NCBI GenBank assembly: GCA_000310025.1
Contig: FN649752.1
Coordinates: forward strand, 2,342,766 to 2,406,765
From: Ectocarpus siliculosus
Taxonomy: Eukaryota; Sar; Phaeophyceae; Ectocarpales; Ectocarpaceae
DNA: 64,000 bases
Direction of reading: 5' to 3'
Shown: positions 1 to 64,000 of the stretch, in pieces
Position numbering within the stretch: position 1 is the stretch's first letter
Layout of the letters: every line of letters starts with the position of its first letter
Made by a program: the position numbers and the translations under genes
Notes under the pieces: generated by a model
The model's database searches: none
Seen by the model: the letters and a program-made list of their open reading frames with translations, nothing else
What the model was told of the DNA's origin: nothing

Positions 1-1
1 G

Positions 2-2747
2 GGGGGGAGAGAGGGAGAGGGAGAGAGCCACCTTGTGTCTGGCAGCAACGGGATCTTGGGGAACGGGGGCGCGGAGGGGGCGGGGGCGGCGGCTAGCGCT
101 AGCGCTGCCGCCGGCGGGGAAGAAGAGGTGAGATTTAAGTCGTTTGTGGTCCTTGTTGTTGCGGTGTACGTAAACCGTTAAACTTCGTGTCCGTCCATTC
201 TCGGAGGGCTGTGTGTAAAAGTAGGCTCGAGGGCGTGTGAGGAAATGTGTGGGTTACTGGATTGGCGGGGAAGGAGGTGGATCGATCGATCACTGATCCT
301 CGAGAGAAGGCGGTTTGTTGAGAGGTAAGGGAAAGGGGCTGCAGGTTAGGGAAAGGGGTTTTTGAGAGGTTAGGGAAAGGGGCTGCAGGTTAGGGAAGGG
401 GTTTGTTGAGAGGTTAGGGAAAGGGGCTGCAGGGGGGGACGACGCCCGGAAGAGGCGGTGAGGGTTGTGTTACTTGTCGGGACATGAGGCAAGTTGTTTG
501 TTGTGTTTGTTGGGGCAGAGAGGGGCAGGGAGGGCGGGAGGGACGGGGCACGGACAGGGTGACGAATGCAGTTTTTTTTTTTTTCTTTTTTTTTTCTTCT
601 GAAATATGGCACAACGAATCCACATCTCTTATCGGTAGAAAACAGTCGAAGATTTTTGGTACCAGTATGTATTTTTCGTTGGTGGAGGACGTGGCCACGA
701 AAGTTTGTGGCGATGTCGGGGAGAGGTCAAAGTGTTGTTGGAATTCCGCGGGGGACGCTTGGGTATGGTGTGAAAGCAACGACCTCCCTCCAACGTTTGA
801 AGGGAGGTCGTTGCTTTCACAACTGAATTTTTTTCAAGATCGCTTCGTGCTAAGTGACAAGCGCGGTAAAATTCCCTGGTCTCTCGCTGTAAGCTGAGAT
901 TTGAGTGTCGGCTCTCTCGCCGCCGCCAAAATGCTGCCGTTCTGGGCGGTGAAACAGAAGTATTTGTTGTTTTGTTGTTTCCTGCTTAGCCCTACCAGCC
1001 GCGCGTGTCCATCACTCCCCCTTCTCCTCTGCGCGTTGACCTGCTTCTGCTTGATCGAGTACCTATCAACACGCTGTCTCTTGCCCCCCTTTTTCTTGCT
1101 CTGTCGGCAGGCGGGCGAGGAAGGCTACGGATGCTCACTTCTGTGGAGAATTCTCAGCGAAAAGTTCCCGGTAAGAACGAAAAAAGAAGGAAATGTCCTC
1201 TTGATCGGATGTGTCGTGGCCTGGAAGTGTATCAACCTTCATTTTGATTGCGGCCGGTTTCTTCAGCAACAAGACCAGCTTGCCGTGAGGGCTGGTGCCC
1301 TCAACTGCCTCGCCGCCAATGTCTCGACTTTTGGCATCCCCCTACGGCTGTTGTCATGTTCCTTTGATATGCACTCTCCTTGTTTCGCACTCTCCTTGTT
1401 TCCTCTGACCGAGCCGAGTTTTGCGACGCGCCCTGGCGTGGTACGCATGGGTAGGTATGCTAGTGCTTCCGTAGTCTCGGATCTGAAGGGTCCCTCTGTG
1501 GCTTATGTCTCCCGAAGCAGAGCGTCGTTATGACACATAGGAGCAACACCCACTCATCAAGACTCACACTTGATTTTTGCTGCTTGGATGAATGTTTGTC
1601 TGACTTTTTCACGCGACTCATGCTGCTGCCATGTATGTATGTATGCCTGATTTTTTTGTCATCTCAGAACGACCCTCCCTGAACAGCGTCGTTTGACGTA
1701 CGTGCAACACCCACTCATCGAAACGCACACGTGGTTTTTGCTGCTGCTGCTGCCGTTTTCGTGTGTGTTTTTTTGTCACGCCAGCACTACATCAACCAAG
1801 GGTTGGAGGACACCCAGGTGCAAGTACCAAACGGGAAGTTTCCTACCATCGGCTTCAAGAAGGTGCGTACCCGCTGTTGCTGTCGTTGCTGCTGTCGTTG
1901 CTGCTGCCTGTGTTGTTGTCGTAGTCACTCGAAAGAGGCCTGGTATCACATTAGTTGTACCTCTACCTCTGGGTCTTTTTTTTTTATCGATGGTCCCTGC
2001 TGTACATGAAAACAGCGGCACGGCTGATGGTGAATCAGGAAAGGGCATATTTCCTTGCGTGTTCCCCCGTCGCCCCGCGCTCTCGCCCCTTCTGCTGTCT
2101 CAAGTTTCGTTTGAGCGGGTTTGGCCTGGATTTTTTTATACTGACTCGAAAGTTGAAGAATTGGCGTGTGGACGTATGTGCTGTTGAAAATACCACCCTC
2201 GCTCATTGTGTGAGCAATTCAGGATGATTGCGTTTGTTTTCTTTTTTTTCTCCCTCGATATCGGTTTCTTGGATGTATCAGTTTTCGGAAATGATCTCTC
2301 TTGGTGTCCCTTGTTGTTTGAGTCTTCCGATAAATTCTGCTGTTTTGGTTTCATTTTGTGTCTTGCCCGGGGGAAGGGGGGTGTGCTCATAGTCGTGCAT
2401 GCCGTAGTGGTTAGACCATTGACCTCGCATCCCTACAAAGCCGGGACGGAGCACGCCGGGTTCTCACCGGACCAGGCTTTACCGGGGAGGGGGGGGGGCT
2501 TCGCCGTATCGTGGCTGTGAGCCGTCTGTGTGCCCCCCGGCCCATCTCCACGCCCCAGCAGAGACATGCGTGTTGTTTCTCACGCGGTTTGATTCATTTG
2601 GTGACGTGGGACCTCACAATAAGAACACGCCCTATCTTTCCCTCCCCCCTTGGTGGTATGCATGCTTCTGTTATTCAGGAAAACCCTAACGAGAGCCGTA
2701 GCAACTACCGGAGAGCCGAGCAAGGCATTCGGATACGCGGGAGCTGA
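2..2747 (+). CDS. Hypothetical multi-exon gene, 3' portion
   Basis: I do not recognise this product. Five open segments lie between good splice sites and all are in phase 0: 2-127 (donor GTGAGA), 1111-1170 (donor GTAAGA), 1267-1320, 1785-1862 (donor GTGCGT) and a terminal exon 2679-2747 ending in TGA. The first segment is open at the window edge, so the gene starts upstream. Exon 1 is Gly/Ala-rich; exons 3 and 4 read as ordinary globular sequence (for example AVRAGALNCLAAN and the stretch containing QVQVPNGKFPTIGFKK); the last exon encodes a short basic, polar C-terminus. The donor after exon 3 (GTCTCG) is weak, so that boundary is the least certain. The support is consistent phase and splice sites, not homology. 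The introns hold a telomere-like minisatellite, a strong hairpin and a SINE-like copy. Confidence 0.38.
313..431. repeat. TTAGGG-containing minisatellite
   Basis: About two and a half copies of a roughly 43-bp unit built from GGTTAGGGAAAGGGG and CTGCAGGTTAGGG blocks. The TTAGGG core resembles telomeric DNA, but the unit is longer and interrupted, so it is better called a G-rich intronic minisatellite than a true interstitial telomere. It lies in the first intron of the gene at the left edge. Confidence 0.7.
770..820. other. Near-perfect 51-nt hairpin
   Basis: Bases 770-789 are perfectly complementary to 801-820 (20 bp). One mismatch and three further pairs close a 3-nt loop at 794-796. The arm begins GTGAAAGCAACGACC and returns as GGTCGTTGCTTTCAC. 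It lies in a predicted intron on the + strand. It could be a foldback structure, a small-RNA precursor or the remnant of a tiny inverted-repeat element. Confidence 0.8.
2376..2500 (+). repeat. tRNA-like SINE copy 1
   Basis: The block following a G-run contains an A-box-like TAGTGGTTAGACC and, about 50 nt on, a degenerate B-box GGGTTCTCACC, with a second G-run after it. About 75 bp is close to 90 percent identical to the reverse complement of 43371-43470, and its 5' part matches 51270-51312. Box spacing and dispersal suggest a tRNA-derived SINE family associated with poly-G tracts. It lies in the last intron of the left-edge gene. Confidence 0.55.
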
Positions 2748-2816
2748 AGCTGAAGCTGAACGGCGTTGGTTCAGCTGCCGCGAACAAGATTCTTCGTGAT
2801 CTTCTCACCTCGTCGC

Positions 2817-2870
2817 CAGCAGCAGTAGCCACGGCAGCAGTAGCCACGGCAGCAGTAGCCACGGCAGCAG
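2817..2870. repeat. 15-bp minisatellite CAGCAGTAGCCACGG
   Basis: Three to four tandem copies of CAGCAGTAGCCACGG just downstream of the predicted stop codon of the left-edge gene. In the opposite strand they translate as an Ala/Thr/Val repeat, which I regard as incidental. Confidence 0.8.
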
Positions 2871-4425
2871 CGGTTGTTGAGCTACGCTGCGCAAGGGGCA
2901 TGCGGTGCGGAAGATGGACAGGGCACTGTCCTCAGATGGCTGTAAGGGAGGGGAGGAGAGGGGAGTTTGGCGTGGGTCCCCGTCGACGTTGGTGGCTTGT
3001 CGTAGGACCGGAATCGTGGAAGTGGTCGTACTCCCCCCCCTAGACAGACTTGAAACACAGCGATTGCTCCACGAGTAGGAGAGAGAGTTTGGGAGAGTTC
3101 GAGAGAATTCCGAACCCAAGGAGGGTGGTCTAGGAAACATCTCGTCGAGAGTTCGTTTTCATGGCCGGGGTTGTTTCGTACTGTACACCCTCTGGGCTTT
3201 TTTTCGCTATGTGGCGGCACCAGCACCTTCACAGCGAAGAAAGCATTTTGGTGACATGAGAAATGCGAGCGCGTAGCGCCGCCGTGGAAATCGAGTTTCC
3301 CGCGTCTTTGCCTACCAATCGTCTTAAGCCGATCAATCTCTGAACCTTCCAATACACGCGGTTCGCCCCCCGTTCTTTCCGCGGGCTTTTGTCGACTTTT
3401 TTTTTTTTTGTTCTGTGTCGGCTGTGCCCGGTTTTATCCTCATTGTCGAGAACATGATTTGAATCCTGTTCTGATATCCACGGGTCTCTCACCGGTTTGT
3501 CGCTTGTCCTTGTGCTTCTTTCGGAGGCGTGCGCCCCCATCAGGCCATGCGGGGCAATTGGTGCACATGCCCTCACCGGTCGGTGACGTTGGGGGTGCGG
3601 CTTTTTTCTTGTTAAGATGGCGTGGGTTTGAAATGGAGGTGCTGTAACGCGGCAGTGTAGGTGGTGGTGTTGGTGTGTGTGTCTCAGTACTTGTCTGGCC
3701 TCCAGGATGGTCTCCTTTGTTGCGAGAGTCCAGGGTTGTGCGAGAGAGTTACTCCTCCCCTCTTCCCAACGAAAGGAAAGGCTTCACGGGGCGGTGGAAA
3801 AAAACGCGCGTGGCCGTGGTGCTTGCGGGCGCTTGCGCTGTCAGTCACCGCCGCCAAACATCGAAGAAGCAAAAAACAACTCTTCGGGGTAACATAAAAA
3901 ACCCAAGGTTGGTTTTCTTCCCGCGAGGTTCGATTTTTGTTTTGGTCCTGTTTCGAGCCGCGGAAAGGGTGGGTGCAGCACTGGTCCGGCAAACCCACTT
4001 CGAGTCGTCGCTTTGCCCTCCTGAGGAGGAATGGTGTGTGCGCGCGTGTGCTGAAGGGGGTGGAGGACTTCTCTTTGGCTGCACGGGAACAGACGTGCGG
4101 GACACGTGTAGGCATCGGTCGTGGCGTGGCGTGTCACACATGTCCCGATTTAGCTTGGTTTCAGGGGGCGGCGCGGAGAGCGTGCTGCACGGCCCGCTCT
4201 CGCTGGCGGCACACCCGCGGATCCCCTTGCTTTCTATGTGAAGTTTCGCCCTCCACTATCCCCCCACGTGCAGGGGTCTTGATGCGTTTGCAGCTGGTCG
4301 TGTTTTCTGTTTCTGGCTGTAGAGGCGCGTGGCACTCTTCTATTTAAAATGTGGTGGGTGGAAGGTTGGTTGTGGAGGTCGGCGAAAAGAAGTTGATTCT
4401 CCGTCGGAGAGAGCGAGAGAGAGAC

Positions 4426-4473
<48 letters not shown>

Positions 4474-5392
4474 CGTGGTTTGCTAGGTGCTGTTGCTTCG
4501 ATGAAGACAGTAGCAGCAGTATTCCCCTCTGCCTTTTGGTTGTGGGGTATGCTCGACCGATCGCAAACACCCTTGCTTCTCCCGGCATGTTCCGTTGGCC
4601 GGGGAGAGTGATACCGCCGTCGTCACTACGTACGGGGGATTTTGCGATATGCGCTCACGTGTTCTTCTGCCTTTGTTCCTTTCTCTCTCCCCTTGCGTGT
4701 TTCGCGGGGTATCTGGGGTGGAGAGATGCAACCAGTATTCGTTAGGGGCGCCTCCCCTGTGAATTTGATGGCGCATGCTCTTTCCGTTGTTTCTGCTGTG
4801 TGTGTGTTTGTGTTTTTTTTTTTGCAAAGGCCGGCTGGGTACGGACGGCCAGATGGGGGAGAAGTTGAAAGAATAATAGCCGAAACAGAGGTTAAGAAAA
4901 GAGAGACGCGACGATCGGGCAGCCAGTGCCGTTTTTGACGTTTTCACGCACCATCCTGTGCGATTTGAACCGGCTCTCTGAGTCGCAGCATACGAATCCG
5001 GGACAAACCTTCCGCGGGGGCAGCTTTAGTCTCGCGCACAGGCACGGCCATTTTTTCCTCGTAGCTCCATCTTCAAGCACCATAAGGCTGTGTGGGGAGT
5101 CAACAGCAAGTGGGAAGGAGCTATCTCCCCTTGCGACGGTGCAACATGCGTCACGCCGCAATGAGAGAGAGGGGAGTCTGCCGAGAATCACCGGTCGTTT
5201 TTTTTTCGCACTGTTGTTTTTTTGGGGTGGTTTCCGTGCCTGCACTGCAACGGTCCGGCTCCCAACCGTTCCCGGACGCCTTGCGCGAGGACACGACACA
5301 AGGTAATCCCTTTTACATGCCACGGTTGTGAGCTGGAAACTTTGCGCATACCAACTCCACGTTAAAGCTGAGTCCAACCCCTTTCCAATGAA
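2871..5392. other. Gene-poor region, no supported gene
   Basis: Open frames here overlap on both strands, show no recognisable motifs and lack convincing splice context. The stretch is rich in short homopolymers and in GT- and GA-rich tracts. A basic minus-strand frame at 3229-3576 (115 codons) and a minus-strand frame at 4892-5377 (161 codons) are the longest candidates, but neither matches a family I know. Confidence 0.5.
4404..4470. repeat. (GA)n microsatellite
   Basis: A nearly pure GA dinucleotide tract with a few interruptions in its first 30 bases. It gives artificial RERERE reading frames on the + strand and SLSLSL frames on the other. Confidence 0.95.
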
Positions 5393-6115
5393 ATGAGCGA
5401 AACCGCCTTAAAAACCGGCGTGCGATGCGCCGTGTTGGCATCGGTACAGAGTATTGCAACCGACACGCACACACGGTATGGTGGTCTTGGCAAAGGCACA
5501 ATTAGACTTACCGTAGCCATCGCCAAGCACTTGGCATATGAAGCCTTTTGCAAGAGCAGTTTCGATGACGAAACAGCCTTGCTTCGCCTTAAGGCTTTTC
5601 ACACCAATGGGATCCGGAGACGGGTTACCTTCGAGCTGGCTCGTTTTCTATCCGTACGAACTCGCGATGTTTTCAAACGTCGTGATGACACAGAATACTG
5701 CTTGATCAGTTCCCATCATGACCAGTAGGTTGGGATCTCGGGAGTAGTGCAGATAGAAACGACCAGGATGGCAATGTCGGGAATTCGTTTGGCAGCGATG
5801 AAGGAGGAGGAGAGGGAACGGGAGGAGGACAAGACAGGGACCAAAGCAGCAGTCGAGGAGGGAAAAATGGCGGGGAAGAGAGCGAGAGCTTCGAGCCAGA
5901 TGACTTTCCCCACCACAAACGACGCAGGGCTAGAGAGGAAAAGTCGAGAGGTTGCTGTGAAAATGACCATGAGAACGATGGAGGAGTTGGAAGGAAGGAG
6001 GATGACGGTGAAAGCACTCCAAAATGAACTCGAGTGCAAGGTAGCAGCCTTCGTAGACGTATACAGCGTTTCTCCTGTTGCTACCGTTTCTGTCTTTGAT
6101 CCGGAGAATAGGTGA
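5393..6115 (+). other. Two adjacent ORFs of unknown origin
   Basis: An open frame of 111 codons (5393-5728) has ordinary amino-acid composition with no low complexity. It is followed by overlapping frames to 6115; one of these, open from about 5722 for roughly 100 codons, is Gly/Glu/Asp-rich with a basic KRRRAREEK patch. Base composition here is more even than in the neighbouring genes. The frames could be one ORF broken by a +1 shift, an exon of an unrecognised gene, or part of a decayed element next to the retrotransposon. On the reverse strand a short peptide, AKRIPDI, is shared with the retroelement integrase tail near 7690; I treat this as possibly coincidental. Confidence 0.25.
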
Positions 6116-6765
6116 GTCTCCCCTATGCCGTCCTCTCACGGGGTCCCAGTTAATGGCATTTTGTATTGGTGTAGACACGCGTAGCAATCCCTTAAGACCC
6201 TTCCTTGGTGAAGACTCACTTGTTGATTCATGTCTCTCATTGGACAGCAGTGCATGCTGATTCCTTGCTCTCTGTGGTAGACTGAGCATGTGGGGGCAGA
6301 CCAGCTCCCTCTAACAGGGGCTACCAAGGTCCTGTCCCCTGCTTTATCCTTCAATCGGGAGTTACATCTCCCGCACTTTCCTCTGGGCATTAGCCCGCAC
6401 TTCACTATTACCTACCGTTGGTACTTTGGTACAACTTCAAATCCCAGATCACTAGCCCACCCTGGAGGTCCTCATACGCAGATACGTGAATCTCGGAACT
6501 TGACATATACTTGTCGAATTCCAAATGAGAGTATCGAGGATGCAGAGCTCCAAAATACCACAAGTCACCCCCCCACACCTCTCACTCGATGAGTCGCAAG
6601 ACCATCGTTTGACCTGAAAAAAAGGAAGGTACAGGAAGGAATAAACTGGCACTAACAGAAAGAAAACCAATGGGAGAGCCGCAACAGGCGAATGCTACAT
6701 ATACCATAACAGGTCGGAACCCAAAAGAAAGGGGAAAAGAGGACACGAAAGAAACGAAGAAAATA

Positions 6766-6894
6766 AGCGTCGCCGGAACGACGAAGAGGAACGAACGTCG
6801 TCGGAACGACGAAAAGGAACGTCGTCGGAACGAGAAAAAAAAGGAAAGTCGTCGGAACGACGGAAAAAAGAACGTCGTCGAAACGACGAAAAGG
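6766..6894. repeat. Five tandem palindromic units, GTCGT-ACGAC
   Basis: Five units of about 24-28 bp, each with a GTCGTCGGAACGAC core (a small inverted repeat GTCGT/ACGAC) followed by an A/G-rich spacer such as GAAAAGGAAC. They sit inside a strongly T-poor, A-rich stretch running from about 6600 to 7250. That stretch adjoins the 3' end of the minus-strand retroelement and might belong to its terminal region, though I could not find a matching copy at the other end. Confidence 0.7.
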
Positions 6895-7333
6895 CCTGTA
6901 TCGACAAAACGATAAGATACACCAAACAATCACCACGGTAGCGTGGGAGCGACAACAAAGGTCACGAAACACCTACAGTCCGCAAACTCTAAGACGTAGA
7001 GACAATAATACACCGAAAACGTACAAAAGCACCACAACGTACCACAAAGAAAGGTCGGAAACCAAACGTTTCGGAAGCGACGCAAAGAAGAAAAGGGGTC
7101 GTGCCGCCAAACAATAGCTGACAAAACCTCGGCAGGGAACAGAGAAAGCTCGACCTGGCGGACTATTGAAGCCAAAAGAAAGAAAACGAGAAAACGAAAA
7201 CAATGCTATATTGTAAGAGCAACAGAAGGCAAAAGCAACCAAGCACGCCATCTTAATGGGAGCGCACGAAGTCATCGGGCAACGAGTCCTTCACTACGCC
7301 GCCACGCGACATGTCGATGTTGCGAAGAATAAC

Positions 7334-8983
7334 CTAGAAAAGGGCGCTGCCGCTGTGAGCTTGGAGGCACCAGGATCCGGAGACGGCGGTTTCGCCGGTG
7401 GAGTAGCGAACATCAGGAAGGGCGAGCTTGACAGGTCCAGGGTCGTTCAAGAAGCGGACGACGTACAATAAGTCGGACGGTAGAGGTGGTCCAGAAAATC
7501 TTACCCAACCACCAAAATCCATCGCGTGCTTTGTACCAGAAGAAGGCGCCAACAGGTAGCGGAGTATTGACGAAGCGACGGTCCCATGTTGAACGAGGGA
7601 CGAGCGAGTAGCCCGAGGGCAAAGCTCGTTCTTCTTTACCGCGCGCCACTTCCCGGGTGGCCGCACCAATGCGCATCGCCCGATATCGGGGATTCGTTTG
7701 GCGGTGTTGATCAGGCTGTGGTTCCCTCGAGCATTTGGATGCTCAAGAACTGTCATCAGCACGCGCGGCAGGCGGCTCATATGCACCTCGTTGGTCGCCA
7801 AACCAGTAGCGGCACTAACCGAAGTGTTGTAGGCAACCAAACCTGCGGCAGATGAATGCCCCAATCATCTTGCCTCTCGTTGACGACCATAGCCAGCATC
7901 TGAGCCATCGTGTGATTGACACGCTCCACGCCCCCATTGCCGTTGGGATGGTAAGAGCTGGTAGCCACTTTGCGAATAGCAAGGCGGGCGCACACACCTG
8001 CGACAGTTTAGAACAAAACTGAGAGCCGTTATCAGACAAGAGACTCAACGGGCAACCCCACAAAGTGATATGCCGGTTGACAAGGATGTCAGCGGTGCCT
8101 TCGGCGGTGAAGTCTGCAGCCGTAACCGCGTACATACCAACACGGCGGCTGAAACGATCGGTGAAATGCAGAATATATGTGTTTCCACGCGGTGTCAACG
8201 GGAGGAGACCGAAAAATCGACGCTCACCGACACACCAGGGCCCGAAGGCAGTGGAAGGCACAAAGTAGGCCATCGAGGCGTCTGACGAGACGACTTGAGG
8301 GCTTGGCATCGCAAACAATGCCGCACCCACCACTTTGTACAAATACGCATGCCAACCCACCAATAGAAGTATTAAGGTTCCAGCATGCTAAGCGTGCGGG
8401 CTGCACCGAGGTGGCAGGACGCATCAGCGTGACAAGCTTGCATGATCCATGGATGCAAGAGCATGGGAACATAAATCCGAATGGGTTCATCGTTGAGGAG
8501 GCGAGCAGCACGCCCGCCAGGACGTGTGGTCGCAGACGATGGGAGTGCTGTTTGCTTGCGAACAAGCAAGATCAAGCCATCATCATCAACATGTAGCCGG
8601 CCTTTGTTAGACAGGTCGCGAATCTCCGTTAGAGAACGTCGACGAGCGGACGGAAGATGATCTATGAAATCCGAAGGGAGGGCCGAAGGCCGACCCAGAA
8701 GGATGAAACGAAGTGCTGCATCACACACAGGTTCGTTACGCTGCTCGCGAGCCCAATCAGCATGCGAGAAACGTGTGACAGACGCCCTGAAGGCTAAATC
8801 CGCCGAAGAACGTAAAGCCGCCTCGATAAAAGAGGGGACCGATTCTTGGAATTGTCGACTGCAACCCATCCGAAGGTAGAGCACCAGTGGAGATCGAAGG
8901 CAAATTCGCACGAGCGGTTGATACCAAACGCGGCAAGGACTCCGAAGAGTCAGGGGCAGCAGATGACTGCAGAGTCGGAGCAA
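7334..8983 (-). pseudogene. Retroelement integrase region, frameshifted
   Basis: The N-terminal part (8983-8372) has the His/Cys zinc-binding pattern around HADASCHLGAA, with a CLRC-like pair following in another frame. The catalytic core follows: FTDRFSRRVGMY around 8165 and LLSDNGSQFCSKL around 8035 supply the two aspartates of the DDE triad, and HPNGNGGVERVNHTMAQ at about 7950 supplies the glutamate region in a shifted frame. The C-terminal segment (7864-7334) resembles the integrase tail, with a basic KWRAVKKNEL patch and a possible chromodomain-like end. At least two frame changes are needed to read through it. In an active element it would insert the cDNA into host DNA. Confidence 0.85.
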
Positions 8984-9626
8984 CCGAACTTACAGGAGGC
9001 GTCGGAGACGCAGAATCCACTCCATGAGCTCGAGGCGCGGAGGGATCCGGGGATAGACCGCCAATACCAGTAGTCGAAACTAAACTGGACAGAACTGGGG
9101 TCGTCGAGAACGTTGGGGACGCCGTCGGAGACCGTCGAGACGGCCGCGGCGAAGCGGAGATCCGTGTGGAAGGCAGGGGAGGCAAGTCGTCAGAAAACCC
9201 ATAATTGACCGGTGGGAGTGGCGTACCTGCCACAACCGCCGTACGGCGAGGAGTCCGCGTGGAAATTACTTGAGTAGGGTCGAGGGTCAGTCGTGGCGTG
9301 GCGGTCGGCGAGACGGCCGGCGGAGACTCGGGATCGAAAGCTATAACATCCTCCACAGGCGGGTGCAGTGAGCCACGCCAAATAGGGGGGAGGCCGCTGA
9401 CGCAGTCTTGAAGGAAGCAACTCGCGGAGCTTCTTGGATGGCCAGGGGGCGATGTTCCAGATGCCAGGTGGAGACGAAAGGCCTGACGGCGAAAGACGTG
9501 GACCATGCCGACGGAAGTCGACGAAGTCAGCCGTCGAGGGGGCAAGCCCACCCAAGACCGAAGTCGGGGAAGTTGGAGCGAGCCCACCCAAGCCAACACC
9601 CACGGCGCGATGGCCAGAAGGCGCAA
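8984..9626 (-). other. Pro/Ser/Thr-rich spacer between RNase H and integrase
   Basis: About 200 codons of this minus-strand frame are dominated by Pro, Ser, Thr and Ala (for example SPTASPTFSTTPVLSS). They lie between the end of RNase H and the integrase zinc-binding region. Usual Ty3/gypsy pol genes have only a short linker here. The frame is open for 289 codons and joins the integrase frame without a break, so it looks like a real part of the ancestral polyprotein rather than antisense noise. Confidence 0.55.
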
Positions 9627-9689
9627 GAACGGATGAAGAACACGCTCTCCTCATCGTCATCTGGTGCGACCAGATCGGTCACATTCCGC

Positions 9690-11162
9690 CGCATCGATCG
9701 GAAGGCGAGAGAGGAAATCAGCGTTGCCATTCGCGGAACCCTTGTGATACTCGAGAGTGAAATTAAGGCGGTGAGACATTCTAGCCAACGCTGAACGCGG
9801 GCATTGTTCTCCCCCACCTTGGCAAAATGCTCAAGAGATTTGTGGTTGGTAAAAATCCGAAGTTTCGTACCCACAAGTAACCGCGAAGTCGTTTGATACA
9901 CCACACGATGCTACCCGCCTCGAGGTCGAGGGGAGTCCAATGACGTTCGGAGTCCAAAGTAGCTCGGCTGATGAAAACGATGGGCCGGATGGAGCCATCC
10001 GGCTGTTCTGTTCTTGTTCGAAAGTCCTACCGAACCCATCGCGACTAGCATCTCACAGCAGTAGCGGCGAAAAGGTCGCGAGCCGTCCGAAACGGTACCC
10101 CAATCCGGATAAACCAAGACAGGAGGGTTGGTCAACTCAGACAGCAGGACGCGAACAGCTTGCTCCATGGAAGGGGTGAAGACGAACGTCGCCTGTTTCT
10201 TGAGGAGAGCTTTCAGAAGCCGAATACGTGTAGCCATGTTGGGGGAGGAACTTGAGATAGTAGCTATGGCCGCCGAGAAGAGAACTGAATTGTTTGACAT
10301 CCTTAGGCATAGGCATTTTGGTGAGGGCCGCAACCTTGGCACCATTTGGCCTAACTCCGTCGGGAGAGATGGTGTGGGCGAGGAAACCCGCTTCTGTAGT
10401 ACCGATGGTGGCCTTCGGTGGGGTGAGTTTCAAATTGCGTGACCGCAAACGTTCAAACAGAGCTCGCATGGTATCAACATGAGAAGCAGAAGTGTCGTCA
10501 AAAACGATCAAATCATCCAAGTACGATGCAACACCGCGGAGATTTTTGATGACTTCGTTGACGACCTTGCAAAACCACCCAGGCGCAGCAGAACTGCCTT
10601 GAGGCATCGTCAACCACTCAAAAAGCCCAGAAGACGTCACGAATGCCGTCAAAGGGATTGTATCATGGTGAACCGTGATTTGGTGGAACGGACATTTCAC
10701 GTCAAAAAAGGAATAAATTCGCCCTTTCAACAACTTGTCCAAAGTTTCATCAACTCGAGGAATCGGAAGCTGGCTCGAAGCACAAAGCTTTTTGAGCTTG
10801 CGATAGTTGAAAGTGATGCGAACATCATCAGATTTCTTCGGTACGACTACCAAAGGACTCGAGTAGCGCGAGGTCAAACGTTGGATCAGACCAGCCGCAA
10901 GATACTGATCAAGGATCGCGTCAACTTGTTTCGCCACCGGGGGGTTAACGCGGTATGGGCGAGACGTGACGGGTGCACTGCCTGGAGGAACTGTAAGCTT
11001 GAAAGGAAAAAGCGAACAAGATCCAAAATCGGTCGGGGAACTCGAGAAGATATCATGATACTCGCACAAGACGTTACCAAGCGCAGTGGTGACTTCATGA
11101 GTCCAACCCGGACCGTGGAGATCAACAGAAATCTCACGGAGATGGCAGGGGAGCGATCCCAC
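9690..11162 (-). pseudogene. Retroelement reverse transcriptase and RNase H
   Basis: The 341-codon frame 11162-10137 contains the reverse transcriptase core: the SRYSSPLVVVPKK entry motif, SFFDVKCPFHQI with the first catalytic aspartate region, LTMPQGSSAAP, and the catalytic YLDD box at 10523-10512. RNase H follows in three mixed frames: LVYPDW, a SDGS near 10080, an ERHWTPLDLEAG region near 9920, then TNHKSLEHF and RVQRWLE, and FTLEYHKGSANGNADFLSRL near 9740. Together these are diagnostic of Ty3/gypsy pol. Several one-base frame changes interrupt RNase H, and the RT frame is itself entered by a shift from the upstream frame around 11160. Confidence 0.92.
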
Positions 11163-11799
11163 ACGCGGGGAATACCCTGACGCTGTTCAGGCGTCAATCG
11201 CTCGAGAAGAGCTGGTGAAGTCGTTGAAGGAGAAGGCCCAGCGGAACCGGGGCCGTCGTTGTCGTTTGATGACGACGTGGGGCGCTCGTGGAGATTATAC
11301 ACGAAGGGGTCAGCAATGGGATGCATGGCAGACGAATCAATGCCATCTGTCGAAACAGGACCCTGAACCCAATCGCCCGAAGGCGCGGTGGAAGCGTGAG
11401 CCGTAGTTTGAAGCCCGTCGCTCAAACTGTGGCACGACACAGCGCTAAGAGGCACTTTGACCAGGAGAGCCGAAGCTGCACCCAAAAAGTCACCTGGGTC
11501 GAGAGAAGAGTTGCCCGCGAGCGGGATTCGTTGACAACCATTTTGCACGAAATGCTCCTCGGAAGAAAACATGGCGCATTGCGGAAGCATGTCCACTCCA
11601 TAGTTACCGACGAGAGCTGGGGAGCCATCGTTGCGCACCAAATTAACCGGAATGAGGCTATGCTCGGGGTGAAGTTAGACGGAATGTTTCCCGGCATAGC
11701 GAAGTTGGTAGTTACCATCTGTGGAAGGCAAATCGAGACCAAATGCGGTGGCACCGCAACTTTTATGCTGAGCCAGATTAAGCTCGCCAAAACACGGTG

Positions 11800-12200
11800 A
11801 CCAGGGCGTTTCGCACGCAAAGTGCGGTAAGAGCGGTCGCTAAACCGCATCCAACTGTCTCTCCCGAGAAGCACGTCATGATGCATGACACCATCGGGAA
11901 CAAAGTACCACCAAACAGCGAGAGAGGAAGTAGGAAGACTCTTACGGAAGAACTGGACACTCAAACGGACAATAGTCGAAGTTTGAAGCGGCGCAGATTT
12001 GCCGAAACCATCCCAACAACGAGGTTGGTTTGTTTCTTTGATAACGATGAAGCAGCCGAAGCCGCTTTCATTGAATCCCACGTGTAAGCACTAATAAAAG
12101 ACTGCGGGGAACCGGTGTCCAAAAGGGCAACACATCCAAATTGAACAGAGGCTGAACCACTGTGAATGAGGATTTTGGTAGCGAAGAATCGTCATCGATG
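11800..12200 (-). pseudogene. Retroelement aspartic protease
   Basis: The minus strand encodes VALLDTGSPQSFIS; the DTGS active site lies at 12119-12108. After a frame change near 12086 comes a beta-rich stretch ending VMHHDVLLGRDSW, typical of the C-terminal half of retropepsin-like proteases (the hydrophobic-G-R/K-D end). The domain would mature the gag-pol polyprotein. The shift between active site and C-terminal half argues that this copy is dead. Confidence 0.85.
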
Positions 12201-12569
12201 GTAACAACGCGACCAACCAAATCCGGACCTTGCTCCAAGAGCGAAGAAGAGGACGAGGATGATGAGGTGCACCCAGGAGACACGGCCCAAACAGCGGTAT
12301 CATGATCCGATGGAACGTTCGGAGCGTATTGCGAAAATGACGCGAATCGTGCGGTCGACGGAGGGCGCGAAGCCGTCCGAAGGCGCTGGTGGGTGGCAGG
12401 ATTAACTTCGTACACCGCGTGATGAAGAGATGACGTCGGAACGTGACCCGTAGTAGACAGAAAAACGGGAGCAGCGCTCGGGGGGCGGGGCATTGCGTCG
12501 TAAAAGACTGCGTACTCGTTGCAGGGCGTTGCCCAACAAATTGAGACCGCGCGACAGAGACGCGAAGCG

Positions 12570-12960
12570 AGCGTCAGGATCATCGGCCTGAAGGCCAATG
12601 TCCCAAATACGGTCGAAGGGGCTGGCTTTTTCAAGGATTTTGTCACCAGATCCGAGGAGATGATCTCGAAACTCGGAGTATTGACTAAATTTTGCGTAGG
12701 AGCCAGTGAGCACGATGGTTTCATGCTCTCGTTCCCAAATAGGTTGGTCGAAACCACGGCCCTCGCGGCCAAACTTCTTGTGTAAGGCAGGGTCGAATAC
12801 TCGCATGATGTTCTGCAAAGCTCGGTGGTCTTCGAAAAGACGAGCCTTGTCCGCAGCAAAAAAAAACTGCTCAGCACACAAATAATACACGACTCCATCG
12901 ACCACAAAAGTCGAAGCAGTCCATTGGGAGAGGGGGGGTTCCAGAAGAAAGCCATGTCAG
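12570..12960 (-). pseudogene. NADAR (YbiA-like) domain within the retroelement
   Basis: On the minus strand the frame reads, in order, AFFW, then after a one-base shift in a G7 run (12932-12938) LSQW, VDGVVYYLCAEQFF, ADKARLFEDHRAL, GREGRGFDQPIWE, LTGSYAKFSQ, LLGSGDKILEKASPFDRIW and DIGL. This is the complete motif series of the NADAR/YbiA/DUF1768 family: the W and CAEQ entry, the AxKA helix, the AKFSQ block and the SPxDxxWxIGL end. Family members bind or process ADP-ribose derivatives, and some remove ADP-ribose from guanine bases. Apart from the homopolymer shift the domain is uninterrupted over about 130 residues, better kept than the pol domains. It lies directly upstream of the protease, so it appears to be part of the element. 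A host gene fragment captured only in this copy is the alternative. Confidence 0.85.
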
Positions 12961-13099
12961 GAGTACAATACTCTGTAAACGGGTCGAAAACAGCCTGAGT
13001 GGCAGGGGCCGAAGCGCCCTGAGTGCGGTCAACCGAAGCTGGGATTGCAGCCGAAGCTACAGCGGGCGGGACGCTCGTATAATGGGTGACGGCATGGAT

Positions 13100-14451
13100 A
13101 TCCATGGGGATGGCCTCAGATACGGCAGAGACCGGCGAAGAATCGGCGACCGAAGTCGAATTGTTCGCAATAATTGGGCCAGCGACACTATGCTGGATGC
13201 GCCCTAATTCTAAACCTGAAGAAACGCCTCATGAGGTGTCATTCAACAAGCCGCTTTCCCTAGGAACGGCCGCCAAGGCCGGGTCAGTAAAACTGAGTCA
13301 AGCGTGGTGCTCCTGGCCATTCCTCCGTGACGAGGTACGCGAGACCTCCGGCTGTTCGGAGGTCACTTCTGGGGCGTCCTCCCGAAGCGGTGGTGTCCAC
13401 ACTGTCGACGTCGGTCGCGGCGTCCTATTAGTAGGCGCCTCTGGGCGAGCGTGCGTCGGAGGACATGGATCGTGTAACGACGACCCACGGTCGAAACGTC
13501 GCGTGGCGGAATCTGATGATGTTCGGCGGTCGGAACCGGGGGAACCAGGCGATTCGAAGCCAAAATAATTTGACCCTGAAACTTGCCGGTGCAAACCAGT
13601 CAAGTTGCTACCGGTGCAACGGCCGAGGGCGGACCCTCAACGGAAGCGAGCACACAAGAATTAATCGTGTCCGAATATTCACCAGAAGCGACCAATTCAG
13701 GCGTTTCCTCATCAATCGTCCAAAGCGTATCACTACAGCCGGTCTTTTGCAGACGACGGGAGGAGCGGACAAGTGGTGTCACGCAAGCGGCACTCGATGG
13801 CCCCGAAGGTCCTACGGGCCTGTTCCCGCGCCTCAAGACAGCACTCGCGTCAGACTGGTTAGTTTCCGACGGAGCATTAATCCAAAGAGGCGAGGGTACA
13901 GGGGTTGCAGAAGGTAAGTGCGATTGTGAAGGTGGGATGAGCGCATGTCGCTGAATACCGACCTGACCGACACTTAAAGAGACAACGTGTGCTGAAGTAT
14001 GGTTGCCAGTGCGAGGCATCGTAATGCCAGAGGCAGCAGAGTGCGTAGGCACCGAAGTGATGTTATCGTTGCATAGGACCGAAGTGCTAGATGCAACAGG
14101 GCACGAAGGGGCAACATATACCGAAGTATTGTTGGTGTTGCGTAAAACCGAAGTGTCAGAGGCAACAGAGTGTGGAGGAACAACGTGTACCGAAGTAGCG
14201 TTGGTGGTGCGAAAAACCGAAGTATTAGAGGCAACAGGGCGTGAAGGAGCAACATGTTCCGAAGTAGTGCTGGTGTTGCGTAACACCGAAGCGTTAGAGG
14301 CAACAGGGCTCGACACGCGCGCGTCTTGTGATGAACGAGGAAGGCCACCATTTTGGAAGTTGTTGACGGGCATTGTGATTGATCGAAACCATGATGCCAG
14401 ACGAAGGGCCGGTGTGGGCGTGTGTTTGGGGTTGACAGAGGGACAGAGCAC
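13100..14451 (-). pseudogene. Gag-like 5' region with tandem peptide repeats
   Basis: A 283-codon minus-strand frame (14451-13600) is Ser/Thr/Val/Pro-rich and has five degenerate copies of a peptide of about 20 residues with the pattern VASNTSVLRNTNNTSVHVAP. Frames at 13603-13298 continue the Pro/Ser-rich composition with Arg-rich patches. I see no CCHC zinc knuckle and no recognisable capsid motif, so assignment to gag rests only on position 5' of NADAR and protease. Confidence 0.45.
14000..14310. repeat. About 60-bp coding tandem repeats
   Basis: Five imperfect copies of a unit of roughly 60 bp with the core GAGGCAACAGNGNGNGNAGGA and ACCGAAGT blocks; they make the peptide repeats of the gag-like frame. 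Divergence falls mostly between the conserved blocks, as in a repeat expanded while still coding. Confidence 0.75.
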
Positions 14452-14686
14452 CAGTGTGGTGGGTGTTGCCCGAGGTTTGTTGCGAAGAGCGAGAGTTACC
14501 CGAAGAACTTTCTATGGCGTGCCCACTGTTGTGCGATTGCGTCTGAGGGTTTTGGGGGGAACTAAATAATACCACCGTCGGAACGTCGATTCCCAGCGTG
14601 GTTTCGACGCTGAGAGGATGAAGAAGAAGGGCGCTGGTGGCGTACACATGTGTTTTCAGCCGCACTGAGACTGACATCTTTTCATT

Positions 14687-14739
14687 GGTCAGCCGGTTAG
14701 CGCGGTCGATGGTAATAATGAAAACACACACACACACAC
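14687..14739 (+). other. tRNA-Ile-like 5' half plus (AC)n
   Basis: GGTCAGCCGGTTAGCGCGG followed by GGTAATAATG resembles the D-arm and anticodon-arm half of an isoleucine tRNA, including the A-box. No B-box follows; an AC dinucleotide tract begins at 14722. It is probably a tRNA fragment or truncated SINE head, not a functional gene. Confidence 0.3.
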
Positions 14740-15879
14740 CCAAACACACATCGCCTATCTCATTGATACTACTACCATAATAACCCAACCCCGACCGAAA
14801 ATTTGCCTATTGCGTCCCTGAATCTGAAACTAGAAAATTATCTTGCTTCGTATGTATGTATGTAACTACCGACCATCACGTCGGAGGAAAACAACGCATA
14901 ACCTTCTCTTGGAGAACGGAGAAGGTTTCTGTATAGTGTACAGGGCGGCGGGAAAAAAATAGGCACGCGAGAATAACAGCAGTCCGCAAAGGAACCAATA
15001 AAACGGGTACAGCTAGGACTATACTGCTGTGCTGTAGATATACTACTGATCACACGTACATCCTCGGCGACACATGAAACAAAATCAATCACTCCACTCG
15101 ACCTACTCATGTAATTATTTTTTTCCACGTGACCATTTGTTTTTGTACCGGGGCAGAGGCTTTGGAGTTTAGTTACACGGGCGAAGCCCGCTAATACATG
15201 TATGCGTGAAACCAATCTGCGGGCCGTACGCTTTCCAAATGCACCTCTCTCTGAACGCTGAATGAACCATTCAATAAAGGAAACGAGACACCATAGCAGA
15301 CTGCAGTACATCATCGAGATACAATTTCCTCTTTACCTCTACCTATAGCCAAGGAAGTTGTGCGAACGAGAGCACATTAGCTGAGAGTGGGGCGTACCCG
15401 CCGCAGCTACACGGGTAATATCTAACGGGTGCAAGCGCCAGATGAACGCGGTGCAATCGATGCCGTTTCGGAGGGATCTTTCGTGGCTCTCTCTGCGGAA
15501 GGACTCTTTTGTCAGAGTGTTTGCACCTCTCCCGCCCTCGTCTATGGACTGTTGCAACATTCTGGGTAGTATGACTGAGGATGCAAAGTGAGCCTGAGCT
15601 TTCGTGAGACAAGCGCAGTAGAATCGCAACAGAAATACTGTTGGATTGAGTATATAGGGGCGTTTGTCGACGAAACGGAACAACGCCGTCCCCGGCGGGT
15701 GTGCGTGAACGATCCCTGCTTTCTCTCTCTCTCTCACGCTCCGCCCCGCGAAGTTAATTTTCTTGGCCCGAGGCAACTATAGAAGAAGGCAGTTCATCAC
15801 CAGTAGAAGCCAACCGCAGTCGACACACCGACAGTAATCAGCAGCACCTACCTGGATCTATTGTCTAGACACGTGAAAG
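14740..15879. other. Intergenic, no supported gene
   Basis: Two minus-strand frames of 158 and 145 codons (14838-15314 and 15339-15776) overlap this region but show no motif and no matching splice partner. The stretch has several short TATGTATG and CT runs and probably holds the promoter of the gene starting at 15880. Confidence 0.5.
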
Positions 15880-18625
15880 ATGCCAAACGAGTCAGCAAGA
15901 TGCAACAACGGCCGCATGCCGAACAACCCTGGGCTCTACCCCAGCCCCAATCCAGCCCCTAGCGCGACCCTTCGTACCATCAATGCTATTTTTACCATGC
16001 CCATGCAGCGAACCAGGAGGCGCCCCCATGAGATGGACGCCAACAACGTCGGCGGTGGTCTGCAACCCCGCCTGGCTGGCCGCCGCGAGATGTTGGCACG
16101 CCCTCCCTCTGGTAGACGAGAAGATGCCATCGTGGCGAAACCGGCGGCGGGAGCCGCAGAGGGGTCAGCACCGGCGTCAACATCAGCGTCAACGAAGCGT
16201 AACTTTGGTTCCACCGGGACAATGTGTCAACAGGAAGGACCTCCGAGGACTAGCAAGAGACAAAAGCAGGACGCCCGTCTGCCGACGGTACCAACACTAG
16301 CACCGCTGGCGCCAACACCAGCATCGGCCCCAGGCCTTGCGAATGACAATCCACCGGTTCCTCCTTTCTCTGGGCCATTGCTACCACCGGTTCGGCAGCA
16401 GCAGCAGCAGCAGCAGCAGCGATTGCCACCATCAGCGTTGCCACCATCAGCGCTGGCGCCACCCCTTGCGAACAACAAACAACTGCTGGCGCCTCTTTCA
16501 TCTATGGCACCGATGCCACCGGCTAGGCAGCAACAGCAGCACCAGAAGCGAGTGCTAACATCCGTGCAAAGGACGGGGGGCCGTGGACTCTCTCGGTACC
16601 AGCCGTTCCGCATCCCTTTCGGTTGCGGAGGACGGGCAATGAGGAGGGGCCTTGCGAGGAAGCGGTGGGAAGAAGGGCACGACACTGAACTTGAAGAGGA
16701 CGGCGTTGAGGAAGGGGTGAAGACCCTTTGGAAGCGGGAAAACGAGAAAGAAGGAGTTGTTTTGGGTGGAAAGCCGACGGTGGGTGGCTGCGAGGTTGAT
16801 GGAAGCTCATCGCGACCGTCCCCGCTCTCCTCCTCGTCGTCTCTTGATGGAACGCAGGTTTGCAGTGCTTCCGATAAGAGCAATCTACCTATGTACAGTA
16901 TCTATTGCACGAAGATAGTACCAGCGTATTGAAAAAAAACTTGGCAGTGTAAAGTACGGTCACATACATAGATTGAACCTCTCACCTAGCACATTCTTTA
17001 GGCAGGTGATGCGTGAGCATGTCAAACAAGGCGATGACCTCGTCGGCGTCTAAGGGTAAACGTTGGGAACAACACTACACAGAAGATGCGGCGCTTCTCC
17101 TTCTCAACTGATATGCTCGATTGATTGCCTCAGAGGCAAAAAAACAATGATACCATGCCCGCACTCGTTTTTCCCTCTCGTTAATTATCCTTTCTGCGCG
17201 TGAAAACGCTAGGGCGGCCGTCCATGCTGGCCGCAGAGCCCATGGTTATCTTCAGTCGGGAGCAGAAAAAAAAAAGGCGGCGAGGAAGCCGCCGCCGGTG
17301 CCGGGAACCGCTTCGAAGTCATCGCAGAGGAATCTATCAATGCCGCGATGCGGGACCAAGAGGTGAAGCGCCGGGTCATGGACGAGGCGCACACGGTGGA
17401 GTCTGGCGCTCGGCACAGGTTAGTCAGGGGGTGGGGCGACACCATGGAAACTTTGCACGACATTCGTCGTTGGGTGTTTTTCCTCAAGAGTGCCGACCCA
17501 CTGGTTTCACTGATGTTGACATCACTGACCCGCCAAACATTATTACACGCAATACCTATCCACTAGCATGACAAACTATGTACCAAGGCCTGCGAAAATC
17601 TCGTCATGAAACTCTTGTCAATTCTAGAGGGGTATCAGCAGGGCCTACTGCAGGCGGCAGTACCGTGGTGTGACGCACATTGTCGGGATCGGCTGAAACA
17701 TGCGTCATTTTGAAACCGAAAACTACGAGAAACGAAGCAGAAACACCGATACAAACATTGTCCGACAACACCAAACAGGCTAGAGATGGCGAAAAGCACC
17801 AAGAACGACATATACGAACGGCTGCAAGGCTGCTGGCAGCGGTGCCTCGAACCCACGAAGCTGGAGCTACACCGGCTGGAGAAAATGTTGGACGACTGCT
17901 CCGACGTCTTGCCCACCGCCGAGGAGAGCGCCAGGAGGGCGAGAGACGTGGCCCGCAGCGCCGAGAACATCTACGCCCTGGTGCGCCACAGCGCGTCCCA
18001 CGCGAAGCAGGCGCACGAGTCCGCCCGAGAGGAAGTCCTCTTCCCCCCGCTACTCTGCGACGACTACGGAGCGCTCTTGAGAGCGCAGCACCGCACCCGG
18101 GAGGCGCTCGCGAAGGCCATCCAATCCGTGAAGAACGCCCGGGGGCAGGTGGAGGGGGCGAGGGCGGCGGTCAAAAACGCGGTGGAGATTGTGGGTGGGT
18201 CTTTTCGTCCTCATGAGTCGTGTCCTCGAGTTGCCACTACGGTTTCGGGGTTTCATGATAGCATTGCTGCTGCTGCTGTTTGTATTGTGGTTGAGGATGA
18301 TGATGGCATAGCCGCAGCGCTAGGCGTGAGAATATGGCTTTCGAGAAGCGCATCGAGCTTGGCTGGAAGTAATAAACTACGTACAGGACAGACGTTTGAT
18401 AATATGTCGTTTATTGTGCACTACCTTTCCCTGCCATTGCGGCAACGATATCATGAGAGACATGTGCGCGCGTCAACCGTACCGCATCACGAGGCCCCGC
18501 GTAAACCACTCGGAAAGAAAGGCCCATATTTCCGACGTATTGCACGAATAACTCTCGCTTGCTGTCGTTGCCTTCACCATTCCGACAAGAAAAAACTACG
18601 GACATCGCTAGTAGGTCATTTCTCT

Positions 18626-18678
<53 letters not shown>

Positions 18679-19543
18679 GTTGCACAACCCCTGACACTTT
18701 GAGCAAACCACCGAACAACCAAACATCGCACGAAAAACAATGACCTGCAGGCGTTGAGCCGTTTAGACGGGCCTTCTTGGCCGACAAAGTCGCCGAGGCC
18801 AAGCGCCGGCACAAGGAGGTCAATACCAACTACGAGGCCCTCGAGGTTGAGCGCAAGCGGGCCGTAAACAAGGAAAAGAAGGCGGCGGCAACGTACAAGG
18901 AGGCCGCGATTCGGGATGGCGCAGCCATGATCGCGTTTCAGGCCGCTCAGCGCCAAACAGCGAGAACCCGCGCTACTTTCAGCCTGCTGACTTGCGGGCG
19001 GGGTGGGAGCAAGCGTGGCGAAGCGGAAAGGTTCCTGGTGCGGGAGGGGGGGGAGGAGGAGGAGGAGGTGGTGGTGAAGGAGGAGGAGGAGGAGGAGGNN
19101 NNNNNNNNNNNNNNNNNNNNNNNNNNNNNNNNNNNNNNNNNNNNNNNNNNNNNNNNNNNNNNNNNNNNNNNNNNNNNNNNNNNNNNNNNNNNNNNNNNGG
19201 CGGCGAGGAGGGGGAGGGGGAGGACGAAGGGTCAGCTGGTACTGCTGCTTATGCGTGTGGTGATGGCGGTGGCGGTGGTGGTGTTGGTGGCGGAATAATT
19301 GGTGGCGACATTGGTGCGCATGCCTTTGTGGGGTCCATGGCAGGAGGGGGAGGGGGCGCAGAATGGGCCGCAGAGAGCGTGGAAGGAGGAGGAGATGCCG
19401 GAGGAGGGGGAGGAAGACAGATAGGTGCCATGGCGAACGTTTCGTCTGTTCTAGGGACGAAGCGCCGGGCTTCGGTGATGGACCAGGCCGAAGGCTTGGG
19501 AGATGTGAGCGCGGAGAGAGCACATTCGGGTCCCAATTTTTAG
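15880..19543 (+). CDS. PolyQ, coiled-coil protein with Gly-rich tail
   Basis: Probable exons: 15880 to about 16858 (ATG start; Pro/Ala-rich with a run of eight Gln near residue 172 and a second Gln/His stretch); 17237-17418; 17779-18194; 18751-19543. Phases agree at each of the last three joins (AG+G, then G+GC), so the ATG at 17786 is internal. The central part (exons 2-4) is highly helical and charged, rich in Ala, Glu, Lys and Arg (for example AEAKRRHKEVNTNYEALEVE), and predicts a long coiled coil, possibly BAR-like. The C-terminus turns acidic (Glu runs) and then Gly-rich, ending in TAG at 19543. A 100-N gap at 19099-19198 falls in the Glu/Gly repeat. I do not recognise the family; a membrane-shaping or scaffold role would be inference. 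Confidence 0.6.
18625..18678. repeat. (TGTC)n microsatellite
   Basis: About thirteen uninterrupted TCTG/TGTC tetranucleotides inside the third intron of the coiled-coil gene. Confidence 0.95.
19099..19198. other. Assembly gap (100 N) in GGAGGA repeat
   Basis: Exactly 100 N, a placeholder length. Both flanks are GGA/GGC repeats within the last exon of the coiled-coil gene, so the missing sequence is probably more Glu/Gly codons. Confidence 0.95.
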
Positions 19544-21664
19544 TACGGAGACAAATTCATCAGGACATTGGTACGGTAGGCCAGCTCTGTTGTACGTACG
19601 ACGATACATTTGGCGTTTAGGATGGCATTGAGGCCTCAACGGAAGCTTAAGCCATGCGCGGGCGTGATAATGGTACTGTCATCCGACTTGCAACCCTAGC
19701 ACAAGGCGATCAGTGTGCTGGCTCTGGATACCTGCCCCAACATTCCAATAATGAGAGCACTCCTTGTACAAGGGGCTTTCTCCAGGTCTTTCAGGCATCG
19801 TTGACGAGAAGACCAAGAATCGCCACCCGACATCTACCCCCCGGTCCGCCGTATGCGACCCGCGCACATTTCCTCAAGACGCTCGTTCTCGGTGAAACGC
19901 CAGCGTGCCTAGGCCTTTTCTAACCTGACATTATACTTTCCGTCTAGCGTTGCCGGCAAAATAGACAGGGCTCCAAGACCTTGTTTTGTGTATTCGTTTC
20001 GTGTCTTCCAGGCTCGGTACACCGTCGCGATATTGTGGGGATACAACCGGTTGGTGAAACTCAACAACGCGTGACATTTTTTTCGTCCCTCTGCCGCGCT
20101 CACCCGCCCCAAAACACGTCGCTTCTTGTTCGGATAGGAGGGCGAGATCCAAGAAGATCAACACGAGAGAGGAAACGCCAGCAGCAAGCGCCCGCGCCTG
20201 GGAGCGTCCGTGTAACGCGCAGAAAGGGTGTTGTTGAACAACATCGGTGTTGCGGGAAATAGGTGGGAGGCCATGGGGCTTTGGATGCTTAACCCGGATC
20301 AAAATCTGTCATTGTGTGAACAGCAGCCACGAGAGACAAAAAAAGTGGATTCTACCCTTCTCTGCCGTAAGGATCCACGGCCTGTTTCGAGACTCGACCT
20401 TCCTCGGCTACGCACGAAGGAGAATAGAGTTAGGATAGTGCAAACGAACAATATTATCCCCCCCGTAGCCATGCATGCATGAAGCGCGTTTTGTTGTGTA
20501 TATCAGGAACAACTTTCTATGTAGTCCACACCTATTGGCGTTGGATTTGTGCGCGTGCTGAACCGGAAGGAAGGGAGGGTTCGACGTCAAACGTGGAGTT
20601 ATTCTCCTACGTAGGGGGAAACCACGGTATGCCCGTCTCGTGAGGACAGGAATCACCGTGTCTCTTGTTTATTCCAGGAGGAGGTGGAGTGCCTTTCTTG
20701 TGGGTAAACGCTGTTCTTTTGGAGTTGTGATTGCCAGCAGTTTGATGTCGTGAGTGTGTCGGGGTATGGGGACGTGTGTGGGAGACATTTCAAGGGAAAA
20801 GGGAAAGTAGGAGCAGGACGCATTAGGTGTATTATCGAGTTCAAGTGAAGGGAGTAGGTGGGTTGACCACGATGTTGTTGGTAGTATAGCGTGAATACCC
20901 CAGAGGAAGGATGTGGAGAGAAATGCATGAGATACGTGGGTGGGATAGAAAAGCCTCAAGGATGCGTGCTGTGCGAAATCTATATATTAAAGCGCATGCA
21001 AACGGCCCCTCAAAGAGGCTTCGGTTGCTTGTGACAATGATCTTGTACTACCAGAGGTCGTCCAGCGACGGGCACACGTTAAAATGTGCAGCAGGCTAGA
21101 CATCTCCACAATGACAACTGGAGTGGCATGAGAGAGTTGTCCTCTTGCGGTCCTCGCGGGCAGTTTTCAACTCCCTCATGGCCATACAGGAACTCCGACC
21201 TGGGGTCACGAACAACGCCTTTCCATGGCGTTCGCCTTCCGTGTCAACCTAAAGCGAGACGGCTGAACACTGCCGTTTTTCAAGGATGCTCACGGAAGGT
21301 AAGGTGGCAAATAAGAAATTGACTGGCATATCGCAGATCGCCATGATAAGACAACAACGTGAATTTGCCAACAATTCTCCTTACGCCTATGAATATGTAG
21401 CACATAACAACCAACGAAGCCGAGAGGATAATCCTCTATCTCAATTTCTGTCCACCTCAGCTTTGGACGACTTGGAACCTCCCATAAGCTGCCGTGCAAC
21501 TTAGCATCCCATCCACTTAACCCACAGGCGTGCAACGTTTATCGCCTAAGAAAGGCCTTCATCCGTGCCACGGGTCCTCCCCTGTTTTAACTAACCCCAT
21601 CAAGGTGGTAATGTGTTGAAATAGGAAATACACACACAGAGCTCCGGCCTAAGGAACATAACAG
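19544..21664. other. Intergenic, no supported gene
   Basis: Short frames only (the longest is 123 codons, on the minus strand at 19931-20302), none with a motif. The right part, downstream of the EngB stop, may carry its 3' UTR. The composition is more AT-rich than the genes. Confidence 0.5.
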
Positions 21665-22447
21665 CTACAAATCTGACACTCCGTACAGAGTGTTCTGGAA
21701 CTCTCCCATCCCCTGCCCCTTGTGCGCTGAGATACAGTGCACGATTGGCAAGGTCGCCGGATGATGAACCGCAAGCTGAAAGGCTCCCTCTAGGGACTGT
21801 ACAAGTTGGGCCGGCGAAGCCTTGTCGACTTTCGTCAAAACCACCATGTTCTCCACGTCTCTGCTGGACAAAAACGACAGCATCTGCTCGTCGTCGGGCT
21901 GAAGGCCATGCCGCCCGTCCACCAGCACAAACGTCCTTCGCAACACGGAGCTCGAGCGCCCCTCAAGGTAGCTCCCCACCGCCTGGTTCCAACCGCGCAC
22001 TGCCCTCTTGCTCTCTCTCGCGAACCCGTAGCCGGGAAGGTCGACGAGGAAAGCCTGGGGGCTCTCGGCACCGCCTTCTCGCAGCGCGAAGTAGTTCACC
22101 GTCTTGGTGCACCCGGGCGATTTCGACGCGCGGACGAGCTTGGGGTTTTTTAAAAGCTTCCCGACGAGGGTGCTCTTCCCCTGGTTGGATCGGCCGATGA
22201 AGGCGACTTCCGGCGTGTCAGCCGTGGGCAGCTCGTGGTTCAAGGATGCAGGCGACACGTACTCTCCCCGCAAGGACGACCCTCTCTTGCGCGACGGCGG
22301 ATGGATGGCGCTGGCCGGGTCCACCCCCGTCGCCACCCATACCCACGGAGATGACGTCGCGACGCTGAGTTGTCCTCGCAGGCGGCGAAATGCAGCGGAA
22401 GAACGCATGCAGCGGCCTCTGCTTTGGTCGGGGCCTGGGCGGAGCAC
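21665..22447 (-). CDS. engB: EngB/YihA-family GTPase, organellar ribosome assembly
   Basis: Single-exon frame of 260 codons on the minus strand. All GTPase motifs are in order: G1 GRSNQGKST (P-loop, about residue 85), the switch region SPGCTKTVNYF, G3 DLPGYGFA, G4 TKVDK and G5 CISAHKGQG near the C-terminus. The DLPGYGFA and GRSN signatures are specific to the EngB/YihA/YsxC family, which helps assemble the large ribosomal subunit. About 70 residues precede the domain; an Arg/Ser/Ala-rich start suggests a mitochondrial or plastid transit peptide but shows no hydrophobic signal core. The P-loop has Gln where bacterial members usually have Val or Ala. The second in-frame Met, 13 residues in, could be the true start. 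Confidence 0.95.
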   Translation of the reverse strand: MLRPGPDQSRGRCMRSSAAFRRLRGQLSVATSSPWVWVATGVDPASAIHPPSRKRGSSLRGEYVSPASLNHELPTADTPEVAFIGRSNQGKSTLVGKLLKNPKLVRASKSPGCTKTVNYFALREGGAESPQAFLVDLPGYGFARESKRAVRGWNQAVGSYLEGRSSSVLRRTFVLVDGRHGLQPDDEQMLSFLSSRDVENMVVLTKVDKASPAQLVQSLEGAFQLAVHHPATLPIVHCISAHKGQGMGEFQNTLYGVSDL

Positions 22448-25400
22448 GGACGGGGCGCGAGCATGCCCAAAAAGTGCAGTGAACGAAAACTACCCCATGT
22501 CAAATACCACCCGCAGAGTGAAAGAAAACGAGCATGGGGGTGGGGTGAGGAGAGGCAAGGGGGTGGTCACCATCAGAAGTTCAGCGTGAAACCCGCACAT
22601 AGAACAACAGTAGAGAGGGCCCATCCAGCAAATAAGGTCCTCATCTGCGCCCTCGAGCCACAACGACCAACAGCTGCCTGCTGTAAGGTTGATTGACTCT
22701 GGCATGCACAGCTTTTATGTCTGACGGGGTTCACATCGGAGGTGCTGCCCGCAACAACTCAAAAAGTGTCATATTAAGAAAAAAAAAAATATATATATAT
22801 GCGACGGGATGACAGCGGCTGCTCTGTAGATGTGTTCATAAACTGCTCTTGATGGTCAACCTCGAGGATCCCCTCTGCTGACGCTCACCGAACAACAACT
22901 GCTGTGCGTGTAATAGCTCATTTTCACACGCAAAATGAGGTCCACAGCACAATTATCACGAACTTCCACTTGGAACATGCCCAAAAGGGGCGCGGGGAGA
23001 GGGAACTACAAGTAGTCATGTTGTAGCGTCATGACCTGAACCTCGTCGGCGTATCGGTCGTCTGCAATTCAAATTTTGAATCAGAGCTGTAGCATACTCG
23101 TAGCACATAGTCTAGAGATGACTTAAGGATCTTTGGTGCTCACTCAAGCACGGTGCTTTTGGTTGCAGTTCCCGCGGCTGCCATGGCGAAGTTGGGTGTA
23201 AGCGGCTTTCTCTGCGCGTGTGGAAGGGTGTATACAGCGTGGGCGAGCCAGCACAAAATGCTTACGGACGAGTGAGGTCTGCGGACGCACAACGTTCCTA
23301 TATGCCTACTACTGCTGTAGAGATGACGCACAGCAAGGCTTGATTCCACATTATTGTCTACCTGGTGGGTATGGCGACTGCTGCAGCCCTCCAGGCGAGC
23401 TCTCTTTGAGTGTGAAGCGCGGTCTGATGTCTGATGCGCCCGTGAGCACCCGCGGGCACACAGTCTGGGGTTTCTTTCGTCGGAAAAACGCGTACAACAA
23501 CGGGGGGGATGATTACGACAGTCCCGATCATCACCAACGGACAGGGACATACTTCCGCCTCCGTGCTCCTCTGTGGAGACCTTAAGGAAATGAGGGCGCC
23601 GTGATCCTGTACATACAAGCAAATCCGCCAGCGCCGCCTATTGCATAGATTTTCCCTCCTCTCGGGTGCTTGGTGCTTTTGGCTTTGTGTCGACCGCGCA
23701 CGTGCCCCCAGCGTCACATCCGCAACACACGGAGCCTCTGTTTTTTTTTCGGAGATCGTGCGGTGGAATGTCGCGTAGTAGATTGTTTTGATGGTGATTC
23801 GGAGAGAGAAGCGGAGGTAGCAAAGAGAGGGCTTGTAAAGTGTGTAGCTGGAAGGCGGGCAGAAGGGGACATGAGCCGGATCCATTCGTTGGGGTGAGAA
23901 ATACGATCTAAGACTGTTTCAAATGTTAAGCTTGTGTGTCGCGAGCACTGGTGCTTGTACCTGCCGAGAATTGGTTTGTAAGCACAGGCCTCGGAAAACG
24001 GTTTCCGCTTCCAGCTGACTATGCCGTCTCCGTACGTAGCCCAGTCTCTCTCTCTCTCCAACTCTCTCTCGTATTTCTCTTTCCCACACAAAGTCACGGC
24101 TGTTTGTATACAACCACTCAGCCATTACCTTTGGGTGCGAGATCCGTAGTCAGTATGGTATCGCGGTGTGTCGGCGTTGTGCTCCTGAAACGCAACTGGT
24201 CGGGGTACAAGTGACCGACATGCTGGTATTAGCCATGCTTGGCGCTTTCGGTCTCTGTCTCGCCACGACCAGCGTCGGACTGATGCACGTGGACATACTG
24301 GGAGGTACCCGATAAATGCTGAAGCATTCTTTCTTGTATACGTCATTTATGTGTGTCACACGAAAAGCACCGCGGTTGGGCAGCTTTCTTTATTGCTGTG
24401 GGAGGTCAAAGATCCAACCGCCGTCGGCGAACCATACCAGGCCAAAACCTGTGAGACGCCAATGCGTCTCTAACAGCCGAAATTTGCGATAGGATACGCG
24501 GCAGGCCAACAAGTCTGCACAGAGCTGATGCTGCAACAGTGATCCCCTGCCATACCCGTACCCAGCCACGACCAGCGGCAATACGTTAGATATCACGCCC
24601 CCTACACCACATAGGAATGGCGGCGCTGAAATGGCGACGTTCGAAGAGCTTCGCGAGAAAGTTTCCTTTGATGTACTCATCTTAGTCTTCGTCGTGGAAT
24701 AATCGAGCTTTGAAAATTGGTAGGGGGTGTGATATCCTACGCCACCTCGGCATTTCCCTCTGGAGTAATGCATTCAAAATCAATAGAGCAAACATATACC
24801 CATGTAAAGCTTGTAAGCACTCCAGGAAGCTCACATGTACCAGCCTTGTGTGGACACGTCTGCTTTGTACTGCATATTCCAGCGCCATCGACGCCACTGA
24901 ACGCACTCAGGAATAACCTGATGCACCTGTGTGCAACAAACAACACACGCGTCGTTTTTGGGGTGTTCGTCGATACTAGCAATCAAACAGCATACGTCTC
25001 TCTCTGCTGGAGGGATCCCCACTTTCACCTTAATCGATTTGTCCGCGTCGAAAATTACAAGTCTGCTGGCTTGTCCGGCCTGGGCTCAATCCACCATCGG
25101 ACAGAACCTCCACGTCTCGTTTTTGTGCTATTCCTCGCGCCGCAGCCACTCGGTGCACACCGTATAGCCCCGGCCCTCGTCAGCGAACAGGTCTGGCTTG
25201 ACATGACTTGCTGTGGGCAACGTAATTTTGCTTTAACGAGGGCCCTAGCTTCATGCATAGGCGAGTCCTTCACTCTATCCCGCGCAGTCAGGGTGGACGA
25301 CGGTCACCCTTGGCATCACGGGGCGGAGCTGATCCTCATCGTGTCTTCGGGTTGATGAGCGTGTCTCACCGATTTTGTTTTCTACCCCTTGCTGCTCCTG

Positions 25401-26232
25401 TTCTTGCTGCGCCATCCACCGCCACTGTTTCGCTCCCTCTTCCCCGCCCCCCCCGATCTGCTGCTGTCCCATGCACACCTTTTGCCGGTGGTGGTCGCAT
25501 TACATCAACGTTTGGTGCTACGTACACGCGATCGGGATGGCGCGGTTGGCGTGGGATTGGCTACTCTTATATCGGTGCGCATAGGGTGGGCAAGCTGGCG
25601 AGCCGCGGCGAAGGCCAGGGCCAGGCAGCGGGCGCAGGAGCCATAGCCGACTCCTTGTCCATTCGGGGAACGGGGCACGCGACCGGAAGGTATGTCCTCA
25701 GTGTGTACTAATAGTCTGTTGCGGTGACAAGAGTTCTGTGGGGCTTGGTGGTGACCTGCGCACGACCCTCTGGCAGGGCAACACAGCGCGTGCGGTACCG
25801 CGGAGCCAGTTGAAGGCTCAGGGAAGAGGGAACCGTGCTCAGCAGAAGCCATAGATGACGGGGGAGGTATGCCTGGCAAGCAGGGTTGGGTGGTGTGCGT
25901 CCGGCCGTGTGCCTCCTCTTTCGAGTTTTGTCACGCACGTGTACAAGGTGATAGGGCAATGGACGAAGAATCGCACGATTCTCTCGGCCTACGAGAGATA
26001 TCGTTCGGTGCTGAAGCGCAATCGCATCTGTTTTGGAACTTGCTCTGCTGGTGGCAATGGCAGCAGCAGGAGTAGTAGCAGCAGCGGCGGCGGCGGGTTT
26101 GGTGTACGTGGAGCAACCTGCTTGATGAGGGGAAAAGCCTTAACGGCAGGCTGGAGGAATCTGGTGGGGGACGGGGTCACAGGGCGTAACAAGGCCTTGG
26201 GAAAGTCACTTGTTCAGCGCTTCCTATTCCAG
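22448..26232. other. Intergenic, possible short exons only
   Basis: No recognisable gene. An (AT)n run lies at 22789-22800. A plus-strand frame at 23220-23585 (121 codons) and one at 25253-25711 are the best coding candidates. The latter has a strong donor (GTATGT at 25690) and an acceptor at 25777, leading to a TGA shortly after. These could be a small separate gene or 5' exons of the BTB-domain gene downstream, which still lacks its N-terminus. Confidence 0.4.
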
Positions 26233-29200
26233 TTGTGGGCGCAGGCGTTGATGGCAGCACTACTCATGCGTGCACGACTTACCCCGCGCACCGTATCGAT
26301 TTGGATGGTGCTTCTATGTGTGCTGTGGCTCCCGTACCAACGGTGCCTACTAAGCTTGAGACGGTGTCGCTCTTGTTTCGTCGGCCCGTTCGCCCTACAC
26401 CCCTCTGGTGTGTTGCCTGAAACAATAACCCTGACGCCGTCCCGCCGGCTCCACAATCGGTGAACGCTATGCTGCTATCCAGTGGTCTACCTCCGCTACT
26501 GCTACTCCTGTACCGAAGTGTTTTTTTTTCCGTTCCCTGCTTGCCCGCTTTGGCCAATTGGTTTACCGTCCAGCTTCCGGAGCCCGATTCATGGCTCCAG
26601 CCCCAGCCCCAGCTACCCGATGGCTGTCGGTAGCAGAAGCACCAAGAGCAGCAGCTACAGCCGGCCCGTATACCACCGGGGATCCGGCGGCAGTGGCAGC
26701 TATGGCGGTAGCGGCGGTAGTGCCGACCGACAGCGTAACAACAGCGCCAGTAGCGCTGACGAAATCGGGGCTCACAAAGCCAAGGGCGGAGGAGGTGGCG
26801 GGAGCGGCGGGGGGGCGGGGCGAGGAAAGCTTCGGCCGTGGACCGCAGGCCACCGCCAGCGCCAGCAGCCGTCCACCTCGCCGAGGCTCACCGGATCACG
26901 ATCAGGATCGGGATCGGGATCTGGGTCCGGGTGCGGTGGAAGCGAGCCTGGGAGCGACGAGGTTGATGGCGGCGGCGGCGGCGGCGGCGGCGAAGGGGGT
27001 AGGACAACGGCAGCGAGCGAAGGCGGCGGCGATATCGTGAAGATCCATGTCTGTGATGAGGGGCGTGGCATAACGAGAGGTTGGTGTCGTACGGTACTGT
27101 TCTGTGTTGATGGTGGGGCGGTTGGGAATGGTTGTTCCACTGGGGTTTCGAGGAACCAGCGAAGAAGATAAGAGTGACATGACCCTCCGCCATCCGTGCG
27201 CAACCTGGTCATGCCAGGCGCATTGATCAACAACGACGGACCTGCTGCCGTTGTTTCATGACGAACGGGCTGCACATGTTGTCGACCCTGTCTTTATTCT
27301 GCGTTTGAACTGAAAGGGTCTTCATCGCCACCAACAAAAATCCGTCTACACCGTTACCGAGCCAGTTCAGGCGTAAGACGTCTTCGACAATATCATCGAG
27401 CGCCCTAAGAAGGACGTGTGCGCTAGAGTTTTCCCACGACTCGGCCGAGGTCAAGCCAGACCTGTTTGGGATGTGTGTGTTGGTGTGTACGGTGCTGTGA
27501 CGTGCTTCGCTTGGTTGCGAGGGCCTCGTTGGGCGCTTGCACACGTCTTGTGCTGTGGGGCCCCCGACTATACCCCCTGTCGAATTTCGGCACTGTTTTG
27601 GCGCGCCTTTTGGGCACCTTGGCCGTGCGTACTTGCCGTACTCTTGGTCGCCTGCCCCGCCGCTCGCGACGCGCTGAGTGCTCGTCCCCTAATCCTGCCT
27701 TGACTCCCTTCCGTTTCGATCTGTCTTGTCTATTTCTTGTGGGCGTGGTTTCTGCTGGTCTGCGGCTGGCATCTGCTACTTTGCTGCGAAACAACTCGCA
27801 GATTTTCCGTGCGAGAGGCGGCTTCTGCTACGAGAGATGAAGTACTTCCAATCCTACCTTGTCGGAGTGAGTTGTCGTATCCTACCACACATGATTGATA
27901 CACTTGCCGCTTTTACACAAGCAGCAACTATCGACTCGGTAGCGGAAGGGGACGATTCCGCTCGGTACGGTTACAGTCGGTCGGTGGTCAAAGGTGTCAC
28001 CGGCAAGCTTGAATCGTGCTACGGGGATGCACCTTACGCCCCGTAACCGTCCGTGACCCCATGCGGAGTTGGCCTCTTGTGTGGAAAATCAGATGTTCGT
28101 TTTCTATCCCTACAAGCTGTGGCAAAGGGCCGCGAGAGATGTAGGCAAATCTGGGAATGCTTTCTTCCGCCGCCTATACTGTTGGTTGTTGTGTTTGTTT
28201 GCACGGAAGTGGTTGTGCTGCTCAAGGCTAGCCGTTGGATGGAGCTCACTTGCCGCACACCTGACGATACCTTTTGACGGTGGTGCTACGCTACCTACTC
28301 TACGCTAGGCGAGCGCTCTCAAACGAAACTGCCCCACATTCCGTGTGACGGCTTTGTGTGGACCTGAGGGTGGCTGCAAACCACAGCCTTGCATTGCTAT
28401 GACCCACCTTCCCAACTGACGCCCGCCCTTGTCCTTCCTCCGCCTGCTTCTGCCCTTTCCTGATGAATGTAGGCGTCCAGTCCTTACGACGAGATAGACA
28501 TCCTCGTTCACTGTGACGTGCGCATCTTCGAGTGGCTCTTCCAGTACATTCACAGCAGTGACGGGAAGACAACCAGCCGTAGCAACAGGAGCCGCGGCAG
28601 CCACGACAACGATGCCGAACACGATGACAATCACGGCGATACGAGTAAGCGGACAAGGGATAGTAGCAGCAGAAGTGGCGACAACAGCAGTGAAGGCGGA
28701 GCGGCAAGCGGTGGCGGCGGTGGTGGCGATAGCAGCGGGTCGAGGCCTGACATGGCTGGGCCTCCTCCTCTGGAGGTGGGCGATATTTTGTTGTGCCGCG
28801 CTACCGTCTGGTTGCCGTGGAGCTGGGCACAAGTACTCATTTTTTGAAGATTTGCTCATCCTGCGGAATGCACGGCCGCGTTCGTACCGGGTTTTGTTTA
28901 TGCCGCCCTTTGGAGGGGCAGTGCTGCTGGTGAGGCGTGCCCCCCCCCGCCCCCCGTCCTTTCTTCTGGGCATCCCGTACACTGTTGGTCCAATTGCTAA
29001 AACCAGCCGCGGACATTTCTCGAGTCTCCTGGGAAGGATTTTCCAACGGTTGATCGCGCCAGACATCGCGTGTATTGAAACTAGCACGAGGGTTATAGCG
29101 GAAACGGGAAGGTTTTGCGCCCAAGCGATACGGCAGAACGTTGGTTTGGAGTGGCGCATGATCATGCAAGGAGTCGGACGGCATTGAAGGACTTGGGGGG

Positions 29201-32200
29201 TTGCGGGCTGACCCCTCCCGCCCTTCCCTGGCGGTGAAACTCTTAGATTGTCCGCAAACCCGTTTGGAAATCCTGGTGAGGCCTCTCCTTGTTCATGTCT
29301 AGGTCTAGGGGCAAGGCACACCGGACGCGCATAGACTTCGTTCACGCTGGCCAATGAATGTGCTGATGGCCTCTCTCCCGAACGTCATGGCGGTGTATAC
29401 ATGAAATTGGTGTAAACCGAAAGTATGTTTTCCCGAATGAGCACCACCTGCGGGTGACGAAGCGTTGTCCACCGTGAATGCTGTACGCCGTCCATGGGTT
29501 CATCGCAGCCTACGGGGCCGCTCATGGAGACTTCCTTCCGAAAACCAAACGATGAAATGTTCTGTTGTGCTTGGTTGATTGTCTTGCACCTGCTGCAGGT
29601 GCCGCTAGCGGTGTCGATCCTCATCTCGTCGGATTTCCTGCAGATGCAGCGGCTTGTGGCCGAGTGCCTGGGGTTCGTCGGGGAGCACCTAACGGAGATT
29701 GTGAAGCTGCCGATCGACTTGTCTTGTCTCAACGACAAGATGGTGCTGCAGCTCGCAAAGGTACATGCCTATCTACTTTGGTGCGGGCTGTGCGGCCATG
29801 CGTGGACACATGCGCATGATGCAATTTGTACGCTACCAAGCGTGCTTGGTGTGCTCGGATTTCACGCGGTTCTCTCTACATTGAACCGATTTTTGATCAT
29901 GTCGAACTCGCACGACACACATTCCATGCTGTCCGCTGCGTGTGATTCTTGGGAACCTCGGAATATTTTCATGATTGTGGTGCTGTTTCCTTTGAATCAT
30001 CTTGCTATCACTCTTGGTCCTCTCTCGTTTCGCTTGCTCAGGTACTGTTGTAAGCGCCAAAGGCGACTTTTTTTGCCGTACCATACCCTACCAATCCGTA
30101 CGATACATACCATACGGCATTATACCGTACGTACCGCGCCGTACCCGGCGCAGCCCCGCACAAATCACCGCACCTGCACCGCACCGCGTCGCGCCGCAAC
30201 ATACCGTAAACGAGTCCTGTGCTTTGCGCGTGTGCTCGTTGTATTTGTTTGTGCGTTAAGATTGTGACCCTGGATCAACTGGCCGTGGCGAAGGACCGGA
30301 AGGACAAGCTGCTCAGTCGCGTGCACAAGAAGCGCATCGAGATCGACTTCCGTGACCGCTCCCCTCACAGCGACAACGCCATCCACTGTTGCCGGTACTG
30401 CGCCGGGCTCTTCTCGGAGAAGGCATGTTCCCATGCAACGTTGTACCAGCCGTGCTACCCTAGACGTCCGCCGTACCTGTAATGTTTTATTATTTTCGAA
30501 GAGTGTGCTCGAAGGTGGTTACGTTTGACTGTTCGGTTTCTGCCTGAACAACTGCTTTGGAGTCGTGTCCGGACCGTCGTTTTGTGAGATACGAGGCCCT
30601 TCGGTTTGTTTCCGCACGTACCCGCTGGCCACGGGAACATTAACGTTGTGGTGTTGCTGCTGCCGACACTTCGTCCGGTAAGGCGGTCGACTCAATATGT
30701 GCCCACGATTCCAAGGCAAGTTAGTTGAATTTTTTGCATATATCCCTGAAGGGTGACGCCATGGCATCGGATGACGTCCCCGATCGACCAGGTATCTCCC
30801 ACCTGCCAGAATTGTCAACTCCTTAACCGATCTGTCTCTCGGAGATGCCCCTTTTTTCTTTCCGGTCGGTCCTGTGAGCAGCTTGTACTATCACAGGGCT
30901 TTACTTCCCGTGTCCTGCCCTGCCCTTGTACTCCTTCTGTCGCTACTAAACCCAAGAATCCAGCAGACGTGCGCACCATCATCACACAAGTTACTATCAC
31001 TTGTCCTACCCCCCCCCCCCCCCCCCCCCCCCCCAAAACCCCAACCTTTCCCCCACCAAAACCCAAAAAAAAACCCAATTTTTTATCCCCTCCTCAAAAA
31101 AAAACACCCCCTTACCCCCCCCTTTTTTTTTTTCCCCCCCCCCCCCCCCCNNNNNNNNNNNNNNNNNNNNNNNNNNNNNNNNNNNNNNNNNNNNNNNNNN
31201 NNNNNNNNNNNNNNNNNNNNNNNNNNNNNNNNNNNNNNNNNNNNNNNNNNGAGATTAGGGGGCCCTTCGTTTTTTTTCCCCACGTCCCCCCGGCCCCGGG
31301 GAACTTTAAGGTTGGGGGGTTGGGGCGGCCACCATTTTTTCCGGTAGGGGGGTGGTCCCAATTGTGCCCCCGGTTTCCAAGGCAATTTGGTGAAATTTTT
31401 TCCATATTCCCCCAAAGGGGGCCCCCCGGCCTTGGGAGAACTCCCCCGTTCCCCCAAGATTTCCCCCCCCCCCAAAATTTTAAACCCCTTAACGGTTTTT
31501 TTTTTGGGGGAGCCCCCTTTTTTTTTTCCGGGGGGTCCTGGGCCCGGTTTTTTTTTCCCCGGGGTTTTTTTTCCCGTTCCCCCCCCGCCCTTTTTCCCCT
31601 TTTGGTGGTTTTAAACCCCAAAAATCCGGGAGAGGGGGCCCCCTTGTGCCCAAAATTTTTTTAACTTTTTCCCCCCCCCCCCCCCCCCCCCCCCCCCGAT
31701 ATACGCTAACGTTTACCCAACGGAAACCCGAAACGAAACCGTAATGAAAAATCCAATCGTACAATAAAACACGCCAGGTACGCGACGTGATGAGTTGCCG
31801 CGCGGCTCCTCCCACGGTGAGCTTTCGAGGCCAGCTGCTGCGGCGTCACGAGCCGCTGTCGCCCTGGAGCCTCACCCGAACGGTCACGTCTCTTCACCGA
31901 AAGGGCATGAGTTGGACCGCGGTCTATTGGTTCCTTTGGGGCCTTACGCAGCCGCTCTACTGCGTCAGGTGCCGGTGAGTTGAGTGGTGTAGGAGCAATG
32001 CGGGGGGGGGAGGCCGGGTGAATGTACGTAGCCTTAGGAAAGCGATAGTTGTCATAAACCGTGCCCCCCATGTTTGCGTTAGTATTGTTTTTTTTCGTTT
32101 TCTTTCAGCGAAATTTTAGCCGTTTGCACTTGTGTCCTTTTCGTTCGGAGTGCCAACCACTTTTGTTTTCCAGTGTGTACCTTTCGCTTTATCCAGTCGA

Positions 32201-35200
32201 AATCGGATCATCTCTTTTTCGCAACTACCGCTTTGTGATCAGCGAGGTTTTTCTGGCGGGGGACATCGGGCACTGCCGTTCTCACCCGCAACAAGCGTTC
32301 TTCCCGGGGGACAGCGGCTGCGGCAGCAGCACAACCGGCGCCAGTACCACCGGAATCTCGGGAGAAGAGCGGGGCGGTGTTGGGGTGGGAGCGGCTGATG
32401 GGTACTACCCTTGCTGCCAAAGCCCCGTGAACAGGTGCGGAATTGCAAGACGACGGTGCAATGATTGTCCGGAAAACATAGAGATGTCTCGACATGATCG
32501 CATCCAGCTGTCTCCAGGAAGTACCCGGTACAGTCAACGGGGCGCCACGTCCATGGTTGCGTCACGCCCGCCTCTCGTGGGAGGCCCCGTCGATGGGCGT
32601 TGACGAGGTCGCCACGGAACCTTGCCTGATCTAGGCTGGTCTCGAAATTTCCCCCTGGACTCGCACGTTTTGACTCTCTACATCAAACGCGCGGGAATCT
32701 CTATCAAAAAGGGTCGTCCGAATTCTTTTTTTCCCACGGTATAAGTATACCTGTTCTTCAAGTGTGCCTTATTTCTTGTTGATGATGTTTTGGTTTTGGT
32801 GTCCTGGAGCGGGGTGGAGAATATTAAACATAGTCGGAAACCTGGAGTTTTCGTAGTCGGCGACACAAAACCTTCACCACCTTGCCTCGTGATAATATTT
32901 TTTTCGGATGTGCGGTGTCCATCCTGTACCCGTGCTAGACTCTCCTGAAGAATACAGTACCAATTTCAAAAGTCTGCGACAAACAACATCATTTCCAAAA
33001 TAATTTTTCAAGCGGCTGACTGAACTCCTGACGGTCGATGCTGCTGTGGATTCGGACTTTGGTGCGGGGCCAGCATAGTGCGTGAAAGGCCCATCTGCGC
33101 CACCCCCGCTCTGCAAGGATGAGAGGGTCGGTCTTCGTGCACCAACGACCGCGCGTGGTTACGAACGTTCTCGTGCTCTTTCCTCGCTCGTGGTTGCGTC
33201 ATTACCCACAGGTTTAGCCTGGAGCCTCCGCCGCTGGGCTGTGTGAGCCTCGACCACGTCGTCAGAGACGCAGACGAGGACCCCCTGGTGCTGAGGGTGC
33301 TGCAGCTCCAGAGAGCCAACATCTCCTACCAGGCGAGGGTCGTCAAGCTCACGGCTGTTGCCTGCACAGAGAGGCGGCGGCTCTGGCCGTTTTGAGTCGA
33401 TGGCGTCTTTGTTTGCTGGCAGGGCAATGGATGGAGTGGCGGTTGTGGTGTGGTGTGGCGTGGTGTATTGTCTTGCGTTGAAAAGGAATTGTGTCGTGAT
33501 ACGTGGTATAGTGTACTATTGTTAAGGTGATGTTTGCTTCCCTCGGTGCCACGTGCTGGAACGTTTTCCGCAAAAGCTTTCCCGTGCTGGGCGCATGTCT
33601 TCGCATTGATTCAGAACAAGAGTTACGACATCCAAGCTTGTGCTGCACAGAGGCAACATGGAAAAAATTAATCAAACGGAGCCACCCTCAAATGCTCAGG
33701 GAGTTGCGATACCGCGAAATCAGCGAGCGCCGGGGGCTCAACGTTTGTAGTATATCTTGATGTGTGCCTCCGGAAAACGAATGTCCCACGCTCACCGTAT
33801 TCTTGGATTTTTCCAGTTTGTCCAGTCTTGCTTGCTTTCGTCTTGCTTGTTTTGACCCGGTCGCTTGTCTCGGGCGATACATCAGGCCATCCATGCGGCG
33901 CCTGGCGAGCATTGAAGTGGATCCCAACGATTCGTCACTCCACGCTCACTTTTCCTTCATTCGCTCAGAGCACTACAAGCAATGTTTCGTTAGTGGCTCT
34001 TGCATTAACGTTCGGTTGACGAGCGGAAATGATGAGCACGATTCATGCTACACTCCAGTTCACACAGCGGTTCACATTCCCTAGTATCGGTTCATATTCA
34101 CTTCTGACGTTTCACATTCACTACGGTTATCGGTTCGATTTCACTTCTGACGTTTGACATTCACTACGGTTGGTCACTTTCGCTGTTGTAGTGCACGGTT
34201 CATGTTCACTCATGTCCGTTTCTATTTGCTTGTCAGCTCACATGCACTGCTTTCGTTTCATAGTCACTCATGGCTGTTTAAATTTCACAACGTCGATTAG
34301 CATTCACCGTTGTGGGTTCACATTCACGAATCCCAGTTCGAAATCACTAGTACTGGTTCGCATTCACTGCTGTAGGCTCACATTCACTACAGACGGTTGA
34401 CATTTACATTCGCGATGGCCGCAATTCATTCACTGCTGACAGTGTACATTCGTTCGTTGTCCAATGTCACTCTTCGTGTTGCTGCTGTTCGATGCGATGA
34501 TGCAACCTTAGGACTGGAGGGATGCCGTGAACGAGGAAACAAGAGCAGTAGTCAAGAGCGCGGTGGGACCGGGCAGCGACGGTGGTGGCACCAATAGCAC
34601 CGGCGGCAGCAGCGGCGGCGGTATCGGCGCGGCGGGAGACGCAGCGACCGGGAAGGGGGGGACTAATGATGCTTCCACCAACTACGGTAGTCGCGGCAAC
34701 AGCAGCGGCGGGGACCGTGTGCGTGGCGGTGGCGGTGGCGGTGGGGGTGGGTTCGGGATCGTGGGCACCGACAAGGTTTGCGGATGTACCATGATTTATC
34801 GTGGTGGATGGATTTTGTTTCGGAGCTTGGTATCGTGTTGTGGGTGCGTGGGTTTGTTCCGTAAGTACACTTTGAAGTAATCTTGCAGGCTTCAAGCGCA
34901 TCGCCGGGCAGAAGGAAAGACCGTCACCCTCGAGCAGAAGAAACGGGTTTGCACGAGCCTTGTGGTGGTTCAATGACGTGGCAACGTTTGGTGTGCTGCC
35001 TTTTCACGCGTTTGCTGCGCGGAGGCGTGGAAAGGATGCGAAAGGTACCCCGGAAAGGATATACGTCGCCGGATAATACATTAGTGGAGAACGTCCGGAT
35101 TTTTTTCAGTAGAGCAAAGTCTGATCCCCCATCTTCAGATGACATCTGCAAAGCGACAGCCTCCACCGCGTCTGGTTTTTTACTCTCTAGATCCGACGTT

Positions 35201-37756
35201 TGACGTTCGACGGCGCAGTCATGTCTTTCCTCCATGAAGCTGTCGGTGCCTATTTGAATTTTCCCTGGGATTGTGTGATCACGAGCTTGCTTGACGCAGA
35301 TCGGACTGTGGCTCTTGGTCACTGGGCATGCCGATTGTGACAGGCTGCTGCTTTCCTGGAGCGATGCCAGCACCCAAATAAGTTCGGCACTTTCTACGAG
35401 CTCGTCTGCCGCTTCCATCAACAACCTTGACCCTATCCTCAACCGACCAGGTGCATCCTGCCTAGTCCAGGGGGTCAATCTGCCTACTATTGGATACGAC
35501 ATCGACGTAGCTGTTGTTTCTTAATACCTGCCTTACTTGACGCCTTCCGCCCACAGTGCCGTGCGATTGCTCGGCTCTCTCTGTACCCGTTTCCTTGGAG
35601 CTCTTGAGTCCGGGTTGCGCCGTTAGGTTGCTGCTGTAGTTCGGCAATGGGCACCTCCACTCGCTCGCTCGTTCGCTCTACCCCCCTTCCCCCAGGTGCC
35701 CGCCAAACGGCAAGCGAGTGCGGGAAGCAAGCGACCCCCGAGGGGCCCCGACTTTCCCCCCGCTGTGGTCACGACAACAACTACCACCACAACCACCTCT
35801 ATCGCTGCCACGGGCGGTAGCGGCGGCAGCCCGGCCGTCCCGAAGGATAGCGGCAGCAGCAATAGCTCTGGCGGCGGCACCAGCACCAGCACCAGTGGCA
35901 ACAGCAGCAGCGGAAACAATAGCGGCCAGATGACGCCATCATCATCATCATCATCGCCAACAGCACGAGTAGCAGCACCACCAGCGGCAGGCCAAAGACC
36001 AGCTTCGGCAGGAAGCAAAGCGAACGGTGGTACCGGTGGCATCGGTGACGGCGGGGTGTCGAGTGGCCGCGCTGGGGACGCTGCTGCAACGCCAGGAGAG
36101 CCACCAACACCAGCAGGGCTCCCGGCGGGAGGAATTAATCGTGGCGAAGGGGGCACCGTGGTTGTACCGACGGCGGCGACGGGCATGAATTGCCGTAGGA
36201 TCTGGGAGGTTCGCGCGTCGGAGTTGCTGTCCGACAGGGAGAGGGGGTTATTGCCGAACGAGCACCCGGTTCAGCGTGTGTCGCTACAGGTGCGCCGTGT
36301 CGTTTGTCACCTTAAAACGTTAATTTCAGAAGGCGTTAGAAATGTTTTCCTCCGCGACTTTCAAAATCGCGCTCGATGCGCTCCTCCGTGGTGTTTGCTC
36401 GGCAAAGCCGACCAGGATGTCGTCGGGGCAAACACGGACACCATCTACGTGCACTCCGAAAAAGCCCAGGAACGGGTCCGCGGTCCACTGATTTGACACA
36501 TAGACAGCGTACACAGGAATGGAGATGTGTCGCTGCGTGCTCCCATGAGAAGAGGTAGATGGACGAGAGACTGCTGTATACCAGGCCACCCTGCTCTTCG
36601 GGGCATGCTATTATCTACCACGTTCCGCCAAGATAGGTTGTACTGTCCCCGTGTACCACATAGATAGGGTCGTGCTGGCTAGCCATTGCCTACGACATGA
36701 AGCTCCGCTACACCGGTGAACACCACTTCGACCGTCCATTCCCGGTCAACCCGTTCCCCTAATTGTAAGAGCCCGTGCTCGGACAAACGAACGGCTACAG
36801 ACTTAAAACCGCCAGTGCCGTGGCTCTCTGTTATTTTCTTTCAGCCTACGCGCACTCCAAGCCGTGACTTCTGCATTGCACATTTCTCGAGGCGTACCAC
36901 CGCGCAACTTGTGTCTCCAGACCAATTGTTTTGGACAGTTAAGGACACCCGGGCCAAGAAAGCCGAACAGCCGCGAATGGTAAGACCCGCAACTCCCAAA
37001 CGGGAAAATCTGCCCATGCGCCGTGGATCTACAGGATATGTCTGCCAGCATTCGACCCGCTGACGAAAAGTCGATTGTACTCCACCGCTCCATGTTCCAA
37101 GGAGTTTTGTCGGATGTCCAGAAAAGGATGTCGGATGACACCACAAGCACTCGGTCGTGGACGTCTGTTTCGCCCTTCTCTGTCCTTCATTGCTCACGTC
37201 ATTGCTCACCTAAGCTCCGACTGGATGGAGTTCACGCAGTTGTGGCAACATAGCTAGAATTTGCTTTTGGGTCACGACCAAACTGGTCCAGTTAGTTCCT
37301 TGAGGGTGGCCTGTGCAGACTTTTGCATGGCTTGCTCGTGCAGTCTCACGGGAAACGTCGGACCAACAAAGACGCACAGGCAACGGATACCTATGTCAGT
37401 GGCTGTGATGCGTGGGTGGGCCCCGCCTTTTTCTTCGCTCAACGGATAGGTGTCAGGAGGCGATCTCGAAAGTCGAGGCACGTCGCTCGGGAGCTTAGAA
37501 ACGCACTCTTTCTCTTCAGTTCGGATGCTGATGCTTCAATGCGCCCTCTCCCTGATGTTGCTGTGAACCGCATTCGCAGGGGGGCTTCGCAGATTGGGAC
37601 AACGCGCCAAGAGACTGTTCTCGGATGGCAGAGGGGCAAGCAAGACGCTGGCAGACAGACGCTTTGAGAGAGAACGACGGGCTGAGGATAGCCAAGATGT
37701 GCGACGATCTTCGACGCAAGCGGAGAGGGAAGCAACCGCAGCAAAAGCTGCAGTAA
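26233..37756 (+). CDS. BTB-domain protein, KIAA1841/SANBR-like
   Basis: Exons with agreeing phases: 26233-26407 (tentative), 26574-27079, 27802-27866, 28473-28775, 29599-29760, 30261-30422, 31778-31974, 32243-32434, 33212-33338, 34512-34775, 34889-35044, 35696-36289, probably 37035 onward (an exon at 36845 is also possible), and 37580-37756 (TAA). The family signature runs through them: KIHVCDEGRGITRD then EMKYFQSYL, HCDVRIFEWLFQYI, SILISSDFLQM, KDRKDKLLSRVHKKRIE, a CCRYC zinc-like pair, AVYWFLWG, RCREVFLAGDIGHCRSH, YYPCC, DHVV and a C-terminal RRWQTDALREN. These match the BTB and Cys/His region of the animal KIAA1841 (SANBR) family in order. Ser/Gly/Thr-rich low-complexity inserts separate the blocks. 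The N-terminal SANT part was not found. Exon 30261-30422 ends at a GC donor. Function here is unknown; protein interaction by the BTB fold is expected. Confidence 0.85.
31009..31697. other. Poly-C sequencing artefact and false gap
   Basis: A C-run (31009-31034) is followed by a homopolymer-smeared copy of 31698-31785 (31035-31150), then 100 N, then a smeared copy of 30590-31008 (31251-31670) leading into a second C-run (31671-31697). Landmarks such as TTCCAAGGCAA, GGCCCTTCG and the spacing of AAACCC blocks line up in order. The simplest reading is one genomic poly-C tract that degraded the reads on both sides. Confidence 0.85.
34058..34455. repeat. Degenerate TTCACATTCACT minisatellite
   Basis: About 20 diverged units of roughly 18-22 bp with the core GGTTCACATTCACTACNG, running for about 400 bp in an intron of the BTB-domain gene. 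The units drift gradually, indicating an old array. Confidence 0.75.
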
Positions 37757-40006
37757 GTCAAAAGACAAAACCAACAAGTCATGACCGCACCAATGACGAC
37801 GTCGACCACCACAACAGCAACGATGACATGCGGTAGTGTCAGCATCACCAATGACTTGGTGGCCTAGGTAGTGCTGAGGTAACGCAGGTTGCTGGGCGAG
37901 TCATGTTAATTTGTTGCATGCTATTAGCCGGGGTATTAGATCCGGGATGTGAATACACTGGGTAAACAGAAGAGAGAAACATTTTAACACAGGCGTGTGC
38001 TGAGCAGTAGAGCCTCGTTTCCTTCTTTTCATGAGAAAAAAACAACCGGAAGGGAGGTTCTTCGATTTGAAATGCGCAATGCTGATCTGCTGGACCCCAC
38101 CGGTTCTCTCCGAGAAGACACGATTCACACACTGGGGTACATGATGACCAGGGTCTTTCATGACCGCGGAGGGACGGTTGCTGTTCTACATATCTTGGTC
38201 TTGATACCGGAACTAACTTTCTCCGAGACTCTCAACAGTGTGGTTGTTTTTTTCGCCCTTGTTTTTTTCACCCTCCAGGTTGTTCGAAGAAAGAGCACGC
38301 GGCTAGGTTTTACGGATCGAACATACAGTAGTCTATTCTTTGTTCAGCCGAAAAAATCCTAACATCCTTGATCAACCTACACATCAGTTGGGGTGGGGTG
38401 TTCAACGTCGTCAACGCCCGTAACCCAAGTGCCATGGGAGGCGGGGAGACGACACACGTCGGGGAGATGGCACCGGGGTGCGCAATACAAACCCAAGAAC
38501 GTCATGAATTATACTGTTGTCCGCACTGGGGTCGGTGACATCACACCGGGTGTGATCTATGTAAATGCCGCGTATGTATGCACTGATACCGTATATACAC
38601 CGGCACCCTTTAAGATGGCAACCACATTGTTTTTCGTCCTGGTCATACCGTTGCAAAACCCGCCTTCAAACACCCATGACCACTCGCTGCATGCGGCTAT
38701 ACTTACGTCAGCAACAAAACGAACGGTACCTACACGTGTGATGCGCCCGCAGCACACAACAAATAGGTTTCTATTCTCACACCTGGTATAGACTACCATG
38801 CTGTTTTGTCAACTACTGTAGGGTGTTCAGCTCCGCCTTTACTGTAAGATCCGGAGATGGCAATGGGTGCATGCATTATCAACCAAGGGCTGCTGGGCGC
38901 AAAATATTATTGGGTGGGTATCGGACTCATCGGAGAGATCCCAAAGGGGTCTTGAAAAGTGAAGCCACACGATTTACAGTAGTGGTAGTGTTTCCATTTC
39001 CTCACGGGGCGGAGAGATGGCACTGCCGGCCGGAGAGATCACATCGCGGCGCGAACAAAACGCAAAAAAATGAAACAATTGTCGCACGCGCTGTGCATCT
39101 TCCCACTTAAACCTCCTTATTTCGGTGTGGTGCAGACTAGACTATCCCCAACGCGTCGGGATGGTGTACATGTAGACTACTGTATCGCACCGATACCGGT
39201 GCGGAAGTGCCGAACGAAATCACAGCCGTATGCGATGGCTCCGATGGGATGCGAACCCTGGGTTACAAGACCAGTCCCGGATAGATGGAGCCTTGGGTAC
39301 ACTTTGATAGTAACTCTTTAGGACTAACCGATGAGCGAGCGAGCTGATAGATCCCAAAGACGACACACGAAAAAATATATACAGCAAGGTTTCGTATATA
39401 GAGATCACGCCGGAATGCTGCTGTTGTTTCACAATGATTGAGCACGCTACCCGCTATAGTCTTCTTCACCTCCTCTCCAGTTTCCCCGGCAGGTATCTCC
39501 CTTGCCTCTTTCCCCCCCTCTTTCTCCAACAACCACCTACTGAGCAGAAGATCTCTGCACCTAAAACCGTACACGGATCGTACAATGTGCCAGAGTGTAC
39601 CAGGCAACTTATGCACGTGTAGACTTAAGGAATAATAAAAACACACACAGAAAGACTATACATTCGAGATATACCCACAGTCGAACGGGATGTGGTGGAG
39701 TCTTTTCAGTGAGTGGAGGGAAACCGGCTGGGTACTGGACTTATTTCTACGTACGTATGTGGTCGAACAGACACCGGTTCCACCGCGTTTTTGCCACGAA
39801 ACACCTCCAAAAAAGCGTCAGAAGGTTCGCATGTACCTGTAGCCGTCGAGGTCCAGAAAGCCCGAGGCGTACATGCGTCCAGCAGTATAGGGCCAATTGT
39901 GGATGTTTCGACCGGTCCATCTCTACATCTACAGTACCCCTTGGCAATGTCCAGAAATCTGCCAGTACGTACTGCATCATCGTGAAACTTCAGCGACACC
40001 ACCAGC
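37757..40006. other. Intergenic between BTB gene and histidine kinase
   Basis: No supported gene. Small frames only. The region contains a tRNA-Thr-like remnant at 39237-39292 and should include the kinase promoter, but I could identify no specific regulatory motif. Confidence 0.5.
39237..39292 (-). other. Truncated tRNA-Thr(UGU)-like sequence
   Basis: On the minus strand, GGCTCC and GGAGCC can pair as an acceptor stem. CTGG and CCAG flank a loop containing CTTGTAA with TGT at the anticodon position, and GGGTTCGCATCCC supplies a B-box. The total is only 56 nt: a normal D-arm and variable region are absent. It is probably a decayed tRNA gene or organelle-derived tRNA fragment. Confidence 0.35.
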
Positions 40007-43000
40007 ATGGCAACAACCAGCGCCAACTTGCTGGAGGTGTCCATCGAGTCAGTAATATTCTCGTCTTACGCGCTCCTCTCGACTATCGTCCTAGTCATCT
40101 ACTACAGGCATAAGGACTATTTGGACTCCCGCGTCAACAGGATTTTAGCCGTCACCTTTGGCCTGTTCCTGATGCTCTGCGCCATGACCCACCTGTAAGT
40201 GGGCGTCGGAGCCACCAATGCAATATGTTGTTGCTGTAGTCTAGGTCTTCACACCCCGGTGTTCAGGCTGTTCGTGACGGGTGTTGTCTGCTTCACGAAG
40301 ATGTGAACACATACGGCAGACAGAATACAAAAATCGTGACATCTGTTTGAGTGGGTTGATGCCATCCACATGTCCAGCAACACTCCTTAGTTTCTGGCGT
40401 CTACATAGCTGGGCGAAGACAATATTTACCACCGTTCATCAAACATAGCTGTAGTATAATGTTTGAGGTATAGACTACAGTAGTCTACACATGGAAGTAC
40501 ATTTTTTTTTCTTTTTTTTTTTCCTGGTTGTTCTGCTCTTATTTTCTGTCTCAACACGTCAGGTGCTCCCCTTTCGTGCCTTTCCCATCGCAACTGTTTG
40601 CTGTTGGTCATATACTATGTACCGCCGGATCGCTTCGCCTCCCTGTTCAACCTTACACGATGTCTTCGCAGGCGTGCTATCTGGTACGATCACATCAGCG
40701 CGCCCCTCTCTGTTTCGTGCGCGGCCGTGTCCTTCATCGCGGCCATATGCGCTCTCTGCCGTGTCCAAAGCCTCGATGACTATCTCACGCTCCGAATATC
40801 CACCTCCAAGATCCTTCGAGAACGTACCATCCAGAACCTCACCGCGGGGTATGATCTGAGATGCGTCGCCATCGACAATAGCCTGGTCACGGGATTCATC
40901 AACGGCTACAGCGGTGGTTTTCCGGTGGAGTTCAGTGGGGGGATAGACATCGGCAACATAATCAAGATGGGAGATAGGTTCTTTCGGGTGGTCAGCGCGG
41001 TCATGAACACCACGTCACACAGGTATGTGTTGGCTGCTGCCTGCCGCAGTGTCCAGTACTCTTTCGACATGCATGGCCATTCTCGATGCAAGCTGAGCTA
41101 CTTGTACACTATCTCATATCAATGATGCTATCGCTCTGCTGGAGGTAGGTCTGTTCCAACCTCCACATGTGCCATATACCATATTGTAGTTTGGACACTT
41201 CCGAGTTCCGGATTCGAAACAAGGCCTTGTTCTTACAGTAATAAATCGGAGATGGTACTGTGTAGCGGGGCTGAGTACCTGTTTCCTAGCGGTGTTTTAT
41301 TGCGTACTGTACATCCAGTTCTCGCTCTGTATTCGCCGTAACCCCATCGACACAGTACATATCGCACTCTGCAATGTAGTGCCGCCCTCCTACCCCCGGT
41401 GTGGTCAGTGGCTGAAAATTCACTCAGGACCCATGGCTCCTGTATCCCCCACGGGTGTCTGGGTGCTGTCGCTGTCGCTGCTGCTGCTGCGGCCGCTGCT
41501 GCTCCTTCTCTTATGCCGGTGCAGGCACTGGTCAGAGCTAGAGCTTGCGCCATCAGCTTCAAGTTCAGGGACGACGATCTTCGCCTACGATGCCACAGCC
41601 GAGGTGCACGCATGAGCCCAAGATTTCAACGTGTATTTGCAAAATTGGCAACAGTACTCGAGCGTGGAAGAGTCTTGTGGTAATCCTTCATGAGTTCGGT
41701 GGGCTTTGTCACTCTGAAACGCTGTGCGTTCAACCGGGATGCACCCTTTCTGACCTGGAAACGAAAAATTTCGCTAGAACCGCCACCTGGCAGCTGATTT
41801 CGCCATGATATCGTATGATCTCCAAATTACGTCTTGCAGCATTTCTTCGTGCACCGCTTGGAATATGTAGGTGCCTTCAATAGTTCGACGGTTCACCAAC
41901 AACAGACGCAGATGTTTGCCCCCAAAGGGTGCTGGTACAAGAAGGCAACTGTGTAGTCGACCTCAACACCAAAGAACCCACGTACGACAGGCAATCGCAT
42001 CTCCCTTTCTCTCCTTGCCCCCCCCCCCCCTGAAACACCCACCAAACCGTCCCCATTCATGTACGCACGCAAGGTGCACATGAGCAAGGAGGAAGAGCGC
42101 ATGAACGAGATGAAGATGGCCATGTGCATGAGCACCGCCCATGACGTCAGGACCCCCCTGGCCTCGCTGGGGATCGTGATATCGTCCCTGCGGTCGAACG
42201 CCGACGTCGACGAGAACTACACTAAGCTCTTGGACGAGGCCATCGTCAACGTTGAGGTCCTCAATCTCGTGGCGACGCAGTTCATGGATATCGGCATGAT
42301 GGGGGCGGGAGTCAAGATCAAGGGGACGATTGACGCGCTGAATGTTGCCACCATGTTGAACAGGATCGAAAATGTGAGGCCGCCGCCTGGGATGCTGTTC
42401 TCGGCACACGGTAGGGTGTTGGGTTCCATAGCGGGAAACGGCATACGGCAGATTCCCTCAGTGAAACGGTTCGTCGGGCGGATCTGAGAGTTCTGGAGAG
42501 GTAGGCATACCACTGCAGCGTGGTCTAACCCGACGGTAACCGGAGGCGCTGAAAGATTAGCCAGATGGTTGGTTCCGCCACATCGCCGCCACATCGAAAT
42601 TAGTGGTCTGTTACAGTGGCAGAACATTGCGATGCGGGTCGTCTGTTCAACACCTGAGGAGCCAGTGTCGTCCACTTGAAAACATTCGGAAAGAACCTTG
42701 CCCTTGATTGGTGGGGTCCGGCTTCACCCTCGTGCTGATCTCAAAACGCCCCGCGTCACTTTCCGCCCGGTACAACGGCCGTTATTGCCCTGACCGGCAG
42801 CCAACCTCTTCTCTACACCTCGGTTAACCAAAAGCTCGAGAGTTGGGAGTCGAGATCAAGGCTAGACCATGGCGTTTTTCGAGGGTAACAACTTGATCAC
42901 ACAACACCATCCAGCCAGGCGCAAACACACACAAAAAGCAATACGATTGGCATATGGGTCACTACTGAAAGGGAACCCCCCCCCCCCCCCCCCCCCGCAT

Positions 43001-45757
43001 TGAGGTTTCGCTCGCTTGGCAACGACGTTGTAGAACAAGCCAATTCACTTCGTGAACTCGGCAACCACGTTACCGTTTTGTTTACCTCTGTTTTTGTTTT
43101 TGCGGTAACCATAATGGTGGTCGAGTAGATCATGTTGTTCGAGGTCGAGAACCCTCACTCCGCGCAAGGGGGATGATCGCACCACGTTGTGTTAAAATGG
43201 TCAAGCATCCTCGAGGCAGTTACACAGTGCTTATAACTGTAAGCACCAGAAAATAAATTAAGTCATACGCAGCTGTCATCCGTACGCAAGGAAGTAAGCA
43301 CCAGGTGACCAACCCCCTTAGCAGGATGCAGCGCACCCTTCATGCGACTCGCCGAATACCTCACGGCGCTTCGCGCTTGGTGATGTGAGAGCCTGGCCCG
43401 GTGAGAACCCGGCGTGCTCCGCCCCGGCTATGTAGGGATGCGAGATCAATGGTCCAACGACTACCCCCCCTCCCCCCCCGTCGAACAACCTGCCGCCGCT
43501 GCTGCACATGGCCGTCTAAAAAAAAAAAATCAGGTGTGCTCCAGGTTGGTAAACGAGAACGTCGACGCCCGCTGCGAGGCCCAGGCGTGCGTCCCCCCCT
43601 CCCTGCTGACGGACGTGGAGTGGGTGTGGCAGATCCTCATGAACCTTGTCACCAACGCCGCCAAGTACACGCACAGGGGCCGCATCGACGTGATCGTCGG
43701 CTACCGGGACGACTGCCTGGAGCTCCGAGTGGAGGACACCGGGATCGGGATCGACGACTCCAAGAAGGGGGCCGTGTTCGGCAAGTACGTGACCCACCAG
43801 ACGTACGGGCACGCCTCGCACGGCATCGGGCTCTACTCGGTCAAGACCAAGGTCGACGCCCTGGGGGGCTCGTGCAGGGTCCTGGACAATCCCGGCGGGG
43901 GTACTGTTTTCGAGGTGAGCAACAGCACCAACGTGCATGTACACACCGCGCGCTAGTTGGTGCGCTTGACGATAGTGCACGTATGGCTTCGAGGTGAAAC
44001 AACAACAACAGCACAACGTGCATGTACCAACCGTGGTAGTTAGCACGCGTATCGCAAGGATAGTATGTGCGTATTAACGTTGTTTTCCTTCCGAGGCACT
44101 TCATCTATGGGCTACCGTGGGTGTGCCACGCCACAGAAGTGTAGCCGCGTAACCGCTATCCGCAGGTTTTGGGCTACTTCTTTCTTTTCCTAGTGTGCGT
44201 GGATGGCTTTCCTGTTAGTCTTTGTGATTTGTGAAAATGTGTTGGCACACCATGTCATTGGGATTATTCTCCGCCATAATGAAAGGAGGAGCGGATGGGG
44301 GTTAAGATGCACTACATGGCAGAGCTGACAGGAACGACTCCCCGCTATCAGAAATACGTTTGTGGTCTTAACCGCTTCTATGGGACCAGCGCGCAAGAGA
44401 GAGAGAGAAACGTCCCCGTCGGAAATCCTGGTCCGAAAGGGTCGCCTATCTGTCTTGCCTCGTGTGAGGGGTATGGAAAGCAGCAACAATAGACGTCGGC
44501 CACAAGCATGCAGGAAGCCTGGTCCAAAGCCGTCGTCTTCTCGGACACAACGTTCGTGACACAAGTCCGGACGACGTACAATAGTCTGTCCCAACATCGA
44601 GCTGGACCCTAGTATGTAGCTCCGTGAGCCTATCCCCAAAGGAGAGTTCAGGATTGCTCCTCCATACATGACAGGGCAAACCGCCGTACCCTGCATACAA
44701 CTGAAATACGAGGACTGACACACTCCGACGGCCTCCTTACTTCCACACAGGTTCTGATCCCGGCGAAAGTGGACAAGGACATCGATACCGACAGCACCAG
44801 CGGCAGCGGCCGGAGCGTTTCGCTCCGGGAGAGCGGCGACACCCCCCGGGGGACGTGCCTGATCGTGGACGACACGGCCTCCATCAGGAAGATGATGCAC
44901 CACTTCCTGAAGAAGCACGACGTCGACCTCGCTTGTAACGGTGAGGAGGGCCTGGAGAGACTCAAGAAGAAGGAGTACGACATCGTGCTCATGGACATCT
45001 CGATGCCTGTCATGGACGGGAGGAAGTGTTTGGCGAGGTGAGGAGGCGTGCCGTTGTACGGTGGAGGAGGTTGACACGGGGGGTTACGCTGAGGAGAAGG
45101 CTGGCCCGGGACCCAATGCTCGTAAATATGTGGATGGCGGAATTGATCGGTAGATTCCGAGGCCATGCCCCCGGGTGAAGTTCGAGGGAGCTCTGCAGCT
45201 ACGTTTTGGGGTTATTAGCTCGGGGTCCCGCGAAAAGCTTGCATGGAAAAGCAAGACGTCATCATTACGCGTGCGCAGCCCGCCGGAACGGACCCGTCTT
45301 GAAACGGGTCGCGACCCCACACGTTGTTTTTCTCTAGCTTCAGACGGCCACGAACGGATGTCGAACGAACGGAGGACGACCGAAAACGAATAGCAACGAA
45401 AGAGTGATCGTAGGGCCAAGCCACGAAAATCAAACGAAACAAGAAACGCAGCCGCGGCCATGAATTCCAGGCAGATATGCTCGGTGCCGGAGGAACCCGC
45501 TAGAAATGGCAAGAAACGCGGTGCCCCTTGCCTCCGCCCCCCTCGACCCCCTCTCCCGTCATCATCTCCCGGCGCGACTCAGGTTTAGGGAGTGGGAAGC
45601 GGTGAACAGATCGAACCGCCAGCGGATATACTCCATGTCGGCCAACGTCATCGAAGTCGACGCCGGCTTCGACGGGTCTCTGCCCAAGCCCATGGATGCC
45701 AAGAGACTGCGAAGGCTCCTCCAAAAACGGGGATCGCCAATGGTGCACCCGGTTTGA
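40007..45757 (+). CDS. Ethylene-receptor-like hybrid histidine kinase
   Basis: Eight exons with perfect phase: 40007-40194, 40672-41022, 41525-41603, 41840-41950, 42074-42373, 43534-43914, 44751-45037 and 45583-45757 (TGA), giving 623 residues. The N-terminus has three hydrophobic segments like ETR1-type ethylene receptors: a Tyr at the Tyr32 position, then LMLCAMTHL aligning with the LCGATHL that carries Cys65 and His69. An uncharacterised stretch of about 130 residues follows. The kinase has the H-box STAHDVRTPLASLG, the N-box LMNLVTNAAKYT, G1 VEDTGIGID, an F-box VFGKYV and G2 SHGIGLYS. The C-terminal receiver has VDD near its start, the phospho-acceptor in VLMDISMPVMDG, a SMSAN switch residue region and the KP motif. 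It should sense a ligand at a membrane, autophosphorylate on His and pass phosphate to its own receiver Asp. Whether the ligand is ethylene is inference. Confidence 0.92.
43371..43490 (-). repeat. tRNA-like SINE copy 2
   Basis: On the minus strand, a G-run is followed by TAGTCGTTGGACCATTG, CTCGCATCCCTACATAGCC and GGGTTCTCACCGGGCC, nearly identical to 2405-2480. It sits in an intron of the histidine kinase, in the opposite orientation to the gene, a few bases upstream of the exon carrying the ATPase domain. Confidence 0.55.
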
Positions 45758-47319
45758 CGACGTTGTGCCTCCCTCTCTTGTTTGTCTTGTGATTCTGTAC
45801 GTGAAATGTAAATTTGATGTTCAATGTAACGTAGGCTATATCGTACCGAAATGCAAACGTTCTGTGTTCAAGAGACTGTGCAGTAGATAACATTATACCT
45901 TTTCTGAAGACCATGCAATCCGTCACGAAGGCGGCCCGGTCAAATGCCAAAGGCTCGTTGTGAACAGAGCGGGGCCGGACTAGCCTTAATGTGGGTGAAA
46001 AACGAATTTGTTACACTTGCTTGCGTGATCAGTGCGACTATTTTGGATACACTCTGCCTTGTTGTACTTTCTGTGGTTGAGCCAATGGTTGTGCCCATCC
46101 CTGGGGGTCAGTTTGGACGTCGGCCCTTGTGGCTTTAGCCGTACTTATACGGAAAGTCTGGAGAAGAGAAGCGTAGCGATAGATACAAAGATTGTAAATT
46201 TACATTTATGTATGCGCAAGGGTGTTGATTGTTGGCACCCTTCCGGGTGAGGTTGGCGGTGTAGAGGGTTGTCAGGGCGTGAGGACTCAACTAAAGGAAT
46301 ATTCCACAGCAGTAGCATTAGTGGACGTCCCCGTTTTCTTTTGCGCCCTTCTAGTAGCACCACACGTACGTGTCCACGCTACGCGGGAAAGGTAACCGTT
46401 TCCGTGGAGGATACATGGTCAGCGTCTCACAACCGAGCATCTTGCGCGCTGTTGCAAGAGATTGAGCTACATAGTTCTGCGTGCGACTCTCGTGACATCG
46501 AGACAAGAGTGAAGTGAGCAATGTCCCAAGTGTATGGCCAGTGAAAGTCACTGCCATCCTCGCCCTCGTTTGGTGCCTATCGTCGAAGCATGTGCATGCA
46601 AAATCCGCATTCGACCGCGGCCTTCACCCACAAGGGGAAGAATCAGGACAGAACGTCCCCGAGTCGGCATCGTGGTCTTACGCTCGACGTTTCCTCTTTG
46701 GTCTCTAAAACAACAAATTTTCCACCTTTCATACCCATTCGCGTTTTCTCGGGGCGGGGAGGCTTACGTGCAAAATGTTCTCTTCCCTAAGTTAACAGCA
46801 ACATCGTACACCCTCCGTCCTGAATTAGTACTTGTGTTCCGCTTCTAATGCGAAATTCTTCCCCGCCACCCCGCGTCTCCCGTTTGCCAAAGTGTACTCA
46901 GTTGTGCACTTCCTTCACGCAGGACTACGACTCAGCGCCTCGCCCGCCAAACAATACGAAAATGAAAAGTGAAAACACAGCGCGAGGCGAAAAATCGCTT
47001 GGGTAGGACTTCTTCGCACGTGCCACAGTACAATGGCCGGACAACTCTCATCTCACATGACACATGCACCCGTTCCGACAGCCAAAAATTCCCCGAAAAT
47101 CACACACACGGCAACAGTCAATAGCGCGTGAAATGACGACTATCTCCCTAACCAATTAAACGTGGAACCAACCCACCGTGCGCACTACGTCCCCCCAAAG
47201 CCACCGACCGGACAAAACACTTCACGGCGACCACCTCGACTATCCCGAGCCAGTCAAAAATGGACACAGCGGCACGCACACACACACGCGCGCGATTTTC
47301 CTCTACCGCTGCCGCCCCT
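45758..47319. other. Intergenic between convergent genes
   Basis: This lies between the kinase stop codon and the stop codon of the minus-strand exoribonuclease. It should hold both 3' UTRs. I see no further gene; frames are short and overlapping. Confidence 0.5.
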
Positions 47320-50300
47320 CTACTTGTCTCCGGCCTGAACCACATCCGCGCCCCGGTCACCTCCCCTTCCTGCCCCGCCCTCCATGCCGTCGACAAACTC
47401 CGTCGCCACCACCTGCTTGAGCTGCGGCTCGACCTTCTGGATCACCACCCTCACGGCCTGCCCCTTCCGAATCGCGACGCCCCTCCCGCCGCTGCCCGGG
47501 GCCCGCTTCGCGTGCACGCAAACGCCTCCTCCTCCTCCGCCTCCTCTGCCAACTCCTCCCAGCCCCTCCAGCCGCACCTCCCTCCCCCGTCCGGTGCCGC
47601 GAGCGGGCACGACGGCGTGCTCGAGGCCGGTCGCCCTGGTCTGGGCGAGGCAGTGCGCGGCCAGGGCTTCGAGGGAGAGGCGGCTGGCCTCCTCGTCGCG
47701 GGAGGCTCGGGTCTTGTTCTGCCTCCAGGTTAGGTAGCTCGCCTTATTTTTTTTTTGCCGTATGGTAGATAGTCAGGGAAGGGGTGGGTGGGGGGGGGGG
47801 GGGGGGTTGGCAGTCAGTTGTCGCCGCGATACAGGTACTCACGACATCTCCGTGGGGGGGCGGGACCAAATGACTCAGATGAAGTAGCGAACGACCCAAA
47901 ACGGATTACGTTAGGTAGCAACAATGATGTGTTAAATTCGCAAGCATTGCAGTGGGCATATTTGCCAACTATCAGGTCGCCAACCACCGCCGCCCCGGTA
48001 GTCTAGTTGGTATCCTCGAAGACCTTCTAGTGGTCAGGATCAGGGGGTCGAATCCCGGCGAAAGCGAGCTTTTCTTGCAAAGTGAGTTTTTCTCTCGCTT
48101 CCGCTCCTGGCCTGGGTGGAAAGCGTGTACACAGAGGGAAGAGAGTAATGCACTCTTCTCGTACAAAAGATCGAAGGCAAAGTACCGCAGAAGGGGTGGG
48201 CAGGGAGCCTCAGGGAGACAAACCTTTCTGTGTGACCACGGGATGAAGTAAACCGCACAAGTCGAGCGCTGTGATCGCTGATTTGAAGTCAAGACGAACT
48301 AAATAAATAATTAGGTCACGGCGCAGATGACCTGGCTCGAGCCCATTCGGTTAACAGCAAGGGGAGCACGACCAGCCGCCGTTCCAACTTTTCTCTCCCT
48401 TTCTCTCTCTATCTCTCTCTCTCTCTCTGACTCTCCGTCTCTCGTTCTCTTTCACGCTCTTTCTGCCTCCGTTTCAAATCTGTTGTCACGTTCCAGCATC
48501 ATCAGTTGTGTTTGGTTTCCGGCTCACCGTCTCCATGAGGTCTTTCTTGTTAAGGTAACCGGAGCCCCTGAGGATCGCGGCGATCTGCCGCTGCGCCAAG
48601 ATGTCGATGTATCGCCGCAGGGGCCCCGTACCGTACCTAAAACCAATTAAACATACGACAACAGAGGTGGGAGACATGAAATTGAAGTTGATATGAACCA
48701 CCATGAACCGTAGCGCTATCCTCGACCTCACCATAATGTACACATCATTAGCCCATACACTGCACACAGATGAAAAAACACGCTTGGCGGTACGTCTATT
48801 TTTCGGCATCGTTCGGTCGCAAGGTGTTTGTTCCCAACCAAGTCCGCGATGCGCGACACACCGAATGGTACGGTAGATCTACAAGGTCCGTTCATTGAGG
48901 TCATCGACAGCTGTGAACGTCAACAATCCTGGTTATCGATCATCGCATTTCGTCATGGCCGGAGAGTAGCTGGAAGAAAACACCAAACCGAAGAGAGGAA
49001 ACACTATCATGTTTCATCGTGACTGAAGAATGAATGTACGGGGCGAAAAACAAATCAAAACGGAAGAAAGGAAAGGCCCAGTGGCGGGGTGCGCTGTGGA
49101 TGTTGAACCGAGTGCGGTGCATGGAGGCTGCACACACGTCAACAGTCTATGGGGCATCCGGCACACAGCTTTACGCAACCCTAGGGAAATCATCATCTCC
49201 CTGGTGGGTTCTCATCAGCTGCCCAAGCATTTCACATCTGTGTACGGGTCCAGCTCCAAGCTCCCTTCCGTGTCCACGGATTTGAACCCCCATGTTCTTG
49301 ACTGCCGTGTTCTAAAGTGCGAGCACTTACCGCTGTAGTCGGAACGGAGCCAGAAGGCAATGGTTATCTCGCGCTTGGTCAGAACGAGGCTCGGAACGAA
49401 AACAAAATAGACCGAAAAGATAATTCTGAACGAGGCCCGGTAGTACCATCATGTCGAACACCATGACAAGGGTCTGAGGCCCCGAACAAAGCTATCAACC
49501 ACCACCACCATCGCCACCACAAGAACAACGCGAGTTGGGGGTGACAAAACAAGTACGGCAAGATGGCTAAACAAAGAGACAACCACCATCGCCACCACAA
49601 CAAGAACGAACCGAGTTCGACGAGAGACAAAACTAGTCGGGCGAATGGGGACGAAACAAGAAGACATCGCTAACCTGGAGCGTCCGGTTGCCACCCGGTC
49701 CTGCTGCCCCACGAGTGAGGGCATCGCCACCCCGGCCCTCTTGCACAGGCGGTACACCTCCTGCGTGTACACGGTCAGCAGCTCGTCGACAAGGCTCTGG
49801 GCCCTGTCAAGGGCAGAAAACACGTGCCAACAACAACAAGAAGCACAGAGAACAGGCCCCCCCCGCGAAAGTGAAGCAGAGAAACAGGAGGGGAGGGGTG
49901 GGGCGATGTCAAGGAGTAGAAGATGCCGTGTTGGTAGATTCAAGCCTTCCTGGCATTTAGGTGTCTTTCTCATGTAGTTTGCCGGACGTATGTTGCCGGC
50001 TTTTGAGGGCCCCGTACACACATGAACGCCATGTCTACCCGTTTTCCATGCGTGAATGAAGCCTCGCACGACCACAGGGTTCTTTCACAGAGAGACAGCG
50101 GGAACGAAGAGGCGAGAAGAGGGAGAAGGGCAACGTCCACATTTTACACGCTTTGCATGGCTTTTCCCTAAAAACCCAGAACATCCAGCTCCTTGTCCGC
50201 AGAGAAAAAAAAGGAACGGCATGCAACAAAATAAAACCAAAACCTGATATTGATATAAAAGAAACAAACTTGTTTCAAAGCGAGGCGCGCGCGCGTATCT

Positions 50301-53300
50301 TCGGTGCCGCCTCAGACTTGCCTAGACGCGGCCACCTCCAGCGCCTGCGTCTCCCCGTCGGGTCCCTTGCGGAACTTGACCCCCTCCCTGCCGCGCTCCC
50401 TCCGCCCGCTCGCCTCGGCGCTCCGCCTCCCGACGTACTCCAACGCCTGGATCTCCTTTGCTACTCGGGCAAGCCTCCCCTCCCCGGTCTCCCCCTTCTC
50501 CGCGGCCTCCAACAGCCTGTAATTTCATTATCGAAACGAGATAGATAAACCACAAGCACACAAGAGGCAGCCAGTCACACGCGACCGCACACTCCTTGAA
50601 AAAGAAAAATTACGATACATACCCACCTGTGAACTGGACGCAACTCGACACACATACTTAACCCCCAATTTCTTCGGCTCAAGAAGCGTTTGTTTTTAGT
50701 GATTGTTTTGCCGCAATGAACTGCTGCCCTTCAGGCGGCCTCAGAGAGCCAGCGACACGAAACGTTGACATTTTGCACCCATGTACAACACACAAACAAA
50801 CAACCTTTGCGGCGAATGATGGCATGCATGGCTCAGCGGAAACGATATTCGCAGGCCCATCCCATCAACACCTACGCAGCAGCAACAGCAACCACACCGA
50901 CGACATCCACAACCACTCCGACAACAACGGCAACGACAACATCAACGACGACATAAACAACGACCACACGCAACAGCAAAAAAACACCACACCCAAAGAT
51001 GAAGCAGGCACCTGTCGGTCTGCTCGAAGGTAAGGGGCACCGCAGGCGGAAGGGTGGTCAGCATCACCCGGGACGACGCAACCCCCCCCGTCTTAGGGTC
51101 TAGCCGGATGCCGACCGTAACCGCCTCGTTCACGCCCTTGTCGCTGAAAGACATGGCCTTGAGGGCCGTCGGGGGCATCATGAACAGGGGGCCCTGCGGT
51201 AGATATTCGGACGCTGCTCTCATCCTCGCAACGTCGTCCAGGGTGCTGAAAATGGGTTGGGGGGGGGGGGGTGCTCATGTATCGCACGCCTTAGCGGTTA
51301 GACCATCGACCATGAGAACGGAGCATTGCTCCCACAGGACCCAAGAAGTGGCGGGGGGGGGGGATTAGTTCCAGAGAGCGGTATCAACAAAAACACGCGA
51401 TGAGGTATGCATAGATTGGGGAGGGAGACAAGGTCAACGAATGTATGCCGGGTTTCGAAATAATGACTTCCACGGTGTGGGCGCCCCCCTCGACAACTCC
51501 GAATACCATAGCAGTTCACCCTCTGCCGTCAGAAATGGACCACTTAGCAAATACCCCTGGGGAAATCGTTGCGCCCACTAAAAAAAAACGATATTTACGT
51601 ACGAGGCATCCAAGCACGCGCAGAGAGCAAATAAAAGGTTGCGCGTACATACCTCCCCGTGGGCACCAGGCCCTGAACGTCGGTGATGTGAATGAAGACC
51701 TCGCGGGTCTCCGGGTCCACGGAGAAAGCGTCGTCTAGGAACCTGGTGCCGGCCCCGTCGATGCAGTACACCCCGAAGCTCGCCCCTCGGAAGTCGTGCC
51801 TGCACTTTTGTTCATGATGATTTGTCTTAATAGTTGTTGCGCGTTCACTTATCGACGCTGTGTCTGGTTGTGCTATCGGGTACTGCTGTTGTTGCCCCCT
51901 GCCTCAAACAGTCACCGTAGGTCATGCACGCACATCACCTCTCGAGTGCGAGATACAGATGCCAATCCACGTACACACATCCAATTATTCCGTCCTTCAC
52001 GAATGAAAAACAATTACGTGCCTGCCGAAAGGAGCGGGAGCGCCGACCTCCTCCAGCGCCCGTCTCTTCCCGTAGTTTGCTCGTCTCCTCGCCCTCTCCC
52101 CCCCGAGTGCCGCCGCCGCCTCTAGCGCCTCCGCCGACCACGGAATCACCCCGCCTTCCTCTCCCGCCTCGTCTCTTCCGACCTCGCCCCCCTCTTCCCC
52201 GGGCTTCCCACCCTCCTCCTCCGGCTGTCTGCGGGAGGTCCACAGCCCCACGTCCACGAGGATGCTCTTCGCTGCCGTAGGGTTGGCCTACGGTTTTCGC
52301 CGGGATTAGTAGTGGGGTGAATGGAACAAGCAGTACGTGAGTCGACGCTTCGGGTAGGCAATGTAGGTCAGCTGGCCTGCTGCGCTCAAAGCCATGCATC
52401 TACTTCCAGCAATGCGTCTTGGGCCGGGTGTTTGCAACCTACAGGTTTGTAGGATAGCTGGCCTGTCTGCGCTCAAAGCCATGCATCTTCTTCCGGGGAT
52501 GCGTCTTTTCTTGGGTCGGGTGTCTTCAACCTACTCTGTTTCTGTTGTACCGTTGCGTGTGTGTATATTCGATGTGCATCGACCGCGCAAGCCGGCTGCC
52601 CAATGAATGGTGTCTTAGAGCGGGACGAAAAACGCCAACAGGCCTTCCAGGCAGTGATGTGTGTGAATTCACAGCGTTATGCCAGCACTAGCGCAACTGT
52701 GGAGCGACCCCGCATCGCAGTCGTTCCTTTTACCGACACAGAAGAGTACCGTGTTCTTCTGCACCAACTGTTGTGGTAAGGGGAGAGGGAAGGGGTGTGT
52801 GGCAGCGGCGCCCTGACGCACGACCGTATCATTAGAGCGGCAGAGAAAATGAGACATCGGGCGATCAGACTCCTTTGAACCACAGATAGAGGGGCCACGC
52901 CTGTGTGAACAGTTATTTCCAAATCGCACACACTGACGGCAGTGTCCACGACGCATATATCCCCCGGAAACCACCAACCACCAACCTCACGTGGGCGCCT
53001 GCGGTTCGAGCCCCCAACACTAGCTAGGGGGCGATGCCAGCATTGAAAAAACATACCGGTAACTTTTCATGAACACCGTCGCGGCAAAGATGCTCGTGGT
53101 ACATAGCATGTGTAGCAAAAAAAAAACTCGGCAATTTACAGCAGTGCTAGTGTCGTCACCTTCCCTGTGATCTCCACCATTACTCGTTTGGCCTCCGGTA
53201 TCAGGGATTGCTCGTCCCCGCCTATCGCGAACGCCTGCAGTAAAGGTTGGGAAATGAGGAAACGAAGTAGAGGGGTGGACTCGATACCAGGCATGTGACA

Positions 53301-55983
53301 CGAACAAAACTGCAGCAAAAACACATTCGTTCAACAACAGCAGAATGGCACCCGTCTGACGAAGGTACCGTCGGGAGAAACGGCTTCAACAGACGGACGG
53401 CCAGGGTTCACATCAGTATTTTCGTACCTCGTTCAAAAGTAGCGAGCGGCGCGTTCGACGTCAACTTAATAGCAGGCGATCCAACGTAGCACAGCCAGGC
53501 CCCTTTGCCACTCTATCCCACACATCCCCCCCACCCCGATAAACAAGACCATGCACACGCTCCGACCTGGGCATCACCGCACGTAGTCTCGTCCTAACGC
53601 TCTCTCACCTCTAGACTGTGGAGGATCAGCAAGAAGGCGGGCTCGAACAACCCCGCCCTCGCCAGGGCGCTCCCGGCCCCTCCCTCCTCTGCCGCCGCCG
53701 CGTCCCCGTACCCCGCGGCGACCCCGGCCGCCGCCGCCGCCGCCGCCCTCTTGACCTCCCCAACCACGCGGCAGAAGTCGGCCACCTCTCGCGTGACGGC
53801 GACGCTCTGGTCCACGGCCTTGAACCCGCCTACGCTAATCAACACCGGCTGGTTCAGCTCCTCCTCCTCCTCTTTTTTCCGTTCGTCTCGGCCTTGTGCA
53901 TCCACGGTGCCTCCACGCCCCCCCCCTCCTCTTGCCCCCCCCGCACCGTCTCCCACATCTGCTACTAGGACATCGCCTTCTGCCCCCCCTCCCTTGCCGC
54001 CCCCTCTCGCCCTCTTCTTCCCACTACCACCGCCACCGTCAGGGCCAACACCGGCCGGTCCCAACCGCTTCGAGACGACGCGCTTGAAGCGGCTTCGCTC
54101 GCCCGCGATAACGTGCGCCGCCGCCGCCCGCTCTACTGCGCTCGGCCGGAACGCCTCTCCGGGGCTGGAAATCCCAACAAACATCCCCAACAGGCAAAAA
54201 TAGAGAAGGCGGCAGCAACAGGAGCCAAAGCAGAGGCACGACTCGGCGTTAGGCGGGTCCATTGGACGGGTTGGGGCGGGATACAATATTGAGGGACTAT
54301 TTTTGGTGATGGAAGTTCGCGAGGGAGGCCGGGTACGGCCGCAACAACAGCCCTGGGAGGAAGTTTCCTAAAAAAGTTGGTGAATGGAAGAAGGACTATA
54401 CAAGACCGTTTGTGGCTTGTTTCCTTGCATCCGCTACTACATAGCTGTCATTCGGTGGCGCAGCAGAAATTCGTTTCGCGGGAAGGGCTCATGTAGCACT
54501 CCCTTCCGTCAAGCGTGCTCGTGGGCATTGCTGTTCCGCAAAACGGGTCGAAGAGCCCAAACTTGACCGTAAGGTCTACCACGACTGCACACCATGCTGT
54601 GCCGGTGGGTGGGCGTTGTGACAGGATTTGCAAGCGAATTACTCGTACCGAATAGAACCCTCTCCGGGAAGTCTCTCTTGAAACTTTCATCACTTACACG
54701 AGAGCACTGCAAGCGCTCAAGGAAGTTGGCGCTGAAGGCGCACAGCCGTGCCTGGGCCTCAGAGCAACACAACTGGTTCTTTCCCAAACCTCAGGTTGCC
54801 CTTGAGCTTTGAAGCACTCATCACCGGACGTGGTTCTTCTTGGAAGAGGCGCGCTAAACCTCATGTACTGCTGTAGTTTTGACTTCCCTCGGATCGAACT
54901 AAGCCGGGAAGTTTCGACGGTCTCGGCGCAGCAAGCAACAGCCAGCCTTCTTCCCTGCGCGAACGTGGCAAAAGGAAGTACACACGGGACCAGCGTTACA
55001 AGGAAACTTAGTTACCTTCGAAACCGGAATGGCGGTCGCTTCCTCAGGCCGAGCTTCGCCGGGCTCTCCGCGCCGAAGAGGAACTCCGCCGCGTGGGCCG
55101 GCGTCACCACAAAACCTTTCCCCCTCGAGCTCGCCGCTCTCCAAAACGCCCCCAGGTCAAGCCCCCTCGCCGGCGTGCCCTGCAGCAGCGCCCTTGTCTT
55201 CTCCCTGACCTCCGCCCACCCCGCGACGACGGCGGCGCTGCTACCGCCGTCACCGATGTCGTCGCCGTCGGCACCCGCCGTTACGCTGCCGAGCGGCAGG
55301 TGGCCGCTCATCTCGTCCTCTCGCCACACGCCCACGATCTGTCCGGCGTCGATTGTCAGGGGCTCGCCAGCCTCCGTGCGGACGACGAGGGACTGCCGGC
55401 CCGGCACGGGGCTCTCGTAGTTGCCCAGGACGAGGCCCTGGGCGTGCCAGAACTCGATGGGGTCGCCCGGCTGCAGGATCACGGTCCCCGGCAGCAGCCG
55501 CAGCTGGTTGTTGCCTTTGCTGCTGCTTTGGTCGTTCTCGGCCGTCATCGCTGTCGAAGCCGTTGGTGACGGTGGCGGCGACAGAGCCGCGCGGGCGGCG
55601 CTCGACACCGGAAACGCTGGCGTTCGCCGATAGCGCCTACTGCTTCTTCTGCTGCTGCTGCTGAGACGTGTCGCAACGGTGGAACGCACCGCCACTGCCG
55701 CGTTGTGATGCCGCTGCTGCTGCCACCACGACGATGGCCGTGCGACGGGGCCCACGAACGCGATCCTGCCGCCACGTCCCACTGCACCACTTTCTCGTCT
55801 GGCAGCACCAGTCGTCGCTCCCGCTACTACTGCTGAGGGCGGGAAGCAGGCTTCAGAGAAGACCGAGAGGTTGGCCAGTACGATAGCCGCTAGTGCCGCT
55901 ACGGCCGCACATGAACTTTTTCGACATGTTCGCTTCGGCGGAAACCGCATCCTGGTCGTTGATTTCGCCGAAACCCCCAACAC
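47320..55983 (-). CDS. RNR1: RNase II/R-family exoribonuclease, RNR1-like, plastid
   Basis: Minus-strand exons: 55983-55016, 54164-53609, 53234-53160, 52266-52022, 51799-51653, 51245-51012, 50516-50322, 49803-49675, one ending at 49331 (start unresolved), 48636-48528, and about 47718-47320 (TAG). Phases agree at the other joins. The leader has basic residues, a hydrophobic core ending SVFSEA and then CFPPS, like a heterokont plastid presequence. The N-terminal half follows plant RNR1: VLGNYESPVPGRQSLVV, AEFLFGAES, FRPSAVERAAAA and SILVDVGLW. The RNB catalytic domain shows VYCIDGAGTRFLDDAFSV (metal-binding aspartates), VFIHITDVQGLVPTGS, YLPQGPLFMMP, LVDELL and GTGPLRRYIDILAQRQI. The end is an S1-like tail with VRVVIQKVEPQLKQVV. 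The enzyme would degrade or trim organellar RNA 3'-5'. Two introns use GC donors (GCACGT after 52022, GCAAGT after 50322). Confidence 0.9.
47990..48070 (+). repeat. tRNA-Glu-like SINE head
   Basis: GGTAGTCTAGTTGGTATCC matches a glutamate-type A-box, and GGGGGTCGAATCCCGG 45 nt later is a good B-box. The acceptor ends do not pair and the T-loop starts with G, so it is not a working tRNA. It lies in the last intron of the exoribonuclease gene, antisense to it, and is unrelated in sequence to the other SINE copies. Confidence 0.5.
49493..49665. repeat. About 85-bp imperfect direct duplication
   Basis: Two units each begin CAACCACCACCATCGCCACC or a close variant, continue with AAGAAC and a CGAGTT block, and end in ACAAAACAAG-like sequence. 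The stretch is A-rich and T-poor on the + strand. It lies in an intron of the exoribonuclease gene. Confidence 0.65.
51256..51365 (+). repeat. tRNA-like SINE copy 3, diverged
   Basis: After a G-run, GTGCTCATGTATCGCACGCC and TTAGCGGTTAGACCATCGACC match the 5' half of copy 1, and a second G-run closes the block at 51352. The B-box half is degraded. It sits in an intron of the exoribonuclease gene directly upstream (in gene sense) of exon 51245-51012. Confidence 0.45.
52369..52535. repeat. About 80-bp tandem duplication
   Basis: The block AGCTGGCCTGCTGCGCTC, AAAGCCATGCATCT, ATGCGTCTTGGG, CGGGTGT and CAACCTAC occurs twice in tandem with about 85 percent identity, in an intron of the exoribonuclease gene. 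Confidence 0.8.
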
Positions 55984-56215
55984 AGCCAGCAGCGTCTGTC
56001 GGTGCTGCGTTCACGGCACTGCTAGTGGTGCCATCCAGAAGCCATCGACTGCTACAAGGCGGTCTTCTCCAACGACCCAGCTTGCGCCTGGGCGGGGGTG
56101 ACGCACCTTGGAGTTCGTAATTGCGCCGCGTGTGCAACTGGCTCGGGGGCGGTGACGATAGGCACACGCTGTCTTCTGTCCTCTCTGCGGCTCTACGGCA
56201 CTGGTGTTGTGAGCC
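55984..56215. promoter_or_regulatory. 232-bp divergent promoter region
   Basis: This is the whole interval between the minus-strand start codon of the exoribonuclease (55983) and the plus-strand start codon of the glutaredoxin (56216). It must hold both 5' UTRs and core promoters unless further untranslated exons exist. I see no clear TATA box. Confidence 0.6.
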
Positions 56216-59200
56216 ATGCGTTGTTTATCCCTGGCCGTCTTTCTCCTGGGTACCGCCACGATGTTCCCTGTCGCGGCTTTCGTGCACCCTTATGCGGCCA
56301 GGACCATGGACGGGTGAGCACTGAGCACATCTACATATCTCGGCAGCTCGCTGTTGAAGTTGACTATGCGAACTGCTGGACAGAGTACAGACGGGTTTTG
56401 GTGCACATCAGGTGGCTCCTGTTTCTGTACATCTACAAGAACGAGAGCACGTCATTACCCAGCGTGCCGCGTACATCAGGTCGAGCTCATCCATCTATCG
56501 CCATTTCCAAGTCAGATGTCCTCGCCACAGAACCCAAGGGCATTTGTATTGCACCGCACTTTTTGTCTCATCATGAGACTGAGCACCCTGCACAGCTGAG
56601 CTATGTATGTACTTGTACAGCGGTTCTAGTGTACTACTGTACACTGCTGTATGTAGGCATACCAGTCCCTGCCTCCATGAAGTCGAGTTGGTTACCAGAC
56701 TCGGCGACGTTTTGGTCGTGAATTATGCAGGCGTGAACCCCTACGGCGAGTTGCATGGCCCATGGCCCAACTTCCACGTGATGGATCACAAGTCGTCAAC
56801 ATTGTGAAGGCTATACGGTTGGTCAGATAGACGTAGGCAGGTGCGTTAAGCAGTACTGCTGCAGGTTGGTACAGTAGTTTACGGATGTGTCGATGTTGTG
56901 GTTCGTTTTTGATTTGAACAATGCTCATGTACACACAAATAGAATACAGGTTACGATGTCAGCACGCCGACATTGGGTCTGGACAACCATTTGGTTGACA
57001 ACCACGAACAACAACGGACGCCCGTGTCACTGACGGCAGGCGATTCCTGCCGTCCGCTTCCGCTATCAGGCAAAACACACAGCCGTCAAGAACGCGGTAC
57101 CGCGTTGTTTTTTTGTTCCTCTTTTCTCCAGCCACCAATAAAATCGGTCTACGGTTTGGTCAGCTGTGTTGAAGCTTCACCGACGCAAAGAGGAAGAAAA
57201 ACGACAACAATACTCCGTACGCCTTCACGACCATACCATGGGGTTTGCTATTTCATTCCCCCCTTGCTCCCAACAAAATCGCGCCCTTGCTCTTCACCCT
57301 CCCTTCTCGTTTTCCTTGGACAATTAACACTGAAACCTAAGACCTATCTGTATGGGGACACATTCTTTGGGAAAAATCTCGATCTTGGGCGATTTGTCAG
57401 TTGCACGATTTATGGGAAACAATTTTCCCCAAGAATCTCCGCCAAGATTACGACTTGTCCGGGGCCCAAAATTTGCCCTCTCGAACAAGTCTTGGCCCAG
57501 GATTTGTGCCATCGAGCTTTCTGAAAAAGGTTGTGGGGGCGTGACAAATTTTGGTGGTTGCCGCGAGATTACCACAGGTCAGTCAACTTGTCGTCCATAA
57601 CGCTATGAAATCTGCATGTCGCACGTTCAAAAGGGCCTCTAACGCACCCTGGCTATACTGTGTCGACGCCACGGGCGCCGACAGCGGAGAAAAGCGATCA
57701 AGGCGCGCGAAGAAAATGCATGTTTGCCCTCTGGCTTGTACCGCGTGCGTCATCAGCGGAGATCACACATCTCCAACTTGAGGGAGGACAACGCCCGTTC
57801 AAATCCCTCACTCCGTAGTTGATGCATCGAGGCGAAACCTTCGATGCTGCCATCTACCGTAACCGTTCTCTCTCGGACGCAAGTGAGGTGGTTGTGGGGT
57901 ACTTCTATCTAGAGATAAAAAGCATCGCTAGTGACACGAACTGTTGCTTCATCTGTGGAGGTACCGTTCAAAGAGTACTCTATATTCATTAGATAAAAAG
58001 AGCCGGCGGAATGTTTTTCCACAACAGCTCAGTCTTGTGCGATGCTTGTATCTCGTGATCGAATCACCTCACACCCAAGCCGTTTGCACCCCAAACAGAT
58101 ACGTGAGTGAAGATGACGGCACTGAAGGTTTGGACTCGGTACAATCGCCTCTAGGGTTTATCCACATTTTCGGCCGTGGACAGCAACGGAACAGTTTTGT
58201 TTCTCCGCCTGCATGACACCGCGGGCAATGTCGGCTCTTCTTGCACCCCAGGTGGGCGCCCACCGCCAGAGTTCACCCGTAGTGTTGAGCCTATGCAACA
58301 ATGGGAGGAACGGCGCTTGCTAGGACTGCATCGTGCATCTTTTCTGGACCAAGTGGCAGTTGCGCCTTTTTCAACATTCTACAACCACCATTGTTCCTGA
58401 TAATTTGCGATACGATGTGTCATTACGGACAGTTGTTCCGCACAAATCTTGCCAAGATTGATTTGTTCGAAAGAATGTGTCCCCATAAAGATAGGTCTAA
58501 GAAGGCAACACCTGCACGACTCTGATTGCACCCCGCCCCCCATTATCAACCTCTTTTTCCCCTCGCAACCTAGACCAACAGCAAGGATAGCCCTCACCGT
58601 CATCCCTACCCACCCCCCAGTGCCTTGCCCATCCCTTCGCCCAACGCCTGTTTCACAAACGTTGTATTCGCGCCTGCATTCTTGCGTCATGTTTCTATTT
58701 AGCGAACTCTCATTTGACAAGTACCACACCACCAACCCCCCCCTGTCTTGCAGCCTCGCATCACCACACGGGTCTTCGAGCAGCGGATACAGGGCGCAGC
58801 GCCTGGCCGCCTACAGCAATAGCCCCCCCTGCAGCAAAGGGAGCGTCACCGCGCGACACCGATCCGTGAGGAGGACGACGAGGACGACGACGATGGGCTT
58901 CAAGAGCCCCGTGGACGTCCTGAAGCAAGGGATTGCCAAGATCGGGGCGGGGCCCTACGACAAGGACGCGGTGGTCAAGGTCGTCGACGGTTACACGTCC
59001 GGAAGCAACAAGGTCGTCGTTTTCTCGTGGACAAGGTGGGTGATTCTAGTCGGAACGACGGAACTGCCGGTGTTGCACATATGCGACGAAACACGATGTG
59101 CGCTTGATTCCACCCGTGCAAGGGTTAATAGAGAAGTACACATCACCCAGCGTGCTCAACCTCTCCTCAGTTTGAAGCGAATCGATGGAGACACAATTTG

Positions 59201-62200
59201 TCGCCCCCCCAACCCCTGAAAGACATCGACGGAGCGTACTATCGGCACCTTCAAGCTCTGGTCTCGCTGGTGCATTATTTTCGGAGACGCCACACATGAC
59301 ACGTTCACCCTCACAACGCGTTGCTGTGGCAGTCTGACGTGCTTGGAAACATATGGCGATGAACCCAAGCTCGTTGTCACTTTCCTTTTTATGCCGTAGC
59401 TGGGGGTAGTACGTAGATAGATCTATTACTGTAGATGGGTGCAATTATATAGTGATCCGTGTGGGTCGAAAGTCAAGTGGAGCCGTTAGTGCTCAATTCA
59501 ACAAGCATTGCTTGCCACCTGGCTTCATGATGGGCGCGTTAGATCATGATCTCATTTTCCGTCCTGTCTTAATCTTTCACCCTGCGACAAACAAACGCAC
59601 TCACTTGGAAAGAAAGCTTTTTCTTGCTCTTGGTCTTGTACTCCCTTCAAAACTTTCTCCTTCCCCCGTCGCTTCTCACGCTCCTGTCATCCACGACCAA
59701 TACTTGTCGGGCGAACGCGCATCTCACCTGTTCTCTCTCGAGACGATGGGGTAATCTACTGCCGTACAACACACCGCTCGTTTTTGCCCGGGATCTTGGT
59801 GCCCGGTCCTTGTTGGATGATATGGTTACGAAAGCCTGCTCAAGGACTGCCCATTTTTCGGTGGGACACAATGCTTGTCCTCGGATGACGTGTGCGACTG
59901 CTGTGGCTTTTCGCTTGAGCGCGTTCTTTTTCGTTGCGCTGCAGGTGCCCGTTTTGTAAGAAAGCCAAAGGGTTGATTGAGGATCTGCTCGCAGACCCGG
60001 CTGATTACGAGGTACGTGCCCTTAGAGCTCGCGTCACAACACGACGTGTACATAGAAATCGGGGTTGCGCTGAGGCTGCCATCGATTCGTGAGGCGTCCG
60101 CCAGGGGGCAGGAAGGTGTTATATCCGTTTGTCGTCACCGCCAATTCCACGCCTCAATTCACTTGGCGAACTTTCAGATAGCATTGGCACTGTTTGCGTG
60201 AACTTCAGGTTTGTCGTGGTTTCCCTCCCATCCACGCATAGCACATCTCCGTAACCACAGGTAGGTCCCCCCGTGACCTTCCTGATGCCACCAGCTTACG
60301 TAAACACTGACCCTACCGTGGTTCACCCCCCCGGGGTCGCACGTGGAACGAGTTATTTTTCGTATTTCGTAGGACGCCATTCGTTCTCTAGGACCGACGT
60401 CCCGCTCACACAGTTTCCCGCGTTGATATTCAATTCACTATGACTCTATCTGGAGGGTCAATCAAGAACCAGAGCGACAAATGAGCCGATGTGGGTTAGA
60501 GGCAAGCTCTATCACGCCGTTCACGGTGCATGGCAAGTCGGCTCCCCGTCTTCATCTTTTTCACTCGTTTATCTAGAGGTCCATCCATTCCACCGAGAGT
60601 GAACTTGGCCGAGTCTCAACGGCCACCTTCCCTCCCTCCGTCAGTCGCTCCAGCTCGTAGATGTTTGAAAAACAAAACGCAAGATTCGAAAACTGTTCAC
60701 TTTCCATGGTATGCTCGGTGAATGCCTGCGCCCATGTGAATGCCCCCCCTAAAACAATGTCACCAGCAAAGCACACAATCGCTTGTGAATTCGCTTGTGA
60801 ATTCCCCGGGTCTATCGATTGTGATGGGTCTTCTTCTTTTTGGCCACCCCTCTACGTTTTCGAACGCCCGGGGTATTTTCCCGCTCAATATTGTGCACCC
60901 GCTGCCTGGAGTATTCATGAACTGATCCTGATGGATCTTGAGGTCGTTTTCACTCGGTTATTGTTGTATCTTGGCAACCCGTTCCATCAAATTTCCAAAC
61001 GAGACATACGGTATCCATTCTCGTGAGAAGAAAGCCTGACTCATCCTTGGGCCTTTGCATCGTACGCCAGCCCTTGGAACACGCCGCCGCACCTGTACAC
61101 GTTGCGGTGCTGGAATGAAGAGCGAGTTTTTTTCTGCGGCAGCACGACAGAAGGAGTATCCCATGCCGGCCGTCGGTTAGTGTGTTTCTCCATCCCCGCT
61201 GGTTCGTTCTGCAGTCCGCTCGCCTCAGCGTGCTTGTGTGACCCGACGAAAATAATCGCCACCCCTTGGCCGTGTCTGCACATATCGTTTTTACTCACGC
61301 ATTTCTGGCTGCGGCGGCCTCGCTTGGCGCGGCTTGTATGTTGGGGGTTACGTGGATCGGACGTGTCATTGCGGGCTGGGGGATGCAGTTTGTGGAGCTG
61401 GACGAGAGGCAAGATGGCAACGCTATCCGATACGAGTTGAGCCAGAAGACGGGGAGGACGAGTGTGCCGCAGATCTGGATCGGCGGGGAGTTTGTCGGCG
61501 GCTGCAATGACGGTGCGTGCGAACTGTGCACGTGGTGTTTTAATTCAGGTTGAACACAGAGGTTTAGCACGGTTTTGGGAGTATGGTGTTCGTCTGGCAG
61601 CGGCCAATGTTGTGGGTTTTTGCTTGTCTGTTTTTCTATGTCTACCTGCCTCTCTTTTCTCTCTTTGGGCTTGTGCCCTCTGACTTTGCCTCTGTTTCTT
61701 CTACACATAGTCGGGCAATAGCGCTTGCCCCGCGCACCTCTCGTGCAAAATGCAATCACGGCGGGTGCCACAATTCTACGGCCTCAAGTATTGACACTGT
61801 CGAAACCTCCTTATTTTCTGGTTTCCGACGTGTGGTAAGGACAGGGACATCAAGTGCAGCTTGGTCGCCTCCGACTAGGGAATGTTAGTTGCAGTGGTTT
61901 CTACTCTTTTCTGGTTGGAAGCCGTGATGTGTCCTGTACGCTTTGAAACGTGGGCCTTGTGAACCTGGATAGCAAGGCAGGATGTCCCATACGGAGCAAC
62001 GCGCAGCGATACGGTTTTTGGTACACCTAGTCTTGACGCACGTCGAGGGCTTTGCTCTTCGTTCCTTTTTCAATTGAGAACCACTCGCTGCTGTACCACG
62101 GCACGTTGGGCTTTTACTCACGCTGCTCTCGGGAATGCATCGAACTGAATGCATTGCATCCTCAAGCGCGTGGTGACGTTCCGAGTTTCTAGAAACACGT

Positions 62201-62659
62201 TTTATGGGTTCGAAGGTGTATATACGGTATTGATGTTTTCCCAGCGTGCGCTTCTTCCGCTTGTATTGACATTCAGCGGCCTTGACGTGAACCGAATTCT
62301 CGGGGGTCGCACTCCGCCGGTCGCTCCGTATATGAGCTGCAGCGGTCTCGATTATTTTTCGACAATGTCGAACACGAAACTGGCCCCGAGGCCGGCGTGG
62401 CTGGCGAGCGCTGCACGAGTCCGCGCGCATGATTATGCATCTCGCCCGTGCACGTAAGGAGAAGCCCTGATATGTCACCTCCTCCTATGCATACACCGAA
62501 ACCCCCTTTCACTGTGTGCTTCACCCCGACACCCGTCCTCGTGTAATTGGTGCCGTTCAACCACGAACCATGAAACCAGGCCCAGGCGTCTTCACCTTGA
62601 TGGACAAGGGCGAGCTGGTACCCATGCTGGAATCGGCTGGCTGCGCTTTGAAGAAATGA
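56216..62659 (+). CDS. GRX: Plastid-targeted dithiol glutaredoxin
   Basis: Exons 56216-56313, 58754-59035, 59945-60011, 61389-61512 and 62580-62659 (TGA) join in phase and give 216 residues. Exon 1 encodes a 33-residue leader with a hydrophobic core and FPVAAFVHP, an ASAFAP-like cleavage and import motif, followed by a Ser/Arg/Thr-rich transit stretch at the start of exon 2. The glutaredoxin domain has VVVFSWTRCPFCKKAKGL (CPFC redox centre, split across exons), ELDERQDGN, the TSVPQIW cis-proline loop and GGEFVGGCND for glutathione binding, then a C-terminal helix. It would reduce protein or glutathione disulfides in the plastid. The first intron is 2.4 kb and holds an inverted-repeat element. 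Linking exon 1 to the gene rests on phase and targeting logic; without it, the ATG at 58893 gives a 137-residue protein. Confidence 0.88.
57336..58505. mobile_element. Possible inverted-repeat element in glutaredoxin intron
   Basis: The left end (57336-57389) and the reverse complement of the right end (58452-58505) share about 50 bp, including GACCTATCT, TATGGGGACACATTCTTT and ATCTTGG, with a few mismatches. No transposase frame is seen between them, so this would be a non-autonomous, MITE-like element of about 1.2 kb. Target-site duplications are not obvious. Confidence 0.45.
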
Positions 62660-64000
62660 TGACAATCACACCGTGGTTGAATCAAGTGCCTTGTAGAAGC
62701 AGCGGGCCAACACGAACTCAAAACATCAGCCCTGTTACACCAAACAAGCTGCAGGGAGTTCTTGAATGACCTCTAGAGGAATAAGTAGCGTTTTTTTCGT
62801 GCAGATTTCTAGGGGGTTGGGGGCCATGGCCGTAACCATGCGTAAGAGGGCGGGGTGGACTGTTTGTTTTTGCCCTGCCATCGTCCTGGATCCTGTCGCA
62901 CATTCCTTGGGGTTTGAAACGCAGGACTATCTCAACGAAGACCTGTTCCCAAGCCTATAACCGGCGGTGTGAGGGATGCTGTCTGCACGGGTTAGGAAGC
63001 GATCTCGCCGCGCTGGGAGTGATCGTGGTCTGTCGTTTATTGTGCGAGCTGTGCTCTTCTACTATGATTGTTGTAGGCGACTTCGGGGGGTGCCGTGGCA
63101 ATGTTTCTTGCTCTTGGGGTGCTGTTGGCGCTGTCCACCGTACCTCGTCACAGGAACTTGTACCCTAGGTGAGGTATCCTGAGCATAGAGAAAATCAGTC
63201 TCAGATTCTGTCACAATTTTTCTGTCTCATCACGAAATGATGGTCTTTGTAAGCGAGGCTGGAATTCTGTCACAAAATCCTTGGTGCTTGCTTTTTACTG
63301 GCGACCCCCTAGACCCCAATTTTTGGGGAACCTCTAGGTATATTGCGGTGCATCTCTAGACCTCTCTCGCGTATATTGCGGTGTGCATCATGTCCCACGG
63401 ACAGCGGTGATTGCCATGGCAGTGTGCATCACCTCCCACATAAATGGCATGAACGATTAGACTCCATTGGCATTGGTGGCTGAAATTATACGTCTAGTCT
63501 AAGCTTCGAACTTACCACGTTGAACGATGTGGCGTTTGCAGTCAATATGATTCTTGCGTTGAAGATAGGTGTGATCCAAACCACGGATGTCTACGGTGGT
63601 CACCCTCGGTTTATCCCGGTACAGGCTACGGGTTTTCTATTCAACCCTGGGCAGCAAGTCGCACTCGTCATATCCATTTGGCGACATTGGAAAGGAGCCT
63701 GGAAAGCAGTTATAACTCAAACGGGATTCGTGATCAATACGAGGCATCTATACAACGCCTGGCACGTTGATAGACAGGGCTATCTGACGAAGACGTGACC
63801 AAGGTCAAAGCAGCAGTCGTCGAGGGGGTGTGGGGGCATGCCGGCTAGTCGACCCATCAGTTGGGCGCCCCCGTGGTTTGCAATGGCGAGTCTCCACCGA
63901 TAAAGTGAACTGCGCTGGCCAGTTTTATCTACCAATAATAACGCTGCCGTTTTGAAGAGTAATAACCTGCGTCAGTTGGTTTATGGTACAACTGCTGCGA
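62660..64000. other. 3' flank, no supported gene
   Basis: A plus-strand frame at 63520-63798 (92 codons) has balanced composition but no recognised motif. Around 63325-63450 the blocks GTATATTGCGGTG and GTGTGCATCA each occur twice, suggesting a small local duplication. Nothing else is supported. Confidence 0.45.

What the first reader, a model, noticed from the sequence alone, without database searches (positions are those of the whole stretch)
12570..12960. NADAR domain carried by a Ty3/gypsy-like retrotransposon
A full NADAR motif series sits in the element directly upstream of the protease, in the same orientation, and is better preserved than the pol domains. NADAR proteins handle ADP-ribose derivatives, and some reverse guanine ADP-ribosylation. 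A retroelement carrying one suggests either a defence against host ADP-ribosylation of its nucleic acids or a structural use of the fold. I know of no standard Ty3/gypsy architecture with this domain.
Basis: partly seen in the sequence, partly recalled or inferred. Interest (0 to 1): 0.88.

Follow-up and report, generated by a model that had tools for sequence, protein, structure and literature searches.

The report
NADAR enzyme domain in algal retrotransposon
The window holds a decayed copy of a jumping gene from a brown-alga-like genome whose family normally carries a well-kept ADP-ribose-handling enzyme domain; the combination was reported in 2025, and what this adds is a conserved active site and closest kinship to the algae's own stand-alone gene.

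Summary
The NADAR domain is real: window 12480-12976, minus strand, PF08719 E 2.8e-35, upstream of protease, RT, RNase H and integrase of a decayed Ty3/gypsy element. It is no one-off capture: 119 of 139 RT places found in this genome have a scored NADAR upstream on the same strand. The fact is published: Dinatale et al. 2025 (PMC12477816) report a conserved NADAR at the N-terminus of Pol in one of four Ectocarpus Gypsy lineages. In the family, nine ligand-site residues are kept in 30 of 30 best-scoring copies and pooled dN/dS is 0.21. Element NADARs group with stand-alone brown-algal NADAR genes (97/93), with bacteria as sister; the direction of transfer is unresolved. NADAR and RT trees agree on the deepest groups but conflict among three subfamilies. 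Best mechanism (inferred): an active ADP-ribosyl hydrolase made in the Gag-Pol product and packaged, as betaretroviral dUTPase is, to clean the element's nucleic acids. Substrate untested.

The parts
7343..14643 (-). decayed Ty3/gypsy element, 5'-truncated in late gag, with a deletion near 7715; the 3' limit is at least 7343 (held relatives end near there)
   Evidence: blastn against held copies L050, L046, L033, L031, L036, L048
14051..14326 (-). four 69-nt tandem repeats in the linker before NADAR (23-residue repeats)
12480..12976 (-). NADAR domain, catalytic Glu replaced by Lys and R93 by His; one frame shift near its start
   Evidence: PF08719 E 2.8e-35; residues; frame shift
11842..12125 (-). 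aspartic protease region (LLDTGSPQSF ... LLGRDSWMRF)
   Evidence: motifs placed; no Pfam protease match
10137..11186 (-). reverse transcriptase
   Evidence: PF00078 E 3.9e-22
9781..10026 (-). RNase H part
   Evidence: PF17917 E 1e-9
7777..8434 (-). integrase: H2C2-like motif, core and following part, in three frames
   Evidence: rve E 1.3e-7 just under its cut-off, rve_3 weak; motifs

Best explanation
The window carries a decayed member of a multi-subfamily Ty3/gypsy lineage in which a YbiA-family NADAR domain is a regular part of Pol, placed between Gag and protease. Shown: the domain occurs across the lineage, is under purifying selection and keeps its ligand site, and its deepest groups agree with those of RT. 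Inferred: it is an active ADP-ribosyl (N-glycosyl) hydrolase made only in the Gag-Pol product (Gag and Pol share a frame, split by one UGA), so that it is packaged with protease, RT and integrase and removes ADP-ribose, most plausibly from guanine, from the element's RNA, primer or cDNA around reverse transcription, much as the dUTPase N-terminal of protease in betaretroviruses keeps uracil out of the DNA. My odds: identity and lineage-wide presence 0.97; active enzyme 0.75; acts on the element's own nucleic acid 0.4.
For: 119 of 139 RT places with a scored NADAR upstream; nine ligand residues kept in 30 of 30 best-scoring own copies, and eight of the nine kept in at least 46 of 54 further element proteins; pooled dN/dS 0.21, P 1.3e-7; model pLDDT 97.5 matching the ADP-ribose-bound P. 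nicotianae NADAR 8bau, TM 0.90, whose enzyme removes guanine-linked ADP-ribose (PMC11543638, passages); deepest RT and NADAR groups agree; in-frame UGA in 7 of 7 junctions found; dUTPase sits N-terminal of protease in betaretroviruses (PMC1224870, passages).
Against: No activity, expression or packaging was tested. R93 is Cys in 38 of the 54 further proteins and D86 is not kept. Within three subfamilies the RT and NADAR trees conflict. No DarT-like transferase was found and PARP matches are four short exon pieces, so no guanine ADP-ribosylating writer is known in this host. Substitution pairs and the 30 copies come from the best-scoring end of the list, which leans towards conservation.
Confidence: 0.5

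Rival explanations
1. The NADAR acts on soluble NAD-derived compounds (cyclic ADP-ribose, ADP-ribose phosphates of RNA repair and the like), blunting a host NAD-based response or tidying after RNA repair, and not on nucleic acid.
For: Iyer and Aravind's group propose this for phage NADARs (PMC9503650, passages); kept ligand site fits any ADP-ribose compound.
Against: The same paper argues that NADAR and macro domains embedded in RNA-virus polyproteins, the closer parallel, target ADP-ribose on macromolecules.
Confidence: 0.25
2. The fold is used structurally or for RNA or protein binding in the particle, with no need for catalysis.
For: [quoted passage not shown]
Against: Catalytic Glu kept in 30 of 30 own and 53 of 54 further element proteins; in SNA-3 mutation of those residues in domains 2 and 3 harms function.
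Confidence: 0.15
3. On origin: the cellular brown-algal NADAR gene descends from the element (domestication), and the element got its NADAR from bacteria, as Dinatale et al. suggest.
For: The sister of the element-plus-algal clade is 19 bacterial or unnamed stand-alone NADARs plus Chrysoparadoxa (92/74), and in the best tree the algal genes nest inside the elements, fork support only 80/67.
Against: A tree holding the elements as one clade is not rejected (p-AU 0.372), so transfer from host to element fits too. The algal proteins share an N-terminal extension across Ectocarpus, Pylaiella and Scytosiphon, and in this genome the gene is matched in pieces 1.4 kb apart, probably exons.
Confidence: 0.4
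4. A single capture of a host or bacterial NADAR by this copy, or a chance match.
For: None found.
Against: E 2.8e-35; 119 of 139 RT places with NADAR upstream.
Confidence: 0.01

Closest known systems
NADAR-bearing Gypsy lineage of Ectocarpus sp. 7 (for example Gypsy-12_Ec32), Dinatale et al. 2025, PMC12477816
   Same: [quoted passage not shown] the NADAR lineage is one among several Gypsy lineages of the genome
   Different: The window copy is decayed and has lost the catalytic Glu. The published consensus was not available to compare; whether this genome is Ectocarpus is not established. A C-terminal chromodomain was not found by Pfam in P0122
Phytophthora nicotianae NADAR (8bau) and E. coli YbiA (2b3w)
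   Same: Fold (TM 0.90 and 0.78) and, for 8bau, nine ligand-site residues
   Different: Cellular stand-alone proteins; D86 of 8bau is not kept in the elements
Stand-alone brown-algal NADAR (P0004, P0010, P0014, P0016; one copy in this genome at C24)
   Same: One clade with the element NADARs, 97/93
   Different: Cellular gene with an N-terminal extension, no Pol; direction of transfer unresolved
Betaretroviral dUTPase N-terminal of protease
   Same: Works like: an extra nucleotide- or nucleic-acid-cleaning enzyme in the same place of the polyprotein (PMC1224870, passages)
   Different: Unrelated enzyme; a parallel only
NADAR in RNA-virus polyproteins and in bivalve proteins (oyster Tx1 LINE ORF1 per Dinatale et al.)
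   Same: NADAR inside a replication polyprotein (Foldseek matches) or in retroelement ORF1
   Different: Bivalve NADARs from Mercenaria, Mizuhopecten and Argopecten form their own distant clade (100/99); RNA viruses were not put in the tree

Membership tests
NADAR superfamily | PF08719 match over its cut-off | tested here: met
   122.4 bits against 35.1
NADAR superfamily | YbiA-like fold | tested here: met
   Model of the domain of sister copy L046, pLDDT 97.5; 8bau TM 0.90, YbiA 0.78; the window copy itself was not modelled
NADAR superfamily, YbiA family | Catalytic Glu (E125 of P. nicotianae NADAR) | tested here: not met
   Window copy has Lys; the family does keep it, in 30 of 30 best-scoring own copies and 53 of 54 further element proteins
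NADAR superfamily | Hydrolysis of guanine-linked ADP-ribose or N-glycosidase activity | not testable with these tools
   Needs a bench assay
Ty3/gypsy (Metaviridae) | Pol order protease, RT, RNase H, integrase | tested here: met
Ty3/gypsy (Metaviridae) | Flanking LTRs in this copy | tested here: not met
   No direct repeat of 60 bases or more other than the 69-nt tandem at window 3000-19000; the copy is 5'-truncated. A 269-bp identical pair flanks relative L037
Ty3/gypsy (Metaviridae) | RT placed in a Gypsy clade by a tree with reference elements | not tested
   The RT tree held only relatives
NADAR-bearing Ectocarpus Gypsy lineage (Dinatale et al. [quoted passage not shown]
   Window and 119 of 139 RT places
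NADAR-bearing Ectocarpus Gypsy lineage (Dinatale et al. 2025) | C-terminal chromodomain on integrase | tested here: inconclusive
   Pfam scan of the related P0122 shows none up to E 0.1; the window 3' end was not defined
NADAR-bearing Ectocarpus Gypsy lineage (Dinatale et al. 2025) | Sequence match to the published consensus | not testable with these tools
DarTG1 toxin-antitoxin | A DarT transferase alongside the NADAR | tested here: not met
   0 candidates for PF14487 in the whole genome, six frames without regard to introns

The most novel reading that the evidence does not exclude
A brown-algal retrotransposon lineage took a cellular NADAR from its host (or gave it one) and has kept it as a packaged eraser of ADP-ribose on its nucleic acids, a retroelement counterpart of viral macrodomains and of retroviral dUTPase. 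That would imply that these algae ADP-ribosylate retroelement nucleic acids as a defence not described so far in the papers I searched.
Probability: 0.25. Interest if true: 0.8.

Novelty: already known. Interest (0 to 1): 0.42.

Why it matters
The architecture was published in 2025 in one paragraph without a functional test. If the domain is an active eraser of nucleic-acid ADP-ribosylation, it points to an undescribed conflict between host and element in brown algae and gives an assayable role to a eukaryotic NADAR outside toxin-antitoxin systems. The conserved ligand site, the purifying selection and the kinship with the algal cellular gene make that directly testable and refine the published suggestion of a bacterial origin.

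Tried and rejected
Chance match: rejected. One-off capture: rejected. A NADAR-less branch of this RT lineage: of the 14 unpaired RT places in the first list, 6 hold frame-broken or partial NADAR (L033, L034, L036, L038, L041, L044), L031 begins at a contig end, and L032, L035, L037, L040 and L042 lose similarity to sister copies short of the NADAR; L039 and L043 show no NADAR. The RT of L039 groups with P0129, which has NADAR, and that of L043 with NADAR-bearing L041, so I read both as decayed copies; that is inference. The 6 unpaired places added by the second RT search were not examined. Three 35-residue rows, tail pieces of RTs already listed, were dropped before counting. 17 of 150 NADAR places have neither a scored RT nor a scored RNase H nearby; I could not fetch them, so they may be fragments or genes. 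Other Gypsy-type RNase H places: 76 of 150 have no scored NADAR within 6 kb upstream, among them the 33 best-scoring; the NADAR list holds 150 of 230 candidates, and some of the 76 are truncated members of this lineage. dN/dS between subfamilies could not be had because synonymous sites are saturated, and several comparisons downstream of NADAR are spoilt by frame shifts and were not used. Papers: NADAR with Gypsy gives one relevant paper of 2; DUF1768 with retrotransposon none; the lists for NADAR with retrotransposon (20 of 104 listed), 'NADAR domain' (15 of 15) and YbiA with related words (12 of 12,765 listed) show no other report by title and start of abstract. A search for ADP-ribosylation, PARP and retrotransposon (10 of 115 listed) showed no title on ADP-ribosylation of retroelement nucleic acids. 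Naming the organism was not possible from the handles; kinship to Ectocarpus rests on protein hits.

Full report
WHAT IS THERE. The window is C27:2342766-2406765 of a 189.5-Mb genome in 492 contigs. On its minus strand lies a decayed Ty3/gypsy element. Pfam finds NADAR (E 2.8e-35), reverse transcriptase (3.9e-22), RNase H (1e-9) and an integrase core match just under its cut-off; the protease is seen by motif only. Order on the minus strand: remnant of late gag, linker with four 69-nt repeats, NADAR, protease, RT, RNase H, integrase. The Pol motifs fall in three frames, and similarity to sister copies stops at 14643 in late gag. No LTR pair was found for this copy.

NADAR is present and extends a little beyond the stated coordinates (12480-12976). 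It is not intact: mapped on P. nicotianae NADAR (8bau; chain number = published number + 2, worked out), the window copy has Lys for E125 and His for R93. It is not better kept than Pol: 79% identity to the nearest subfamily against 84-88% for RT.

A FAMILY TRAIT. The PF08719 search scored 150 of 230 candidates in the genome, all 150 over the cut-off, and 26 of the 150 rows list an open frame of 2000 aa or more. Two RT searches give 139 places; 119 have a scored NADAR upstream on the same strand within 8 kb. In the first list 102 of 116 are paired, and 100 of the 102 gaps lie between 1.2 and 1.7 kb. Of 150 scored RNase H places 74 have a scored NADAR upstream within 6 kb, and the 33 best-scoring have none, which fits the published 'one of four lineages'. 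All lists are capped, so counts are lower bounds.

PRIOR REPORT. Dinatale et al. 2025 (PMC12477816; outline with abstract, section 5 part 1 of 2, and find passages; [quoted passage not shown] The core of the finding is therefore already known.

ACTIVE SITE AND SELECTION. E43, K50, K75, R79, W89, R93, E125, D130 and W133 are kept in 30 of 30 own copies (the 30 best-scoring of 150, many near-identical). In 54 further element proteins (those of P0121-P0240 with a protease or RT motif in the same protein): E43 46 of 54 (6 gapped, 2 changed), K50 53, K75 52, R79 52, W89 54, R93 13 (Cys in 38), E125 53, D130 52, W133 51. D86 is not kept in either set. 8 of the 9 columns are among the 48 of 166 that are at least 95% conserved, P 2e-4, columns not being independent (all). 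Five NADAR pairs, one per subfamily, give 28 synonymous and 20 replacement changes, pooled dN/dS 0.21, P 1.3e-7 against neutrality; the eight within-subfamily pairs computed range from 0 to 0.46, and the window copy against two intact relatives gives 0.19 and 0.20. I chose the pairs, from high-scoring copies. The domain of an open sister copy folds with pLDDT 97.5 and matches 8bau (TM 0.90) and YbiA (0.78).

PHYLOGENY. In a 77-row NADAR tree 38 element or element-like rows (five of them short unnamed ENA proteins without Pol) and five stand-alone NADARs (four from named brown algae: two Ectocarpus, Pylaiella, Scytosiphon; one EukProt record without organism) form one clade (97/93). Its sister is 19 bacterial or unnamed stand-alone rows plus Chrysoparadoxa (92/74). 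The stand-alone algal genes nest among the elements with weak support (80/67), and holding the elements together is not rejected (p-AU 0.372). The bacterial sample comes from the best 120 listed of 7403 hits. The genome itself has such a stand-alone gene: a piece at C24:2126818-2127066, 81% identical to the Ectocarpus sp. 13 protein and the only match at E 1e-8 to its N-terminal stretch, and another at C24:2125206-2125394, 89% identical to the E. fasciculatus protein.

RT AGAINST NADAR. RT rows fall into the same deepest groups as NADAR rows: the ENA proteins; P0190 with L041, L042 and L043 (88/84 for RT, 90/60 for the corresponding NADAR group); and the remaining own and CCAP 1310/34 rows. 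Against this, the two trees conflict inside the third group: the RT of L044, whose remaining 45 NADAR residues are of the L005 type, joins L039 and P0129 (100/98), while L005-type NADAR joins the window's subfamily (97/78). Recombination between subfamilies or a weak NADAR signal could explain it. RT DNA of some subfamilies was not held. One acquisition before these lineages split remains the simplest reading.

SPREAD. The protein search with the NADAR part of a NADAR-to-RT piece (127 hits, best 120 listed) shows NADAR-plus-RT proteins of Ectocarpus sp. CCAP 1310/34 and, from ENA or NCBI contigs without a name, P0141, P0180, P0190, P0197, P0220, P0225, P0226 and P0228, at 51-57% NADAR identity. 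Their organisms are unknown, so spread beyond brown algae is not shown.

EXPRESSION LOGIC. In 7 of 7 copies in which the junction was found (11 searched; L036, L038, L041 and L044 gave no match) gag and pol share a frame and are split by one UGA followed by CUC. This suggests stop readthrough and NADAR only in a minor Gag-Pol product; inference. The paper does not hold the words readthrough or stop codon in its main text. The place between Gag and protease is that of dUTPase in betaretroviruses (PMC1224870, passages).

MECHANISM. NADARs tested so far, the P. nicotianae one included, hydrolyse guanine-linked ADP-ribose (PMC11543638 and PMC11125620, passages). RNA viruses embed NADAR or macro domains in polyproteins, and these are proposed to undo host ADP-ribosylation (PMC9503650, passages). 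I favour a packaged eraser; use on soluble compounds or as a structural part remains open. No writer is known here: no DarT match, four PARP-like exon matches.

Noticed in passing
G000:C24:2125206-2127066 (-), outside the window: A stand-alone NADAR gene of the host, matched in pieces 1.4 kb apart (probably exons), with an N-terminal Cys/His-rich stretch shared with proteins of Ectocarpus, Pylaiella and Scytosiphon.
   Followed up: partly
L033, L034, L046-L050, gag-pol junction: Gag and Pol in one frame with a single UGA followed by CUC in 7 of 7 junctions found, suggesting stop readthrough.
   Followed up: partly
window 14051-14326: Four 69-nt tandem repeats (23 residues each) in the Pol linker before NADAR.
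   Followed up: no
P0122 C-terminus and L044 3' part: A stretch WYK..DGLWWLGKI beyond integrase looks to me like a small chromatin-reader-type barrel; Pfam names nothing there up to E 0.1. The likeness is from recall.
   Followed up: no
P0128 (Mercenaria), P0206 (Mizuhopecten), P0207 (Argopecten): Bivalve proteins with one or two NADAR domains behind a low-complexity N-terminus, a distant separate clade; perhaps the LINE ORF1 type mentioned by Dinatale et al.
   Followed up: partly
ENA element clade (P0135-P0141, P0197, P0220 and others): The ADP-ribose-binding Arg (R93) is Cys in 38 of 54 element proteins while the catalytic Glu stays, hinting at a shifted ligand or substrate.
   Followed up: no
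L044 against L005-type copies: RT and NADAR disagree on subfamily kinship, perhaps recombination between subfamilies.
   Followed up: no
window about 18950-19230: A run of undetermined bases inside low-complexity frames, and simple CTGT-type repeats near 18600.
   Followed up: no
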